Shown here piece by piece: positions 1-64,000 of a DNA stretch of 64,000 nucleotides (positions are counted from its first letter, which is position 1; the number at the start of each line of letters is the position of its first letter). Where the stretch lies: assembly GCA_022813675.1 (NCBI GenBank), contig CP063375.1, positions 1,190,001 to 1,254,000 on the forward strand. The letters run 5' to 3'. The notes beneath the pieces were generated by a model, which saw only the letters and a list, made by a program, of their open reading frames with translations, was not told the DNA's origin and ran no database searches. This DNA comes from Deferribacteraceae bacterium V6Fe1 (GTDB taxonomy: Bacteria > Chrysiogenota > Deferribacteres > Deferribacterales > Deferrivibrionaceae). A program made the translations under genes and the position numbers.

Positions 1-137
1 TTGTTAAGAAGATTAAGTCTTTCTTTTTCAGTCATCCCTTTTGTGATAGCAAGGAAAACCGGGATTAGCCCGGGAGGGTCGATAACAAGAAAGAATGTAA
101 CTATTGCTTGTGTGTAAATAAGTATCAAGTCACTCAA
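1..137 (-). CDS. MarC family membrane protein (5' part only)
   Basis: This is the N-terminal 45 codons of a gene that runs off the left edge. The frame starts with TTG at 135-137, with GGAGG eight bases upstream, one base after the stop of the DMT transporter gene. The peptide has a hydrophobic segment followed by FFLVIDPPGLIPVFLAITKG and MTEKER. The VIDP-G-IP-F---TKGM pattern is characteristic of MarC/UPF0056 integral membrane proteins, whose transport function is not settled. It is probably the last member of the minus-strand housekeeping run. The family call rests on the conserved N-terminal motif only. Confidence 0.7.
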   Translation of the reverse strand, partial: MSDLILIYTQAIVTFFLVIDPPGLIPVFLAITKGMTEKERLNLLN

Positions 138-138
138 T

Positions 139-579
139 CTATTTCCTCCATGTTGTAAGTACTACACCGATAATCAGAAGTATTATACCTAATATATTTA
201 TAAAGCTTATGTTAAGCTTTATAACATTCATAGGGTCAAATTTGTCAAGGACGACACCTACTAAAAGCTGTACCCCTATGGTTATTGCAAGAGCTGTGGT
301 GACTCCTGTAATATGTATGGAATAAGTTATGCTGTAAACAAAGATTGCTCCGAGTATGCCGCCTGTAAGGTAAAATACAGGGACTTCAGTTATGTTTTTT
401 AAGTTGTTTTCTCCTTTGAAAAGCATAATTATCAAAAGTGTTAAGGTGCCCACCAAAAAGGATATAAAAGCACTTTCTAAAAATCCGACATGCTTTGCAA
501 GTCTGGCATTTATGCTTGCTTGAAGCGATACAAATGAACCTGCAGCGACTAAAATTAGGATTACAAAAAGTTTATGCAC
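139..579 (-). CDS. DMT-superfamily transporter, YdcZ/DUF606 type
   Basis: A small integral membrane protein of 146 residues with about five hydrophobic segments. The first is near residues 3-20; later ones are rich in Gly, Ile, Leu and Val. Features such as SLQASINARLAKHVG after the first helix and a charged loop (KGENN) before FYLTGGILGAIFV match the YdcZ (DUF606) branch of drug/metabolite transporters, which often act as dimers. The substrate is unknown. I chose GTG at 577-579 over the upstream ATG at 603: a strong Shine-Dalgarno (GAGGGGAG) sits just ahead of the GTG, and the longer form would overlap the preceding methylase gene by 32 bases instead of 8. It is probably co-transcribed with the methylase and serS. 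Confidence 0.75.
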   Translation of the reverse strand: MHKLFVILILVAAGSFVSLQASINARLAKHVGFLESAFISFLVGTLTLLIIMLFKGENNLKNITEVPVFYLTGGILGAIFVYSITYSIHITGVTTALAITIGVQLLVGVVLDKFDPMNVIKLNISFINILGIILLIIGVVLTTWRK

Positions 580-1243
580 TACTCCCCTCAATGACAACAA
601 CAAATGGTGCCTTAGACAACATTTCTTTATTGTTTGCTATCTCTTTGTAGAATCCTCTTAAAAAGGTTTCATTTTCAAATCCAATATTTTGGTGGATAAA
701 GATTCTTTTCTTTACAACCTTAAGCTCATCCGTAATTTTTTTGATAGAATATGGCCTTTCGAGAAAAACGGTAGTCATCCCGTTTACTGGCAGATGTTTA
801 AAGAAGTTTTTTCTCTCTTCCCCTTTTATTGGCGGGAAACCTGCATAAACAAATTTTTCAGCGTAAAAGCCTGAGGCTGATAGAGCAGCCATAATCGACG
901 ACTCAAAACAAAGTGTTTTTACCTTGATGTTAAGACCATAACAGAGGTCAATAAAGTCGTATCCCGGGTCACTTACGCAAGGGGTTCCGGCATCGCTGAA
1001 GAATACAGCGGAGTTAGATTTAGAAACTTTTTCCGCAAGCCGAAATTTATCTTCGTAATCGGTGTGTTCATTTAGGAGATAAAAATCTTTGTCTCTAAGT
1101 CCAAAGCCTGCAAGAAGCCTTAATGTATTTTTTCTTTCTTCCCCTATGACAAAGTCAGATGACGCTAATATATCTTTTATTTTGCTGCCTACAAAATCTA
1201 ATTCAGAGTTTATAGGATTTGGCATTAAGTAAATTATTGCCAT
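572..1243 (-). CDS. SAM-dependent methylase, RsmI-like (tetrapyrrole methylase fold)
   Basis: A 223-residue protein of the tetrapyrrole (corrin/porphyrin) methylase superfamily, closest in appearance to the RsmI branch, which 2'-O-methylates C1402 of 16S rRNA. Visible motifs are IYLMPNPI at the N-terminus (RsmI has a related YVVPTPIGN), IGEERKNTLRLL, the SAM-binding FFSDAGTPCVSDPG, and FVYAGFPP. It lacks the C-terminal extension of classical RsmI (usually 270-290 residues). It may therefore be the shorter paralogous branch, and the C1402 assignment is inference. It follows serS by one base and overlaps the next gene by 8 bases, so it is translated within the serS operon. Confidence 0.75.
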   Translation of the reverse strand: MAIIYLMPNPINSELDFVGSKIKDILASSDFVIGEERKNTLRLLAGFGLRDKDFYLLNEHTDYEDKFRLAEKVSKSNSAVFFSDAGTPCVSDPGYDFIDLCYGLNIKVKTLCFESSIMAALSASGFYAEKFVYAGFPPIKGEERKNFFKHLPVNGMTTVFLERPYSIKKITDELKVVKKRIFIHQNIGFENETFLRGFYKEIANNKEMLSKAPFVVVIEGSSA

Positions 1244-1244
1244 A

Positions 1245-3220
<1,976 letters not shown>

Positions 3221-3233
3221 ATTAATACCTTAA

Positions 3234-3992
3234 TTAATTTACTTTTAATTCTTCTTGCAGTTTGCCTAAAAGATTACTTACGCTCTTAAGATACTTTTTG
3301 CCGTTTTCATTTTTCAGAGCCTGCGTAAGTATAGCTATGGCTTCAGTTTTATTATTGGAGCGTTCTACAATATATTCTGCATAGTCGATTGCTGCCTTCG
3401 GGAATATCTCTGTATCTGGGTATTGCTCAAGAACAGTTTTAAACCTCATTTCCGCTGCCTTAAATTTTTTGGTCCTTAAATAGAATTTTGCTACATAATA
3501 TTCCCTTTCGGCAAGCATCTCTCTCAGCTCTTTAATTTTAGCGTTGGTTTCTACCGTCTTTGCATATTCCGGGAATCTATCTTTAAGCTTTTTAAAATTT
3601 TCAAGGGCTTTGATTGTGTTTGTTTGATCTCTGTCTATTGTGTCAATCTGTTTGTAATAACATAGAGCAAGTCTGTATAAAGCCTGTTTGGCATATTCAT
3701 TATCGGGGTATATATCCAAATACTCTTCGTAAGATGGAATTGCTTCATCAAACTGGTTTAGAAAAAAATATGAGTCAGCAAGGAAAAGCTGAGCCTGTGC
3801 GGCAATTTCCGGGTTGTCAGCCTCTAAAATAGACTGTTCGAAAGCCTCTGCTGCTTTCTTGTATTTCCCCTTCTCAAAATATGTTAAACCCTCTTTTAGC
3901 CAAACGTCCGCGGATTTATTGGGCTCCGGTTTTTTCCCGCAACCAACAATGATTAAAAGAGTCAATGCCATAACTAAAAAAATCTTATTCAT
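3234..3992 (-). CDS. outer-membrane assembly lipoprotein, BamD-like
   Basis: A 252-residue predicted lipoprotein. The first 18 residues form a signal peptide ending in a lipobox, LLIIVGC, so Cys18 is the likely lipidated residue. The rest is TPR-like repeats: ADVWLKEGLTYFEKGKYKKA, AQAQLFLADSYFFLNQFDEA, EYAKQALYRLALCYYKQ and a C-terminal FKAAEMRFKTVLEQYPDTE. This is the size and arrangement of BamD, the essential lipoprotein of the beta-barrel assembly machine in Gram-negative bacteria. Other TPR lipoproteins (YbgF/CpoB-like) are a weaker alternative because they carry an N-terminal coiled coil that is absent here. It lies between rimO and the TPR gene on the same strand. Confidence 0.8.
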   Translation of the reverse strand: MNKIFLVMALTLLIIVGCGKKPEPNKSADVWLKEGLTYFEKGKYKKAAEAFEQSILEADNPEIAAQAQLFLADSYFFLNQFDEAIPSYEEYLDIYPDNEYAKQALYRLALCYYKQIDTIDRDQTNTIKALENFKKLKDRFPEYAKTVETNAKIKELREMLAEREYYVAKFYLRTKKFKAAEMRFKTVLEQYPDTEIFPKAAIDYAEYIVERSNNKTEAIAILTQALKNENGKKYLKSVSNLLGKLQEELKVN

Positions 3993-4039
3993 AATTTCCC
4001 CTAAATTTCAGTTTATCTTTAAATTTGCCATTATAACAG

Positions 4040-5338
4040 TCAATTTAATATTTGACAATATATATCGGGATATACAATTTTTTTTATCTTACAAGTGTAG
4101 GGTCCTACACCTTTGTCTGCAATTCCATCAATAAAATATGCTTTCCCGTCAATTTCAGGTGCTTGAAAAAGAGCTCTGCCTTCCAAAATAAATTCAAAAT
4201 CATCATTTGTTTTTTCAACATAACATTGGATTGTTCCTCTTTTCAGCTTTTTAAGCGTATTCATTGTATTCTTTTTTTGCAACTTTTTTATTCTTGAGAG
4301 TCTGTTGTTTACAACTCTTTTGCTATTTGGATTTTCCATGGTGGCAGCTTTTGTTCCATCTTCTTTATAGTATGGGAAAAAACCGGCAAAATCAGGTGTA
4401 TAGTCTTCAATAAAATTATACAGCTTTAGAAAATCCTCTTCTGTTTCCTGCGGAAAACCTATGATTGCAGTTGTCCTGATGATGGATGAGCTATCTTTAT
4501 CCCTGATATATTCAAAAACCTGTTTTATCTTATTCGAGTCAGATTTTCTGTTCATAAGATTAAGGATTTTATCACTAAAATGTTGTATCGGTATCTCGAA
4601 ATAATTTAAAATTTTTTCATTGCCAATAACAAAATCTATAAAAGAATTATCTATACCGTCAGGGTTAAGGTATAACAACCTGACTTTAAAGTCCCCTTCG
4701 ATTTTTGTTATCTCGGTTAAAAGCTCTTTTATTTGAGGTTTTTTATAAATATCAATTCCATATTTGGTAGTGTCCTGTGATATTATGATAATTTCTTTTA
4801 CGTTATTTTTTATCAGATTCTTTGCTTCTTCTACAATTTCATTAAAGTTTCTGCTTGCAAGCCTCCCCCTTATGGAAGGGATTGTGCAGTAGGAACAGTT
4901 GTTGTTACAGCCTTCGGAAATTTTTAAAAAGGCATAATATGGTGTATTAAGTAATAGCCTGTTATTACTATAAAATCTTTTCTGTGTATCTTTACTTTCT
5001 TTATTTTGGAGATAATCTTTGACTTTGTAAAGGGTACCTACCCCCGTAAAAAAATCGACTTCGGGGAACTCTTTTGAAAATTCATTTTTGTATCTTTCCA
5101 CCATACACCCGGTAACAATCAATTTGGCATCTTTTTTCTTTTCTTTGTTTACTTGTAAAATATTTTCAATTGCTTCATTTACGGCAGGCTCGATGAATCC
5201 GCATGTGTTAACGATTACTGCATCGGCCTCAGGAATATTGTTTGTTATTTCAAAACTTTCTCCCTTTAAATCCCCTATAAGATATTCGAGATCTGTTTGA
5301 TTTTTAGGACATCCTAAACTAACTAATGCTATCTTCAT
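4040..5338 (-). CDS. rimO: ribosomal protein S12 methylthiotransferase RimO
   Basis: A radical SAM methylthiotransferase of 432 residues that modifies an aspartate of ribosomal protein S12. The N-terminal UPF0004 domain has three cluster-binding cysteines: Cys10 (SLGCPKNQTD), Cys46 (VNTCGF) and Cys78 (VTGCMV). The radical SAM domain has the CxxxCxxC motif at Cys144, Cys148 and Cys151 (SEGCNNNCSYCTIPSIRG). A C-terminal TRAM domain begins near residue 370. The SLGCPKNQ start is typical of RimO rather than MiaB. The ATG overlaps the stop of ribF by four bases, indicating translational coupling. Confidence 0.95.
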   Translation of the reverse strand: MKIALVSLGCPKNQTDLEYLIGDLKGESFEITNNIPEADAVIVNTCGFIEPAVNEAIENILQVNKEKKKDAKLIVTGCMVERYKNEFSKEFPEVDFFTGVGTLYKVKDYLQNKESKDTQKRFYSNNRLLLNTPYYAFLKISEGCNNNCSYCTIPSIRGRLASRNFNEIVEEAKNLIKNNVKEIIIISQDTTKYGIDIYKKPQIKELLTEITKIEGDFKVRLLYLNPDGIDNSFIDFVIGNEKILNYFEIPIQHFSDKILNLMNRKSDSNKIKQVFEYIRDKDSSSIIRTTAIIGFPQETEEDFLKLYNFIEDYTPDFAGFFPYYKEDGTKAATMENPNSKRVVNNRLSRIKKLQKKNTMNTLKKLKRGTIQCYVEKTNDDFEFILEGRALFQAPEIDGKAYFIDGIADKGVGPYTCKIKKIVYPDIYCQILN

Positions 5339-6255
5339 TTTAATTTAAAAAACTCCTTGGCAATTTTTACATCTTCGTCAATTTTCATTTTCAATTGGTT
5401 AAAAGAGTCAAACTTCATCTCTTCCCTTAAGTATTTGAGAAAGGATATTTTGACATTTTTACCATAAATATCTTCGTCAAAGTTAAGGATGTATGTTTCT
5501 ATCCTTAGTTCGTTTTTATCCACGATTGTCGGCCTAATTCCTACATTTGTTAGAGAAGGGTATTCCTGCTGCCCGATAAATGTTTTTGTGATATAGACCC
5601 CATACTTGGGGATTATATAATTGTTATGATTGATATTTGCCGTTGGGTATCCTATTAGTTTTCCAAGATTGTCTCCATCGGTTACAACCCCTTCCATATC
5701 AAATTCTCTTCCGAGCATTTTATTGGCAAGCTCAATATTACCTTCCTTTATGAGCTTTCTGATATTGGTGCTTGAAACGGTCATGTTGTCTATTTCAACT
5801 TTATCGATTTTTATGGCGTTATAACCATATTTTGCCGAAAGCATATGAAGCAGGTTAAAATCGCCCTGTCTTTTTTTGCCAAATCTGTAATCGTATCCTA
5901 CGACGATATATCTGGCTTTTAATTTCTTAACGAGCAGTTCTCTGACAAAAAGCTCCGCAGGCATGCTTGCAAATTCATCCGTAAAATCTATGCTTATAAG
6001 ATGTTTTATCCCTTTATCAAAGATTAGCTGCATTTTTTTGCTTTCAGGCATAATCAGCTCTATATCTGCACCAAAATGGCTCATGGGATGATTGTTAAAT
6101 GTAAACAACACAGGCTCAAAACTATATTTCTTAGAAAGCTCTACAACTTTACCGATAATTTTTTGATGGCCTATGTGGACACCGTCAAAGTTTCCTATGG
6201 TTATAACAGTATCTGTTGTAGTGTTAAATTTTTCAAGGTCTCTATACAGTTTCAT
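5335..6255 (-). CDS. ribF: bifunctional riboflavin kinase / FAD synthetase
   Basis: Converts riboflavin to FMN and FMN to FAD. The N-terminal nucleotidyltransferase half has TIGNFDGVHIGHQ with the HxGH signature and a later STNIRKLI motif. The C-terminal flavokinase half has GKLIGYPTANI and TNVGIRPT, then an ETYILNFDEDIYGK strand and SFLKYLREEMKFDS at the end. The open frame extends 20 codons upstream as a hydrophobic stretch, but I place the start at ATG 6255 (MKLYRDLEKF). This gives a normal 306 residues and leaves the 65-base gap to the divergent yigZ gene free for promoters. It is the first gene of the minus-strand run. Confidence 0.95.
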   Translation of the reverse strand: MKLYRDLEKFNTTTDTVITIGNFDGVHIGHQKIIGKVVELSKKYSFEPVLFTFNNHPMSHFGADIELIMPESKKMQLIFDKGIKHLISIDFTDEFASMPAELFVRELLVKKLKARYIVVGYDYRFGKKRQGDFNLLHMLSAKYGYNAIKIDKVEIDNMTVSSTNIRKLIKEGNIELANKMLGREFDMEGVVTDGDNLGKLIGYPTANINHNNYIIPKYGVYITKTFIGQQEYPSLTNVGIRPTIVDKNELRIETYILNFDEDIYGKNVKISFLKYLREEMKFDSFNQLKMKIDEDVKIAKEFFKLK

Positions 6256-6320
6256 CTTGCAGGAATATATTACAAAGACTATAAGTTTACAATAAAAAAT
6301 TAAAATATAAGACAAGTGAT

Positions 6321-6887
6321 ATGATTATTTTAGCGGAAGAAGGTTTTGCGGAAATAGAAGTAAAAAAATCAAAGTTTTTGTCATATGCCGTTCATGTAGA
6401 TTATTTTGAAAGTAAATTGAATTTATTAAAACAAGAGCATCCAAAAGCACGGCATATTGTGTGGGCATATAAAAAGACAGATGAATATGGCAATGTTGAT
6501 CTTAAATCTACGGATGATGGAGAGCCGAAAGGGACAGCAGGCAAACCGACATTAAATGTGCTCAGTTATAGTGGAATAGACAATGTGGCAATTTTTACGG
6601 TTCGTTACTTCGGAGGGATTTTGCTTGGTACAGGGGGGCTAGTAAAGGCATACTCGGATGCAGCAAATCTTGCTTTGAAAAATTGTAAGGTGATTGATAC
6701 CGCGGAAGTTTATAAAGCGACTATTGTTGTCCCTTTTTCTAAGACCCAACATATTTTTTATCTTATTGAAAAATTTGCTTTGACGGTTGTCAAACAGGAC
6801 TATGTGCCAGATGGGGTAGTTTTGGAAATATTAGGCAAAGAGCAATTGGTAAAGGAGGTTAAAAGCGCTTGTGAAGCTTGTCATTGA
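6321..6887 (+). CDS. YigZ/IMPACT family protein
   Basis: A 188-residue protein of the UPF0029/Impact family. The signature stretch lies around residues 70-105: STDDGEPKGTAGKPTLNVL followed by TVRYFGGILLGTGGLVKAYS. A second alpha/beta domain (about 130-188) resembles EF-G domain IV. In eukaryotes the family regulates Gcn2; in bacteria the role is not established, though a link to translation is suspected. It is transcribed divergently from ribF and overlaps the next gene by 17 bases. Confidence 0.9.
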   Translation: MIILAEEGFAEIEVKKSKFLSYAVHVDYFESKLNLLKQEHPKARHIVWAYKKTDEYGNVDLKSTDDGEPKGTAGKPTLNVLSYSGIDNVAIFTVRYFGGILLGTGGLVKAYSDAANLALKNCKVIDTAEVYKATIVVPFSKTQHIFYLIEKFALTVVKQDYVPDGVVLEILGKEQLVKEVKSACEACH

Positions 6888-7344
6888 TGGTTACAATCTA
6901 CTTTTTAAGATTTTTCATAAAGAACCATTTTCGATTCTTGAGGAGGAAAGGGACTATCTGGCTGAAATGCTCTTTAGTTATAAAAAGATAAAAAAACATA
7001 AAATCATGTTGGTTTTTGACGGAGAGCGGGCTGATAAGTTTCAGATAAAAGGGGTCAGTGTAGTTTTTACCGATGCAGGTGTCAGTGCTGATAGATATAT
7101 TATGGACTATGCAACAAAAGATAGAGGTGTTGTAGTTGTGACTTCAGACAATGAAATTATAAATTACGTTTCTGCATTGGGCGTGACGGCCATCAGGTCG
7201 GAAAAGTTTGCAATGAAGCTTGAAGAGGCTTTTTATAGTGCGATTAAAGGGGATGAAATGCCTGATTTTGACGATTATTCCATCCCTGGTAAAAAGCTAA
7301 AAAAGAAAGAACGACGGCGGAAGCGAATTGACAGCAAACTATGA
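6871..7344 (+). CDS. NYN-domain (YacP-like) putative ribonuclease
   Basis: A 157-residue protein with a PIN-like NYN fold. It begins MKLVIDGYNLLF, the diagnostic first strand with the catalytic Asp, then KIMLVFDGERAD, and VVVVTSDNEIINYV carrying further acidic residues. The last 25 residues are strongly basic (KKLKKKERRRKR). YacP/Rae1 relatives are ribosome-associated or mRNA-cleaving endonucleases; a similar role here is inference. The GTG start at 6871 is supported by AAAGGAGG at 6851-6858. It overlaps yigZ and is translated with it. It is the last ordinary chromosomal gene before the genomic island. Confidence 0.85.
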   Translation: MKLVIDGYNLLFKIFHKEPFSILEEERDYLAEMLFSYKKIKKHKIMLVFDGERADKFQIKGVSVVFTDAGVSADRYIMDYATKDRGVVVVTSDNEIINYVSALGVTAIRSEKFAMKLEEAFYSAIKGDEMPDFDDYSIPGKKLKKKERRRKRIDSKL

Positions 7345-7703
7345 TAACTCGGATAAAGGCTTAAAAGAGGATAAAAAAAATGCTGAGGGGGGAGCGCAGT
7401 TTTACCACTTAACTTATTTATGTAAAAGCAAAAATTATTACTTGGTTTATTGCCTAACCTCATCTCTAACCCTACCAAAAATCTTAAATATTTTAGCCAC
7501 AATTGCTAATTTAAAATAGAATAATATAAAGTCAACTTTATTTTTTAAATTTAGTTAATGATGAGTAATGTCAATTTAATTGTGTCACCTTAATTATTCT
7601 TTAACAACATTATTAAATGATTTAAATATTTATTGCCTCTTTATCCATCAAGGATTTTATATGTTTGTTTTAATTTTACATAATATACTCCTTTACATTT
7701 TTT
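7345..7703. other. non-coding left flank of the genomic island
   Basis: A stretch of 359 bases without a convincing gene. It holds the degenerate copy of the tRNA-Leu 3' end (7371-7393). It also holds the 7-mer AACCTCA at 7456 and the 10-mer TCTAACCCTA at 7465-7474, both of which recur (the 10-mer inverted) in the flank next to the integrase at 19290-19325. The rest is AT-rich. No convincing rho-independent terminator was seen for either flanking gene. Confidence 0.5.
7371..7393 (+). repeat. putative attL, degenerate copy of tRNA-Leu 3' end
   Basis: The 23 bases here align with 19422-19444, which covers the tRNA-Leu 3' end and the A-run beyond it. Both read ATA, an A-run, TGC and then TGAGGGGGGA, in the same orientation. 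There are two one-base indels: the A-run is 8 versus 7, and a C is missing after TGC. The sequences diverge immediately to the right, as expected for an attachment core at the far end of an element inserted into a tRNA 3' end. The match is short and low in complexity, so this is a candidate only. Confidence 0.5.
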
Positions 7704-9662
7704 TTATGCCTTAACACATGATAATAGTAAATGAGCATTTTTTTTTCTCTGGTAATCATACTCTTTTTTCAATTTATATAAGTTTGATTTAGGATTGTTT
7801 ATTTCGTCTCTACTTATGGAATAGTGCTCTCGAATAAAATTATTAACAATCTCATTTTTTGTATATTTAGTGATATTAGAAAAATCATTAGCCTTGATAA
7901 CTTCTAAAGCTTTTATTTGTTGTTTGGTAGTCAAATTATTAAAATCATCCCACCATTTTTTAGTAAATCCAATTTCTTCAAAAAAATACCGGTGCAGTAT
8001 ATATGTTTCAGGCATTAATAATATTTTGTTATATTCATTTATATCTTTGCCAAAAGCTTTATGAAAAAAACTTATACCTGTCCCAATTTTTCCTTTAGTA
8101 GCATTCAAAATAGTTTGAATTGCTCTGATATACTTTCTACTCCAATGTTCTCCTATGTAATCACGATTAAGATATTTTTCTCCACTAATTGGATGATACT
8201 TCATCGGGAAAGAATAAATATTTATATTTAACTCTTCTGCTAACATAACGTTTATTTTAATTCTCTCATAAAGGTCTTCTGGTTTATCTTTTTCGTTGTA
8301 TAATAGATAATTTGAAAGGTTTCTAATATTATATTTTGCAGCTAACCTAATAGCATTCACATAAATATCTTTATAATCTAAGCTGTCAAATGCAATTCTT
8401 AATGGCCTTATGGGGATTTCACTCAATAGCCTCATTTTTTCTTCATTCAATAGCCTTGCATCTACTCCTTGGTTAAAATCCACATATCGTGTTTTAGGTG
8501 TTTTATTACGATATTCATTAAAAGTATCTTTAATTTCTGGATAAATCTTTAAAATTGAGTCTTTAGTTGCACTTTCAATATTAAGTAAATCATTTTCTTT
8601 TAAGAGCGAATAGAGGTCTTGTTGCTTTTGCCCTTTTAATCTTTTTAATAAATACTGAAGTAACTCAAAACTTTTTTTAATATAGGCTTGGTCATTAACT
8701 GATTTTTTTAAATTATTTATGGCAATATCTAAATAATTTGGTTCTACAAATTTAGCACCAATAATAAAACCACTTTCTTTGATTTCTTCAATAATCTTAG
8801 GAAATTCTTTTGAGGCCAAAACATTATTGTCAAGTAACAATAGATTCCTTTGGTCTCCATATTTTTCCTTAATAGCTTCAATTTTATCTTTTAATGAAAT
8901 ATAAGAATTAAATTTTGGTTCAATTTTCCATACAGCACAAAATGAACATTTTCTAATACATCCTCTTGTCATATAAGCGTAATATGCATTGCTTTCAGGA
9001 TATTTATAATCTGTTTCATCTAAGATAGAATAATCAAGAGGCAATTGGTCTATTATAATATTGTTGTTGTCGAAAACACCGGGTTTATCTAAGAGCCCTT
9101 TGTGTGGCTTAATGCCAGTTTCTTTTTCTAAATCATCAGAAAGAACAGTTGCCATTACTCCGCCTATTTTTATATCATCTAATTTTTTTACTAAAACTTT
9201 AGCATCATTTATTGTTTTAACAGTAATTTCCCAATAAAATGTAAATAAAGTTGTTATATAAATTCTATCGAAATAAATGTCCCCAATATATTTTTTTCCC
9301 CGATAGTATTCAGAAAAATATTTAAGCCAAACTTCTATTAATGTGCCATCGCCATCATTTTTTTCATCTTGTGTAAACTCAATAATTTCGTTTAATATTT
9401 TAGAATTATGTGTAATTATATATTTTTTTATTAAGCTTTTGATTATATACCATCTAATATTAGGAGCTATTTCTTTTAGTTTATTTAAGCAGTTTTTAAG
9501 AACAAAGCTAATAATTAATTCGCTTATATTACCTTTGTGAAAAATAATATCATCACCCATCATTCGATGGTAGGTTGATATTTTCATCAAACCTATTGGA
9601 GGATATTTATTTTTGTAGTTTGGTTCCAATAAGAGAACTTTTTTCTTTCCTACTTTATCCAT
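7704..9662 (-). CDS. radical SAM protein with N-terminal B12-binding-like region
   Basis: A 652-residue radical SAM enzyme of unknown reaction. The cluster motif is Cys235-x3-Cys239-x2-Cys242 in YMTRGCIRKCSFCAVWK. The N-terminus (KKVLLLEPNYKNKYPPIGL) resembles the first strand and loop of cobalamin-binding domains fused to radical SAM enzymes, but I see no DxHxxG cobalamin ligand motif, so B12 use is doubtful. Around 300 residues follow the SAM barrel without a recognised fold. It is the last gene of the island operon, 4 bases after the GHKL ATPase gene. A radical SAM enzyme in a DNA-processing operon could modify nucleic acid, protein or a small molecule; the sequence does not say which. Confidence 0.85.
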   Translation of the reverse strand: MDKVGKKKVLLLEPNYKNKYPPIGLMKISTYHRMMGDDIIFHKGNISELIISFVLKNCLNKLKEIAPNIRWYIIKSLIKKYIITHNSKILNEIIEFTQDEKNDGDGTLIEVWLKYFSEYYRGKKYIGDIYFDRIYITTLFTFYWEITVKTINDAKVLVKKLDDIKIGGVMATVLSDDLEKETGIKPHKGLLDKPGVFDNNNIIIDQLPLDYSILDETDYKYPESNAYYAYMTRGCIRKCSFCAVWKIEPKFNSYISLKDKIEAIKEKYGDQRNLLLLDNNVLASKEFPKIIEEIKESGFIIGAKFVEPNYLDIAINNLKKSVNDQAYIKKSFELLQYLLKRLKGQKQQDLYSLLKENDLLNIESATKDSILKIYPEIKDTFNEYRNKTPKTRYVDFNQGVDARLLNEEKMRLLSEIPIRPLRIAFDSLDYKDIYVNAIRLAAKYNIRNLSNYLLYNEKDKPEDLYERIKINVMLAEELNINIYSFPMKYHPISGEKYLNRDYIGEHWSRKYIRAIQTILNATKGKIGTGISFFHKAFGKDINEYNKILLMPETYILHRYFFEEIGFTKKWWDDFNNLTTKQQIKALEVIKANDFSNITKYTKNEIVNNFIREHYSISRDEINNPKSNLYKLKKEYDYQRKKNAHLLLSCVKA

Positions 9663-9666
9663 CTTA

Positions 9667-11229
9667 TTATTTTTTTAATTCTTCAATTATTTTTTGTTTA
9701 ACAGTTTCCGATAAATCTTTTGGTAATACATTATCAATTATAGATAGGATTTTACTAATTAATTTTCTTTCTGAGCGATTATACTGAGGTAAGTTATCTG
9801 TTAATAATTTTGGCTTCTCATTATTTTTTGGCAGAATTTCTTCTTCAATAGACAAGTTGTCATCTATACCTTCTGTCAGTTTATTTATAAGCTTAGTTTT
9901 TACGTTATCAGATTTAGCTTTAGTTTTTATTTTTTCTATTTTCTTTGCTGCAAACTCAGCTTTTACTTTTACTTTCTGAATTTTATCCTCATATTCTTCT
10001 TGTTCCTCTGGCTTAGTGAAACCCTTTTTAGACTTGTCAGCATACTCTTTTACTAAATTAGCAATTTCTTCTATCCTTTTCTTTTCATTCCTTATTTGAG
10101 AAGAGACGTGGTATATTTCGTGAAGGTGCTTAAATTTATTTTTCAAGTTCTTTTCAAAAAGAGTCAAAACATTATTTTCAGTAAAATAATCTCTTCTTGC
10201 ATTGGGTATTAAGTTTGGGCTCATAGCGTGAACTTCCCCAAAAAAGTAAAACGTTCCTCTGGATTCTTTAAAAAGTCGTCCTAATTGTCTGTCATCTCCT
10301 ATTTGAATATTTCCTTTTCTCAGTCTTATACCTCTTGCTATGTTTACTGATGGTATTTGCTTTAAAAAACTTGAAATACTGTACCATCCCCAGCATAATA
10401 CTTGTTCATCTTTATCTTTTATATCAAAAAACTCAATATCAAAAATATCATCTATCCTTTTTTTATTGTGCTTTTCTCCTTCGTATATTGCCACAGTGTA
10501 CGCTTTAAATATCTGCTCAGTATTTATATAAATATTGTATTCGTCAATTGTAAAATTATATTCTTTTGCCTTGTCATAAATTTTACTAGTAAATATAAAT
10601 CCTTTTTTATAAGGAACTGGTGCTACCATTGAAAGATATTCATAGACTTCATCTTTATCTAAAAGATTCTCATTTGATACATTTTCCAAAACTACCTTGA
10701 AATATCTTTCATCCTTTATTGCAGGTTCAGTTTCAAGGGATGTCACTTCATCAATAACATATGCAGCATCTTCAATTTTATCTCTATTGTTTATAATTTT
10801 TTTTAATTTATTCGCATCCCATATTAGAGTAGATTTTATTTCCTCACCATAATAACTTGTTTCAAATATCAATTTGTCACAATATGCAAGTCCCCCAAGT
10901 CGTCCAATACCTCTAAATCCTTTATGTTTTTTTCTATCCTTTACACCTTGAGCAATATTTTTTAAAACAAATAAAATCTTGTCTGACGGAACTCCCGTTC
11001 CATTATCCATAATAGTTATCTTTCTTTCATCTTTATCAATTGTAATTTCTATTTTGCAATCGTTTTTGTCTTTTATCAAACCTTTTTCTAAAGCAATATC
11101 AATTTGGTCAGCAGAATTTTGAATATATTCCCTATAAATAAACTTTGGGTCATCATACATTGCCAATGTTAACGATTCAATAACATCTTTTCCTATTTTA
11201 GTTTTTTCTTCAATCATTGTTCTATCCAT
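9667..11229 (-). CDS. HSP90/MORC-like GHKL ATPase
   Basis: A 520-residue protein with an N-terminal Bergerat-fold ATPase of the HSP90/MutL/MORC class. The N-box is REYIQNSADQID (Glu34, Asn38, Asp41), the G1 box DNGTGV (Asp75, Gly77, Gly79), and the lid motif GFRGIGRLGG (from Gly104). A middle domain follows (about 200-380). Residues about 390-450 form a lysine/glutamate-rich coiled coil, and there is a basic C-terminal tail. HSP90 proper (HtpG) is longer and lacks this coiled coil. Prokaryotic MORC-like ATPases are known from restriction-type operons. It overlaps the upstream HerA-like gene by 8 bases and is 4 bases from the radical SAM gene. The start could also be Met5. Confidence 0.8.
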   Translation of the reverse strand: MDRTMIEEKTKIGKDVIESLTLAMYDDPKFIYREYIQNSADQIDIALEKGLIKDKNDCKIEITIDKDERKITIMDNGTGVPSDKILFVLKNIAQGVKDRKKHKGFRGIGRLGGLAYCDKLIFETSYYGEEIKSTLIWDANKLKKIINNRDKIEDAAYVIDEVTSLETEPAIKDERYFKVVLENVSNENLLDKDEVYEYLSMVAPVPYKKGFIFTSKIYDKAKEYNFTIDEYNIYINTEQIFKAYTVAIYEGEKHNKKRIDDIFDIEFFDIKDKDEQVLCWGWYSISSFLKQIPSVNIARGIRLRKGNIQIGDDRQLGRLFKESRGTFYFFGEVHAMSPNLIPNARRDYFTENNVLTLFEKNLKNKFKHLHEIYHVSSQIRNEKKRIEEIANLVKEYADKSKKGFTKPEEQEEYEDKIQKVKVKAEFAAKKIEKIKTKAKSDNVKTKLINKLTEGIDDNLSIEEEILPKNNEKPKLLTDNLPQYNRSERKLISKILSIIDNVLPKDLSETVKQKIIEELKK

Positions 11230-12904
11230 TTGGAAACTGCCTATACAATGGTTTAGGAAATCTAATATTTAATAATGAGCGAAAAACTGGATGTTCTAGA
11301 ATATACTCCCCGGGAGATAACCGTGTCATCATATTTTTATATACCTCAGGAATAAATCCGTAATCACTTTTCGATATCTCTATTGCATTAGTCCTGCCAT
11401 AAGCGTGAGTTGAACAATTACCTTTAACTCTATCATGAATAGCACTTTTAAACTGTTCTACTGAAAAAAGAATTATTCCTAGAGAACGGCCTCTTTCTGC
11501 AATATCTAAAATTTGCCTTAGTATAGGCGAGTTTTTGGGAACATCTTTTGAAGCGTACTTATTTAGCTCGTCAATAAAAATAATAACCTTTGAAGGAATG
11601 TCTTTTTCATCTCTATTATCATTTTGTCCTAACTTTAAATCATAAATTGCTCGTACCACATCTCCAAAAACAAATGCTTGAGTATCTTGGTCTAATTTTG
11701 CGATATCAATAACATAAACTTCATTCTTTTTTATATTTGATACAGCATCCTGTAACCTAACTTCATTTTTTTCTGGAATAACGGCTTTTTGGAATATCGG
11801 GTGTGATAAAGATTTACTAATAATTCTTTTAAATTTACGCCAACTCATTACAGAAATATCTTTATCAGAGTCTTTTCTACCTGATTGTGTATATTCTGAA
11901 ACTGTTTTTTTTAAGGTGTCCCAACAATCAATATCACCGAACTTTCCATTTCCATTAATAATAAAATTTACAATTGATTCCATCGTACCTGATGAATCTT
12001 CTATATTCGTGAATAACAAATCAAGGTTGTTTTTATCTTCCTCAAAAATATATTTATATTTAAATGCCTTATTATTATCAATTTGTGCTTCTATATCATT
12101 TTCATCACCATAACTGAAAGTTTTAGTTTTAGAAGATGAAATGTCGGAATAAGGATAAAAATATTTAACATTTTCAAAAGGCTGTGTGTCTAAGCCGAGT
12201 ATTTCTTTGTATATTTTTCTATCTTCTTCATTTAGGTTTTTGTTGTGCTCATCAATTGCCAAAAGGTCTCTGCCCTTTACATTGAATACTACAAATGCAA
12301 CAGAATTATCATTACCAGCATCTTGTTTACTCCCATACTTTTCTTGAATAGCCCTTAATAGAAACATTGAATATGATGTTTTAGCAGCTAATCCTGATAT
12401 GCCAGAAATATTAAGATGAGCTCCCTCCGGTCCAATTAAGAATTGAGCATTAAAATTAACAGGTAAAATCTTCTTGTCTTCATCCCTATACATTTCAATA
12501 TAACCACAAGGCATCGGATTTTTAACTTTATCTAAGCCAAGAGCTTGCAATATTTCGTCAGAATCTGCCAAACTAACTTTGCTTCCGTCCAAAACAGGCG
12601 TATATATATTAGAGTTATTGCCAACAACTTTAGCTTTTACATAATTCATCCCAATTCTGTTTGTATATTGTTCTACCTCCACATCACCAAAATCACTTGA
12701 TATAAAGTTGCTTAAATAGCTAGACGAATCTGTAATATGAGATATGGCCTCTATAACACCATACGTTATCGAGTTGTCAATATGCTCTACTTTAACAACA
12801 TCAAATGGATTAAGAATCCTTTGTTTATTTGTCCAAAAATAAAAAACATCGATGGTTGTTGGTGCTTTTTCTGTTGCAGCAACTTTACCAATTATTTTGC
12901 TCAT
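11222..12904 (-). CDS. HerA-like (FtsK/HerA) ATPase with degenerate Walker A
   Basis: A 560-residue protein. An N-terminal beta-barrel (HAS-like) domain lies at about residues 1-110, starting MSKIIGKVAATEKAPTTIDV and carrying NPFDVVKVEH. A P-loop ATPase of the HerA type follows. The Walker A region is NISGISGLAAKTSYSMFLL (Lys175, Thr176); the glycine normally just before the lysine is Ala174. Walker B is KVIIFIDELNKYA, and a conserved RGRSLGIILFSVEQ segment follows. HerA hexamers translocate DNA with NurA nuclease, and a NurA-like gene is directly upstream (11-base gap). This fits a HerA-NurA pair. Whether the altered P-loop still hydrolyses ATP is open. Confidence 0.8.
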   Translation of the reverse strand: MSKIIGKVAATEKAPTTIDVFYFWTNKQRILNPFDVVKVEHIDNSITYGVIEAISHITDSSSYLSNFISSDFGDVEVEQYTNRIGMNYVKAKVVGNNSNIYTPVLDGSKVSLADSDEILQALGLDKVKNPMPCGYIEMYRDEDKKILPVNFNAQFLIGPEGAHLNISGISGLAAKTSYSMFLLRAIQEKYGSKQDAGNDNSVAFVVFNVKGRDLLAIDEHNKNLNEEDRKIYKEILGLDTQPFENVKYFYPYSDISSSKTKTFSYGDENDIEAQIDNNKAFKYKYIFEEDKNNLDLLFTNIEDSSGTMESIVNFIINGNGKFGDIDCWDTLKKTVSEYTQSGRKDSDKDISVMSWRKFKRIISKSLSHPIFQKAVIPEKNEVRLQDAVSNIKKNEVYVIDIAKLDQDTQAFVFGDVVRAIYDLKLGQNDNRDEKDIPSKVIIFIDELNKYASKDVPKNSPILRQILDIAERGRSLGIILFSVEQFKSAIHDRVKGNCSTHAYGRTNAIEISKSDYGFIPEVYKNMMTRLSPGEYILEHPVFRSLLNIRFPKPLYRQFPNG

Positions 12905-12915
12905 TTAAACCTCAC

Positions 12916-14053
12916 TTAAAATAAGTTTATAAAGTGGTAATCACTTAAATATTTGCTCTTTATATATTTTTCTGTCAAAAAAATGGGGTACAAGTGTTTT
13001 GCCCATCTACTATCATGCCCATAGCATACCGGACTTCTCTCATTTATTATATTAGCACTAATTAAATCAATTTCGTCAGAATCTAAGCCATCTTCATCTT
13101 CCTTTTCCCATACTAATATTTTTTCAACCTTTAATACACCGTCAAAAGGACTTAAAGTCTTTCTTATCCTAATATACCAAACTGCAAATTTAACACCTTG
13201 AATTCTTCCTGTTTCATACATAAAAGCTGGTGTTCTATGGAATGGACTTAAATCTGCAATTATTCTTGATATATTTTTATTATATGAAGATAAAGATTCT
13301 GGATTAAACATTTTAGATACACCAACCACACTTGCATAATTACTTTTAATTGATGAGATATTTTTTAAATCAGTTTTATCCCATTCATATTCTAATGAAC
13401 CATCTTTAAGTAAAAAAGTATTTTTACTTAATTTTTTTTGTCTAACTAATTCCTTAACAGTAAGTTTTTCAAGTTTAATCATCTCTTCTTGAATTTTTGA
13501 AACTCCCCTATCTTCATATCTTTCATTATCTTTAATAGCCGAAAAATTATAAGGAAGTATTTTTTCAAACTTTATACCTTGCTTCTTAAGTAATTCCTGT
13601 TCATTCAATCCTTTAAGTAAATCATTAAAAAATAAATCATCATTTCTGCCTGGATTTGCAACAGCAGGTAAACTTATAAATAGTGGATTATACAATTTAA
13701 TAGGTTTAAAAGAATCTTTACTTTCTCGATAACAAACACCAACACCAACTTGTCCAGCAATAACTGGATAAATTTTTTTTTGATAAGCTAAATCATCAAC
13801 CTTGTAAGTTCTTCTTGAACCATCAAGAAAATATTTAAATAAAGGTTCCTTTCCAGCAATTTTTTTAGCTAACCCTTCTAAAGATTTTGAATTTCTTAAA
13901 CTTTTATCTGTTTCACCTATTTTTTTTTACAAGAATATCTTGCTTATCTTCATATTCTAGTTTAGGAACTTCAATGTTTTCAATACAAAATTTATACGAT
14001 TTGTAACTTTTACCATTTGTTTCTTTTCCTATGTAGTCAAGTATTTTTTTCAT
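12916..14053 (-). CDS. NurA-like nuclease, reading frame broken in an A9 tract
   Basis: The gene is in two frames. The first starts at ATG 14053 (MKKILDYIGKE) and runs about 45 codons into nine A residues (coding strand; 13920-13928), where it ends at TGA. Reading with one A fewer continues without interruption into the frame 13695-12916 and gives about 378 residues. The restored protein has KYFLDGSRRTYKVDDLAYQ (NurA-type DGS metal motif), then YPVIAGQVGVGVCY, GVSKMF in the middle, and AVWYIRIRK with a late His region (GHDSRWAKHLYPIF). NurA is the 5'-3' nuclease partner of HerA, and a HerA-like gene follows by 11 bases. The frame break may be a reading error, decay, or transcriptional slippage. 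Confidence 0.7.
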
Positions 14054-14375
14054 TTTACCTTTAATCTTAAACTTAATATTTACTTATAGTATCATTACAT
14101 TAATAGTATTATTCATCGATATTATTTTAATACAAAAATTAAAATTTTCAATTGGAATTAAACTATTCTGTATAAAAAGATGAATTTCTTTGGTAATGTA
14201 TAATTAATTATGCCGTTATTATCCCCCTTACTTACTTGCTTGTAAGTATTTATATACAACCACGTAAGATAAAAAAACTAATAAAAAAACTTGACTCGTT
14301 TGTATTATATAGCAAGAGTTCGTTAAAGATAAAAAATAGGTAGGAGAACTGCGTCGACAGTGATTGTATATATAA

Positions 14376-14411
14376 TGTTTTATTTATGTACAGTGTTACA
14401 TAAATAAAACA
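14376..14411. repeat. perfect 15-bp inverted repeat
   Basis: Two perfectly complementary 15-base arms (14376-14390, 14397-14411) enclose the 6-base loop CAGTGT. The arms are AT-rich (TGTTTTATTTATGTA). No T-tract follows on either strand, so a terminator is not the obvious reading. It is part of the hairpin array upstream of the island recombinase. Confidence 0.75.
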
Positions 14412-14474
14412 AATCTCGAAGAGATTTTAATATCTCAAACGTAAATGATATAAAAAAGTATATCAAAAACCTTG

Positions 14475-14511
14475 CCCAATTCGTTCACATTTACAATGTG
14501 AATGAATTGGG
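14475..14511. repeat. 17-bp inverted repeat with one mismatch
   Basis: Arms 14475-14491 (CCCAATTCGTTCACATT) and 14495-14511 pair at 16 of 17 positions around a 3-base loop (TAC). The one mismatch would be a G-U pair in RNA. This is the most stable-looking hairpin of the region and resembles folded single-strand recombination sites in length and imperfection. No function can be assigned from sequence. Confidence 0.75.
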
Positions 14512-14691
14512 GTTTAATTAGGTTATTTGTATTGCTATCAATAAAATAACTTTACAGAAAAAACAGAAAAACTGCTGTAAGGAGCTATTTGCAATTTAAA
14601 ATTGCAGTTGTCTCGTATTTGGTTCTGCTACAACAAAATACATTTATGGCAGATTGTATCCTTTGTTATCCTACTATTATGTAGGTTTTTA

Positions 14692-14768
14692 TAGATTTTC
14701 AAGGGTATCTCGAGCCTTAAAGTCGGGAGGATTTCGCTAAAATATATATTCAGTAGCTTGAAAATCTA
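14692..14768. repeat. 12-bp inverted repeat enclosing 53 bases
   Basis: TAGATTTTCAAG at 14692-14703 is exactly complementary to 14757-14768. The enclosed 53 bases contain CTCGAG and a GGGAGGATTT stretch. A smaller hairpin with a T5 tail (CCTAC/GTAGG, 14670-14690) lies just upstream and looks like a weak plus-strand terminator. The pair could close a structured RNA domain. Confidence 0.6.
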
Positions 14769-14800
14769 ACCATTAAAAACCGAATTTAAAATCAAAACTT

Positions 14801-14845
14801 ATTTTGGTTGATTAACCAAAATTTATATCAGGTAAACTTTACCTG
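14801..14845. promoter_or_regulatory. two palindromes upstream of the recombinase, possible operators
   Basis: ATTTTGGTT-GATT-AACCAAAAT (14801-14822) is a perfect 9-bp inverted repeat. CAGGTAAA-C-TTTACCTG (14829-14845) is a perfect 8-bp palindrome with a single central base. They lie 40-85 bases ahead of the recombinase start at 14886. Short-spaced perfect palindromes at this distance are typical of dimeric repressor sites. The AlpA-like protein or the recombinase itself are candidate binders; this is inference. Confidence 0.5.
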
Positions 14846-14885
14846 CCGGTATCTTATTGTAATTAAAATTTGTGGGGGGTGAGTT

Positions 14886-15881
14886 ATGCGAAGAAATTTT
14901 ATCGGTGAAAAAGATTTAACAAGAAAGTCTGCAAGCTTTAATCTGGCAATGGCAGTTGTTAAAAGTGGTAATGAGGGGAGTATTAAAAAAACAGCACATG
15001 CAATAAAAGAGTTGGCTGAATTTGCTAAAAATGAATTTGGGATAAAAAATATTGTAAATCTTGATTCGGCACATATATCAGCCTTTGCGGAATATTTAAG
15101 AGATAGAGTTAATAATAATGAAATATCAACCGGACATACTTCAAATATTATTTCAAGTTTAAATACTATTTTTAACCATTTCGGTCGGGATGATTTAAGA
15201 CTATCAGCAAATCATGAAGGATTAAGTAGAGGTAAAAGATACGATAATACCGATAAAAGCATCTCAAATGAGACACATAACAATTTGGTCAATTTTCTAT
15301 CCGAAAAATACGTTCAAACAGGCGATACAAGATTTGAGGCGTTAAGGTTGCAAGTTGTCTTACAAAGAGAGATTGGATTAAGGTTTAAAGAGTCAGCACT
15401 TTTTAATGGTGATGGGGTTAATAAATCCAAGCTAATTGCAAATATAGAAAAAGGCACGAAAGGTGGGCAGATAAGAAATGTAACTCTTACAGAGAAGGCA
15501 TTAAATATTTTAGATGAAGTAAAGGACTTTAGAAAGGAATACAGATATTCTCATTCCCTTGTCCCTGACTCAATGTCTTTTAAAGATTGGCAGAACTTTG
15601 CCTATAACACTATAAAAAGTTTTAACAGTCATTCTGGTGAGAATTATCATTTTCATGGTGAAAGGCATCATTTTGCACAAGAGAGATATAAAGAGCTAAC
15701 TAATCTTGAGCCACCTGCGAGAGTAGGGTTGTCAAAAGAAGAATATTTAGAATATGCCACATCAGAGCTGAATATGACGTCAGATGAAGTAAAAAGCCTT
15801 ATTGTAGAGGCAAGATTAACCATTTCTGAAGAATTGGGTCATCACAGGCTTGAAATAACAAATTATTATTTGGGGAGGTAA
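14886..15881 (+). CDS. tyrosine recombinase, integrase-domain protein
   Basis: A 331-residue site-specific recombinase. An N-terminal SAM-like core-binding domain spans about residues 20-110. The catalytic domain carries the tyrosine recombinase set: Arg166 (REIGLRFKES), Lys192 (GTKGG), the His257-x-x-Arg260 box (HFHGERHHF), His319/His320 (ELGHHRLEITNYY) and Tyr327 or Tyr328 as nucleophile. It looks like the integrase-domain family found on conjugative elements and plasmids, not a P4-type integrase, so the island carries two unrelated recombinases. The ATG is preceded by GGGGGGTGAG. It is the first gene of a plus-strand set with the 108-residue protein and the AlpA-like regulator. Confidence 0.85.
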   Translation: MRRNFIGEKDLTRKSASFNLAMAVVKSGNEGSIKKTAHAIKELAEFAKNEFGIKNIVNLDSAHISAFAEYLRDRVNNNEISTGHTSNIISSLNTIFNHFGRDDLRLSANHEGLSRGKRYDNTDKSISNETHNNLVNFLSEKYVQTGDTRFEALRLQVVLQREIGLRFKESALFNGDGVNKSKLIANIEKGTKGGQIRNVTLTEKALNILDEVKDFRKEYRYSHSLVPDSMSFKDWQNFAYNTIKSFNSHSGENYHFHGERHHFAQERYKELTNLEPPARVGLSKEEYLEYATSELNMTSDEVKSLIVEARLTISEELGHHRLEITNYYLGR

Positions 15882-15885
15882 TATT

Positions 15886-16212
15886 ATGAATCTGTTAGAG
15901 CAATTTAGAAGGCAATTTAGAATCACGGGTAGTCAGTCAACAGTAGCTCAAGATAACAGGATAATTGAAAGATATTTTATTTATTATCTTGAGACAAATA
16001 CAATATGCAAATCATTTGAGAGATTATCACAAGACGAGCTTAATGGATTTTACCATTTTATTTTAAATCAAGTTAAGGGAGGTAAAATATCTAAAAACTA
16101 CGGAAAAGATATTTTTTATGCAGTAAATAAACTTATTAACCGGATAAATAGAAAGTACCGCAAAAGCTTAAATAAATACAACGTGGCAAAATTCATTGAC
16201 TCTTTCAGATAA
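15886..16212 (+). CDS. small SAM-like (core-binding domain) protein
   Basis: A 108-residue protein resembling an isolated N-terminal core-binding domain of a tyrosine recombinase: helical, with VAQDNRIIERYFIYYLE and LSQDELNGFYHFILNQV followed by a basic C-terminus (NRINRKYRKSLNKY). No catalytic residues are present. It begins 4 bases after the recombinase stop, with GGGGAGG inside the end of that gene, so the two are coupled. It may be an accessory DNA-binding subunit or directionality factor. The function is inferred from fold resemblance and context only. Confidence 0.6.
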   Translation: MNLLEQFRRQFRITGSQSTVAQDNRIIERYFIYYLETNTICKSFERLSQDELNGFYHFILNQVKGGKISKNYGKDIFYAVNKLINRINRKYRKSLNKYNVAKFIDSFR

Positions 16213-16295
16213 TAATATGGGCAGTATTGTAAAAAAGTGTAATTAAAACTTTACTCATTTTTATTTTATAGAAATATGTTAGGGGGTGTAATATT

Positions 16296-16559
16296 ATGAA
16301 AAATATCCAAGATGAAAAAAAGCTTTATGGCGCAAATATTGAAAATTATGTTGATGATTTTTATTTTGAGAAGGGCGATTTGTTGACTAAAGATGAGGTG
16401 TTAGAATTGCTAAAAATCAAGAAGTCTACCTTATATGACGGTATGAAAAAAGGTATTTATCCAAGACCGATAAATATCGGTGGTCGTAAATGGCTGCGTA
16501 AAGAAATTGTTAAAGTAATCAAAAATGCCATTAAGGATAGAAATAAGAAAGCCTCTTAA
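16296..16559 (+). CDS. AlpA-like helix-turn-helix regulator/excisionase
   Basis: An 87-residue protein with a MerR/AlpA-type winged helix-turn-helix: LLTKDEVLELLKIKKSTLYD, then GIYPRPINIGGRKWLRKEIV, the wing-and-arginine pattern of AlpA proteins. AlpA activates excision of the CP4-57 prophage, and small proteins of this kind commonly act as recombination directionality factors in P4-type islands. The ATG follows AGGGGGTG. The stop codon lies in the loop of the hairpin at 16548-16569. The P4-type integrase is encoded convergently beyond the inserted IS. Confidence 0.8.
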   Translation: MKNIQDEKKLYGANIENYVDDFYFEKGDLLTKDEVLELLKIKKSTLYDGMKKGIYPRPINIGGRKWLRKEIVKVIKNAIKDRNKKAS

Positions 16560-16569
16560 TCGAGGCTTT
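16548..16569 (+). terminator. terminator hairpin interrupted by an IS
   Basis: AAAGCCTC (16548-16555), loop TTAATC, GAGGCTTT (16562-16569): a perfect 8-bp stem. The T-tract that would complete a rho-independent terminator now lies 1.3 kb away at 17911-17917, because an IS inserted exactly after the 3' arm and duplicated it. Before insertion this would have been a terminator between the convergent alpA-like and integrase genes. Confidence 0.75.
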
Positions 16570-16598
16570 GGCTCTGTAACTAAAACTGTGTAAATCCT
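16570..16598 (+). repeat. left terminal inverted repeat of the IS
   Basis: 29 bases starting GGCTCTGTAAC and ending TGTGTAAATCCT. It matches the inverted right end at 22 positions, with mismatches concentrated in the middle. Confidence 0.85.
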
Positions 16599-16639
16599 TC
16601 TGAAAATATGTTAACTAAAGAACGAACAGGAGGATTTAT

Positions 16640-17857
16640 ATGTTTATCGACAAGGATGAAATAAGAAAATTGTTTAAAGAAGGTAAGCTTAATACCCAAG
16701 AAGATTTGCAATCGATATTATCTTCAATTATTAAGGATGTAGTAGAGACAATTTATGAGGGAGAATTAACAGAATTATTAGGTTATTCCCGTTATGACAA
16801 ATCATCCAAAGAAACAAACAATTCACGAAACGGTTACAGCAATAAGAAAGTAAAATCAAATTATGGAGAGATAGAATTATCGGTTCCAAGAGACCGTAAT
16901 GGAGAATATGATCCAAAAATAGTGAAAAACGTCAAACAGATATTACCGGTATAGAAGAACATATAATTTCGATGTATGCCAAAGGTATGACAACAAGAGA
17001 TATCCAGGCCCACATGGAATCTTTATACGGCCTTGAGTTTTCAGCTGAGGCAATCAGTAGGATTACAGATAAAGTTCTTGAAAGAGCAAAAGAGTGGCAA
17101 AATAGACCCTTAGAGCCAATTTATGCAATTGTATTCCTTGATGCATTATTTTACAAGATGCGACTTGATGGTGTTATAAAAACGTAGCAGTTTACGCAAT
17201 AATAGGCATTACTCTTGAAGGTAAAAAGAATGCCTTGGTATATGGATAATGGAGACTGAATCAGCGAAATTTTGGTTGTCAGTACTAAACGAACTTAAGA
17301 ACAGAGGTGTTGAAGATGTTCTTATATTCAGTATAGACGGTTTACCAGGTTTAAATGAAGCTATCAGGGCGGTATATCCAGAATCTGAAATTCAACGATG
17401 TATAGTTCATCAGGTAAGAAACTCTCTGAAGTTTGTATCTTATAAAGACAGGAAAGAATTAGCGAGGGGCTTAAAGGCCATTTATACATCTCCAACGGAA
17501 GAAACTGGAAGAATTGAATTAGATAGATTAAATGAAAAATGGGGAAAGAAGTATCCAAACGTAATAAAATCATGGGAAACCAATTGGTTGGAACTTTCAA
17601 CGTTATTTAAATATCCACCAGAAGTTAGGAAGCTTATTTATACTACTAATCCTATAGAGAGTTTTAATAGTAAATTGAAGAAGGTCACTAAAAATCGAGG
17701 GGTATTTCCTACAGAGGAATCATTGTTTAAATTGCTGTATTTAGCGATAAATGACATATCAAGTAAATGGAATGGCAGGATAAGGGATTGGTCAAAAATA
17801 TATCCGCAATTGTATATTTACTTTCAGGAAAGGATTGACAGGTTTACGAATGGTTAA
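16640..17857 (+). pseudogene. IS256-family (mutator-type) transposase, frameshifted
   Basis: The transposase is split into three open pieces (16640-16954, 16972-17187, 17249-17857) that join in order if three single bases are restored. One A is missing near 16925-16929 (five A where six restore KKRQTDITG). One A is missing near 17178-17182 (after DGVIK). One G is missing near 17236-17237 (before IWIMETESAK). The pieces contain the family pattern: SRNGYSNKKVKSNYGEIEL, VFLDALFYK and FSIDGLPG with the two Asp, and YTTNPIESFNSKLKK with the Glu. Restored length is about 405 residues, normal for the family. As read it cannot make active transposase. Confidence 0.88.
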
Positions 17858-17876
17858 TATTGTAGATAACAAAATG

Positions 17877-17905
17877 AGGATTTACACAAATAATGTTACA
17901 GGGTC
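17877..17905 (-). repeat. right terminal inverted repeat of the IS
   Basis: Complement reads GACCCTGTAAC...TTGTGTAAATCCT. The base after it (17906) begins the second copy of the 8-bp target duplication. Confidence 0.85.
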
Positions 17906-17920
17906 GAGGCTTTTTTTAAA

Positions 17921-19153
17921 TTATACATATACGATTTCTGTCATTTCAGATATTTTAAATTTGGTGCTCAACCTTTTTATAAATGGTTTGTCTGATTCTT
18001 TTAGTTCGTAAAGGTAATCAGCCCAGAATTGAAGCATTTCTTTTCTGGTTTCAATAAATTCGGCCTTATTATATGTGCCTCTTACTGTATTTTTGTCAAT
18101 ATGAGAAAGCTGTCTTTCAATCACAATAGAATCCCAACCCATTTCATGCAAAAATGTGCTTGCCGTATGTCTTACACTGTGGCTTACCATCTTGTCGCCA
18201 AAGCCTAATGATTTTATCGCCTTATTTAATGTGTTATCGCTCATAATTTTCCACCTGGTTTTAGTACGAAATGAAAAAACATATTTACAATCACCTGTTA
18301 TAGGCTTTAATTTTGTTAAGATTTGAATAACCTGTTTTGGTAAAGGTACAATATGTGCTCTCTTCATTTTCATTTTTTCCGCAGGTATATTCCATTCACA
18401 AGAATCAAAGTTAATCTCATCCCACTGCATAGTCCTTATATTGTAAGGTCTGACAAATGTAATAAGGGCTACTTTTAGTGCCTCCTTTACGATTATGTCT
18501 CCATTATAATTATCTATGGCGTTTAAAAGACTTTTTAATGTTTTTGGGTCGGAAATATATCTGTAATTTTTATTTTTACTTGATATAGTTACCCCCATTC
18601 CGGCAATTACAGCAGGAATAGGGTTATACCTGGTATAACCATTGGCAATTGCATAATTAAAAACACCATTAATTACTTGTTTGGCTTTATTACAAGTTTC
18701 GGGGATTTGTCGCTTTAAAATATCGCTAAGACATTTAATGATTTTTGGGCCTTTTATTTCGTTAATGCCGTATTTCCCGAGATAACCTTTAATATATGTA
18801 TTGTAGATATATTTTTTACGTTTTGCGGTATCATCCTTCCACCTGCTAAGATTAGCCTTATACCATTCTTCAAATAAATGGTCAAAGGTTGAACTTTTCC
18901 CTGTTGGCAACCCCTGTTTAACATTACTTATAAATTCTAAAGCTTGCTTTCTGGCTTCCGGAATTGCGACATACGGATACATGCCTAATGTTTTTGTAGT
19001 AGATTTGCCTTGTTCATTTGTGTAGCGTATCACCCAATATTTTTTTCCGTTTGGTCTTATCTCAAGAAAAAGGTTTTCTTGGATACTGATTCTGTAGAGC
19101 TTTTCTTTCGGAGATAACGACTCAAGATATTTATTAGTTATGGATTTGCTCAT
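17921..19153 (-). CDS. P4-type tyrosine integrase of the island
   Basis: A 410-residue site-specific integrase. An N-terminal arm-binding domain (about residues 1-85: ENLFLEIRPNGKKYWVIRY, KTLGMYPYVAIPEARKQA) is the DUF4102 type typical of P4-like integrases. A core-binding domain (about 90-185) and a catalytic domain follow, with Arg235 (ITFVRPYNIR), Lys264 region (KMKRAHIVPLP), His325-x-x-Arg328 (SHSVRHTAS), His351 (LSHID) and Tyr361 as nucleophile. It lies 277 bases from the 3' end of tRNA-Leu and is transcribed away from it, the usual position for an integrase that uses the tRNA end as attachment site. Confidence 0.92.
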   Translation of the reverse strand: MSKSITNKYLESLSPKEKLYRISIQENLFLEIRPNGKKYWVIRYTNEQGKSTTKTLGMYPYVAIPEARKQALEFISNVKQGLPTGKSSTFDHLFEEWYKANLSRWKDDTAKRKKYIYNTYIKGYLGKYGINEIKGPKIIKCLSDILKRQIPETCNKAKQVINGVFNYAIANGYTRYNPIPAVIAGMGVTISSKNKNYRYISDPKTLKSLLNAIDNYNGDIIVKEALKVALITFVRPYNIRTMQWDEINFDSCEWNIPAEKMKMKRAHIVPLPKQVIQILTKLKPITGDCKYVFSFRTKTRWKIMSDNTLNKAIKSLGFGDKMVSHSVRHTASTFLHEMGWDSIVIERQLSHIDKNTVRGTYNKAEFIETRKEMLQFWADYLYELKESDKPFIKRLSTKFKISEMTEIVYV

Positions 19154-19297
19154 AACATCACCTCACCAATTTTTTTGCTTTATAAAAAATAATCATGAGT
19201 AAAGTTTTGATTGCTAAAAAATTGAGAATAGATTTTGGGGATACAAAATTATTATAAAAATGTGATTTGGCGTAGTAGAAAAAGGTGAAAACCTCAC

Positions 19298-19331
19298 CCC
19301 AAATCTCACCCTGATTAGGGTTAGATTTGGG
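19298..19331. repeat. 15-bp inverted repeat near attR
   Basis: CCCAAATCTCACCCT (19298-19312), loop GATT, and AGGGTTAGATTTGGG (19317-19331) pair at 14 of 15 positions. It lies between the integrase start and the tRNA. The 10-mer TAGGGTTAGA inside it is the complement of 7465-7474 at the far end of the island, so it may contain integrase arm-type sites. A hairpin regulating integrase expression is an alternative. Confidence 0.55.
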
Positions 19332-19421
19332 TAAAATCGGGTAGATTATTATGGACAGATATGGAAGCCTAAAAGCTTTATAGTAAAGGTAATTCCGGAA
19401 AGTTATGGGATTGTATGGAAT

Positions 19422-19444
19422 ATAAAAAAATGCCTGAGGGGGGA
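19422..19444 (+). repeat. putative attR core at the tRNA-Leu 3' end
   Basis: Covers the last 14 bases of tRNA-Leu and the A-run beyond it. It is shared with 7371-7393 apart from two one-base indels. Integration here would leave the tRNA intact, as is usual for P4-type islands. Confidence 0.5.
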
Positions 19445-19516
19445 CTCGAACCCCCACAGGATATTACTCCCACAGGATCCTTAGTCCTGCGTGTCTACCA
19501 GTTCCACCACCCAGGC
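19431..19516 (-). tRNA. tRNA-Leu (anticodon AAG)
   Basis: 86 bases on the minus strand with a long variable arm, as in class II tRNAs. The acceptor pairs GCCTGGG with CTCAGGC and has A73; the T-arm is GGGGG-TTCGAGT-CCCCC. The anticodon stem CAGGA/TCCTG is perfect and encloses the loop CTAAGGA, placing AAG at 34-36. That is unusual, as bacteria normally use GAG for this box. CCA is not encoded. Its 3' end is the presumed attachment site of the island. Confidence 0.93.
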
Positions 19517-19661
19517 AACAACTTATTTTCAAGTGAATGGTCTTATATTTAAATTACGTTGATTTGTCAAGAAAAAACTATGTGGCATCGGCATAGTTTT
19601 TTATAAATGGAGTAAAGCAACTTTTTAAATAAAGTATTATGGAATACTTTAGTATATACTG

Positions 19662-19690
19662 TTGATTTATAAAAAAAGTAGCATTATATA
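19662..19690 (+). promoter_or_regulatory. sigma70-type promoter of asnS
   Basis: TTGATT (19662-19667), 17-base spacer, TATATA (19685-19690). Transcription would start near 19697, giving a leader of about 22 bases to the ATG at 19719. That supports this start over the upstream TTG at 19692. Confidence 0.55.
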
Positions 19691-19718
19691 GTTGAAAATT
19701 TTTTTGGAGAGTGTGTTT

Positions 19719-21095
19719 ATGGTTTATAAATCAGTTAAAGAGTTTTTAAACGCTGAATCAAGTATAAATTCAATTGTGGTTAAGGGTTGGGTTAGGACTA
19801 AAAGAGATAATAAACATTTTTGTTTTCTTGAAATAAATGATGGTTCTTGTCTAAAAAATTTACAGGTTGTAGCAGATGAGGGGATAGAAGGTTATGAAAA
19901 TATCAAAAATATTAATACAGGTGCATCTGTTAATATATATGGGGATTTAATTGAATCTCTCGGTAAAGGGCAAAAGTGGGAAGTTAAGGCAAACAAAATT
20001 GCACTTATCGGAGAAGCTGACCCTGAAGCATACCCTCTTCAAAAAAAGCGTCATTCCGATGAATTTTTAAGGCAAATTGCGCACTTAAGACCAAGGACTA
20101 ATAAATACGGCGCAATTTTTAGGATACGTTCTGAGGCTTCGTTTGCAGTCCATAACTTTTTTAGAGAAAAGGGTTTTTATTACATCCATACACCTATTAT
20201 AACCGGGTCGGATTGTGAAGGTGCCGGAGAAATGTTTAGGGTGACTACCTTAAAAGAGGGGAAAAGGATAACTCAGGAAAGTTTAAAGGATGACTTTTTT
20301 GGCAAATCGGCTTATTTGACTGTGTCAGGTCAGCTTAACGTTGAAAATTTTGCTTGCTCGCTTGGAAAAGTCTATACATTTGGGCCTACATTTAGGGCTG
20401 AAAACTCCAATACTCCAAAACATGCTTCCGAATTTTGGATGATTGAGCCGGAGGTGGCTTTTGCTACTTTAAAGGAAAATATGGAATTGGCTGAAGATTT
20501 TGTAAAATATCTTATTTCTCACTTGTTGAAATATAGCAGGGAAGATTTGGAATTATTTTTTAATTTTGTTGATAAAAATTTGGAAGACAAGCTTAATAAC
20601 ATATTAGAGTCTTCGTTTGAAAGACTTGAATATGCTGATGCCATAAAAATACTTGAAAAATCAGGGAGAAAATTTGAATTTGAAGTCGGATACGGTAAGG
20701 ACTTACAAACTGAGCATGAGAGATATCTGACGGAAGAATATTTTAAAAAACCCGTATTTGTTATTAATTATCCTAAAACAATTAAGCCTTTTTATATGTA
20801 TCAAAACGATGACGGAAAAACTGTGGCTGCAATGGATTTGCTTGTACCGGGTGTTGGGGAATTGATTGGCGGTTCTCAGCGTGAGGATAGACTTGAATTG
20901 CTGAAAAAGGCTATCAACGATATGGGTATGAATGAAGAAGATTACTGGTGGTATTTGGAGTTGAGGAAATATGGCACAGTGCCTCATTCCGGTTTTGGAT
21001 TAGGGTTTGAGCGTTTTTTAATGTTTGTTACGGGGGTTTCCAATATCAGAGATGTGATCCCTTTCCCAAGGACACCCAAAAACCTTGAATTTTAG
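19719..21095 (+). CDS. asnS: asparaginyl-tRNA synthetase
   Basis: A class IIb synthetase that charges tRNA-Asn, 458 residues. The N-terminal OB-fold anticodon domain (about 1-110) starts SIVVKGWVRTKRDNKHFCFL. The catalytic domain has YIHTPIITGSDCEGAGEMFR, motif 2 in FGPTFRAENSNTPKHASEFW, and motif 3 GFGLGFERFLMFVTG. The GAGEMF and NTPKHASEFWMIEPE segments mark it as AsnRS rather than AspRS. The ATG at 19719 has GGAGAG upstream and a well-placed promoter. Its presence implies direct Asn-tRNA charging. Confidence 0.96.
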   Translation: MVYKSVKEFLNAESSINSIVVKGWVRTKRDNKHFCFLEINDGSCLKNLQVVADEGIEGYENIKNINTGASVNIYGDLIESLGKGQKWEVKANKIALIGEADPEAYPLQKKRHSDEFLRQIAHLRPRTNKYGAIFRIRSEASFAVHNFFREKGFYYIHTPIITGSDCEGAGEMFRVTTLKEGKRITQESLKDDFFGKSAYLTVSGQLNVENFACSLGKVYTFGPTFRAENSNTPKHASEFWMIEPEVAFATLKENMELAEDFVKYLISHLLKYSREDLELFFNFVDKNLEDKLNNILESSFERLEYADAIKILEKSGRKFEFEVGYGKDLQTEHERYLTEEYFKKPVFVINYPKTIKPFYMYQNDDGKTVAAMDLLVPGVGELIGGSQREDRLELLKKAINDMGMNEEDYWWYLELRKYGTVPHSGFGLGFERFLMFVTGVSNIRDVIPFPRTPKNLEF

Positions 21096-21258
21096 TGTGA
21101 TGCTAATTGGATAAATTAATGACAGAATATTAAAAATGTTGCACTTGTGCTGAAAGGTTTAAATGTTAATCAACTTATTGCAGACGAAAAGAACAGGTAT
21201 TAAAATTTTATCACTTGTATTTTATTTTATTGTTAATTAATATGCCTCTGGTGCAAAT

Positions 21259-21534
21259 ATGGTTAAATATCTTATTTTTTTAAGTATCGGCATTTTGTTT
21301 GGGATTTTTGCTCCGGAAATTAACGGGGTTAAAAAAGTTAAAAGTATACTAATGTCAGTAAGCGTTCTCTGTTTGCTGTTTTTTATGGGGGTTGGGATAG
21401 GGAAAGACCCTGAACTTAAGCTTAAAATAGCAAACTTTGGACTCAATGCTTTGGTTATCTCTTCATTTAGTATTCTGTTTAGTATAATTGTTGTTTTTAT
21501 AATGGTTAGAGCTTTTAGGAGACATCAAAAATAA
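21259..21534 (+). CDS. LysO-type exporter, N-terminal subunit
   Basis: A 91-residue membrane protein with about three hydrophobic segments. GILFGIFAPEINGVKKVKSI and LLFFMGVGIGKDPELKLK match the N-terminal DUF340/LysO half. In E. coli LysO is one chain that exports lysine; split forms as two adjacent genes are known in other bacteria. Its stop overlaps the start of the C-terminal gene (TAATG), so the two are made together. Lysine as substrate is inferred from the family. Confidence 0.75.
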   Translation: MVKYLIFLSIGILFGIFAPEINGVKKVKSILMSVSVLCLLFFMGVGIGKDPELKLKIANFGLNALVISSFSILFSIIVVFIMVRAFRRHQK

Positions 21535-22127
21535 TGATTTTCTTGATGGTTATTTTTACTTTACTCGGTATTTTTGCCGCGCAATTTGGTATATTGCCTG
21601 GAGGAGTGATAGGACAATCAGGTAATATTACCGAATATTCTTTGTATCTTTTACTGCTAATTGTAGGATATGATATCGGCAGGGATAAAGATGCTGTCAT
21701 GAGGCTTATCACTAAAGATAAATTTGCTTTTTTTGTCCCGTTTGGGACGGTGATAGGGACGTTAATCGGAGGTTATATTGCATCACTGTTTATTAATTTA
21801 AGTGCAAATGACAGTTTGGCAGTTGCTGCCGGCTTTGGATGGTATTCGTTGTCAGCAGTTATTATTACAAAAATGAAAAGTGCTGACCTTGGAAGCATAG
21901 CATTTTTGGCAAATGTATTCCGGGAACTTCTAAGTATCCTTCTGATACCTATAATCGCTAAAAGAGTGGGACCGTATGTGTCCATAGTCCCAGGAGGGGC
22001 TACAACAATGGACACTACGCTGCCGATAATTGAAAAATATGCTGGAGAAAGTGCTGCCATTGTTGCATTTGCTCACGGATTTATCTTGAGTGCACTTGTC
22101 CCTGTTATTGTCCCGATTTTTTTATAA
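21534..22127 (+). CDS. LysO-type exporter, C-terminal subunit
   Basis: A 197-residue membrane protein forming the C-terminal half of the LysO (Lys_export, DUF340) family. Visible motifs are LLLIVGYDIGRDK, AVAAGFGWYSLSAVIITK, IAFLANVFRELLSILLIPII and PGGATTMDTTLPII, the last strongly conserved in the family. About six hydrophobic segments are seen. The ATG overlaps the upstream stop, and no second Shine-Dalgarno of note is present, consistent with coupled translation of a two-chain exporter. Confidence 0.85.
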   Translation: MIFLMVIFTLLGIFAAQFGILPGGVIGQSGNITEYSLYLLLLIVGYDIGRDKDAVMRLITKDKFAFFVPFGTVIGTLIGGYIASLFINLSANDSLAVAAGFGWYSLSAVIITKMKSADLGSIAFLANVFRELLSILLIPIIAKRVGPYVSIVPGGATTMDTTLPIIEKYAGESAAIVAFAHGFILSALVPVIVPIFL

Positions 22128-22149
22128 AGGAATTTTCACACTAATCAGA

Positions 22150-22944
22150 TTAATTCAATAACATTTTATCATCAACAATTTCTTCACCGCGAACCTTTGA
22201 AAACATTTCAAGCAGATCTTTAACGGTGAGTTTGTCCCTTTCTGGTGATTTGATATCAAGTATTATTTCACCTTCGTGCATCATAATTGTTCTATTTCCG
22301 AGACTCAATGCTTGCTTCATATTGTGAGTTACCATCAGGGCTGTAAGATTATATTCATCTACAAAATATTCTGTCAGCTCAATGATTTTTGCTGCAGTTT
22401 TAGGGTCAAGCGCAGCAGTATGTTCATCTAAGAGTAATATTTCCGGTTTTACAAGGGTTGCCATTAGAAGCGTCAATGATTGCCTTTGTCCACCTGATAA
22501 TAGTCCTACTTTATCCTTTAGTCTGTTTTCAAGTCCCAATCCTAAAACTTGCAGAGATTTTTTAAATTCTTTCCTGTCGCTATTTTTTACACCTCTGCCA
22601 AACCATCTCTTTTTCCCTCTTTTTTGGGCAATAGCAAGGTTTTCTTCGATGGTAAGATTTCCCGCTGTGCCGGAAAGGGGGTCTTGAAAAACCTGACCTA
22701 TAAAAGCAGCACGCTTGTAGTCAGGAATCTTGGTTACATCTTTGTTATTAATGAAAATTTTACCTTCATCAGGGATTAAGTTGCCTGCGATAATATTAAG
22801 CAGAGTGGATTTTCCTGCACCGTTGCTCCCTATTACGGTTATAAAATCACCTTTTTGAATATTTAGATTAATACCTTTTATAGCCTTATTTTCATTGATG
22901 GTGTTTTTGTGAAATATTTTAACAATATTTTCCAAATTTATCAT
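22150..22944 (-). CDS. ABC transporter ATP-binding protein (TrpXYZ/COG1101 type)
   Basis: A 264-residue ABC ATPase. Walker A is GSNGAGKST, the signature LLSGGQRQSL, Walker B ILLLDEHTAALDPKTA, and the switch His is in MVTHNMKQAL. The LLLDEHTAALD form is typical of the ATPase that goes with the ABC_sub_bind (COG2984) type binding proteins, as encoded upstream. Its start overlaps the permease stop by 4 bases. It energises uptake of an unidentified small substrate; relatives in streptococci take up tryptophan. Confidence 0.88.
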   Translation of the reverse strand: MINLENIVKIFHKNTINENKAIKGINLNIQKGDFITVIGSNGAGKSTLLNIIAGNLIPDEGKIFINNKDVTKIPDYKRAAFIGQVFQDPLSGTAGNLTIEENLAIAQKRGKKRWFGRGVKNSDRKEFKKSLQVLGLGLENRLKDKVGLLSGGQRQSLTLLMATLVKPEILLLDEHTAALDPKTAAKIIELTEYFVDEYNLTALMVTHNMKQALSLGNRTIMMHEGEIILDIKSPERDKLTVKDLLEMFSKVRGEEIVDDKMLLN

Positions 22945-23831
22945 AATTTTAAACCTATTTTCTTTCTAATTCCCGGGAATACGAGTGCAATAGTGACAAG
23001 TGCTGATGTCATCAAATTTAAATCCGAAGGTGTCATTTGCAATGCACCAATTTTAAATGAAAGTGCAACAGCGATGGCAATTCTATAAAGGACCGAACCG
23101 ATAATGACTCCGATTACGGCTCTGAAAACAGTTCTGTCTTGAATGATGGCCTCGCCCAAAATAACGGATGCAAGACCGGCAACGATTGTACCTATCCCCA
23201 TATTGACGTCAGCAGAGCCTTGACTTTGAGCTACCAGTGCACCTGACAATGCTACAAGGCCGTTTGAAAATGCAACACCAAAAAGTATCATCCTGTTTGT
23301 GCTTACCCCTTGTGCTTTTACCATCTTCATATTGTTTCCCGTTGCACGCATTGCAAGTCCAATATCTGTATGCAAAAACCATACAAGAATTATAGCGATG
23401 ACGATGAGTATTATTCCAAAAATTATGGGGGTTAAAATATATTTTTCTATTCCAAGTGCTTCAAACGGTGTAAATATTGTATCATATCCAAGCAGTGCTG
23501 TAGTTGGTTGCCCCATCACCCTTATATTTACAGAATAAAGGGCAATCATCATTAAAATACCTGCTAAAAGGTTTAAAATTTTAAGTTTGGTATTTAAAAT
23601 AGCGGTAATACCTCCTGCTACCATACCTGATAATGTGGCTATTGCCACGGTAACAAAAGGGTTTACCCCTTTTACTATTAATATTGCAGAAACTGCTGCA
23701 CCGAGAGGGAAAGTCCCATCAACGGAAAGGTCAGGAAAATCAAGGACTCTGAAGGTGATATACACCCCCAGAGCCATTATTGCAAAAACAAATCCTTGTT
23801 CAAGTGAACCTAAAAAAGCGTATAAACTCAT
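22941..23831 (-). CDS. ABC transporter permease (TrpXYZ/COG4120 type)
   Basis: A 296-residue permease with about eight to nine membrane segments, of the branched-chain amino acid/BPD_transp_2 class. Visible motifs are VYITFRVLDFPDLSVDGTFP near the N-terminus, LLAGILMMIALYSVNIRVMG, and GLAMRATGNNMKMVKAQGVS in the cytoplasmic loop that contacts the ATPase. The DLSVDGTFPLGAA segment is a hallmark of this subfamily. It lies directly between the binding-protein gene (adjacent) and the ATPase gene (4-base overlap). Confidence 0.88.
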   Translation of the reverse strand: MSLYAFLGSLEQGFVFAIMALGVYITFRVLDFPDLSVDGTFPLGAAVSAILIVKGVNPFVTVAIATLSGMVAGGITAILNTKLKILNLLAGILMMIALYSVNIRVMGQPTTALLGYDTIFTPFEALGIEKYILTPIIFGIILIVIAIILVWFLHTDIGLAMRATGNNMKMVKAQGVSTNRMILFGVAFSNGLVALSGALVAQSQGSADVNMGIGTIVAGLASVILGEAIIQDRTVFRAVIGVIIGSVLYRIAIAVALSFKIGALQMTPSDLNLMTSALVTIALVFPGIRKKIGLKL

Positions 23832-24785
23832 TTATTTAATTACCTTGGCAGCCTTTTTTGTCATTTCTTCAGGAATGTTTACACCTATTTTTTTGGCAGT
23901 TTTAAGGTTTATGAAAAGTTCCAAATCTTTCAATGTCTCGACCGGAGTTTCTGCAGGATTTGCACCATTTAATACTTTATATGCTATTTCACCGGTTTGA
24001 AGGCCAAGTTTGTAATAATTCATACCGAGTGATGCAAGTGAGCCCCTTTCAACAGAATCTGTATCGCCTGTGATGACAGGGATTTTATTGTCATAAGATA
24101 CCTGAAGTACAGATTCAAGGGCTGAAACAACAGTATTATCAGTAGGGATATATATACCGTCAACTTTACCTACAAGTGATTTTGCAGCCAAAAGTACACC
24201 GCTGCTGTTTGTAACTGTTGCCTCAAAGATATCTATATTTAAATCTTTTGCAGCCTTTTTTGCCAGATTAACAAGTGTCCTGCTGTTTGCCTCACCTGCG
24301 TTGTAAATGATTCCTACACTTTTTACATTAAGTCCCAACTCTTTAAAAAGTGCAAGTTGCTCTTTTACCGGACTCATATCGGTTGTCCCTGTTACATTTG
24401 TGCCGGGCTTTTCAAGAGATTTTACAAGCTTTGCACCAACAGGGTCAGTTATAGCTGAAATTACTATCGGGATATGTTTTGTTGCGTTTGCAACTGCAAG
24501 CGCAGTAGGGGTTGCAATAGCTATAATGAGGTCTTTTTTTGCACCTACAAAGTTTTTGGCAATTTGGTTTGCAGTAGCAACATTGCCTTGAGCAATCTGA
24601 ATATCGTAGTGAATATTTTTACCTTCTTCATATCCCAACTCCTTTAGCTTATCAATGATACCGTTTCTACAAGCATCAAGAGCAGGGTGCTCTACAATTT
24701 GAGAGATTCCCACATTAATTGTTTTTGCAAAAGAAAATGTTGTTAACAAAAGCATCAGTAAAGCTACACTTAAAATTTTTTTCAT
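23832..24785 (-). CDS. ABC transporter substrate-binding protein (ABC_sub_bind, TrpX type)
   Basis: A 317-residue secreted binding protein. The N-terminal signal peptide is MKKILSVALLMLLLTTFSFA with cleavage before KTINVG. The mature part has GISQIVEHPALDACRNGI, the family start, then TPTALAVANATKHIPIVISA and DGIYIPTDNTVVSALESV, all typical of PF04392 proteins. I prefer the ATG at 24785 to the one two codons upstream because GGAGG directly abuts the latter. Substrate unknown; tryptophan or another amino acid is possible by family. It is the first gene of a three-gene importer operon. Confidence 0.88.
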   Translation of the reverse strand: MKKILSVALLMLLLTTFSFAKTINVGISQIVEHPALDACRNGIIDKLKELGYEEGKNIHYDIQIAQGNVATANQIAKNFVGAKKDLIIAIATPTALAVANATKHIPIVISAITDPVGAKLVKSLEKPGTNVTGTTDMSPVKEQLALFKELGLNVKSVGIIYNAGEANSRTLVNLAKKAAKDLNIDIFEATVTNSSGVLLAAKSLVGKVDGIYIPTDNTVVSALESVLQVSYDNKIPVITGDTDSVERGSLASLGMNYYKLGLQTGEIAYKVLNGANPAETPVETLKDLELFINLKTAKKIGVNIPEEMTKKAAKVIK

Positions 24786-24870
24786 AGCCATCCTCCAATT
24801 TCAAACTATGAATTCTTAATGAATTTTTCTGAAAAATTCAAGTAAAAGGTTAAATAAAATTTAATCGTGG

Positions 24871-24896
24871 AGGAAGGCTATAAAAATAGCCTTCCT
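24871..24896 (-). terminator. terminator-like hairpin after nhaB
   Basis: AGGAAGGCTAT (24871-24881) and ATAGCCTTCCT (24886-24896) pair perfectly over 11 bp with an AAAA loop. It lies 15 bases beyond the nhaB stop and ahead of the ABC operon on the same strand. The T-run after it on the minus strand is poor, so termination may be partial. Confidence 0.6.
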
Positions 24897-24911
24897 TCTA
24901 TGTTTGACAAG

Positions 24912-26456
24912 TTAAAGAAGATACATTGTAGCTAAAAGTCCGGTAAGTGACATTGTAATTGTGTATGGCAGAGCAAGTTTGATCATTTCCATGTAAGAGA
25001 GTCTGATAACAGGTGCAAGTGCAGAAGTCAGAAGAAATAAAAACGCAGCCTGACCGTTTGGTGTCGCAACTGAAGGGATATTTGTACCCATGTTGATTGA
25101 AACTGCCATTTTCCAGAAGTGGTGTATCTTTTCCATAATTTCCGGAGTGGCAGCGGATAAGTTGTGAAGGTAGGGTACAATCTCACTAAAATGAGCTTCA
25201 GTCTCATTAATATAAACAGTCGCCACAAACACATTATCGCTGATTGCAGATAATGCACCGTTAGCAATAAAATATGCTACAAGCTGCTTTTGTCCACTCA
25301 TGGCAAGGACATAGTCTATTACCGGTTTGAATAAGTGATTAGTATCAATTACTGCAACTATAGTAAAAAATACAACCAAAAGTGCAGTAAATGGCAATGC
25401 CTCTTGGAATGCATGACCTATTTCGTGCTCTTCGATAATACCGTTGAAAGCTGTTAGTAGGATAATAATCATGAGACCTATAAGACCGACTTCAGCAAGG
25501 TGAAGTGCAAGTGAAATAATTAAAATGACGCCTGCAACAGCCTGCACAATAAGTCTTGCCTTCATTTTGCCGTCAATATTTTTGTCATTTTCATCTACAT
25601 AAGCAACCAGTATTTTTCTTACGTTTTCAGGCATTTGATAACCATAACCCATAAGCTTGAATCTTTCCAAGAGGATACAAGTAAGAAACCCCACTATTAA
25701 TACGGGTATGGACACTCTTGAACACTCTACAAAAAATTCTATAAAGTCCCAACCGACTTTGTGCCCGATAAGCAAGTTTTGTGGCTCACCTACAAGTGTG
25801 GTAGCACCGCCAAGCGCTGTACCAACGGCACCATGCATCATCAAGTTTCTTAAAAAGCCTCTGAAATTCTCTAAATCCTCTCTGTTGGTCTCAATAATGC
25901 AAGAATCATCTTTGCACGTATGTTCGTCATAGAAAGTTTTCCCTGATGCAACTTTGTGATATATCATAAAAAAACCGTATGCTACCGCAATAATTACCGC
26001 TGTGACTGTCAGTGCATCCAAAAATGCAGACAGAAATGCACCCAAAAATGAAAAAATAAGAGATATTGCAATTTTTGATTTAACTTTCACCAATACTCTT
26101 GAAAATAGGAAAAGCAAACCCTCTTTCATAAAATAAATACCGGCAACCATAAACATAAGGAGCAGTATTACAGGGAAATTGTTTAAAACTTCGTGATAAA
26201 CAGATTCTGGGTTAGTCATCCCTATGGCAACTGCTTCAATGGCCAACAGACCGCCTGCAGGTAGCGGGTAACATTTTAGCGCCATAGCCAGAGTAAAAAT
26301 AAATTCGGCAATCAATATCCAACCCGTAATAAAAGTGCCAACAGTATAGTATAAAATCGGGTTGGCGATTAAAAATGCAATAATTGTGAGCTTGTACCAT
26401 TTCGGTGCTCTGCTTAAAAAGTTTTGAACAAAACCTTGTCCAGCTGTTGTGCTCAT
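24912..26456 (-). CDS. nhaB: Na+/H+ antiporter NhaB
   Basis: A 514-residue inner-membrane antiporter that exports Na+ in exchange for protons. It matches NhaB along its length: [77 protein letters not shown] and [16 protein letters not shown]. About a dozen membrane segments are seen. The length equals that of E. coli NhaB. GGAGG precedes the ATG. It stands as a single gene with a hairpin after it. It suits a marine or saline habitat, which is inference. Confidence 0.93.
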
Positions 26457-26676
26457 TGGAGTCCTCCAATATTGTTTATTTAAAACTGAGAGAGTTTAGA
26501 ATATTAAGTATAATTTTTCAATAAAAAAAGGGTGATAATAAAAAAATGTTATGAAAACAGGGTTATGAACAAAAATCTATATGCTGGTGCTAATGGCTGT
26601 TAATTCATAATTTATTTTTAATTGTTTTTTTATGTAATTTCTTATAATTATATGAATTAAAAATAAAGGTAACTAT

Positions 26677-29301
26677 ATGACTGACAATTTCAAAATCATT
26701 GAGCTACTCAGCGAGTTGGATATAATCATATATAGAGGCAATCCCGACTGGTCAGTAGATGTAATTAGCAGCGGTGAGAAGATATCAGGATATACCGTGG
26801 AAGAGTTTAGACAGGGGGAGATAAAGTGGCTTGATATCATTTACAAAGATGATTTGAACAGAGTGTTAAGAGAATCGGAAGTGTTATCAGAAAAACCTTG
26901 TCAAATAACACAATATTACAGAATTTTGACAAAGAGCGGCGATGTTAGATATGTGGTTGATCAGAAAAAGTCTATTTTTAAAGACGGTAAATTTCTTTAT
27001 GTTGCGGGCAGCGTCCGTGATATTACGGAAAAAAGGGTGGCTAGCTCTTATAAGTCTTCTGATATATTTTCAATTTTGACAGATTTTATAGATGCCGCAG
27101 TTTTTATCTTTTCGTATGAGAACTTTGTGTATGTAAACAAAAAAATGATTGATATTTTTGGATATTCAGAAGAAGAATTTTATAATGAGCTCAAATTTTG
27201 GGATATTATCCACCCCGATTTTCGTGAAATTGTTAAAGAAAGGGGGAGTGCAAGGCTGAAAGGTGAAGATGTCCCGGCAAGATATGAAGTAAAGCTGATA
27301 ACAAAAGATAAAAAAGTTTATTGGTCTGAATATATGGGCAAGCCGATTATTTATAACGGTAAACCGGCAGTGCTTGGGACAGCTTTTGATATTACAGAAA
27401 GAAAAGAGCTGGAGTTTAAGTTAAAAGAAACAGTAGATATGTTAAATAAGGCCGAAGTAGCTGCCAAATTTGGCTGCTGGGAGTTAAATCTTAATACAGG
27501 AAAAATTTTTGGGTCGGTAGGTGCAAGACGTATTTACGGATTAAAGAATGGTAATTTTGATTACGAATTAGTGAAGGATGTACCACTGCCAGAATATAGG
27601 CCTATTTTGGATAATGCTTTAAAAAACCTTATAGAAAACGGTGAAAGATATGAACTTAATTTTAAGATAAAAGATGCTTCAGACGGTGAGATTAAAGATA
27701 TATTTTCTATAGCGACATACGATGAAGAAAGAAACACAGTCTTTGGAGTCATAGTCGATGTAACGGAAAGTATGAGTGATAAAAGGGCACTTGAGGAAAG
27801 TGAATCTAAGTTTAAGGCTCTTACCAATACTACTTCAGCTGCTATATTTGTATATTCAGACGATAAATTTATTTTTGTAAACAACGAATTTGAAGAGGTC
27901 ACCGGCTATGCTCCCGATGAAATAGTCGGTGCTCAGTTTTGGAGCATTGTCCATCCTGAACATAAGGAAATGATTAAAGATAGAGGGCTCAGAAGACAAC
28001 GGGGGGAAGATATCCCTAATCGTTATGAATTTAAGATTATTACGAAAAATGGCGAAGAGAGATGGGTGGATTTTACTGCGGATAAAATAATGTGGGATGG
28101 TAAACCTGCCGCTTTGGGGACTGCCATTGACATTACAGAGAAAAAGCTGATTGAAGAAAAACTTATGCAAAGTCAAAAACTTGAGGCTGTTGGAAGACTT
28201 GCCGGTGGCGTGGCTCATGAATACAATAATATGATGACTATTATTTTAAACTATATTGAATTATCCCTTTTGAAAACATCTCCTGAGGGTGATTTGCATG
28301 ATTATTTAATGCGTATGAGAAGAGCAGCTGAGCATGCTGCTGATATTACCAAGCAGCTTTTAAGTTTTGCGAGAAAACAGCCAATCAGACCTGTACCAAT
28401 CGATTTAAAAGATTTTTTTGAAAAACATATAAAGATGTTAAAGGTCTTGGTTGGTGAAAATATTGAAGTGATATTTAAAAGTGAGGAAAAAATAGAAAAT
28501 GTTAAAGCTGATTCTTCTCAATTGAATCAGGTGATTACAAATCTGCTTATAAATGCCAAAGATGCGATAAAAGGTGTTGGAAAGATTGAAATTGAGCTGA
28601 AAAATGTTGAAATAAAAGAAAATTTTCTACCCGAATATCCGGGTCTTGAAAATGGCCGATATGTATTAATATCAGTATCAGATAATGGCGAAGGGATAAA
28701 AAAAGAGTATATAGATAAAATATTTGAGCCTTTTTTCACTACAAAAGATGTGGGGAAAGGGACAGGGCTTGGCCTTGCAACGGTATTTGGCATTGTGAAA
28801 CAAAATAAAGGTAATATTTATGTGGAAAGTGAAGAGGGTGTAGGGACGACCTTTAAAATATTTTTGCCGGCATATTTTGAAAATAACGAGTATCAATCTA
28901 CAATAAAAAATCAAGGATATATTCAAGGCAGCGGGGAAAGTTTGCTATTGGTAGAGGATGAAGAGAGTGTGTTAGACAGTGTAAAGCAGATGCTTGAAAT
29001 GTTAAATTATAAAGTGTTTGTTTCTGATAACCCCTTGGGAGCATTGGAAATTTTGCAGAAGAATAAAGATGTGATAAGGTTGATTATAACTGATGTAATA
29101 ATGCCTGGTATTGACGGTATGGAGCTTGCGAAGAGAGCAAGAGAAATTAATCCTGACATAAAGGTTATTTTTACTTCAGGTCATAATGAGAAGATACTGG
29201 ATGATTTGAAAATTGGGGTAGTCAATGATAATTTTATACAAAAGCCTTATGATATAAGAGATTTGACTTTAAAAATTTATAATGAACTCTACGGCAAGTA
29301 A
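26677..29301 (+). CDS. hybrid sensor histidine kinase, four PAS domains plus receiver
   Basis: An 874-residue cytoplasmic hybrid kinase with no membrane segment. Four PAS/PAC units lie at about residues 5-120, 130-245, 255-370 and 375-490, each ending in a DITE/DVTE-type PAC motif. The dimerisation domain has [14 protein letters not shown] with phospho-acceptor His514. The HATPase has [21 protein letters not shown] and [12 protein letters not shown]. The C-terminal receiver has LLLVEDEE and phospho-acceptor Asp806 ([10 protein letters not shown]). PAS2 and PAS4 are similar to each other. No output domain or response regulator gene is adjacent, so the signal and target are unknown. Confidence 0.92.
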
Positions 29302-29489
29302 TCCAAAGCAAGAAAAAAGTTGCATTTGACTTACATAACCATACCCGCTTGTTGAACAATTAAAGAAGATTGCCGAAATTTTTCTTTTTAAAATTTCAAA
29401 TTTATATTAATCTTTGAAAATTATAAAATTAAAGAGGTTGGCTTATTACTGACTCACATATTTCCCCGTTTAAACTGACAAACATAAAG

Positions 29490-30830
29490 ATGTTTATTGC
29501 GTTGAGGGTACTTTATAATGCCCGCTTTTATTACCCTGTATTCACCGTTTTATTTTTGGATTATGGTCTTACAATTGAACAATTTGCGATGCTTAACGTG
29601 GTGTGGGCAATTACCATAGTATTAGTTGAAGTCCCTTCCGGTGCTTTAGCTGATATTTTGGGTCGCAAAAAACTTTTGGTTAGCACTTGTGCCATAATGA
29701 TTGTGGAATTGTCGCTGATAAGTTTTGTCCCTCTTGGTAATGGAAACCTTATTTTTACAGTATTTTTAATTAACAGGATTTTAAGCGGTATTGCCGAAGC
29801 AATGGCAAGCGGTGCTGATGAAGCTATCGCCTATGATACGCTTGTGCTGACAGGCCAGACCGACGATTGGGGGCGCGTGCTGGAATTTCAGATGAAATTG
29901 CAGTCTGTGGGATTTATTGTAGCAATGACTTTAGGTTCATTTATTTATGATCCGAATATGGTTAACAAAGTGTTGCACTTTTTAGGCTCTGATATGGCCT
30001 TCACTCAACAACAAACTATGAGATTTCCTCTTTACCTGACATTAGTTTCTTCATTAATAGCTTTTATTGCTGTTTTAAAAATGAAAGAGCCCGTGCTTGA
30101 CAATAAAAAAGAATTACAGGTGAGTGGTTTTTTCAAAACTTCTATAGCCACATTAAGCCATACAATGCAAACCGGTAAATGGATTATAAAAAGTCCATTT
30201 GTCTTTTCCGTGATCCTTTTTGGAATGCTATTTGACCATAGCATCAGAATGGTTGTTACTCTTACAAGCCAGTATTATCGTCTTATTATGATTCCTGAAG
30301 CTCTATTTGGAGTGATTGGTTCTGCTATTTCTGTTATTGGGCTGTTTATTCCAAAGATATCAAGAAAAATGACTGAAAAATATACGCCTTTAAAGAATAT
30401 GATTATACTTACTTTGATGACTATTATAGGATTTTATGGGATTTCACTTTTTATCCCTTTTTATGGTATTGCTCCTATGGTAGTATTATTTGCTGCTTTT
30501 ATGATGAACGGTTTTTTCTTGAGCCATTATTTGAATAATGAAACTTCTTCGGATAAAAGGGCGACTGTCCTTAGTTTTAAAGGCTTAAGCTTTAACTTAT
30601 CCTATGGCTTGATTGGGTTTTTTTATTCAATATTTTTCGGAATATATCGTGATAACTTAAAGCTTGCTAATCCTGAAATGACTCATAAAATAGCCGAAAA
30701 TAAAGCTTTTGTAGCCTCAATAGGTTGGTTTAATTGGTATTTTATAGTTTTATTCATAATTATATTAGGCCTCACTTATAAAATGTTAAAAGGGACAAAC
30801 GATATTAAAAAGATTGTAAAACTAAGCTAA
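29490..30830 (+). CDS. MFS transporter
   Basis: A 446-residue major facilitator superfamily transporter with about twelve membrane segments. It begins MFIALRVLYNARFYYPVFTV and has the conserved loop 2-3 motif LADILGRKKLLV. No substrate can be named. The N-terminus may be short. The frame continues upstream without an ATG, and the only Shine-Dalgarno (AAAGAGG, 29431-29437) is better placed for an ATT at 29445 than for ATG 29490. It converges with the YdjM-family gene, overlapping it by four bases. Confidence 0.85.
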   Translation: MFIALRVLYNARFYYPVFTVLFLDYGLTIEQFAMLNVVWAITIVLVEVPSGALADILGRKKLLVSTCAIMIVELSLISFVPLGNGNLIFTVFLINRILSGIAEAMASGADEAIAYDTLVLTGQTDDWGRVLEFQMKLQSVGFIVAMTLGSFIYDPNMVNKVLHFLGSDMAFTQQQTMRFPLYLTLVSSLIAFIAVLKMKEPVLDNKKELQVSGFFKTSIATLSHTMQTGKWIIKSPFVFSVILFGMLFDHSIRMVVTLTSQYYRLIMIPEALFGVIGSAISVIGLFIPKISRKMTEKYTPLKNMIILTLMTIIGFYGISLFIPFYGIAPMVVLFAAFMMNGFFLSHYLNNETSSDKRATVLSFKGLSFNLSYGLIGFFYSIFFGIYRDNLKLANPEMTHKIAENKAFVASIGWFNWYFIVLFIIILGLTYKMLKGTNDIKKIVKLS

Positions 30831-31759
30831 AAGCCGTATTTGTAATTTAATATCTTTGAGTTATCGTTATTTGTAGTCAGTGTTATACTAAAAGGAGTAT
30901 CTCTTTTGATGTTAAAGCTTTTTAAAGAAAACATAAACCTCAAATCTGAAATTTTATATGTATTTTCGCCGATTTGCTGAATGATAGGGTATTTTGTAAA
31001 CCAGTAGTAAGTTTTTAAAAAACCGTCGACTGTAAATAGCTCTGATAGCTTATCTGTCTTTAAGGATTTATATTTTTCAAAATCTTCTAAATTAGTCTTT
31101 GCAAATAATGTTTTTGTGGTTACATAATAAGATGTCTTATCTTCCATTATTATTTTCCAAAAAATTGGGGTAAATGGTGAGGGGCTTAAATAAACTTTTT
31201 TATCAGGATATTTTGTTTCCAACATAGTTGTATAAATAGCTTTAAGTGCCAAATTTGAAAGCGGATAAACAAAAATAAAGCTAAATAGCACCAGCTTAAT
31301 TTTTTTAGAAGATATTCGTTTGGAAATAAAAAAGAATAGTAAAATTGCAATGGTAAAAATCGGGTCAATAATAAAAGTGCATTCAAGGGTATATCTTTCA
31401 TTGGTAAAAGGGAGTGCTATTTGTGTACCGTAACTTGTAATTAAATCTAAAAAGATATGCACAAAGCTGAAAAAGGTAAAAATTAAAAATATCTTTTTGA
31501 AGTCTGTTTTTTTAAAAAATATATATTTCAATAAGAATGCCGAAATAAAAGATAACAAAATGGCACCTAAAAAAGAGTGAGTTATCCCTCTGTGGTGGAT
31601 TAGATAAAGAGCGGGATTATTGGAAAGCCCTATTATATTATCTATGTCAGGCAAAAGGGCTCCTATAACGGAGATTATATAAATGCTTTTATCACTTTTT
31701 TTATCTTTTAAATATGAGCCACCTAACAGCCCGCTACCAATATGAGTTACAGGATCCAT
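30827..31759 (-). CDS. YdjM-family membrane-bound metal-dependent hydrolase
   Basis: A 310-residue protein of the YdjM/DUF457 family. The N-terminus carries the metal-binding pattern: MDPVTHIGSGLLGG, ALLPDIDNI and HHRGITHSFLGA, with the His and Asp that define the family. Four to five membrane segments follow, then a soluble C-terminal region of about 110 residues without recognised motifs. E. coli YdjM is LexA-regulated; no LexA box is evident here. The gene is convergent with the MFS gene and divergent from the SDR-photolyase operon. Confidence 0.85.
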   Translation of the reverse strand: MDPVTHIGSGLLGGSYLKDKKSDKSIYIISVIGALLPDIDNIIGLSNNPALYLIHHRGITHSFLGAILLSFISAFLLKYIFFKKTDFKKIFLIFTFFSFVHIFLDLITSYGTQIALPFTNERYTLECTFIIDPIFTIAILLFFFISKRISSKKIKLVLFSFIFVYPLSNLALKAIYTTMLETKYPDKKVYLSPSPFTPIFWKIIMEDKTSYYVTTKTLFAKTNLEDFEKYKSLKTDKLSELFTVDGFLKTYYWFTKYPIIQQIGENTYKISDLRFMFSLKSFNIKRDTPFSITLTTNNDNSKILNYKYGF

Positions 31760-31827
31760 TTTTACCCCTTTGCTTGTAAAAATAATTATAACAATTCTAT
31801 TTATTTTTTAAAGGGCTATGTTATTAT

Positions 31828-33255
31828 ATGACTATGAAAATACTATTAACCGGTGTAACAGGTTTTGTAGGCAGAAGACTTGCTGAAGAACTACTACTTG
31901 AAAATGTAGAAATTAACCTTTTGGTAAGAAATTCTCTAAAATTGGAAGATAAATTTAATAAAAGTTGCAATGTATTTCAAGGGGATACTTTTAATATTGA
32001 GATTCTTGAAAAAGCCTTGGAAGGTGTTGACACAGCCATTTATCTTATACATATGATGGGTAGCGACAAAGACTATCTTGAGGCTGAAAAAAGAAGTGCT
32101 GAAAATTTTATCAAAGCCTGCGAAAAGCAATCTGTGAAAAGAGTTATTTATTTGGGTGGCCTTGGTAATAAAGATAATTTGAGTGTTCACCTCAAAAGCA
32201 GATATATTACCGGCGAGATTTTAAGCAGTTCAGAAAAGGTTACTTGTATATGGCTTAGAGCCGGAGTAATAATCGGCTCAGGAAGTGCAAGCTTTGAAAT
32301 AGTTAGAAGCTTAGTTGAAAAATTACCTGTAATGGTTGCACCAAAGTGGGTAAATACTTTGACCTCTCCAATATATATTGGGGATGTTATAAAATATTTA
32401 AAGGCTGCAACCCTTTCTATATACTACAAAACCATACAAGTAGATATTGGTATGCCCCCTATGACTTTTAAAGATATGGTGCTAAAGACGGCTAACGTGA
32501 TGGGGCTTAAAAGGTATATTGTTTCAGTCCCATTATTAACTCCGAGATTATCATCATACTGGTTAATACTTTTTTCCCCTGTAAATTTTGATATAGCAAA
32601 AGAGCTTGTAATGGGTCTTAAACATGAAAGTGTTTTGGAAAATGATAATGCAAAAAAGATTTTTCCCGATATAAAAATTACCGAATTTGAAGAAGCTGTC
32701 AAACTTTCAATAGATGAGATTGAAAAACATCAGGTGATTAGCAGATGGTGTGACAGTAGTAAATCACAAGTCTGTGATGTGCCTTATGTGCCGCAAGTGT
32801 CAAAAGCTATATATGCTGACAGATATTCAATTAAAATAGATGAAAGCAAGACCGAAAAACTTTTTCAAGTATGTAAATCTGCTGGTGGCGAAAATGGATG
32901 GTTTGCCTTAAATTTCCTTTGGGGGATTAGAGGTTTGATTGATAAACTTGTTGGCGGGTATGGGCTTAATAGAGGAAGAAGAAAAGGGGACTTGCGAATA
33001 GGGGATAGCATAGATTTTTGGAAGGTAATAGATATTGTTGAAAATAAAAGGCTTTTACTTGAAGCACAAATGAAGTTACCCGGCAAGGCGTGGTTAGAGT
33101 TTTCAATTTTAGATGATGATTTTACAATTACAGCATATTTTTATCCTAAGGGGCTTGCGGGAAGAATCTACTGGTATTTAATGCTCCCATTTCACAAAAT
33201 AATATTCAATCTTATGCAAAAAGATATACTCAGGCTGGTAAATGAATTACCTTGA
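31828..33255 (+). CDS. SDR (NAD(P)-dependent) protein with C-terminal DUF2867
   Basis: A 475-residue two-domain protein. Residues about 1-300 form an atypical SDR Rossmann fold: ILLTGVTGFVGRRLAEELL (GxxGxxG), IYLIHMMGS, AEKRSAENFIKACEK and RVIYLGGLG. Residues about 330-475 are DUF2867: GENGWFALNFLWGIRGLIDK, GDSIDFWKVIDIVENKRLLL and LPGKAWLEFSI. The full-length form often sits beside photolyase genes, as here. The photolyase gene overlaps its end by 14 bases. The substrate is unknown. Confidence 0.88.
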   Translation: MTMKILLTGVTGFVGRRLAEELLLENVEINLLVRNSLKLEDKFNKSCNVFQGDTFNIEILEKALEGVDTAIYLIHMMGSDKDYLEAEKRSAENFIKACEKQSVKRVIYLGGLGNKDNLSVHLKSRYITGEILSSSEKVTCIWLRAGVIIGSGSASFEIVRSLVEKLPVMVAPKWVNTLTSPIYIGDVIKYLKAATLSIYYKTIQVDIGMPPMTFKDMVLKTANVMGLKRYIVSVPLLTPRLSSYWLILFSPVNFDIAKELVMGLKHESVLENDNAKKIFPDIKITEFEEAVKLSIDEIEKHQVISRWCDSSKSQVCDVPYVPQVSKAIYADRYSIKIDESKTEKLFQVCKSAGGENGWFALNFLWGIRGLIDKLVGGYGLNRGRRKGDLRIGDSIDFWKVIDIVENKRLLLEAQMKLPGKAWLEFSILDDDFTITAYFYPKGLAGRIYWYLMLPFHKIIFNLMQKDILRLVNELP

Positions 33256-34576
33256 AAGAGCCACCTGTATAAAAAAATCATCCAAAAAAGGGGATTATAT
33301 ACTTTATTGGATGCAGGGTGCTTTCAGATTGGATTACAATTACTCTTTTGAATTTGCAAAATATATGGCAATAAGTAATAATTTGCCTCTTAAAGTCCTA
33401 ATTGTAGTAGATTTTAGCTTTAAAAGCGCCAACTACAGACATTTTAAATTTTTTATCGAAGGCCTTTTAATTCTCAGCGATAAGCTTAAAAAATTAAAAA
33501 TATCATTTCACATAAAAATAGGGAAATTTGCAGAAATCGTAACAATGTATTTGAATGATGCTGATATCCTTATTACTGATAAAGCATACTTAAAATGGCT
33601 TAAAGACGTTAGAAACGAAGTTTTTAAAAATAGTGATATTACAGTTTACGAAGTTGATACAAATCTTGTTGTACCGGTTGAGCTTGCAAGCTCAAAACGT
33701 GAATATGGAGCCTATACGATAAGACCCAAAATTAACAAGCTAAAAGAAAAGTTTTTAAATGATTATATAGCTTTTGACTATAAAAGTAGCACCTATGAGT
33801 GTGAAAATGAGCTTGATAATTGTGATATTGAAGAAAAATTAAAGTCGGTTGATTATCTAAGACCTGTCAATTTTAAAGGTGGAGAGGATGAAGCTGAAAG
33901 ACTATTGATGGAATTTTTAAATGAAAAATTTGACTTTTTTGCAGATAAAAGGGGAGATCCTGCCTTTGATGTAGAGTCAAATTTGAGTTTTTATCTTCAC
34001 TTTGGATTTATCAGCCCTATTAAAATATTAAAAGAAGCTTGCAAAATAGATACAAACCCAAAAAATTACGATACACTATTTGAGCAGCTTGTAATCAGAA
34101 GAGAGCTTGCCCACAATTTTACATATTACACTGATGATTTGTTAGAGCTTTATAGCTTTTTGCCTGACTGGGCTAAAAATACACTTAAAGCTCACAGCAA
34201 TGACAAAAAAGAGTATATTTATACATTGGAAGAGCTTGAAAACTGCAAAACTCACGATAAATTTTGGAACGCTGCTCAACATGAACTCATAAATAAGGGG
34301 AAAATCCACAACTATATGCGTATGTACTGGGGTAAAAAGGTGATGGAGTGGGCTGACTCCATTGAATCTGCTTATAAATATTTAATATATTTAAATGACA
34401 AATATGCCCTTGATGGAAGGGATTCAAATGGATATACAGGTATAGCATGGTGTTTTGGTATGCATGACAGAGCATTTAAAGAGAGAGAAATTTTCGGAAA
34501 AGTGAGATATATGTCAGAGAATGGCCTTATTAGAAAATTTGACATAAATAGGTATCTTATGCGGGTGGGAGTTTGA
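33242..34576 (+). CDS. class II CPD photolyase
   Basis: A 444-residue FAD-dependent DNA repair enzyme that splits cyclobutane pyrimidine dimers using blue light. Class II features are YILYWMQGAFRLDYNYS at the N-terminus, LVIRRELAHNFTYY, and the C-terminal FAD region DGRDSNGYTGIAWCFGMHDR followed by FGKVRYMSENGLIRKFDI. The start overlaps the SDR gene and the stop overlaps the next TTG start, so translation is coupled. Its presence implies exposure to light at some stage, or acquisition from a phototrophic-zone lineage; that is inference. Confidence 0.93.
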   Translation: MNYLERATCIKKSSKKGDYILYWMQGAFRLDYNYSFEFAKYMAISNNLPLKVLIVVDFSFKSANYRHFKFFIEGLLILSDKLKKLKISFHIKIGKFAEIVTMYLNDADILITDKAYLKWLKDVRNEVFKNSDITVYEVDTNLVVPVELASSKREYGAYTIRPKINKLKEKFLNDYIAFDYKSSTYECENELDNCDIEEKLKSVDYLRPVNFKGGEDEAERLLMEFLNEKFDFFADKRGDPAFDVESNLSFYLHFGFISPIKILKEACKIDTNPKNYDTLFEQLVIRRELAHNFTYYTDDLLELYSFLPDWAKNTLKAHSNDKKEYIYTLEELENCKTHDKFWNAAQHELINKGKIHNYMRMYWGKKVMEWADSIESAYKYLIYLNDKYALDGRDSNGYTGIAWCFGMHDRAFKEREIFGKVRYMSENGLIRKFDINRYLMRVGV

Positions 34577-35607
34577 GATTTGTTATTATAATATTAGTTT
34601 TTTTATTAAATACCGCTTTTGCAAGTGATTTTGTAAAATTGAAACAGACTGACAAAGTCAATCTGCCGAATGACCTTTATTATAAAGATAATTTCGTAAG
34701 TCAGTGGTGGTATTTCACCGGGCACTTAAATACGGAAGATGGGCAAAAGTTTGGGTATGAGCTTACAATATTTGTGGTTAATCTAAATAAAATACAATTC
34801 AAGAGTAAGTTTGGCTTAAACAGAATTTATATTTCTCATTTTGCCGTTACAGATATAAACAATCAAAAATACTACTTTGAGGACGATACTTCAAGAGGGG
34901 CTTACGGAGAAGCAAAGGCCAGCGAAAACAAATTATATGTGAAAGTTTTTGATGATTTAATTACTGGTAGTCTTGAGCGATTTGATATAAAAGCAAAAGC
35001 CAAAGATTTTAGTATTAATTTACAGCTAATACCGGTTAAAAAACCTATTTTAAACGGGAAAAATGGTTATTCAAATAAAATCTATGGCTGTGAAGAGTGT
35101 GCATCATTGTATTTCTCTATTACAAAAATGAATACAAATGGTTATCTGCAAATCGGCAGTAATAAGTATTCGGTTTTCGGTGAAAGCTGGTTTGATAGAG
35201 AAATTAATTCGGACTACAAAACATCTAAATTAAAGGGTTGGGATTGGTTTTCTATAATGCTTGATGATGGTAGAGAAATAATAATTTATCAAATTAAGGA
35301 TAAAAATGGAGAAATTGACAAAAGCTCTTATGCTGCAATTATCGATAAAGATGGCAACAAAATAGATCTTGATTTGAATAATATAAAATTAAAACCTTTG
35401 GTTTTTTACAAGTCAAAAAAGACTTCTGCAAAATACCCGATAAAATGGGAAATCAGTATGAATGATAAAAAAATATTTGTAGAGTCAGTTGTGAAAGATC
35501 AGGAGTTTATAGCCTCAAAATCCACATTTAATTATTATTATGAGGGTGCTAGCAAAGTTTATGGTGACTTGCATGGAAAAGCGTATATGGAGCTTACAGG
35601 TTATTAA
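34573..35607 (+). CDS. secreted AttH/CrtC-like lipocalin-fold protein
   Basis: A 344-residue exported protein. The signal peptide is MRFVIIILVFLLNTAFA, followed by SDF. The mature part shows the COG5621 pattern: LPNDLYYKDNFVSQWWYFTG (the QWWYF start), GYELTIFVV, ISHFAVTD, FGESWFDREI and GWDWFSIMLDDGREIIIYQI. The family (CrtC/AttH, two lipocalin-like barrels) is often called secreted hydrolase but has no proven general function. The start is TTG at 34573 overlapping the photolyase TGA, with GGGTGGGAG upstream. An ABC exporter of the AttEFG kind follows, as in Agrobacterium att loci. Confidence 0.85.
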   Translation: MRFVIIILVFLLNTAFASDFVKLKQTDKVNLPNDLYYKDNFVSQWWYFTGHLNTEDGQKFGYELTIFVVNLNKIQFKSKFGLNRIYISHFAVTDINNQKYYFEDDTSRGAYGEAKASENKLYVKVFDDLITGSLERFDIKAKAKDFSINLQLIPVKKPILNGKNGYSNKIYGCEECASLYFSITKMNTNGYLQIGSNKYSVFGESWFDREINSDYKTSKLKGWDWFSIMLDDGREIIIYQIKDKNGEIDKSSYAAIIDKDGNKIDLDLNNIKLKPLVFYKSKKTSAKYPIKWEISMNDKKIFVESVVKDQEFIASKSTFNYYYEGASKVYGDLHGKAYMELTGY

Positions 35608-35637
35608 AGATAATTGCAGATATGGCGGGGAAAATAG

Positions 35638-36294
35638 ATGATAATACTCAGAGATACTAATAAAAGTTATGGCGAAACAAAAGTTTTAAAAAGCATAAAT
35701 TTACATATAGAAGATGGAGAGTTTGTTTCGATAATGGGCCCTTCCGGCTCAGGCAAGTCGACACTTTTAAATATTATAGGTGCAATGGATAGGCCTGATA
35801 GTGGTGAAGTAATCATTAATGGAATAAATGTTACCGATTTTAATGAAGAAGAACTAACAGACTTTAGAAAAAAGTATATTGGTTTTGTGTTTCAATTTTT
35901 TAACCTTTTTAATAATCTTACAGTTTATGAAAATATTTTAATCCCTCTTTTAATCAGTGGAATTGAGAAAGAGAAGGAAATAGAAAATGTTTTGGATATT
36001 CTTGGTATTAAAAATAAAAAAAATAATTTTGCTCATCAATTATCAGGCGGTGAACAGCAAAGGGTTGCAATCGCACGCACTATCATAAAAGAGCCTAAAA
36101 TTATTTTGGCCGATGAGCCTACCGGAAGCCTTGATACAGTTACAGGCGAAAAAATCTTAAATATTTTAAAAGAGCTAAATGAGAAATATAAAACTACAAT
36201 TGTTATGGTCACTCACAACGAAGAGATTGCAAAATTTACCGATAGAATAATCCATATTAGAGATGGCCATATTAGAGATGGGATAAGTGATTAA
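35638..36294 (+). CDS. ABC transporter ATPase (LolD/MacB/AttE type)
   Basis: A 218-residue ATPase of the MacB/LolD class. Walker A is GPSGSGKST, the Q-loop [18 protein letters not shown], the signature [14 protein letters not shown], Walker [13 protein letters not shown], and the switch His is in MVTHNEEIA. These ATPases power mechanotransmission permeases rather than classical import. Its stop overlaps the start of the FtsX-type permease. With the preceding secreted protein it resembles an AttE-AttH arrangement. Confidence 0.9.
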
Positions 36295-38788
36295 AAATTT
36301 TAGACTTATATTCATATTTGCTTTGAGAAATTTGAAAGAGGAGAAGCTATTTAGTCTAATTTCGATATTTGGAGTAGCTCTTGGCGTGGGACTATTTTTA
36401 TCTATCTTAAATTCTACACAAAGTGCAATAAAAAGTATGTCAAATGATATAGAAAAATTAAGTCCGATAGCAAATTATGAGATTAATGATAAATTTGGAA
36501 AACCGTTTGACGAAAGGATAATTAAAATTTTAAATGATAGGCAGATAAGAAATTATCCGGTCATTAAGGTAAATGGACAGTCTGAAAAAGATAAATTGGT
36601 TATCCCTATATTTGGGATAGATTCCTTAAAAGTAATTAAAAACATCGATGTTGATTTAGCAAATTCAAATTTAGACCTACAGAATTTTTTTCAAAATCAA
36701 GATGCAGTATTTATAACTGATGATATTGCTAAAAGACTAAAAGCAAAAATAGGTGATGGACTTTACTTAACTGCTGGCGGTATAAAAAAATTTTATGTTG
36801 CAGGGATTTTAAATTCCGACCAAGTCCCGTCAGGCCTTTATCAGGATATTGGAAATTTTCAAGAAAAGTTTAATTTTTTGGGCAAAGTGTCAAGGATAGA
36901 TGTAAACTTAACAGATAAACAAGTTGATGAAATTAAACCATTGTTGCCGGAAAATCTGCTTTTGCAAAAGAAATCTGTCCTTATAAAAAACCAGGGTGAA
37001 ATCTTAAAGTCTTTCAAGATGAATCTCTATTTTATAAGTTTTATCGCTTTCTTAGTGGGCTTTTTTATGCTCTTTAATACTATATTTATCACAGTAGTCA
37101 AAAAAAGGGAGCAAATTGGCACTTTGAGGGCGTTAGGAAGTTCAAAATCTCAGATTTTATTTCTATTTATCTTTCAATCATTTCTTCTTGGCGCTTTAGG
37201 CTCAATTTTGGGGCTATTATTGGGACAGATTTTGAGTATTTATTCCTCTGCAGTAGTCGAAGATACAATAAGCACTATTTTTAAACCTGTGTATATAAAA
37301 AGTATTTTTGTTTTTAATTCATATTCTTTTCACGCAGTTTTTTTAGGTATTTGTATATCTTTGCTATCTTCTATTTTTCCTGCAATTGAAGCAAGTAAGG
37401 TAAATCCTGTGGAAACTGTAAGGCGGGGGACTTTTGAGCTCAAATTTAAAAAATATTATTTGATTTGGTTTTTTGTTGGGCTTTTTTTTACAATACTTGG
37501 GGTAATGCTCAGTTTCCTTGATTATTATTATAATTTTACGGAGTACCCATATCTTTCTTATGTAGGAGTTTTTTTAATATTGATTGGCTTTTGTGCTGCT
37601 GCCTTTTTGTATCTTGAGAGGCTTATCCTTATTGTGGAAAAAATAATGAAAAAAATTTTTAAGACGGCTGGCTTCATATCTTTTGCAGATATTTTCAGCA
37701 GTTCATACAGGTTTGCCATCGCTTTAATAAGCGTAGCCATTTCAACGGCGCTTATAATTAGCATGGTAACACTTATCGACTCCTTTAAAATTTCTCTTAC
37801 AAAATGGATAGATAATAACTTGCGGGCGGATATTTTTATAAAATCTGCAAGTTGCTCATCTAATTTCTGTTTTGAACCCCTTGATGGCAATATCTTGGAG
37901 AAAATCAAATCTATAGACGGTGTTGAAGCCGTCAGCACTTTTAGGGCTATGCCTGGCAAGTTTCAAGGCAGGGATATAATTCTTGGTTTTGGTGAGGAAA
38001 AAGTTGTTAAAAAGTATCATAATGGCATTGATAATTTTAAAGTGACCAAAAGTGTGGCTGTTTCAGAGTTTTTTAAAATAAGATATGGTTTCAAAGAAGG
38101 GGATTTAATCGAAATTGATACACCGAAAGGTAAGGAAGAATTTAAAATAAGGGAAATATTTACAAGTTATTCGACAGTAAATGGTTTTATGATTTTTGAT
38201 AACTCTTTTCAGAAAAATTATTGGGATGAATTTAAATTTACACAAGTTAGTATTTATCTTAAAAAAGGGGCCGATGCAGATAAAATTATTTATAATCTTG
38301 AAAGTCTTATTAATAATGAAGGCTCACTTGATATTTTTGACAACGATATAATTAGAAAAAAGGTTATCAAAATCTTTGATAAAAGCTTTGCAATCACCTA
38401 TGCGATTCAGGGGGTAGCGCTTATCGTATCTCTGTTGGGTGTGGGGAATATGCTTTATGCTGTTGCTCTTGAGAGGAGAAAGGAGATTAGTATCTTAAAA
38501 TATTTGGGAGCAAACAATAGGCTTTTATCCAAAATCTACACATTATCTGCAGGGATAATAGGTCTTTTCGGAGCACTATATGGTGTCCTGCTGGGTGGTA
38601 TTTTAAGTGTCATTATCATCAAAGTGGTAAATACAAAGTCTTTTGGCTGGTCAATAGAATATCATGTCAATTATCTGAAGACATCTTTGTTACTTTTAGT
38701 CCTTGTTTTGTTTGTTATTTTTGCGGGATTATTGCCAATTAAAACTATCAAACAGCTTGACCCCAAAAAATTTGCTAGCTTTGAATAA
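36287..38788 (+). CDS. FtsX/MacB-type ABC permease (AttF/G-like)
   Basis: An 833-residue permease containing two FtsX-type units. Unit one has an N-terminal membrane segment (residues about 10-30), a periplasmic MacB-PCD-like domain, then a three-helix FtsX core with KKREQIGTLRALGSSKSQIL. Two linker helices follow. Unit two (from about 470) repeats the plan and ends with RRKEISILKYLGANNRLLSK and a final helix before the stop. Such double permeases work with a LolD-like ATPase, encoded immediately upstream, to extract or move lipids or lipoproteins at the outer leaflet. A partner secreted lipocalin-fold protein is encoded two genes upstream. The start overlaps the ATPase gene by 8 bases and uses a non-ATG codon. 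Confidence 0.87.
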   Translation: MIKNFRLIFIFALRNLKEEKLFSLISIFGVALGVGLFLSILNSTQSAIKSMSNDIEKLSPIANYEINDKFGKPFDERIIKILNDRQIRNYPVIKVNGQSEKDKLVIPIFGIDSLKVIKNIDVDLANSNLDLQNFFQNQDAVFITDDIAKRLKAKIGDGLYLTAGGIKKFYVAGILNSDQVPSGLYQDIGNFQEKFNFLGKVSRIDVNLTDKQVDEIKPLLPENLLLQKKSVLIKNQGEILKSFKMNLYFISFIAFLVGFFMLFNTIFITVVKKREQIGTLRALGSSKSQILFLFIFQSFLLGALGSILGLLLGQILSIYSSAVVEDTISTIFKPVYIKSIFVFNSYSFHAVFLGICISLLSSIFPAIEASKVNPVETVRRGTFELKFKKYYLIWFFVGLFFTILGVMLSFLDYYYNFTEYPYLSYVGVFLILIGFCAAAFLYLERLILIVEKIMKKIFKTAGFISFADIFSSSYRFAIALISVAISTALIISMVTLIDSFKISLTKWIDNNLRADIFIKSASCSSNFCFEPLDGNILEKIKSIDGVEAVSTFRAMPGKFQGRDIILGFGEEKVVKKYHNGIDNFKVTKSVAVSEFFKIRYGFKEGDLIEIDTPKGKEEFKIREIFTSYSTVNGFMIFDNSFQKNYWDEFKFTQVSIYLKKGADADKIIYNLESLINNEGSLDIFDNDIIRKKVIKIFDKSFAITYAIQGVALIVSLLGVGNMLYAVALERRKEISILKYLGANNRLLSKIYTLSAGIIGLFGALYGVLLGGILSVIIIKVVNTKSFGWSIEYHVNYLKTSLLLLVLVLFVIFAGLLPIKTIKQLDPKKFASFE

Positions 38789-38827
38789 TTTTCTGGGTAG
38801 ATAAAAAATATTGTGCTATAATTTAAA

Positions 38828-41200
38828 ATGGAAGGGTTACTTAAGCTTTTCGAATTAGCAGATTTGCTTTCTGATGCCGTGTTTATTCATGACTTCAATA
38901 ATTTTATCTATGTTAATAATGCTGCTTGTGAGTATTTGGGGTATGCAAAAGATGAAATTATCGGTCAACCGATATCCAAAATTGTGTATAGTGATAATCT
39001 GGAATTTCTCGAAAATATAATAAAAAAAATCAAAGAAGAAAAACAGTTAAAATTTCTATCAAAACATTTATCAAAATTTGGTGAATTAATTGATGTTGAA
39101 GTAAGTGTAAGGTCGGTTGACGTTGATAACAAAAGTTATGCTATTAGTCTTGTAAGAGACATTAGAAATAGAATAAAACGTGAGCAGACAAGCTCTTTGA
39201 GGTTAAATCTATTTGATTACGCAAAATACCATACAATAAACGATATTATAACCTTTGCACTTGATGAGATTGAAAAAATATTGCGTAGCAAAATATCCTT
39301 TCTACATTTTGTTGAACCTGACCAAACAGTTATATCTTTACAAGCTTGGTCCACTGCGACCAAAGAAAAATATTGTAAGGCTTTGCCTGAAAACTATCAT
39401 TATCGAGTTGATAAAGCGGGAATTTGGGCTGATTGTGTTCGTTATAAAAAATCTATCATTCACAATGATTATAAAAGTATTGAAAATAAAAGAGGGCTTC
39501 CGGCCTGGCATGTTGAAATAGTTAGAGAGCTTGTAAGTCCCGTTATGAGAGGGGACAAGGTTGTTGCAATTGTAGGCGTTGGCAATAAGCCTTTTGGCTA
39601 TACTGACTCTGATGTTAGGACTTTGGAGTATCTTGCAGATATTGTTTGGGAGATTGTAGAAAAGAAAAGGCTCGAAGAAAGATTGCAAATTTTTAATGAG
39701 GTAATTGAGCAAAATGTGGCAGGTGTTGTAATAGCAGATATTAACGGGGATATAGAATATGTAAATCCCACTTATTGCAGAATGACAGGATATGAAAAAG
39801 AGGAATTAATAGGTAGTAATCCCCGAATAGTAAAGTCGGGGATACAAGATAAGAAATTTTATGAAAATATGTGGAATACATTACTTTCTGGTAAAAGCTT
39901 TACCGCCGAGATTGTCAATAAAAGAAAAAATGGTGAGCTCTATTCTGAAAACACCGTACTGACTCCTATTGTAAATGAAAAAGGTAATATATATAAAATA
40001 GTTGCCGTAAAAGAAGATATTACTGAAAAGAAAAAGTTGCAAGAGCAGCTTGAACAAACTCAAAAGCTTGAAGCGATTGGGCAATTGGCTGGAGGGATTG
40101 CTCACGACTTTAATAATATCTTATCTGCGATAATGGGATATGTAGAGCTTGCAAGGTTGCAGCTTAATAATATACAAGCTTTACCTGCTTATCTTGATAA
40201 CATTATGGCTGCTGCTGACAGAGCTGCTGGCCTTACCGAGAAGCTGTTAATTTTTGCACGAAAAAAACCTGTAGTCGTTGAAAATATAAATATGGCAGAT
40301 GTGGTTTATTCTTTTGAAAGTATGTTAAAAAGACTTATTGGTGAAGAGATAGAAATTATTATCAGTGCAGGAGAAAATATTTCTTATATAAAAGGTAACA
40401 AAGGACAGATTGAGCAAATTTTGCTTAATTTATGTATTAATGCAAAAGATGCCATAAATGGAATAGGGAAAATTATTATCAATGTAGAAAATGTATTTAT
40501 AGATGAACAATATTGTAAAACACACTCAGGTTTTACTCCGGGAAATTTTGTATGTTTGTCAGTTACGGATAATGGCTGCGGGATTGATAAGGCATTAATA
40601 AAAAATATATTTGAACCATTTTTTACTACCAAAGAGGTTGGGAAAGGGACAGGGCTTGGGCTGTCAACTGTTTATGGTATTGTAAAACAGCATAACGGCT
40701 TTATTAATGTTTATAGTGAGTTAGGAGTGGGCACGACATTTAGAATATATTTTCCGGCTATTGAGAAAGAGGGGGAAGAAAATAAACAAAAACACACAGA
40801 GAAATTTGTTTTTGATATGAAAGCTGAAAAAGCTGCAAATATACTCCTTGTGGAAGACGATGAGATTTTAAATGAAGCATTTACGGATACTTTGAATAAA
40901 ATAGGTTATAATGTTTTTCCAGCAACAACCCCTGAAGATGCTCTTAATATTGTAAGGGAGAATGGTAAAAATATCGACTTGATAATTACTGATGTGATAA
41001 TGCCTGGTATGAGCGGGAGAGCACTTGTAGATGCTATCAGGGATTATTTACCTGATATAAAAATTATTTTTATGTCGGGCTATAATGAAGAACTTGTTAG
41101 CGAAAGAGGGATTTTTATTGAAGAAGTAAAATTTTTGCAAAAGCCTTTTACTTTAAATCAATTGGCTTCGATTATTTCTGAAACATTATCAGATAATTAG
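38828..41200 (+). CDS. hybrid sensor histidine kinase, PAS-GAF-PAS plus receiver
   Basis: A 790-residue soluble hybrid kinase. PAS1 is at about 5-115, and a GAF-like domain at about 130-285 (ISFLHFVEPDQTVISLQAWS ... VGNKPFGYTDSDVRTLEYLA). PAS2 is at about 290-405, with CRMTGYEKEELIGSNPRIVK typical of a haem- or flavin-type PAS. The kinase core has GQLAGGIAHDFNNI with His426, and HATPase motifs CINAKDAINGIG, DNGCGID and GTGLGLSTVYGI. The receiver has ILLVEDDE and Asp722 ([10 protein letters not shown]). It resembles the kinase at 26677 in its C-terminal half. No partner regulator is adjacent; the ligand is unknown. Confidence 0.92.
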   Translation: MEGLLKLFELADLLSDAVFIHDFNNFIYVNNAACEYLGYAKDEIIGQPISKIVYSDNLEFLENIIKKIKEEKQLKFLSKHLSKFGELIDVEVSVRSVDVDNKSYAISLVRDIRNRIKREQTSSLRLNLFDYAKYHTINDIITFALDEIEKILRSKISFLHFVEPDQTVISLQAWSTATKEKYCKALPENYHYRVDKAGIWADCVRYKKSIIHNDYKSIENKRGLPAWHVEIVRELVSPVMRGDKVVAIVGVGNKPFGYTDSDVRTLEYLADIVWEIVEKKRLEERLQIFNEVIEQNVAGVVIADINGDIEYVNPTYCRMTGYEKEELIGSNPRIVKSGIQDKKFYENMWNTLLSGKSFTAEIVNKRKNGELYSENTVLTPIVNEKGNIYKIVAVKEDITEKKKLQEQLEQTQKLEAIGQLAGGIAHDFNNILSAIMGYVELARLQLNNIQALPAYLDNIMAAADRAAGLTEKLLIFARKKPVVVENINMADVVYSFESMLKRLIGEEIEIIISAGENISYIKGNKGQIEQILLNLCINAKDAINGIGKIIINVENVFIDEQYCKTHSGFTPGNFVCLSVTDNGCGIDKALIKNIFEPFFTTKEVGKGTGLGLSTVYGIVKQHNGFINVYSELGVGTTFRIYFPAIEKEGEENKQKHTEKFVFDMKAEKAANILLVEDDEILNEAFTDTLNKIGYNVFPATTPEDALNIVRENGKNIDLIITDVIMPGMSGRALVDAIRDYLPDIKIIFMSGYNEELVSERGIFIEEVKFLQKPFTLNQLASIISETLSDN

Positions 41201-41248
41201 CGAGAAACGAATTTTTTCATTTTTCAAACAAAAAAAATAAAAAAAAGC

Positions 41249-41277
41249 TTGACATAGAAAAGATATTTTATTAATAT
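41249..41277 (+). promoter_or_regulatory. strong sigma70 promoter of the tRNA-tuf operon
   Basis: TTGACA (41249-41254), 17-base spacer, TAATAT (41272-41277), preceded by A-rich sequence like an UP element. A small hairpin (GCCTC-AAGTA-GAGGC, 41286-41300) follows before the first tRNA. The same -35 and -10 hexamers and spacing occur at the rpsL promoter. Confidence 0.75.
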
Positions 41278-41306
41278 CCACATCCGCCTCAAGTAGAGGC
41301 ATTTAG

Positions 41307-41379
41307 GCTGGCGTAGCTCAATCGGTAGAGCAGCTGACTTGTAATCAGCAGGTTGGGGGTTCAATTCCCTTCGCCAGCT
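41307..41379 (+). tRNA. tRNA-Thr (anticodon TGT)
   Basis: 73 bases; acceptor GCTGGCG pairs with CGCCAGC, discriminator T. The anticodon loop CTTGTAA sits in the CTGA/TCAG stem. CCA is not encoded. First of four tRNAs in the order and anticodons of E. coli thrU-tyrU-glyT-thrT-tufB. Confidence 0.96.
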
Positions 41380-41390
41380 TTAATTTTTTT

Positions 41391-41473
41391 GGGGAGATGC
41401 CCGAGCGGCCAAAGGGAGCAGACTGTAAATCTGCCGGCGATTGCCTTCGGAGGTTCGAATCCTCCTCTCCCCA
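41391..41473 (+). tRNA. tRNA-Tyr (anticodon GTA)
   Basis: 83 bases, class II with a variable arm (CCGGCGATTGCCTTCGG region). Acceptor GGGGAGA pairs with TCTCCCC, discriminator A; the anticodon loop is CTGTAAA. CCA is not encoded. Confidence 0.96.
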
Positions 41474-41478
41474 TTTTT

Positions 41479-41552
41479 GCGGGTGTAGCTCAGTTGGCTA
41501 GAGCATCAGCCTTCCAAGCTGAGGGTCACGGGTTCAAGTCCCGTTACCCGCT
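41479..41552 (+). tRNA. tRNA-Gly (anticodon TCC)
   Basis: 74 bases; acceptor GCGGGTG pairs with TACCCGC with one G-T pair, discriminator T. The anticodon loop is CTTCCAA. CCA is not encoded. Confidence 0.96.
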
Positions 41553-41624
41553 TAATTTTTTATATGGAATCAAAAAAAGGACGGAGAGACAGGCAGTCTT
41601 CGTCTGCTTTTTTGTATATAAAAC

Positions 41625-41698
<74 letters not shown>

Positions 41699-41722
41699 TA
41701 AATCAAAGTCGGAGGGAGAACT

Positions 41723-42913
41723 ATGGCAAAGCAGAAGTTCGAAAGGAAGAAACCTCACGTTAATGTAGGGACGATAGGTCACGTTGACCATGGTAAGACT
41801 ACATTGACAGCAGCTATTACCTCAGTTTTGGCACATAAGGGTTTGGCTGAGTTTGTAGATTATGGTAATATTGACAAGGCTCCTGAGGAGCGTGAGAGAG
41901 GTATTACTATTGCTACAGCGCATGTTGAGTATGAGAGTGAGAAGCGTCACTATGCACACGTAGACTGTCCTGGTCACGCTGACTATGTAAAGAACATGAT
42001 TACAGGTGCAGCGCAGATGGACGGAGCTATATTGGTAGTAAGTGCAGCAGATGGTCCTATGCCACAGACAAGAGAGCATATACTTTTGGCACGTCAGGTA
42101 GGAGTTCCTTATATTGTAGTATTTATGAACAAGGTAGATATGGTGGATGATGAGGAGCTTTTAGAGCTTGTCGAGCTTGAGATTAGGGACTTATTGAGTA
42201 CATATGAGTTTCCTGGAGATGATATACCAATTATCAAAGGTAGTGCATTGAAGGCGTTGGAGAATCCAACAGATGAGAAGTGGGCTGGAGCGATTCTTGA
42301 GCTTGTTCAGGCATTGGATGATTATGTGCCTGAGCCGCAAAGAGATATTGATAAGCCTTTCTTGATGCCTATAGAGGATGTTTTCAGTATATCAGGTAGA
42401 GGAACAGTTGTAACAGGTAGAGTTGAGAAGGGTGTAGTTAAGGTTGGAGATGAAGTAGAGATAGTAGGTATTAAAGAGACTCAGAAGACGGTAGTAACTG
42501 GTGTAGAGATGTTCCGTAAGATACTTGATGAAGGTGTAGCAGGGGATAATGTTGGTGTACTTCTTAGAGGAATTAAGAAGGATGAGGTAGAGCGTGGTCA
42601 GGTATTGGCTAAGCCTGGTAGCATTACACCACATAGAAGATTTAAGTGTGAGGCATATATATTGACTAAGGAAGAAGGTGGTCGTCATACGCCATTTTTC
42701 AGTGGATACAGACCACAGTTTTACTTCAGGACGACAGATGTAACTGGAGTAGTTACATTGCCTGAGGGAGTAGAGATGGTAATGCCTGGAGATAATATAA
42801 GCTGTGAAGTTAATTTGATACAGCCGATAGCAATGGATCAGGGATTACGCTTTGCGATTCGTGAAGGTGGTAGAACAGTTGGTGCTGGCGTAGTTACTGA
42901 AATAATAGAATAG
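41723..42913 (+). CDS. tuf: elongation factor Tu, copy 1
   Basis: Delivers aminoacyl-tRNA to the ribosome as a GTP complex; 396 residues. G1 is GHVDHGKTT, switch I contains [13 protein letters not shown]3 is DCPGHADY, G4 is NKVDM; domains 2 and 3 follow. The protein is identical to the copy at 57271. The two genes appear to differ at one silent base (GGT here at 42678-42680, GGC there). Identity stops at the start and stop codons, and flanking sequences are unrelated. A Shine-Dalgarno GGAGGGAG precedes the ATG. This copy sits in the tRNA-tuf-secE-nusG context of E. coli tufB. Confidence 0.98.
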
Positions 42914-42922
42914 GTGTCTTAA

Positions 42923-43072
42923 ATGAGAGATATAGTAATTTTAGCTTGTGGCGAGTGTAAAAATAGAAATTACACTACAACAAAAAATAAAAAGACTACA
43001 ACTGGTAAGTTGGAATTTAAAAAGTTTTGCAAACATTGCAGGACACATACTTTGCATAAGGAAACAAAATAA
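42923..43072 (+). CDS. rpmG: 50S ribosomal protein L33
   Basis: A 49-residue protein: [20 protein letters not shown] at the start and [18 protein letters not shown] at the end. Two CxxC pairs (Cys9/Cys12 and Cys36/Cys39) form a zinc ribbon, so this is the zinc-binding form of L33. It lies 9 bases after tuf and 7 bases before tRNA-Trp, the standard tuf-rpmG-trnW-secE order. Confidence 0.95.
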
Positions 43073-43079
43073 ATAAAGT

Positions 43080-43155
43080 AGGCCAGTAGCTCAATTGGCA
43101 GAGCACCGGTCTCCAAAACCGGGGGCTGGGGGTTCGAGTCCCTCCTGGCCTGCCA
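43080..43155 (+). tRNA. tRNA-Trp (anticodon CCA)
   Basis: 76 bases including an encoded CCA end, unlike the other tRNAs here. Acceptor AGGCCAG pairs with CTGGCCT, discriminator G, anticodon loop CTCCAAA. It lies between rpmG and secE and must be processed from the mRNA. Confidence 0.95.
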
Positions 43156-43172
43156 TTTTATAGGGGATTAAT

Positions 43173-43355
43173 GTGGCAAATGTCGGCACTTTTTTAAAAG
43201 AAGTTAAAGAAGAGCTTCAGAAGGTAACATGGGCTGGTAAGGAAGAGACAATTGGTACGACTGTGGTTGTCCTTGTTCTCGTTATTCTGATATCTGTTTT
43301 TATAGGTATTGTCGATATCGGGCTCTCTAAAATTATACAGTTTATCGTAGGTTAA
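43173..43355 (+). CDS. secE: preprotein translocase subunit SecE
   Basis: A 60-residue single-span SecE of the short type. An amphipathic N-terminal helix (VGTFLKEVKEELQKVTWAGK with the conserved KVTWP-like motif) is followed by a membrane segment, TTVVVLVLVILISVFIGIVD. It stabilises SecY in the Sec channel. GTG start at 43173 with AGGGGAT upstream; the nearby ATG at 43171 is in another frame. Confidence 0.95.
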   Translation: MANVGTFLKEVKEELQKVTWAGKEETIGTTVVVLVLVILISVFIGIVDIGLSKIIQFIVG

Positions 43356-43361
43356 TAAAAG

Positions 43362-43886
43362 ATGTCGAAGAATTGGTATGTAGTTCACACTTACTCAGGT
43401 TTTGAAAAAAGGGTAAAACAACTCTTAGAGGAGCGTATTAAGAATGAGCATCTTGAAGAACAGATAGATGATATTCTTATACCAACCGAGGATGTTGTTG
43501 AGCTCAAGAAAGGGAAGAAAAAGATTAGTAAAAAGAAAACTTTCCCTGGTTATATTCTTGTGCATATGGAGATGAACACTACAAATTGGCATAAGGTTAA
43601 GTCTATTCCTAAGGTTACCGGTTTTGTGGGTGGAATAAATCCTGTCCCTATTCCTGAGGAAGATGTTAAGGCAATGATTGACCTTGCAAAATCCCAGGCA
43701 CCAAGAATGGCTTCGAAATATATGAAAGGGGATACTGTTGAGGTAATAGATGGACCTTTCAGCGGTTTTAATGGTGTTGTGGATGAGGTTAATCCTGAGA
43801 AAGAAAAGGTTAGAGTTATAGTCAGTATATTCGGGAGACAGACTCCTATTGAGCTTGACTATCTACAGATTAAAAGAGTTGGATAG
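43362..43886 (+). CDS. nusG: transcription termination/antitermination factor NusG
   Basis: A 174-residue NusG. The NGN domain (about 1-115) starts KNWYVVHTYSGFEKRVKQLL and has FPGYILVHMEM and TGFVGG. The C-terminal KOW domain has GDTVEVIDGPFSGFNGVVDE. It binds the RNA polymerase clamp and couples to Rho or ribosomal S10. It lies 6 bases after secE. Confidence 0.97.
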   Translation: MSKNWYVVHTYSGFEKRVKQLLEERIKNEHLEEQIDDILIPTEDVVELKKGKKKISKKKTFPGYILVHMEMNTTNWHKVKSIPKVTGFVGGINPVPIPEEDVKAMIDLAKSQAPRMASKYMKGDTVEVIDGPFSGFNGVVDEVNPEKEKVRVIVSIFGRQTPIELDYLQIKRVG

Positions 43887-43903
43887 ATTTTGGAGGAAAA
43901 TAA

Positions 43904-44329
43904 ATGGCTAAGAAGGTAATGGGTCAAATAAAATTACAAATTCCTGCAGGTAAGGCAAATCCTGCACCTCCTGTTGGTCCTGCATTGGGTCAAAGAGGGG
44001 TTAATATTATGGAATTTTGTAAGCAGTTTAATGCTGCAACACAAAACATGGGTGATATGGTTATCCCTGTTATTATTACAGTTTTTGAAGATAGATCTTT
44101 TACATTTATAACAAAAACTCCGCCGGTTACTAACCTTATTAAAAAGGAGCTTAGTATTCAGAGCGGTTCAAGTAATCCTAACAAACAAAAAGTTGGGAAA
44201 TTGACTAAAGAGCAACTTAAGAAGATTGCAGAGATTAAGTTGCCTGACTTAAATACTAAAGACATTGAACAGGCTATGAAAATAGTAGCCGGCTCTGCCC
44301 GCAGTATGGGCATAGAAGTAGAAATGTAA
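43904..44329 (+). CDS. rplK: 50S ribosomal protein L11
   Basis: 141 residues. The proline-rich N-terminal segment [20 protein letters not shown] and the C-terminal RNA-binding part ([12 protein letters not shown]) are canonical. It forms the GTPase-associated stalk base with 23S rRNA. GGAGG precedes the ATG. Confidence 0.98.
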
Positions 44330-44343
44330 ATGAGAGGGTAAAG

Positions 44344-45045
44344 ATGCCAAGAAGAGGTAAGAAATATAAAGAGGCCATTGCTAAAATTGACAGGCTCAAG
44401 CTCTATGATCTTGAAGAAGCAATAGAGATGGCAAAAAATACAGCTTTCGCAAAATTTGATGAAACTGTGGATGCAGCAATAAAGCTTGGAGTGGATCCAA
44501 GACATGCTGACCAAATGGTTAGGGGTTCGGTAACCCTACCGCATGGTACAGGAAAGCAGGTAAAGGTATTGGTTTTTGCAAAAGGTGAGAAGGCAAAAGA
44601 AGCTCAAGAGGCAGGAGCTGATTATGTCGGTGACAGTGATCTTGTTAGCAAGATCCAAGGTGGTTGGTTTGACTTTGACAAGGTAGTTGCAACGCCAGAT
44701 ATGATGGCGGAAGTTGGTAAGTTGGGAAAAGTTTTAGGACCAAGAGGTCTTATGCCTAACCCAAAAGTAGGTACAGTTACGAATGATATTAAAAAAGTTG
44801 TTACTGATTTGAAGGCAGGTATGATTCAGTACAGAGTTGACAAGGCTGGTATAGTTCATGCACCTGTTGGAAAGAAAAGTTTTGAAACAAAAAAGCTTGT
44901 TGAAAACTTTATGGTTTTGCTTGAGTCGCTGGTCAAGGCAAAACCTGCTTCAGCTAAAGGGCAGTATGTAAGAAGTATAACAATTTCCACTACAATGGGC
45001 CCTGGTGTTAAAGTAGACCAGCAAAAAGCTGTAGCACTTATCTAA
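44344..45045 (+). CDS. rplA: 50S ribosomal protein L1
   Basis: 233 residues. Canonical motifs are [39 protein letters not shown] and the C-terminal [16 protein letters not shown]1 forms the mobile L1 stalk and represses the L11 operon in other bacteria. It follows rplK by 14 bases. Confidence 0.98.
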
Positions 45046-45052
45046 AAAGGAC

Positions 45053-45130
45053 TAAACTCTGGTTGGAGAAGCAGGTGCTGTTAAGCGTAAATCCTGTGGA
45101 AACCGGTTTTGATATATAAGCCGGAGTTTA
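45053..45130 (+). promoter_or_regulatory. L10 leader, autoregulatory RNA element
   Basis: Between rplA and rplJ, TAAACTCTGG (45053-45062) pairs with CCGGAGTTTA (45121-45130) over 10 positions, with one G-U. This closes a domain containing GCAGGTGCTGTTAAGCGTAA and CCTGTGGAAACCGG. The domain ends directly at the AAGGAGG of rplJ. Position and closing stem fit the L10(L12)4-binding leader that represses rplJL in many bacteria. I could not run a covariance model. Confidence 0.65.
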
Positions 45131-45141
45131 AGGAGGAAAAT

Positions 45142-45663
45142 TTGAAAAAGAGTGACAAGGAAAAACTCGTCCAAGAACTCACTGAGAAAACCTCTGAAAT
45201 GTCAGCCCTGTTTCTTGCTTCGTATAAAGGGATGACATATACAGAGCTTAGTAACGTTCGCAACTCTATCAAGTCCAGCGGCCATGACTTTAGAGTTGTT
45301 AAAAATAGACTATTAAAGCTTGCCCTTAAGAATAACAACATTGAAGGGCTTGATGAATACCTTGTTGAACCAACTGCCTGTGCAATTGTTTTTGGAGATC
45401 CTGCATCTGTTGCGAAGGAATTCAAAAAATATGCAAAAGATTACAAAAATTTCGACATAAAAGCCGGATATTTTGAAGGTACTGCCTTAAGTAAAGAGGA
45501 TGTAATTGCTCTTGCTGATTTGCCTTCAAGAGAGGAGCTTCTTGCGAAGATGCTTGGCTCTATGTCAGCACCTACAAGAAACTTTGTTTCACTTCTTGCA
45601 AACATACCAAGAAGTCTGCTTAATGTACTTAATGCAATTAAAGATAAGAAAGAAAATAATTAA
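45142..45663 (+). CDS. rplJ: 50S ribosomal protein L10
   Basis: 173 residues. Starts LKKSDKEKLVQELTEKTSEM and has the L10 core SNVRNSIKSSGHDFRVVKNR; the C-terminal helix carries the L7/L12 dimers. The start is TTG at 45142, five bases after AAGGAGG. The longer frame from 45109 would include the leader structure and is rejected. Confidence 0.95.
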   Translation: MKKSDKEKLVQELTEKTSEMSALFLASYKGMTYTELSNVRNSIKSSGHDFRVVKNRLLKLALKNNNIEGLDEYLVEPTACAIVFGDPASVAKEFKKYAKDYKNFDIKAGYFEGTALSKEDVIALADLPSREELLAKMLGSMSAPTRNFVSLLANIPRSLLNVLNAIKDKKENN

Positions 45664-45678
45664 TGGAGGATATTTACT

Positions 45679-46062
45679 ATGTCCATAACTAAAGAACAAG
45701 TAATTGAATTTATCGAAAATATGACTGTTATTCAGTTGGCTGAATTTGTAAAGGAGCTTGAAGATAAGTTTGGTGTTTCTGCTGCTGCTCCTGTTGCTAT
45801 GGTTGCTGGTGCTGCTCCTGCAGCTGGTGGCGCTGAAGCTGCTGAAGAAAAAACTGAATTTGACGTTATCTTAACAAGTGGTGGCGATAAGAAAGTTCAG
45901 GTTATCAAAGTTGTAAGAGAGCTTACAGGACTTGGATTAAAAGAGGCTAAGGCATTAGTTGACGAAGCTCCAAAACCAGTTAAAGAAGGTATCAAGAAAG
46001 AAGAAGCTGAGCAGATCAAGGCTAAGCTTGAAGAAGCTGGTGCTTCTGTTGAAATTAAGTAA
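45679..46062 (+). CDS. rplL: 50S ribosomal protein L7/L12
   Basis: 127 residues. The N-terminal dimerisation helix pair is followed by an Ala/Gly-rich hinge ([17 protein letters not shown]). The C-terminal domain has [20 protein letters not shown], the factor-binding surface. It is the stalk protein that recruits EF-Tu and EF-G. Strong GGAGG precedes the ATG, as expected for a multi-copy protein. Confidence 0.98.
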
Positions 46063-46091
46063 TTTAAGATATTAATAAGTTGTAGTTTTTG

Positions 46092-46116
46092 TAGGAGGCA
46101 CTACGCCTCCTATTTT
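46092..46116 (+). terminator. attenuator between rplL and rpoB
   Basis: TAGGAGGC, loop ACTAC, GCCTCCTA form a perfect 8-bp stem followed by TTTT. Partial termination between rplL and rpoB is well known in other bacteria and sets a higher ribosomal-protein than polymerase level. The T-tract is short, consistent with readthrough into rpoB. Confidence 0.7.
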
Positions 46117-46147
46117 CCGTTTAAAATATTTCCGGCGGGTGGAAAGC

Positions 46148-49100
46148 ATGAATAAATCCTTAATTCCCAAGAGTAGATTAAATTTTTCAAAAATAAAACA
46201 CGTTATTGACCTACCAGATCTGGTTGAGGTCCAAAAAAACTCATACAGAGATTTTTTACAGGCTGAAGTTGCACCTGATAAACGTGAGCTGAAAGGGCTT
46301 GAGCAGGTGTTTACAGAGATATTTCCCATTACTGATTTCAATGAGACTTCAATTCTTGAATATGTAAGCTATACAATAGAGAAACCTAAATACTCAGCCA
46401 GAGAGGCAATAGAAAGAAAAGCGACATTTGCAGCTCCGGTAAAAATAAAGGTAAGACTTGTAAATTATGATATAGATGAAGAAACAGGTGAAAAAAGTGT
46501 CCTTTCAGCCAAGGAGTCAGATGTCTATATTTGTGACATCCCACTTATGACTGACAGGGGTACATTTGTAATAAATGGTGTGGAGAGGGTTATCGTTAAC
46601 CAGCTGCATAGATCACCTGGGATATTCTTTGAGGATACAACAGCAGGCAAGAGTGTTGTTGAAAAGCATATTTACAGTGCGAGAATTATTCCTTACAGAG
46701 GTTCATGGATAGATTTTGAGTTTGATACCAAGAACATAATGTATGTTCGTATTGATAAAAAGAGAAAGATTCCTGTTACTGTCCTTTTGAAAGCACTTGG
46801 GCTGACAGATCAAGATATATTAAAAACATACTACGAAACTGAAACCGTAATTATCAAAGGGGATGAGCTATATAAAGAATTTGACCCTGAGAAGATTGTA
46901 GGTAGAAGAAACAGTATGGATATTTCCGATACGGAAGGGAATGTCGTAGTAAAAGCAGGGCATAAGATAACAAAGGCTGCAAGAAAGAAGCTTGTCAAAG
47001 CTGAAATAAAAGATTATCCGATTACATTTCAGGATCTTCAGGAAACATTTATAGCTGATGATATCATGGATGAAAACGGTGAAGTAATTTGCGAGTCAAA
47101 CACACCTCTTTCTGAAGAACTTTTAGAAAAGATTATCGATTCGGGGATTAAATCTTTTAAAGTATTGTTTATTGATAGGCAAAATAGTGACAGTGCTATT
47201 AGGGATGTCTTGAGTATGGATAAGGTTAGCTCTCAAGAAGAGGCGTTAATCGAAATCTACAAAAAACTCAGACCCGGTGAGCCTGCTACTATAGAAACAG
47301 CCACTGCACTTTTTGAAAACCTGTTTTTTAATGACAGACGTTATGACCTTTCAAAAGTCGGAAGATTAAAAATAAATAAAAGACTCAAGCTTGATGTCCC
47401 CCTTGAAACAACTACTCTTACAAAAGAGGATATTGTTGAAACTGTAAGAGTTTTAAATAACATAAGGCTTGGTCTTGATAACGTAGATGATATAGACCAC
47501 CTTGGTCATAGAAGGGTAAGGGCTGTGGGTGAGCAGCTTCAAAACCACATAAGAATAGGTCTTGCAAGGATGGAGAAGACTGTTCGTGAAAGAATGAGTA
47601 TTCATGAGATTGAAGAACTTACTCCGCAAGACTTGCTCAATTCAAAACCTTTATCAGCTTCAATTAAAGAGTTTTTCGGAAGTTATCAATTATCACAATT
47701 TATGGATCAGACTAACCCTCTTAGTGAGGTTACTCACAAAAGAAGATTGTCTGCCCTTGGACCCGGTGGTTTAAACAGAGAGAGAGCAGGCTTTGAGGTA
47801 AGGGACGTTCATACTTCAAGTTACGGTAGGCTATGTCCTATTGAAACTCCTGAAGGACCAAATATCGGTCTTATTACTTCGTTGACTACTTATGCAAGGA
47901 TAAATGAGTTTGGTTTTATAGAAACACCATATAGAAAGGTAGTTGATGGAAGAGTAACTGATGAAGTAGTGTACATGTCTGCTATTGAGGAAGAGGATTA
48001 TTATATTGCTCAGGCAAACGCATTGCTTGATGAAGATAGTAGATTTGTTAAAGACTATATTGCAGCAAGACATAAAGGTGAGTCTTTGTCTGCACCGAAA
48101 GAGCTTATCAACTATATGGACGTTGCTCCAATGCAGATTGTATCTGTATCTACGGCACTTATTCCATTTTTGGAACATGATGATGCAAACAGGGCATTGA
48201 TGGGTTCTAACATGCAGCGTCAAGCTGTACCGCTTATCAAGACGAGTGCTCCGATTGTAGGGACGGGGCTTGAGAAAAAGGTTGCAGTTGATTCAGGTGC
48301 GGCAATAGTTGCTAAAAACGCTGGTTATGTGGAATATGTTGACTCTATGAGAATTGTTATCAGATTTGAGAAGGATGGACAATTTGGAATAGATGTATAT
48401 GACCTTGATAAATATAGAAGAACTAACCAAGAAACTTGTATAAATTACAAACCGATTGTTAAGAAGGGGAGTTTTGTCGAAAAAGGGCAGCCTATTGCAG
48501 ATGGACCATCTACAGACATGGGTGAGCTTGCACTTGGTAAAAATATCGTGGTGGCCTTCATGCCTTGGATGGGATATAACTACGAGGACTCTATACTTGT
48601 TTCTCAGAAACTGGTTAAGGAAGATGCCTTTACTTCAATTCATATTGAAGAGTATGAAATAGAAGCAAGGGATACCAAATTAGGACCTGAAGAGATAACA
48701 AGGGATATTCCTAATGTTAGTGAAGAGGCTGTAAAAGACCTAGACGAAAGTGGAATCATTAGAATTGGTGCCAAGGTTTCTGAAGGGGATATTTTAGTCG
48801 GTAAGGTAACACCTAAGGGTGAATCTCAGGCTACTCCTGAAGAAAAACTTCTTAGAGCAATATTTGGCGAGAAAGCTGGAGATGTAAAAGATGCTTCTTT
48901 AAGAGTGCCACCTGGAGTTAATGGTACTGTTGTTGATGTGCAAGTAATGACAAGGCGTGGTATTGAGAAGGATGAGCGTACTGAGCAGATTGAAAAATCA
49001 GAATATGAAAGGCTCAAAGAGGGGCACAAAAAAGAGCTTGAAGCTATAGAGATTGGAAGAAAGAAAAAAATTATTTCCCTTTTGAAGGATAGAAAGCTAA

Positions 49101-50101
49101 TTGAAGACTACGAAACTGATAATGGAGTCTTAAAATCAGGGACAGTTTTAGATGAAGATACATTGCTTAATCTTAATTATTCGGACTTAATACTTCTTCC
49201 TGTAGAGAACAAAAGTGAAATTGAAGACAAAATAGCAAAAATAAATGTGATCTATTTTGAAAGGGTAAAAAGAGCTGAAGAAAACTTTAAAGATAAAAGA
49301 AATAAGATAAAAAAGGGTGATGAACTGCCGGCCGGTGTTTTAAAGTCGGTTAGGGTCTTTATTGCAATCAAGAGAAAGTTGATGGTTGGTGATAAGATGG
49401 CAGGTCGTCACGGTAACAAAGGTGTTATTTCAAGAGTACTTCCTGAAGCTGACATGCCGTATCTTCCTGATGGTACGCCTGTTGAGATAGTTTTAAACCC
49501 GTTGGGCGTTCCTTCAAGGATGAACGTTGGGCAGGTACTTGAAACACATCTTGGATGGGCTGCAAAAGCTCTCGGGTTGCATGTAGCTACTCCTGTTTTT
49601 GATGGTGCTAAAGAAAGCGATATCAAAGAACTGCTCAAAAAGGCAGGCTTTAATGAAGACGGTCAGACTATTCTATACGATGGCAGGACGGGAGAGCCTT
49701 TTGATAGAGAAGTTACCGTTGGTGTTATGTACATGTTGAAACTTCACCACCTTGTTGAAACCAAAATTCACGCAAGGTCTACCGGGCCATACTCACTTGT
49801 AACTCAGCAACCGCTTGGAGGTAAAGCTCAGTTTGGTGGTCAGAGACTTGGTGAGATGGAGGTTTGGGCACTTGAGGCTTACGGTGCATCGCATATCTTA
49901 CAAGAGATGTTGACTGTTAAATCTGATGATGTTGAAGGTAGGACAAAGGTGTATGAGTCTATAGTAAACGGTAATTTGAGCTTTAAGGCAAGTATGCCTG
50001 AATCCTTTAATGTACTTATAAAAGAGCTCCAAGGTCTTGGTCTTGATGTTGAACTTTTGACCAAGGAAGATTTAAAAAATGAAGAAAATAATGAAGAATA
50101 A
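46148..50101 (+). CDS. rpoB: RNA polymerase beta subunit
   Basis: 1317 residues. Recognisable regions are the rifampicin-pocket segment [20 protein letters not shown] with [13 protein letters not shown], then [34 protein letters not shown], the [19 protein letters not shown] catalytic-site loop, and the C-terminal [20 protein letters not shown]. The rifampicin-region residues look wild type. I chose ATG 46148 over GTG 46139 because GGTGGA sits at a proper distance from the former. Confidence 0.98.
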
Positions 50102-50118
50102 TATATTTGGAGGGCTAT

Positions 50119-53100
50119 GTGTCAACTGTTAGAGTTAATCCATTTAAGGATGAAAAAGGCCCAGTTTTCTTTGATGCCATAAGAATAAAAATCGCTTCTC
50201 CTGATAAGATCAGAAGCTGGTCTAATGGAGAGGTTACTAAACCTGAAACGATTAATTACAGGACATTCAAGCCTGAAAGGGATGGCTTGTTTTGTGCCAA
50301 AATATTTGGACCTGTAAAAGACTGGGAATGTCTTTGTGGGAAATATAAAAGGATGAAACACAGAGGCATTGTTTGTGAAAAATGTGGTGTAGAGGTAATC
50401 CAGTCCAAAGTTAGAAGAGAGAGGATGGGGCATATAGAGCTTGCTTCACCTGTTGTGCATATATGGTTTTTTAAAGGTAGCCCAAGCAGGATAGGTGCTG
50501 TCTTAGATTTAAATATCAAAGATATTGAGAGAGTGACATATTTTGAATCATATATAGTAATCGACCCTAAATCTACCCCTCTCAAAGAAAGGGAACTTTT
50601 AAGTGAAGAAAGGTATAGAAAGCTTGTTGAAGAGTATGGCCCAAATGCTTTTGTTGCGAAGATGGGTGCAGAGGCCATTAAAGAACTTATAAAGAAAGTA
50701 GATATAGACTTGACAATTTTGGAGCTTAAAACTGAGCTTAAGGAAACTAATAGTGTTCAAAAGAAACTCAAAATTGCAAAAAGACTAAGAGTTTTAGAAT
50801 CATTCAGGAGAAGTGGTAACAAGCCTGAATGGATGGTTTTGGATGTGATTCCGGTAATTCCACCTGAGCTTAGACCTCTTGTCCCTCTTGACGGAGGAAG
50901 GTTTGCTACAAGTGATTTAAATGATTTATATAGAAGGGTTATTAATAGAAATAACCGTCTTAGAAAACTGATTGAGTTGAATGCTCCTGAAATTATTATT
51001 AGAAACGAAAAAAGGATGCTTCAAGAGTCAGTGGACGCACTTTTTGATAATGGAAGGCGTGGAAGGGTTATTAGAGGTTCAAATAAGCGTCCACTTAAAT
51101 CATTAAGTGATATGATTAAAGGTAAGCAGGGTAGATTCAGACAAAACCTTCTCGGTAAAAGGGTTGACTATTCAGGACGTTCTGTAATTGTCGCCGGTCC
51201 TACCCTTGAGATGCATCAGTGCGGTATCCCTAAGCTTATGGCTCTGGAGCTTTTCAAGCCTTTTATTTATTACAAGCTTGAAAAAGAAAAAGGGATAGCA
51301 ACTACAATTAAACAAGCTAAAAGAATGGTTGAAGAGCAGAGACCAGAAGTGTGGGATGTTTTGGAAGAGGTTATTCAAGAGCATCCGGTATTGCTAAACA
51401 GGGCGCCTACTCTTCACAGGTTAGGTATCCAGGCATTTGAGCCTAAACTTATAGAAGGTAAAGCTATACAGCTACACCCACTTGTTTGTCCTGCATTTAA
51501 TGCTGACTTTGACGGGGACCAGATGGCTGTTCACGTGCCTCTTTCTGTGGAAGCTCAACTTGAGGCAAGGACTTTGATGCTTTCTGCATATAATATTTTG
51601 TCACCTGCAAACGGTAAACCATTAGCGGTACCTACTCAGGATATGGTTCTTGGAATTTACTATCTCACCAGAGGTATGAAAAATGCCAAAGGATGTGGTA
51701 AAACTTACGCAAGCCCTGAGGAAGTTATCATAGCGTACGATCAAGGGCAACTTGATTTACATGCTGAGATTAAGGTTAGGATTAATGGTAAAATTTATGA
51801 TACCGTAACTGGTAGAGTTATTCTCTTTAACCATGTTCCTGAAGGTGTAGAGTTTGATAAGATAAATCAGATTCTCGGTAAAAAAGATTTGGTTAAGCTG
51901 GTAGAATATATTTATAATAAACTCGGTAATTATCAGACAGTTAAATTTCTTGATAGTATTAAGAATTTAGGGTTCAGTTATGCAGCTAAGGCAGGTTTCT
52001 CAATATGTATTGATGACCTTGTAATCCCTGCAGAAAAAACAAAAATTATTGAAGAGGCAACAAAGGCAGTAAGGGATATAGAAGAACACTACAGGGAAGG
52101 TGCTTTAACTGCAGGTGAAAGATACAACCAGATAATTGATATATGGTCAAAGGCTAATGATACCATCACTGACTACCTGATGAAAGGTCTTGAGAGCATG
52201 GGTGGTGATAAGAGTGCTACTAATAAAAGGGATAAGTATTATAATCCTATTTATGTGATGGCTCACTCCGGTGCAAGGGGTAGTAAGGCTCAGATTAGTC
52301 AGCTTGCCGGTATGAGGGGTTTGATGGCTAAGCCTTCCGGTGAGATTATTGAAACTCCGATTACTGCAAATTTTAGAGATGGACTAACAGTTTTGCAGTA
52401 CTTTATTTCTACTCACGGTGCAAGGAAAGGTCTTGCAGATACTGCTCTTAAAACTGCAAATGCCGGTTACTTGACCAGAAGGTTAGTCGATGTAGCTCAA
52501 GACGTTATTATATCGGCAGAGGACTGTGGAACAATCAAAGGTGTTGAAATAACAGCACTTTTGGAAGGTACAGATGTAATAGAAAGTCTTGGTGAAAGGA
52601 TCTACGGTAGGTACGCTCTTGAAGATATTTATGACCCAATTACTGATGAGCTTTTGGTAGAGGCAAATACTCTACTTTTAGAGGATGAAGTTAAAAAGAT
52701 TGAAAAAGCCGGTATCGACAGAGTAAAAGTTCGTTCAGTTCTTACTTGTGAAATGGAGTATGGAGTTTGTAAGCACTGTTATGGTTTAGATTTATCAACA
52801 AAAAGGGAAATAGAAACAGGTGAAGCGGTAGGTATTATGGCTGCACAGTCAATTGGTGAGCCTGGGACTCAGCTTACAATGAGAACATTCCACATTGGTG
52901 GTGCTGCTTCAGCTACTGCTGAAGAGTCAAGCCTTATTGCCAAACTTGGCGGTGTAGCAAAGTTTGAAGAAGTAAAATATGTAAAGAATAGGTTTGGACA
53001 AAATGTCGTTCTTAACAGGAATGGTGTTCTTAAAATTGTAGATAAAGATGGCAGATCTATTGAAAAATATAATATTTCATACGGTACAAAGCTACTTGTA

Positions 53101-54180
53101 GAGGATGGGCAAGAAATTAAGCAGGGTACCATTTTGGCAGAATGGGATCCTTATGCTGCTGTGATAATGACCGAATATCAGGGTAAAGTTGCCTTTGGTG
53201 ATATTATTGAGGGTGAAACACTTAAAGAAGATATCGACCCTATTACAGGACTTGCTCAAAAAGTAATTATTAGCAATACGAGAGATAAAAAACAGCCACG
53301 TGTATCAATTAAGGATGAAAGTAATAAAACTGTTCAAAGGTATATACTTCCTGTTGGAGCTATTATTACGGTTGAAGAGGGAGCTGAAGTTTACCCTGGT
53401 GATATTATAGCAAAAATTCCAATGGAGACACAAAAAACAAAAGATATTACAGTAGGTCTTCCTCGTGTTGCTGAGTTATTTGAGGCCAGAAAACCGAAAG
53501 AGCCAGCTGTCATTGCAGAAATTGACGGTGTGGTTTCGATAGAAAATACAGCCAGAGGTATTAGAAAAGTTACTATAGTAAATGAGGAAACAGGGGACAA
53601 GAAAAGTTACAATATTTCTGTTCAGAAATATATCAATGTTCGTGACGGGGATAGAGTTAAAGCAGGTGAAGCCCTTGTTGATGGACTTGTTAATCCTCAT
53701 GACATTTTGAGTATTTTGGGTGAAGATGAATTGCAAAAGTACCTTGTAAATGAAATTCAGGAAGTTTACAAAAAGCAGGGTGTATCTATTAATGACAAAC
53801 ATATAGAAGTAATTGTTAGACAGATGCTTAAAAAAGTAATTATAGAAGAGATTGGAGATTCTGACTTTATGCCTAATGAAGAAGTGTATAAATCAGAGTT
53901 TATTAAAGTACAGCAGAAGATAATTGCTGAAGGTGGTATACCTCCAAAAGGTAGACCAATTTTGCAGGGTATAACAAAGGCTGCACTTAATACTGAAAGC
54001 TTTATCTCCGCTGCAAGTTTCCAGGAAACAACAAGGATTCTTACTGATGCGGCATGTACCGGTAAGATTGACCACTTAAGAGGTCTTAAGGAAAATGTTA
54101 TAATGGGTAAACTCATCCCAGCAGGTACAGGGGCAGACAGAATCCAATCAGAAAAATTTAGATTTCTGAAAAATAATTAA
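50119..54180 (+). CDS. rpoC: RNA polymerase beta' subunit
   Basis: 1353 residues. The N-terminal zinc finger has [20 protein letters not shown]. The catalytic Mg motif is [12 protein letters not shown], the bridge-helix and trigger-loop region includes [19 protein letters not shown] and [18 protein letters not shown], and a second zinc site includes [16 protein letters not shown] at 50119 lies five bases after GGAGG. The frame extends to a TTG at 50107, but that would start before the Shine-Dalgarno. Confidence 0.98.
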
Positions 54181-54187
54181 TAATCCA

Positions 54188-54208
54188 GGGGGGCAACCCC
54201 CTTTTTTT
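54188..54208 (+). terminator. rho-independent terminator of the rpoBC operon
   Basis: GGGGG, loop CAA, CCCCC and seven T. It lies 8 bases after the rpoC stop and just before a new promoter. Confidence 0.85.
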
Positions 54209-54222
54209 AACAAAATAAAAAC

Positions 54223-54251
54223 TTGACATGTAATAAAAGCGCTGATAATAT
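54223..54251 (+). promoter_or_regulatory. strong sigma70 promoter of the str-S10 operon
   Basis: TTGACA (54223-54228), 17-base spacer, TAATAT (54246-54251), after an A-rich stretch. It gives a leader of about 50 bases before rpsL. It uses the same hexamers as the tRNA-tuf promoter. Confidence 0.75.
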
Positions 54252-54309
54252 CTGATGCTCATTTTGGAGAGTATTATTTTGTACTTTTATATAAATTTGG
54301 AGGTGCTAG

Positions 54310-54681
54310 GTGCCAACGTTGAACCAACTTGTTAGAAAAGGTAGAGCTGTGGTGGAGAGTAAAACAAAATCGCCCGCTCTTAAGGAAAATCCTCAGAAAA
54401 GAGGTGTTTGTGTTAGGGTATATACTACCACACCAAAGAAGCCAAACTCTGCTCTTAGAAAAGTTGCTAGGGTAAGGTTAACAAATGGAGTAGAGGTTAC
54501 TGCATATATTCCTGGAATTGGTCATAATTTGCAGGAACACTCTGTTGTATTGGTGAGAGGTGGTAGGGTAAAGGACTTACCTGGTGTTCGTTATAAGATT
54601 ATTCGTGGTACACTTGATGCTGGTGGGGTACAGAATAGGAAAAAAAGCCGCTCTAAGTATGGGGCTAAAAGACCAAAGTAG
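54310..54681 (+). CDS. rpsL: 30S ribosomal protein S12
   Basis: 123 residues; starts [12 protein letters not shown] with GTG at 54310 after GGAGG. The decoding-centre loop [18 protein letters not shown] is intact, with the streptomycin-resistance lysine in its wild-type form, as is the second loop [16 protein letters not shown]. The Asp of DLPGVRY is the probable target of RimO, encoded at 4040-5338. Confidence 0.98.
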
Positions 54682-54690
54682 GAGAAATAA

Positions 54691-55164
<474 letters not shown>

Positions 55165-55179
55165 TTTAAGGAGGAATAA

Positions 55180-57255
55180 GTGGCAAGAAAGTATCCACTT
55201 GATAAGCAGCGTAATATAGGGATTATGGCCCATATTGATGCTGGTAAGACTACTACTACTGAAAGAATTTTATACTACACAGGTGTAAATTATAAAATTG
55301 GTGAAGTTCATGATGGTGCAGCCACAATGGACTGGATGGAGCAGGAGAAAGAAAGAGGGATTACTATTACTTCTGCGACTACACAGTGTTTTTGGAATAA
55401 TCATAGGATAAACATTATTGACACTCCGGGGCACGTTGACTTTACAATTGAGGTTGAGAGATCGCTTAAGGTATTGGACGGTGCCGTTGCAGTATTTTGT
55501 GCTGTTGGCGGTGTTGAGCCTCAGTCTGAGACTGTTTGGCGTCAGGCGGATAAGTATCATGTTCCTCGAATTGCTTTTATAAATAAAATGGATAGAGTTG
55601 GTGCTGATTTTTATAATGTTGTTGAAATGATGAGAGATAGGCTTGGTGCCAGACCTCTTCCTATTCAGCTTCCTTGGGGTGCTGAGGATTCCTTTGAGGG
55701 TGTAATTGATCTTGTTAAGATGAAAGCAATTTCTTGGAAGGGTGACCAGTTAGGTGCAAAATTTGAATATCTTGATATTCCTGCTGAATTAGCTGAGAAG
55801 GCTGAAGAATATAGAAAAAATCTTATTGAAACTGTTTGTGAGGCAGATGAAGCTCTTATGGAAAAATATTTCGAAGGTGAAGAGCTTACTGAAGAGGAGA
55901 TTAAGGCAGGATTAAGAAAAGGTACTATAAATTTGATGTTTAACCCTGTGCTTTGTGGTACGGCATTTAAAAATAAAGGTGTACAACCGCTACTTGATGC
56001 AGTGGTTGATTATATGCCATCACCTCTTGATGTGCCTGCAATAAAAGGTGTCAATCCGGTAACCGGCGAAGAAGAGGTTAGGGAGTCTGATGATGATGCA
56101 CCATTTGCTGCATTAGCGTTTAAAATTTTGACTGACCCTTATATGGGGCAGTTAACTTACTTTAGGGTGTATTCGGGCCATCTTGAAGCAGGAAGTTATG
56201 TTTTAAACTCAACTAAAGATAAAAAAGAAAGAGTTGGTCGTCTGCTTAAGATGCATGCTAATAAAAGGGAAGAGATTAAAGAGATTTATGCGGGTGATAT
56301 TTGTGCGACAGTAGGTTTAAAATATACTACTACCGGTGATACTTTGTGTGCCGAAGATAACCCCGTAATTCTCGAGTCGATGGAATTCCCTGACCCTGTT
56401 ATATCTGTTGCTATCGAGCCAAAGACAAAAGCTGACCAGGAAAAACTTTCTACAGCACTTAATAAGTTAGCACAGGAAGACCCATCTTTTAGGGTTAAGG
56501 TGGATGAGGAAACAGGTCAGACAATTATTTCTGGTATGGGTGAGCTTCACCTTGAGATTATTGTTGATAGACTTGTAAGAGAGTTTAAAGTAGAGGCGAA
56601 TGTAGGTAATCCGCAGGTTGCCTACCGTGAAGCGATTAAGAAGAAAGTAAATCAAGAAGGTAAATATATTAAGCAATCAGGTGGTCGTGGTCAGTACGGC
56701 CATGTTTGGCTTGAGGTTGAGCCACTTGAAGCTGGGAAAGGTTTTGAGTTTGTCAACAAAATCGTGGGTGGTACTATTCCTAAGGAATATATACCTGCTG
56801 TTGAAAAGGGTGTACAAGAAGCGTGTGAAAGCGGTGTGTTAGCCGGTTTCCCTGTTGTTGATGTTAAAGTTACGCTTTATGACGGTTCTTACCACGAAGT
56901 TGACTCTTCTGAAATGGCTTTTAAGATTGCCGGTTCGATGTGTTTTAAAGAGGCAATGAGGAAGGCAAATCCTGTGCTTTTGGAGCCTATTATGAAAGTT
57001 GAAGTTGTTGTCCCAGATGAGTATATGGGGGACGTTATGGGTGACTTGAGCTCAAGAAGAGGAAGAATTGAAGGTATGGAAGCTCGCGGTAATGCTCAGG
57101 TTGTCAGATGTAATGTTCCTTTGAAAGAGATGTTTGGATATGCAACAGTTTTAAGATCTCTTACTCAGGGTAGAGCTACTTATACAATGATATTTGATCA
57201 TTATGAGGAAGTACCAACAAATATTGCTGAAGAAATAATAAAGAGTAAAGGTTAG
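55180..57255 (+). CDS. fusA: elongation factor G
   Basis: A 691-residue translocase GTPase. G1 is [15 protein letters not shown], switch I contains [15 protein letters not shown]3 is DTPGHVDF, G4 is NKMDR. Domain IV has [11 protein letters not shown], and domain V has [18 protein letters not shown] at 55180 follows AAGGAGG. Canonical length, no sign of the fusB/EF-G2 paralogue features. Confidence 0.98.
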
Positions 57256-57270
57256 AGTTAGGAGGAAATT

Positions 57271-58461
57271 ATGGCAAAGCAGAAGTTCGAAAGGAAGAAA
57301 CCTCACGTTAATGTAGGGACGATAGGTCACGTTGACCATGGTAAGACTACATTGACAGCAGCTATTACCTCAGTTTTGGCACATAAGGGTTTGGCTGAGT
57401 TTGTAGATTATGGTAATATTGACAAGGCTCCTGAGGAGCGTGAGAGAGGTATTACTATTGCTACAGCGCATGTTGAGTATGAGAGTGAGAAGCGTCACTA
57501 TGCACACGTAGACTGTCCTGGTCACGCTGACTATGTAAAGAACATGATTACAGGTGCAGCGCAGATGGACGGAGCTATATTGGTAGTAAGTGCAGCAGAT
57601 GGTCCTATGCCACAGACAAGAGAGCATATACTTTTGGCACGTCAGGTAGGAGTTCCTTATATTGTAGTATTTATGAACAAGGTAGATATGGTGGATGATG
57701 AGGAGCTTTTAGAGCTTGTCGAGCTTGAGATTAGGGACTTATTGAGTACATATGAGTTTCCTGGAGATGATATACCAATTATCAAAGGTAGTGCATTGAA
57801 GGCGTTGGAGAATCCAACAGATGAGAAGTGGGCTGGAGCGATTCTTGAGCTTGTTCAGGCATTGGATGATTATGTGCCTGAGCCGCAAAGAGATATTGAT
57901 AAGCCTTTCTTGATGCCTATAGAGGATGTTTTCAGTATATCAGGTAGAGGAACAGTTGTAACAGGTAGAGTTGAGAAGGGTGTAGTTAAGGTTGGAGATG
58001 AAGTAGAGATAGTAGGTATTAAAGAGACTCAGAAGACGGTAGTAACTGGTGTAGAGATGTTCCGTAAGATACTTGATGAAGGTGTAGCAGGGGATAATGT
58101 TGGTGTACTTCTTAGAGGAATTAAGAAGGATGAGGTAGAGCGTGGTCAGGTATTGGCTAAGCCTGGTAGCATTACACCACATAGAAGATTTAAGTGTGAG
58201 GCATATATATTGACTAAGGAAGAAGGTGGCCGTCATACGCCATTTTTCAGTGGATACAGACCACAGTTTTACTTCAGGACGACAGATGTAACTGGAGTAG
58301 TTACATTGCCTGAGGGAGTAGAGATGGTAATGCCTGGAGATAATATAAGCTGTGAAGTTAATTTGATACAGCCGATAGCAATGGATCAGGGATTACGCTT
58401 TGCGATTCGTGAAGGTGGTAGAACAGTTGGTGCTGGCGTAGTTACTGAAATAATAGAATAA
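57271..58461 (+). CDS. tuf: elongation factor Tu, copy 2
   Basis: 396 residues, identical in protein to the copy at 41723. It carries a silent C in place of T at the position corresponding to 42680. It stands in the classical str position between fusA and rpsJ (E. coli tufA). GGAGG precedes the ATG. Sequence identity ends exactly at the coding limits, indicating ongoing gene conversion rather than recent duplication with flanks. Confidence 0.98.
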
Positions 58462-58472
58462 CAGAGGGTATG

Positions 58473-58781
58473 ATGAGCAGCCAGAAAATTCGCATTAAGC
58501 TCAAAGGCTATGATTATAAAATATTGGATAAAGCCGTAAGAGATATAGTTAATACAGCAAAAAGGACCGGTGCAAAAGTCATCGGTCCTATCCCCCTTCC
58601 TACAAGGATTGAGAAATTTACAATAATTAAATCTCCCCATGTAGATAAGGATGGTAGGGAACAGTTTGAGATTAGAACACACAAAAGATTAGTGGATATT
58701 TTTGAACACAATCCGCAGACGATAGATGCACTAATGAAACTTGAGTTGTCTGCAGGTGTGGATGTAGAAATAAAATTATAA
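58473..58781 (+). CDS. rpsJ: 30S ribosomal protein S10
   Basis: 102 residues. [29 protein letters not shown] and [18 protein letters not shown] are canonical. S10 also acts as NusE with NusG. Two ATG codons are adjacent; I use the second (58473) because it is better spaced from AGAGGG. Confidence 0.96.
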
Positions 58782-58795
58782 GGTAGGGCTTGAAG

Positions 58796-59434
58796 ATGTT
58801 TAAAGGGATAATTGGAAAAAAGGTTGGAATGACCCAGATATTTATGTCCGATGGGACTGTAATCCCGGTTACAGTAGTTGAGGCAGGCCCTTGTGTAGTG
58901 GTTCAGAAAAAAACAGTTGAGACTGACGGCTATAATGCTTTGCAACTTGGTTTTGGCAAAATATTAAAGGCTAAAAAAGTCAATAAGCCTATGGCTGGCC
59001 ATTTTAAGAAAAATAACCTTGAGTTCTTTAAATTTTTAAAAGAATTCAGAACAGACAATGTCGGAGAATTTGAAGTTGGCCAGGAGATAAAAGTAGATAT
59101 TTTTACTGAAGGTGAACTTGTTGATGTACAGGGTGTAAGTATTGGTAAAGGATTTCAGGGCGTTATAAAAAGACACGGCTTTGCCGGAGGTCCTGCTTCT
59201 CACGGTTCTGATTTCCACAGAGCACCTGGTTCAATTGGTATGTGTGAGTTTCCGGGCGAGACCCTTAAGGGCAAAAAGATGCCTGGAAGAATGGGCAATA
59301 AAACTGTTACTACACAAGGATTAAAGATTGCCAAAGTAATGGCAGATAAAAACGTGCTGCTTATTAAAGGATCTGTACCAGGACATAAGAATGGTATTAT
59401 CTATATAAAGAAAAGCACAAAATCTAATAATTAA
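58796..59434 (+). CDS. rplC: 50S ribosomal protein L3
   Basis: 212 residues. [16 protein letters not shown] start, then [20 protein letters not shown] and [11 protein letters not shown] near the peptidyl-transferase-facing loop. ATG at 58796 is preceded by GGTAGGG; the upstream TTG at 58790 is too close to it. Confidence 0.96.
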
Positions 59435-59448
59435 GGATAGAGGTAGTC

Positions 59449-60075
59449 ATGGCTCTTGTAGAATTGAAAAACCTAAAGAATGAGAAGGTTGGAGAGATTG
59501 AAATTAATGATGCTATAATCTCTTACCCTGTAAAGCCTTGGCTTATGCATGAAGTAGTTGTAAAGCAACTTGCTGACAAAAGAGCAGGTACTCATGCGAC
59601 AAAAAATAGAGCTAAAATTACAGGTGGTGGAAGAAAACCTTGGAAGCAGAAAGGTACTGGTAGGGCTCGTGCTGGTTCGATAAGATCCCCTTTATGGAGA
59701 GGTGGTGCGACTATTTTTGGTCCACAACCAAGAGATTATTCGATCAGTATGCCTAAGAAAAAGATGAGAAATGCATTAAAATCAGCTTTCAGGGCAAAGA
59801 TTGAGGATGGTAGTATTGAATTTTTGGAATCTTTGGTTGTGGAAACAGGTAAAACCAAAGAAGCAGCACAAGTATTAAAAAATTTTGGTGCAGACAGAAG
59901 AGTCCTTTTAGTATTTGATGAATTGGAAGATTCATCAATTAGAGCTTTTAGGAATATTCCTAAAGTAAAACTTTTACATCTTGATGGAATTAATGTTTAT
60001 GATCTTATTAATGCAGACAAAATATTTATCCTCCAGAGCTGCTTGCCAAAATTAACGGAGGTATTGTCCAAATGA
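59449..60075 (+). CDS. rplD: 50S ribosomal protein L4
   Basis: 208 residues. The extended loop that lines the exit tunnel is visible: GGGRKPWKQKGTGRARAGSI and SPLWRGGATIFGP. In enterobacteria L4 controls the S10 operon through the leader, but rpsJ here is not operon-first, so that mode is unlikely. The stop overlaps the rplW start by four bases. Confidence 0.97.
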   Translation: MALVELKNLKNEKVGEIEINDAIISYPVKPWLMHEVVVKQLADKRAGTHATKNRAKITGGGRKPWKQKGTGRARAGSIRSPLWRGGATIFGPQPRDYSISMPKKKMRNALKSAFRAKIEDGSIEFLESLVVETGKTKEAAQVLKNFGADRRVLLVFDELEDSSIRAFRNIPKVKLLHLDGINVYDLINADKIFILQSCLPKLTEVLSK

Positions 60076-60353
60076 TAACTATTTATGATGTTATAAAAAA
60101 ACCACTAATAACTGAAAAAGCTATCGATCTTAAGGAAAAGCTTAATCATGTTGTGTTTGCAGTTGATAAAAGAGCTAATAAGCATCTTATTAAAACTGCT
60201 GTAGAAAAACTTTTTGATGTTAAAGTGAAAGAAGTAAGAACTATGAACTTTAAAGGTAAAACAAAAAGATTTGGTTTGGTAGTTGGAAAACGTAACGACT
60301 GGAAAAAAGCTATAGTCGTTCTTGAAAATGACCAGAAACTTGAGTTTGTTTAG
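60072..60353 (+). CDS. rplW: 50S ribosomal protein L23
   Basis: 93 residues. [19 protein letters not shown] and [20 protein letters not shown] are typical. It sits at the tunnel exit and docks trigger factor and SRP. Translation is coupled to rplD. Confidence 0.97.
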
Positions 60354-60364
60354 AGAGGAAAAAT

Positions 60365-61189
60365 ATGGGTATAAAGAGCTATAAACCAACTTCAGCTGGT
60401 GTTAGGTTTAGAACAGGTGACGACTATAAAGATGTTACCACAGATAAACCTTTTAAACCGCTAACTACCAGCCTAAAGAAGAAGAGCGGTAGAAATAATT
60501 ATGGTAGAATTACTGTCAGACACCAAGGTGGCGGGCATAAAAAACTCTACAGGATTATAGATTTTAAAAGGGATAAAGAAAATATCCCAGCTAAAGTCAG
60601 AACAATAGAATATGATCCAAACAGAAGTGCAAGAATTGCTCTTTTGGCTTATGCAGATGGCGAGTATAGATACATTATCGCACCTATCGGACTAAAAGTC
60701 GGCGATACTGTATTGGCAGGTTCTGAAGCTGATATTAAACCTGGCAACTCATTGCAATTAAAAGATATCCCTGTTGGTACTATTGTTCACAATGTTGAAA
60801 TGAGACCTGGAAAAGGTGGACAATTGGCGAGATCAGCAGGAACTTACTCTCAGCTTCTTTCAAAAGAAGGGACTTATTGCCACTTAAGGCTACCATCTGG
60901 AGAAATCAGACTTGTACTTGCTGAGTGCAAAGCTACTATTGGACAGGTAAGTAATCCTGAGCATGAAAATATCAAAATAGGTAAGGCAGGTCGGGCACGC
61001 TGGTTAGGTATTAGACCTACTGTAAGAGGGGTTGCAATGAACCCAATTGATCACCCACATGGTGGTGGTGAAGGTAGGACAAGTGGTGGTAGACATCCTG
61101 TTTCTCCATGGGGTATGCCAACCAAAGGTTACAAAACCAGAAAGAAGAATAAGCCTTCTAATAAATATATCGTTACAAAGCGTAAGTAA
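60365..61189 (+). CDS. rplB: 50S ribosomal protein L2
   Basis: 274 residues. [15 protein letters not shown] start, [19 protein letters not shown], and the conserved [15 protein letters not shown] loop with the His implicated near the peptidyl transferase centre. Confidence 0.98.
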
Positions 61190-61200
61190 GGGGGTAAAAA

Positions 61201-61482
61201 GTGCCTAGATCGCTAAAAAAAGGACCTTTTATAGATGACCATCTGCAAAAGAAGGTTGATAAAGCAGTTGAAACAGGTGATAAAAAGGTTATAAAAACTT
61301 GGTCACGTAGAAGTACTGTAACACCTCAAATGGTAGGACTTACTTTTGCAGTGCATAACGGACATAAATTTATACCGGTTTATGTAACAGAAAACATGGT
61401 TGGACATAAACTTGGGGAATTTGCCCTTACCAGGACATTTAAAGGGCATAAAAAAGACGATAAGAAAGTAAAAGGTAGGTAG
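61201..61482 (+). CDS. rpsS: 30S ribosomal protein S19
   Basis: 93 residues; [15 protein letters not shown] start (GTG) and [17 protein letters not shown] near the C-terminus. Preceded by AAGGGGG. Confidence 0.97.
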
Positions 61483-61491
61483 AGGTAAATC

Positions 61492-61824
61492 ATGATTGCT
61501 ACAGCAATAGGAAAATATATGAGAGTTTCTCCGCGAAAAGCTAGGCCTGTTGCTGATTTAGTCAGAGGCAAAAATGTTGAAGAGGCTATGAATATTTTGA
61601 AGTTTTCTCCAAAAAAGGCTTCTAAGATGATTGCAGCTGTAATTAAGTCAGCCATAGCAAATGCGGAAGAAAACCAAAACTACAGAGACATAAGCAAGCT
61701 TAAGGTATCTGAAATTAAGATTGATAATGGACCTTTCTTGAAAAGATACACGCCTCGTGCATATGGGAGAGCTACCCCAATTAAAAAAAGAACCAGCCAT
61801 ATTACTGTGGTTTTAGCTGAATAG
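61492..61824 (+). CDS. rplV: 50S ribosomal protein L22
   Basis: 110 residues. [20 protein letters not shown] start and the tunnel hairpin [20 protein letters not shown]. No macrolide-type deletion in the hairpin is apparent. Confidence 0.97.
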
Positions 61825-61837
61825 TGGAGGTGAAATA

Positions 61838-62494
61838 GTGGGTCAGAAAGTACATCCTACCGGGGTAAGGTTAGGAATAAATAAATATTGGAAATCAGTT
61901 TGGTTTGCGAATAAGAAAGAGTATGCTGCTAACTTGATGGAAGACCTCAAAATCAGAAAATATTTAAAAGATAAACTAAAATTGGCTGGTATATCTGAAA
62001 TTAATATTGAGAGAATGGGGTCCAAAATTAAAATCACTTTGAATACAAGCAGACCAGGGATAGTGATTGGTAAGAAAGGTGCAGAGATTGAAAAGTTGAA
62101 AGGTGAGCTTAAAAAGCTTACTAAAGCAGATGTGCACCTTGGTATTAAAGAGGTTAAGAAACCTGAAATAGATGCTCAGTTAATTGCAGAAAATATAGCA
62201 TTACAGCTTGAGAGAAGGGTGGCTTTCAGAAGAGCTATGAAAAAAGCTGTTTTACAAGCTATCAAATCAGGTGCACAGGGGATTAAGATAGCTGTTGCGG
62301 GAAGATTGGCTGGTGCTGATATGGCAAGGACTGAGTGGTATATTAAAGGTAGAGTACCTCTTCAGACTCTTAGAGCTGACATAGATTACGGCTTTGCTGA
62401 AGCCCTTACTACCTATGGCTTGACAGGTATAAAAGTATGGGTATTTAAAGGCGAGATTATCGAAGATAAGAATAAAAATTTAGAGGTAGAATAA
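61838..62494 (+). CDS. rpsC: 30S ribosomal protein S3
   Basis: 218 residues. [20 protein letters not shown] start (GTG), KH domain with [17 protein letters not shown], and [20 protein letters not shown] in the C-terminal domain. Helps form the mRNA entry channel. Confidence 0.98.
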
Positions 62495-62495
62495 G

Positions 62496-62924
62496 ATGTT
62501 AATGCCATCTAGAATGAAATATAGAAAGCAGTTCAAGGGCAGAATTAAAGGGAAGGCCACCAAAGGGAATACTCTTGCTTTTGGTGAATACGGAATTGTT
62601 GCTCTTGAGCATGGCAAGATAACAAGTAGGCAGATAGAAGCAGCCAGGATTGCTATTAACAGATACCTTAAAAGGGGCGGTAAGGTATATATCAGGATTT
62701 TCCCTCATAAGCCTATTACTGCAAAACCTGCTGAAACTCGTCAGGGTAAAGGTAAGGGTGCTGTTGAGTTTTATGTAGCTCCTGTAAAAATGGGAACAAT
62801 TCTTTACGAAGTGAAGGGTGTAAGTGAGGAATTGGCAAGGGAAGCTATCAGGCTTGCAATCCACAAACTGCCTATTAAGTGTAAGTTTGTAAAAAAAGAA
62901 GACACCTTGGTTGAGGAGCAATAG
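62496..62924 (+). CDS. rplP: 50S ribosomal protein L16
   Basis: 142 residues. [20 protein letters not shown] start, [20 protein letters not shown] with the usually conserved modified-Arg region, and [17 protein letters not shown]. It begins one base after the rpsC stop. Confidence 0.98.
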
Positions 62925-62926
62925 AT

Positions 62927-63121
62927 ATGAAAGCTGCAGAACTTAGAAATATGTCGGTTGAAGAACTTAATGCCAAACACGGCGAGCTAAAAGAAAACCT
63001 TTTCAGGCTAAAGTTCAAGATGACAACAGGTGATTTGGAAGACGTTTCACAAATTAATAAGACTAAGAAGGATATAGCAAGGATCCTCACAATAATTAAT
63101 GAAAAACGTGCAGAGGGATAA
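62927..63121 (+). CDS. rpmC: 50S ribosomal protein L29
   Basis: 64 residues of two helices: [20 protein letters not shown] and [20 protein letters not shown]. Two bases after rplP. Confidence 0.96.
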
Positions 63122-63122
63122 G

Positions 63123-63392
63123 ATGGAAAGAAACTATCGCAAAGTTAGGCGCGGTGTTGTTGTTAGCAACAAAATGGACAAAACTGTTGTTGTTAAAGTT
63201 GAAACGCTTAAATTACATAAAAAGTATCACAAATTCATCAAGCGCAGTAAAAAATTTATGGCTCATGATGAGGCAAATGAGCTGAGGCCGGGAGATGTGG
63301 TTGAGATTATGGAAACTAGGCCTCTTAGTAAGCATAAGCGCTGGAGAGTGGTTAAATTAATTGAGCGTCCAGTTGGCGATGCAGGAAATTAA
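63123..63392 (+). CDS. rpsQ: 30S ribosomal protein S17
   Basis: 89 residues. [20 protein letters not shown] start, then an OB fold with [21 protein letters not shown] start at ATG 63123, after AGAGGGATAAG. The frame extends to 63099, inside rpmC, but the extra residues are not S17-like. Confidence 0.96.
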
Positions 63393-63409
63393 TTTTAGGG
63401 AGAATAGCT

Positions 63410-63778
63410 ATGATTCAGATTCAAAGTAGATTGAAAGTTGCGGATAACTCCGGTGCAAAAGAGATTATGTGTATAAAAGTGCTGGGTGGCTCTAAGAAAA
63501 AGTATGGCTCAATTGGTGATGTGATCGTTGCCAGTGTTAAGTCAGCTATCCCTGACAGTAATATTAAGAAAGGTGCTGTAGTAAAAGCTGTGATTGTGAG
63601 AACTAAAAAAGAAAAGCGTCGTGCTGATGGAACTTATATAAAGTTTGATGATAATGCTGCTGTAATTTTAAATAAAAACCTTGAACCTGTTGGAACAAGG
63701 GTGTTTGGACCAGTAGCCAGAGATCTTAGAGCGAAAGGCTTTTTGAAAATAGTCTCCATGGCACCCGAAGTTCTTTAG
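63410..63778 (+). CDS. rplN: 50S ribosomal protein L14
   Basis: 122 residues. [20 protein letters not shown] start, [20 protein letters not shown] and [20 protein letters not shown]. Canonical. Confidence 0.98.
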
Positions 63779-63788
63779 GAGGTAATGG

Positions 63789-64000
63789 ATGCTTAGAAAA
63801 TATAAGCTTAAAAAAGATGACCCAATTATTGTTATTAGTGGGAAAGAGAAAGGCAAGACATCCAAGGTTCTTAAAATTGATAGAACAAAGGAGAAAGTTT
63901 TTGCTGAAGGTTTAAATATAGTGAAAAGGCATGTTAAACCTAATCAACTTAATCCTGAAGGCGGAATAGTTGAGAAAGAGATGCCAATACATATTTCAAA
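63789..64000 (+). CDS. rplX: 50S ribosomal protein L24 (3' end outside window)
   Basis: 70 codons are present up to the right edge. Starts MLRKYKLKKDDPIIVISGKE with the KOW motif GKEKGKTSKVLKID, then GLNIVKRHVKPNQ and GGIVEKEMPIH. ATG at 63789 has GGAGG upstream. The 3' end is cut by the window. Confidence 0.96.
   Translation, partial: MLRKYKLKKDDPIIVISGKEKGKTSKVLKIDRTKEKVFAEGLNIVKRHVKPNQLNPEGGIVEKEMPIHIS

What the first reader, a model, noticed from the sequence alone, without database searches (positions are those of the whole stretch)
7704..14053. Uncharacterised four-gene island operon: NurA-like, HerA-like, GHKL ATPase, radical SAM
Four genes are packed on one strand with gaps of 11 bases, an 8-base overlap and 4 bases. 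They sit alone as cargo in a tRNA-Leu-associated island. Seen: a DGS-motif NurA-like nuclease, a FtsK/HerA ATPase, an HSP90/MORC-like ATPase and a 652-residue radical SAM protein. Known: HerA-NurA pairs process DNA ends, HerA-type ATPases partner nucleases in anti-phage systems, and prokaryotic MORC/MutL-like ATPases occur in restriction-like operons. Inference: this is a defence or DNA-modification system. I know of no named system with this exact set, and I cannot search.
Basis: partly seen in the sequence, partly recalled or inferred. Interest (0 to 1): 0.85.

Follow-up and report, generated by a model that had tools for sequence, protein, structure and literature searches.

The report
Modular radical-SAM DNA-defence operon
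Four neighbouring genes (a DNA-cutting enzyme, a DNA motor, an HSP90-like switch and a radical-chemistry enzyme) travel together through many unrelated bacteria and most likely form an unnamed anti-virus system in which one radical enzyme serves several swappable DNA-attacking modules.

Summary
The four-gene operon is real: RSAM 7704-9662, GHKL 9667-11229, HerA 11222-12904, NurA 12916-14053, all on the minus strand. Correction: the NurA gene here is frameshifted at a run of nine A (window ~13920-13928). Eight would be in frame, and relatives are intact.

Fold and profile searches support NurA, HerA, an HSP90-type GHKL ATPase, and a radical SAM enzyme of the MgmA/TsrM architecture. A genome scan found 517 stretches encoding RSAM relatives. 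Among the 80 kept, 45 read strictly NurA-HerA-GHKL-RSAM and about 18 carry an extra module before the single RSAM. In the window's phylum the unit is patchy, and in one genus it is present or absent as exactly four genes between rpoC and uvrB.

RSAM is the backbone: GHKL-plus-effector modules (NurA-HerA; AAA15 with an NsnC-like protein; an unknown 330-residue protein; DndB/DpdB-like DGQHR) plug onto it. In a sister HerA clade, NurA-HerA sits with an Eco57I-type DNA N6-methylase.

Best reading: a mobile restriction-modification-like defence in which RSAM makes the self mark or signal and GHKL gates the effectors. Function is untested; no named system matches in the libraries and open-access papers searched.

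The parts
12916..14053 (-). nurA-like nuclease gene, frameshifted: frame 1 14053-13913, frame 2 13926-12916 (A9 run at 13928-13920)
   Evidence: invariant catalytic-type residues D77, E195, D217, H353 (L017 numbering) all lie downstream of the break and are kept here
11222..12904 (-). HerA-like hexameric DNA translocase ATPase (560 aa; Walker A GISGLAAKT, Walker B FIDELN)
   Evidence: (7f6d HerA E 2e-51)
9667..11229 (-). GHKL (HSP90/MutL/TopoVI-B-type) ATPase, 520 aa, N box REYIQNSAD, DNGTG, GFRGIGRLG
7704..9662 (-). radical SAM enzyme, 652 aa: N-terminal Rossmann (B12-binding-like, no DXHXXG) domain, radical SAM barrel C235-X3-C239-X2-C242, C-terminal helical part, two family-specific insertions
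14886..15881 (+). tyrosine recombinase, divergently oriented next to the operon (island machinery)
   Evidence: Phage_integrase, weak
16296..16559 (+). AlpA-type excisionase/regulator
17921..19153 (-). P4-type integrase next to tRNA-Leu
19430..19517 (-). tRNA-Leu(aag), right edge of the island

Best explanation
A mobile, restriction-modification-like defence system built on a radical SAM backbone. The RSAM enzyme places a chemical mark (most likely a carbon-centred methylation or related change on a DNA base) or makes an equivalent licensing product. The GHKL ATPase acts as an ATP-driven clamp or switch that reads or loads the target and gates its cognate effector. In this operon the effector is a HerA ring that pumps DNA into the NurA nuclease, degrading DNA lacking the mark. 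Other loci plug other effector + GHKL modules onto the same RSAM. Shown: gene content, order, conserved active-site motifs, folds of NurA and RSAM, cross-phylum recurrence, module swapping, a methylase in place of GHKL-RSAM in a sister HerA clade. Inferred: defence, that DNA is the RSAM substrate, self/non-self logic, GHKL as gate. In this particular genome the NurA frameshift may leave the system inactive or dependent on slippage.
For: (1) Strict operon: gaps near zero in about 70 loci; 45 of 80 loci exactly NurA-HerA-GHKL-RSAM and about 18 more with an added module; Bacteroidota, Ignavibacteriota, Aminicenantes, Gastranaerophilales, Bacillota and others. (2) Gained or lost as one unit: in one genus rpoC-uvrB are 159 bp apart in G033 but hold only these four genes in G042; 4 of 51 genomes of the phylum carry it. 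(3) RSAM is the shared backbone: second modules appear scattered on the RSAM tree (6 changes for 6 rows, 9 for 11, close to shuffled labels), while each module has its own GHKL clade, with one RSAM per two-module operon. (4) DNA link of RSAM: in 12 of 12 plasmid records with RSAM the GHKL is present, with a DndB/DpdB-like DGQHR gene directly upstream in the five inspected; phage RSAM relatives lie near DNA methylases or ParB. (5) The sister HerA clade pairs NurA-HerA with an Eco57I-type N6-methylase in two independent loci. (6) RSAM fold neighbours are methylases MgmA and TsrM.
Against: No DNA substrate is shown. RSAM lacks the DXHXXG cobalamin motif (TsrM also lacks it, from memory). Fold similarity to MgmA/TsrM is moderate (TM 0.3-0.5). 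The sampled neighbourhood gives only scattered matches to known defence families, many neighbours being metabolic, and there was no matched control. The methylase-containing loci number only two. The window's own NurA is frameshifted.
Confidence: 0.45

Rival explanations
1. Signal or chain-terminator defence: RSAM makes a modified nucleotide or other small molecule on infection (viperin-like logic, different enzyme), which GHKL proteins bind to switch on NurA-HerA and the other effectors.
For: One RSAM serves two or more GHKL-effector modules in one operon, as one cyclase can serve several effectors.
Against: No viperin-type match in PADLOC and none in the PDB sequence search; effectors lack recognisable ligand-sensing domains other than GHKL; DGQHR and DNA-methylase partners point to DNA.
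Confidence: 0.2
2. Protein-modification switch: RSAM modifies its GHKL or other partner protein, arming or silencing the effector.
For: GHKL is the most constant partner (12 of 12 viral contigs found through GHKL hold RSAM); best fold match MgmA methylates a protein glutamine.
Against: A phage keeps NurA-HerA-RSAM without GHKL, and one viral contig has DGQHR-RSAM without GHKL; GHKL clades are diverse, so no common modified site is evident.
Confidence: 0.15
3. DNA-repair or mobile-element maintenance module rather than defence, using HerA-NurA end processing as in archaea and Deinococcus.
For: HerA-NurA are end-resection enzymes elsewhere (established knowledge); the genes ride on integrative elements and a phage.
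Against: Patchy present/absent distribution; this HerA clade is separate from the HerA-NurA found in ordinary chromosomal contexts, support 98/96, and those never carried GHKL-RSAM within 6 kb; swapping of nuclease-type modules.
Confidence: 0.15

Closest known systems
HerA-NurA DNA end-resection complex (archaea; D. radiodurans, PDB 7f6d)
   Same: same two protein families, order NurA-HerA, conserved nuclease and Walker residues
   Different: separate HerA clade; coupled to GHKL and RSAM; sporadic and mobile instead of core repair
Dpd / Dnd DNA-modification defence (DpdB, DndB)
   Same: alphaproteobacterial variant carries a DpdB/DndB-family DGQHR protein directly upstream of RSAM-GHKL
   Different: no DpdA TGT, no DndC/D/E detected in the genes scanned; RSAM is not part of those systems
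Menshen (NsnABC)
   Same: one plug-in module has an NsnB-like AAA15 ATPase (1.5e-61) and a weakly NsnC-like protein (2.7e-6)
   Different: that module is absent from the window; where present it goes with GHKL and RSAM, with no NsnA match
HerA-nuclease and 'HerA/FtsK capture' defence systems (DndH, BREX-related capture; PMC10853773, PMC12839542)
   Same: HerA translocase as a DNA-handling part of a defence operon
   Different: those papers do not mention NurA, GHKL or a radical SAM partner of HerA
phrog_9298 phage radical SAM proteins
   Same: RSAM core domain homologous (E 5e-39)
   Different: phage proteins are about 305 aa, lack the two insertions and the operon partners
prokaryotic viperin (pVip)
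   Same: radical SAM enzyme in a suspected antiviral setting
   Different: no match to viperin models in PADLOC; different N-terminal domain and partners

Membership tests
HerA-NurA pair | HerA-type ATPase with Walker A/B next to NurA nuclease | tested here: met
HerA-NurA pair | membership in the HerA clade found in ordinary chromosomal contexts | tested here: not met
   separate clade, 98/96 support
HerA-NurA pair | DNA-end resection activity | not testable with these tools
   needs biochemistry
Dpd/Dnd systems | DpdA, DndC, DndD or DndE in the operon | tested here: not met
   no PADLOC match in the window's four genes; none among the variant-locus genes scanned
Dpd/Dnd systems | DndB/DpdB (DGQHR) protein | tested here: not met
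   not in the window operon; present only in the plasmid/viral variant
Menshen | NsnA-NsnB-NsnC | tested here: not met
   no Nsn match in the window genes; NsnB/NsnC-like genes only in some relatives, no NsnA match among genes scanned
Viperin | match to viperin models | tested here: not met
   PADLOC scan of RSAM
MORC/MutL-type GHKL in R-M operons | GHKL ATPase with intact N, G1, G2 boxes | tested here: met
   closest solved relatives are HSP90/HtpG, not MORC
Cobalamin-dependent radical SAM methylases | N-terminal B12-type Rossmann domain + radical SAM barrel | tested here: met
   fold matches MgmA, TsrM
Cobalamin-dependent radical SAM methylases | DXHXXG cobalamin motif | tested here: not met
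   0 of 101 sequences
Restriction-modification-like system | mark on self DNA made by one component and read by the nuclease | not testable with these tools
   only context: methylase present in sister clade

The most novel reading that the evidence does not exclude
A new class of defence in which a radical SAM enzyme writes a previously unknown radical-chemistry DNA base modification as the self mark, read by GHKL-gated, interchangeable effector modules (HerA-NurA, SMC-like ATPase, PIN, HNH, unknown).
Probability: 0.3. Interest if true: 0.92.

Novelty: new variant of a known kind. Interest (0 to 1): 0.74.

Why it matters
If right, radical SAM chemistry joins DNA-targeting immunity, possibly with a new DNA base modification, and one core enzyme is shown to license several exchangeable effector modules, each with its own HSP90-like switch. 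A scan of about 85,000 species genomes gave 517 stretches encoding RSAM relatives, so the family is common yet unnamed in the libraries searched. The hypothesis is directly testable by nucleoside mass spectrometry and phage plating with isolates already in culture collections.

Tried and rejected
Viperin: rejected, no PADLOC match. Menshen, Dpd, Dnd, MADS membership: rejected for the window operon. Chance neighbours: rejected by recurrence. att repeat at tRNA-Leu: none of 12 bp or more found. Programmed or conserved frameshift in NurA: not supported, the A run is absent in the closest relatives. Defence-island enrichment of neighbours: scattered PADLOC hits (type I specificity, RT, DpdF, orphan methylase) without a control set, so treated as weak. 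The 330-residue F0 and NsnC-like F3 proteins stayed unidentified. Searching whole phyla centred on a locus was not possible. The paper library holds no bioRxiv collection, so a recent preprint could exist.

Full report
Observation. The four genes lie exactly where reported and are tightly packed (11-base gap, 8-base overlap, 4-base gap). The NurA gene is broken: the frame from ATG 14053 ends at 13913, and the remaining 336 codons are in another frame. The break is at nine A; eight would be in frame. All catalytic-type residues are downstream and kept. The nearest relative, L017 (80% nucleotide identity over 6.3 kb), and the other relatives examined are intact and lack the run. So the family is functional in principle, but this copy is a pseudogene, a slippage or phase-variable allele, or carries a sequencing error.

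Parts. HerA: profile match to D. radiodurans HerA at 2e-51, Walker A and B in 73 of 73 relatives. NurA: no Pfam hit, but the model of L017 NurA (pLDDT 84) matches only NurA structures with confidence (7f6d 5e-11, TM1739 1zup 4e-9; next come Argonautes at E above 0.01). GHKL: HATPase_c_3, closest solved relatives HtpG/HSP90. RSAM: Radical_SAM; the model (pLDDT 90) has as its closest folds MgmA, TsrM and AprD4; CX3CX2C in 100 of 101 relatives, cobalamin DXHXXG in none; its core is homologous to phage family phrog_9298.

Recurrence. A genome scan with the RSAM alignment found 517 encoding stretches. Of the 80 kept (selected by similarity to the window RSAM, so biased), 45 are strictly NurA-HerA-GHKL-RSAM and about 18 more have the same genes with an inserted module; several others are cut by contig ends. 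Independent starting points agree: starting from GHKL in viral contigs, 12 of 12 carry RSAM; starting from HerA, 3 of 4 carry all four genes. A broad genome sample found by HerA shows RSAM with 7 of the 8 strongest hits (the eighth contig has HerA-GHKL and then looks rearranged), and neither GHKL nor RSAM near the more distant chromosomal HerA-NurA.

Mobility. In the window's phylum 4 of 51 genomes carry it. In one genus, G033 has rpoC and uvrB 159 bp apart, whereas G042 has exactly the four genes between them. In the window's genus the tRNA-Leu-flanked interval holds unrelated genes in the two other species.

Modularity. RSAM is constant; [effector + cognate GHKL] modules are exchanged: NurA-HerA-GHKL1, GHKL2-F0, F2 (AAA15, NsnB-like)-F3-GHKL3, DGQHR-RSAM-GHKL, and PIN-GHKL beside the last. 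GHKL2 and GHKL3 each come from a single side of the GHKL tree (two minus-strand rows, window and L015, were mislabelled there as following RSAM and belong to the NurA-HerA group). On the RSAM tree the extra modules are scattered almost as shuffled labels would be. In three loci an HNH nuclease takes the place right after HerA. Operons with two modules still have one RSAM.

Link to DNA modification. (a) On alphaproteobacterial plasmids RSAM sits between a DndB/DpdB-type DGQHR protein and GHKL in the five loci read; all 12 RSAM-bearing records also hold GHKL, though several are duplicates of one strain. (b) In the HerA clade sister to the RSAM-associated one, NurA-HerA sits beside an Eco57I-type N6-methylase (L157, L197; the methylases are 45% identical; HerA support 100/99 and 96/94). 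(c) Phage RSAM relatives sit near DNA methylases or a ParB protein in four of five phages looked at. None of these shows the reaction.

Mechanism. Best: RSAM makes a DNA mark (or equivalent licence), GHKL gates, HerA pumps DNA into NurA. Rivals: a nucleotide signal, a protein modification, a repair or element-maintenance role. Novelty: no model in the protein libraries and no open-access paper found describes the set; preprints and many subscription papers could not be searched. Known parts in an unrecorded, modular combination: a new variant of HerA-based and modification-linked defence, possibly a new class if the RSAM product is a new DNA base.

Noticed in passing
L008 10001-12759 (Marinitoga camini virus 1); L209: A phage, and a host genome carrying the same region, encode NurA-HerA with a convergent RSAM but no GHKL.
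   Followed up: partly
L157 4361-12009; L197 1355-7512: NurA-HerA next to an Eco57I/N6-type DNA methylase, a probable unnamed restriction-modification variant.
   Followed up: partly
L010 4785-16687; L151; L153: Rhizobial/Roseomonas plasmid loci with an SNF2 helicase, a ParB-like protein and a 140-residue protein beside DGQHR-RSAM-GHKL and PIN-GHKL; looks like a larger composite defence locus.
   Followed up: partly
L027 9024-10016 and relatives (family F0): Unknown ~330-residue protein with invariant YxGLP, AFQCR, NLDFC motifs, always beside its own GHKL clade; no match in Pfam, PADLOC, PHROGs or PDB sequences.
   Followed up: partly
L017 and L016: The closest copies (75% protein identity) are on short contigs binned as Woesearchaeota and Peptostreptococcaceae; misbinning or very recent transfer.
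   Followed up: no
window 16640-17857: Mutator-family transposase in two fragments inside the island, probably a decayed insertion sequence.
   Followed up: no
L052, L059, L060, L063, L074, L081: In gut Bacteroidales the operon is followed by a ~345-residue gene (F6), and in several of these loci a VirE/DUF3987-like gene (F10) lies further on, probably a recurrent integrative element.
   Followed up: no
L147 1969-5642 (Bacteroides phage LoVEphage): Small phage RSAM lies between a PAPS-reductase-like gene and Dam-type methylase pieces, hinting at a phage DNA-modification cluster.
   Followed up: no
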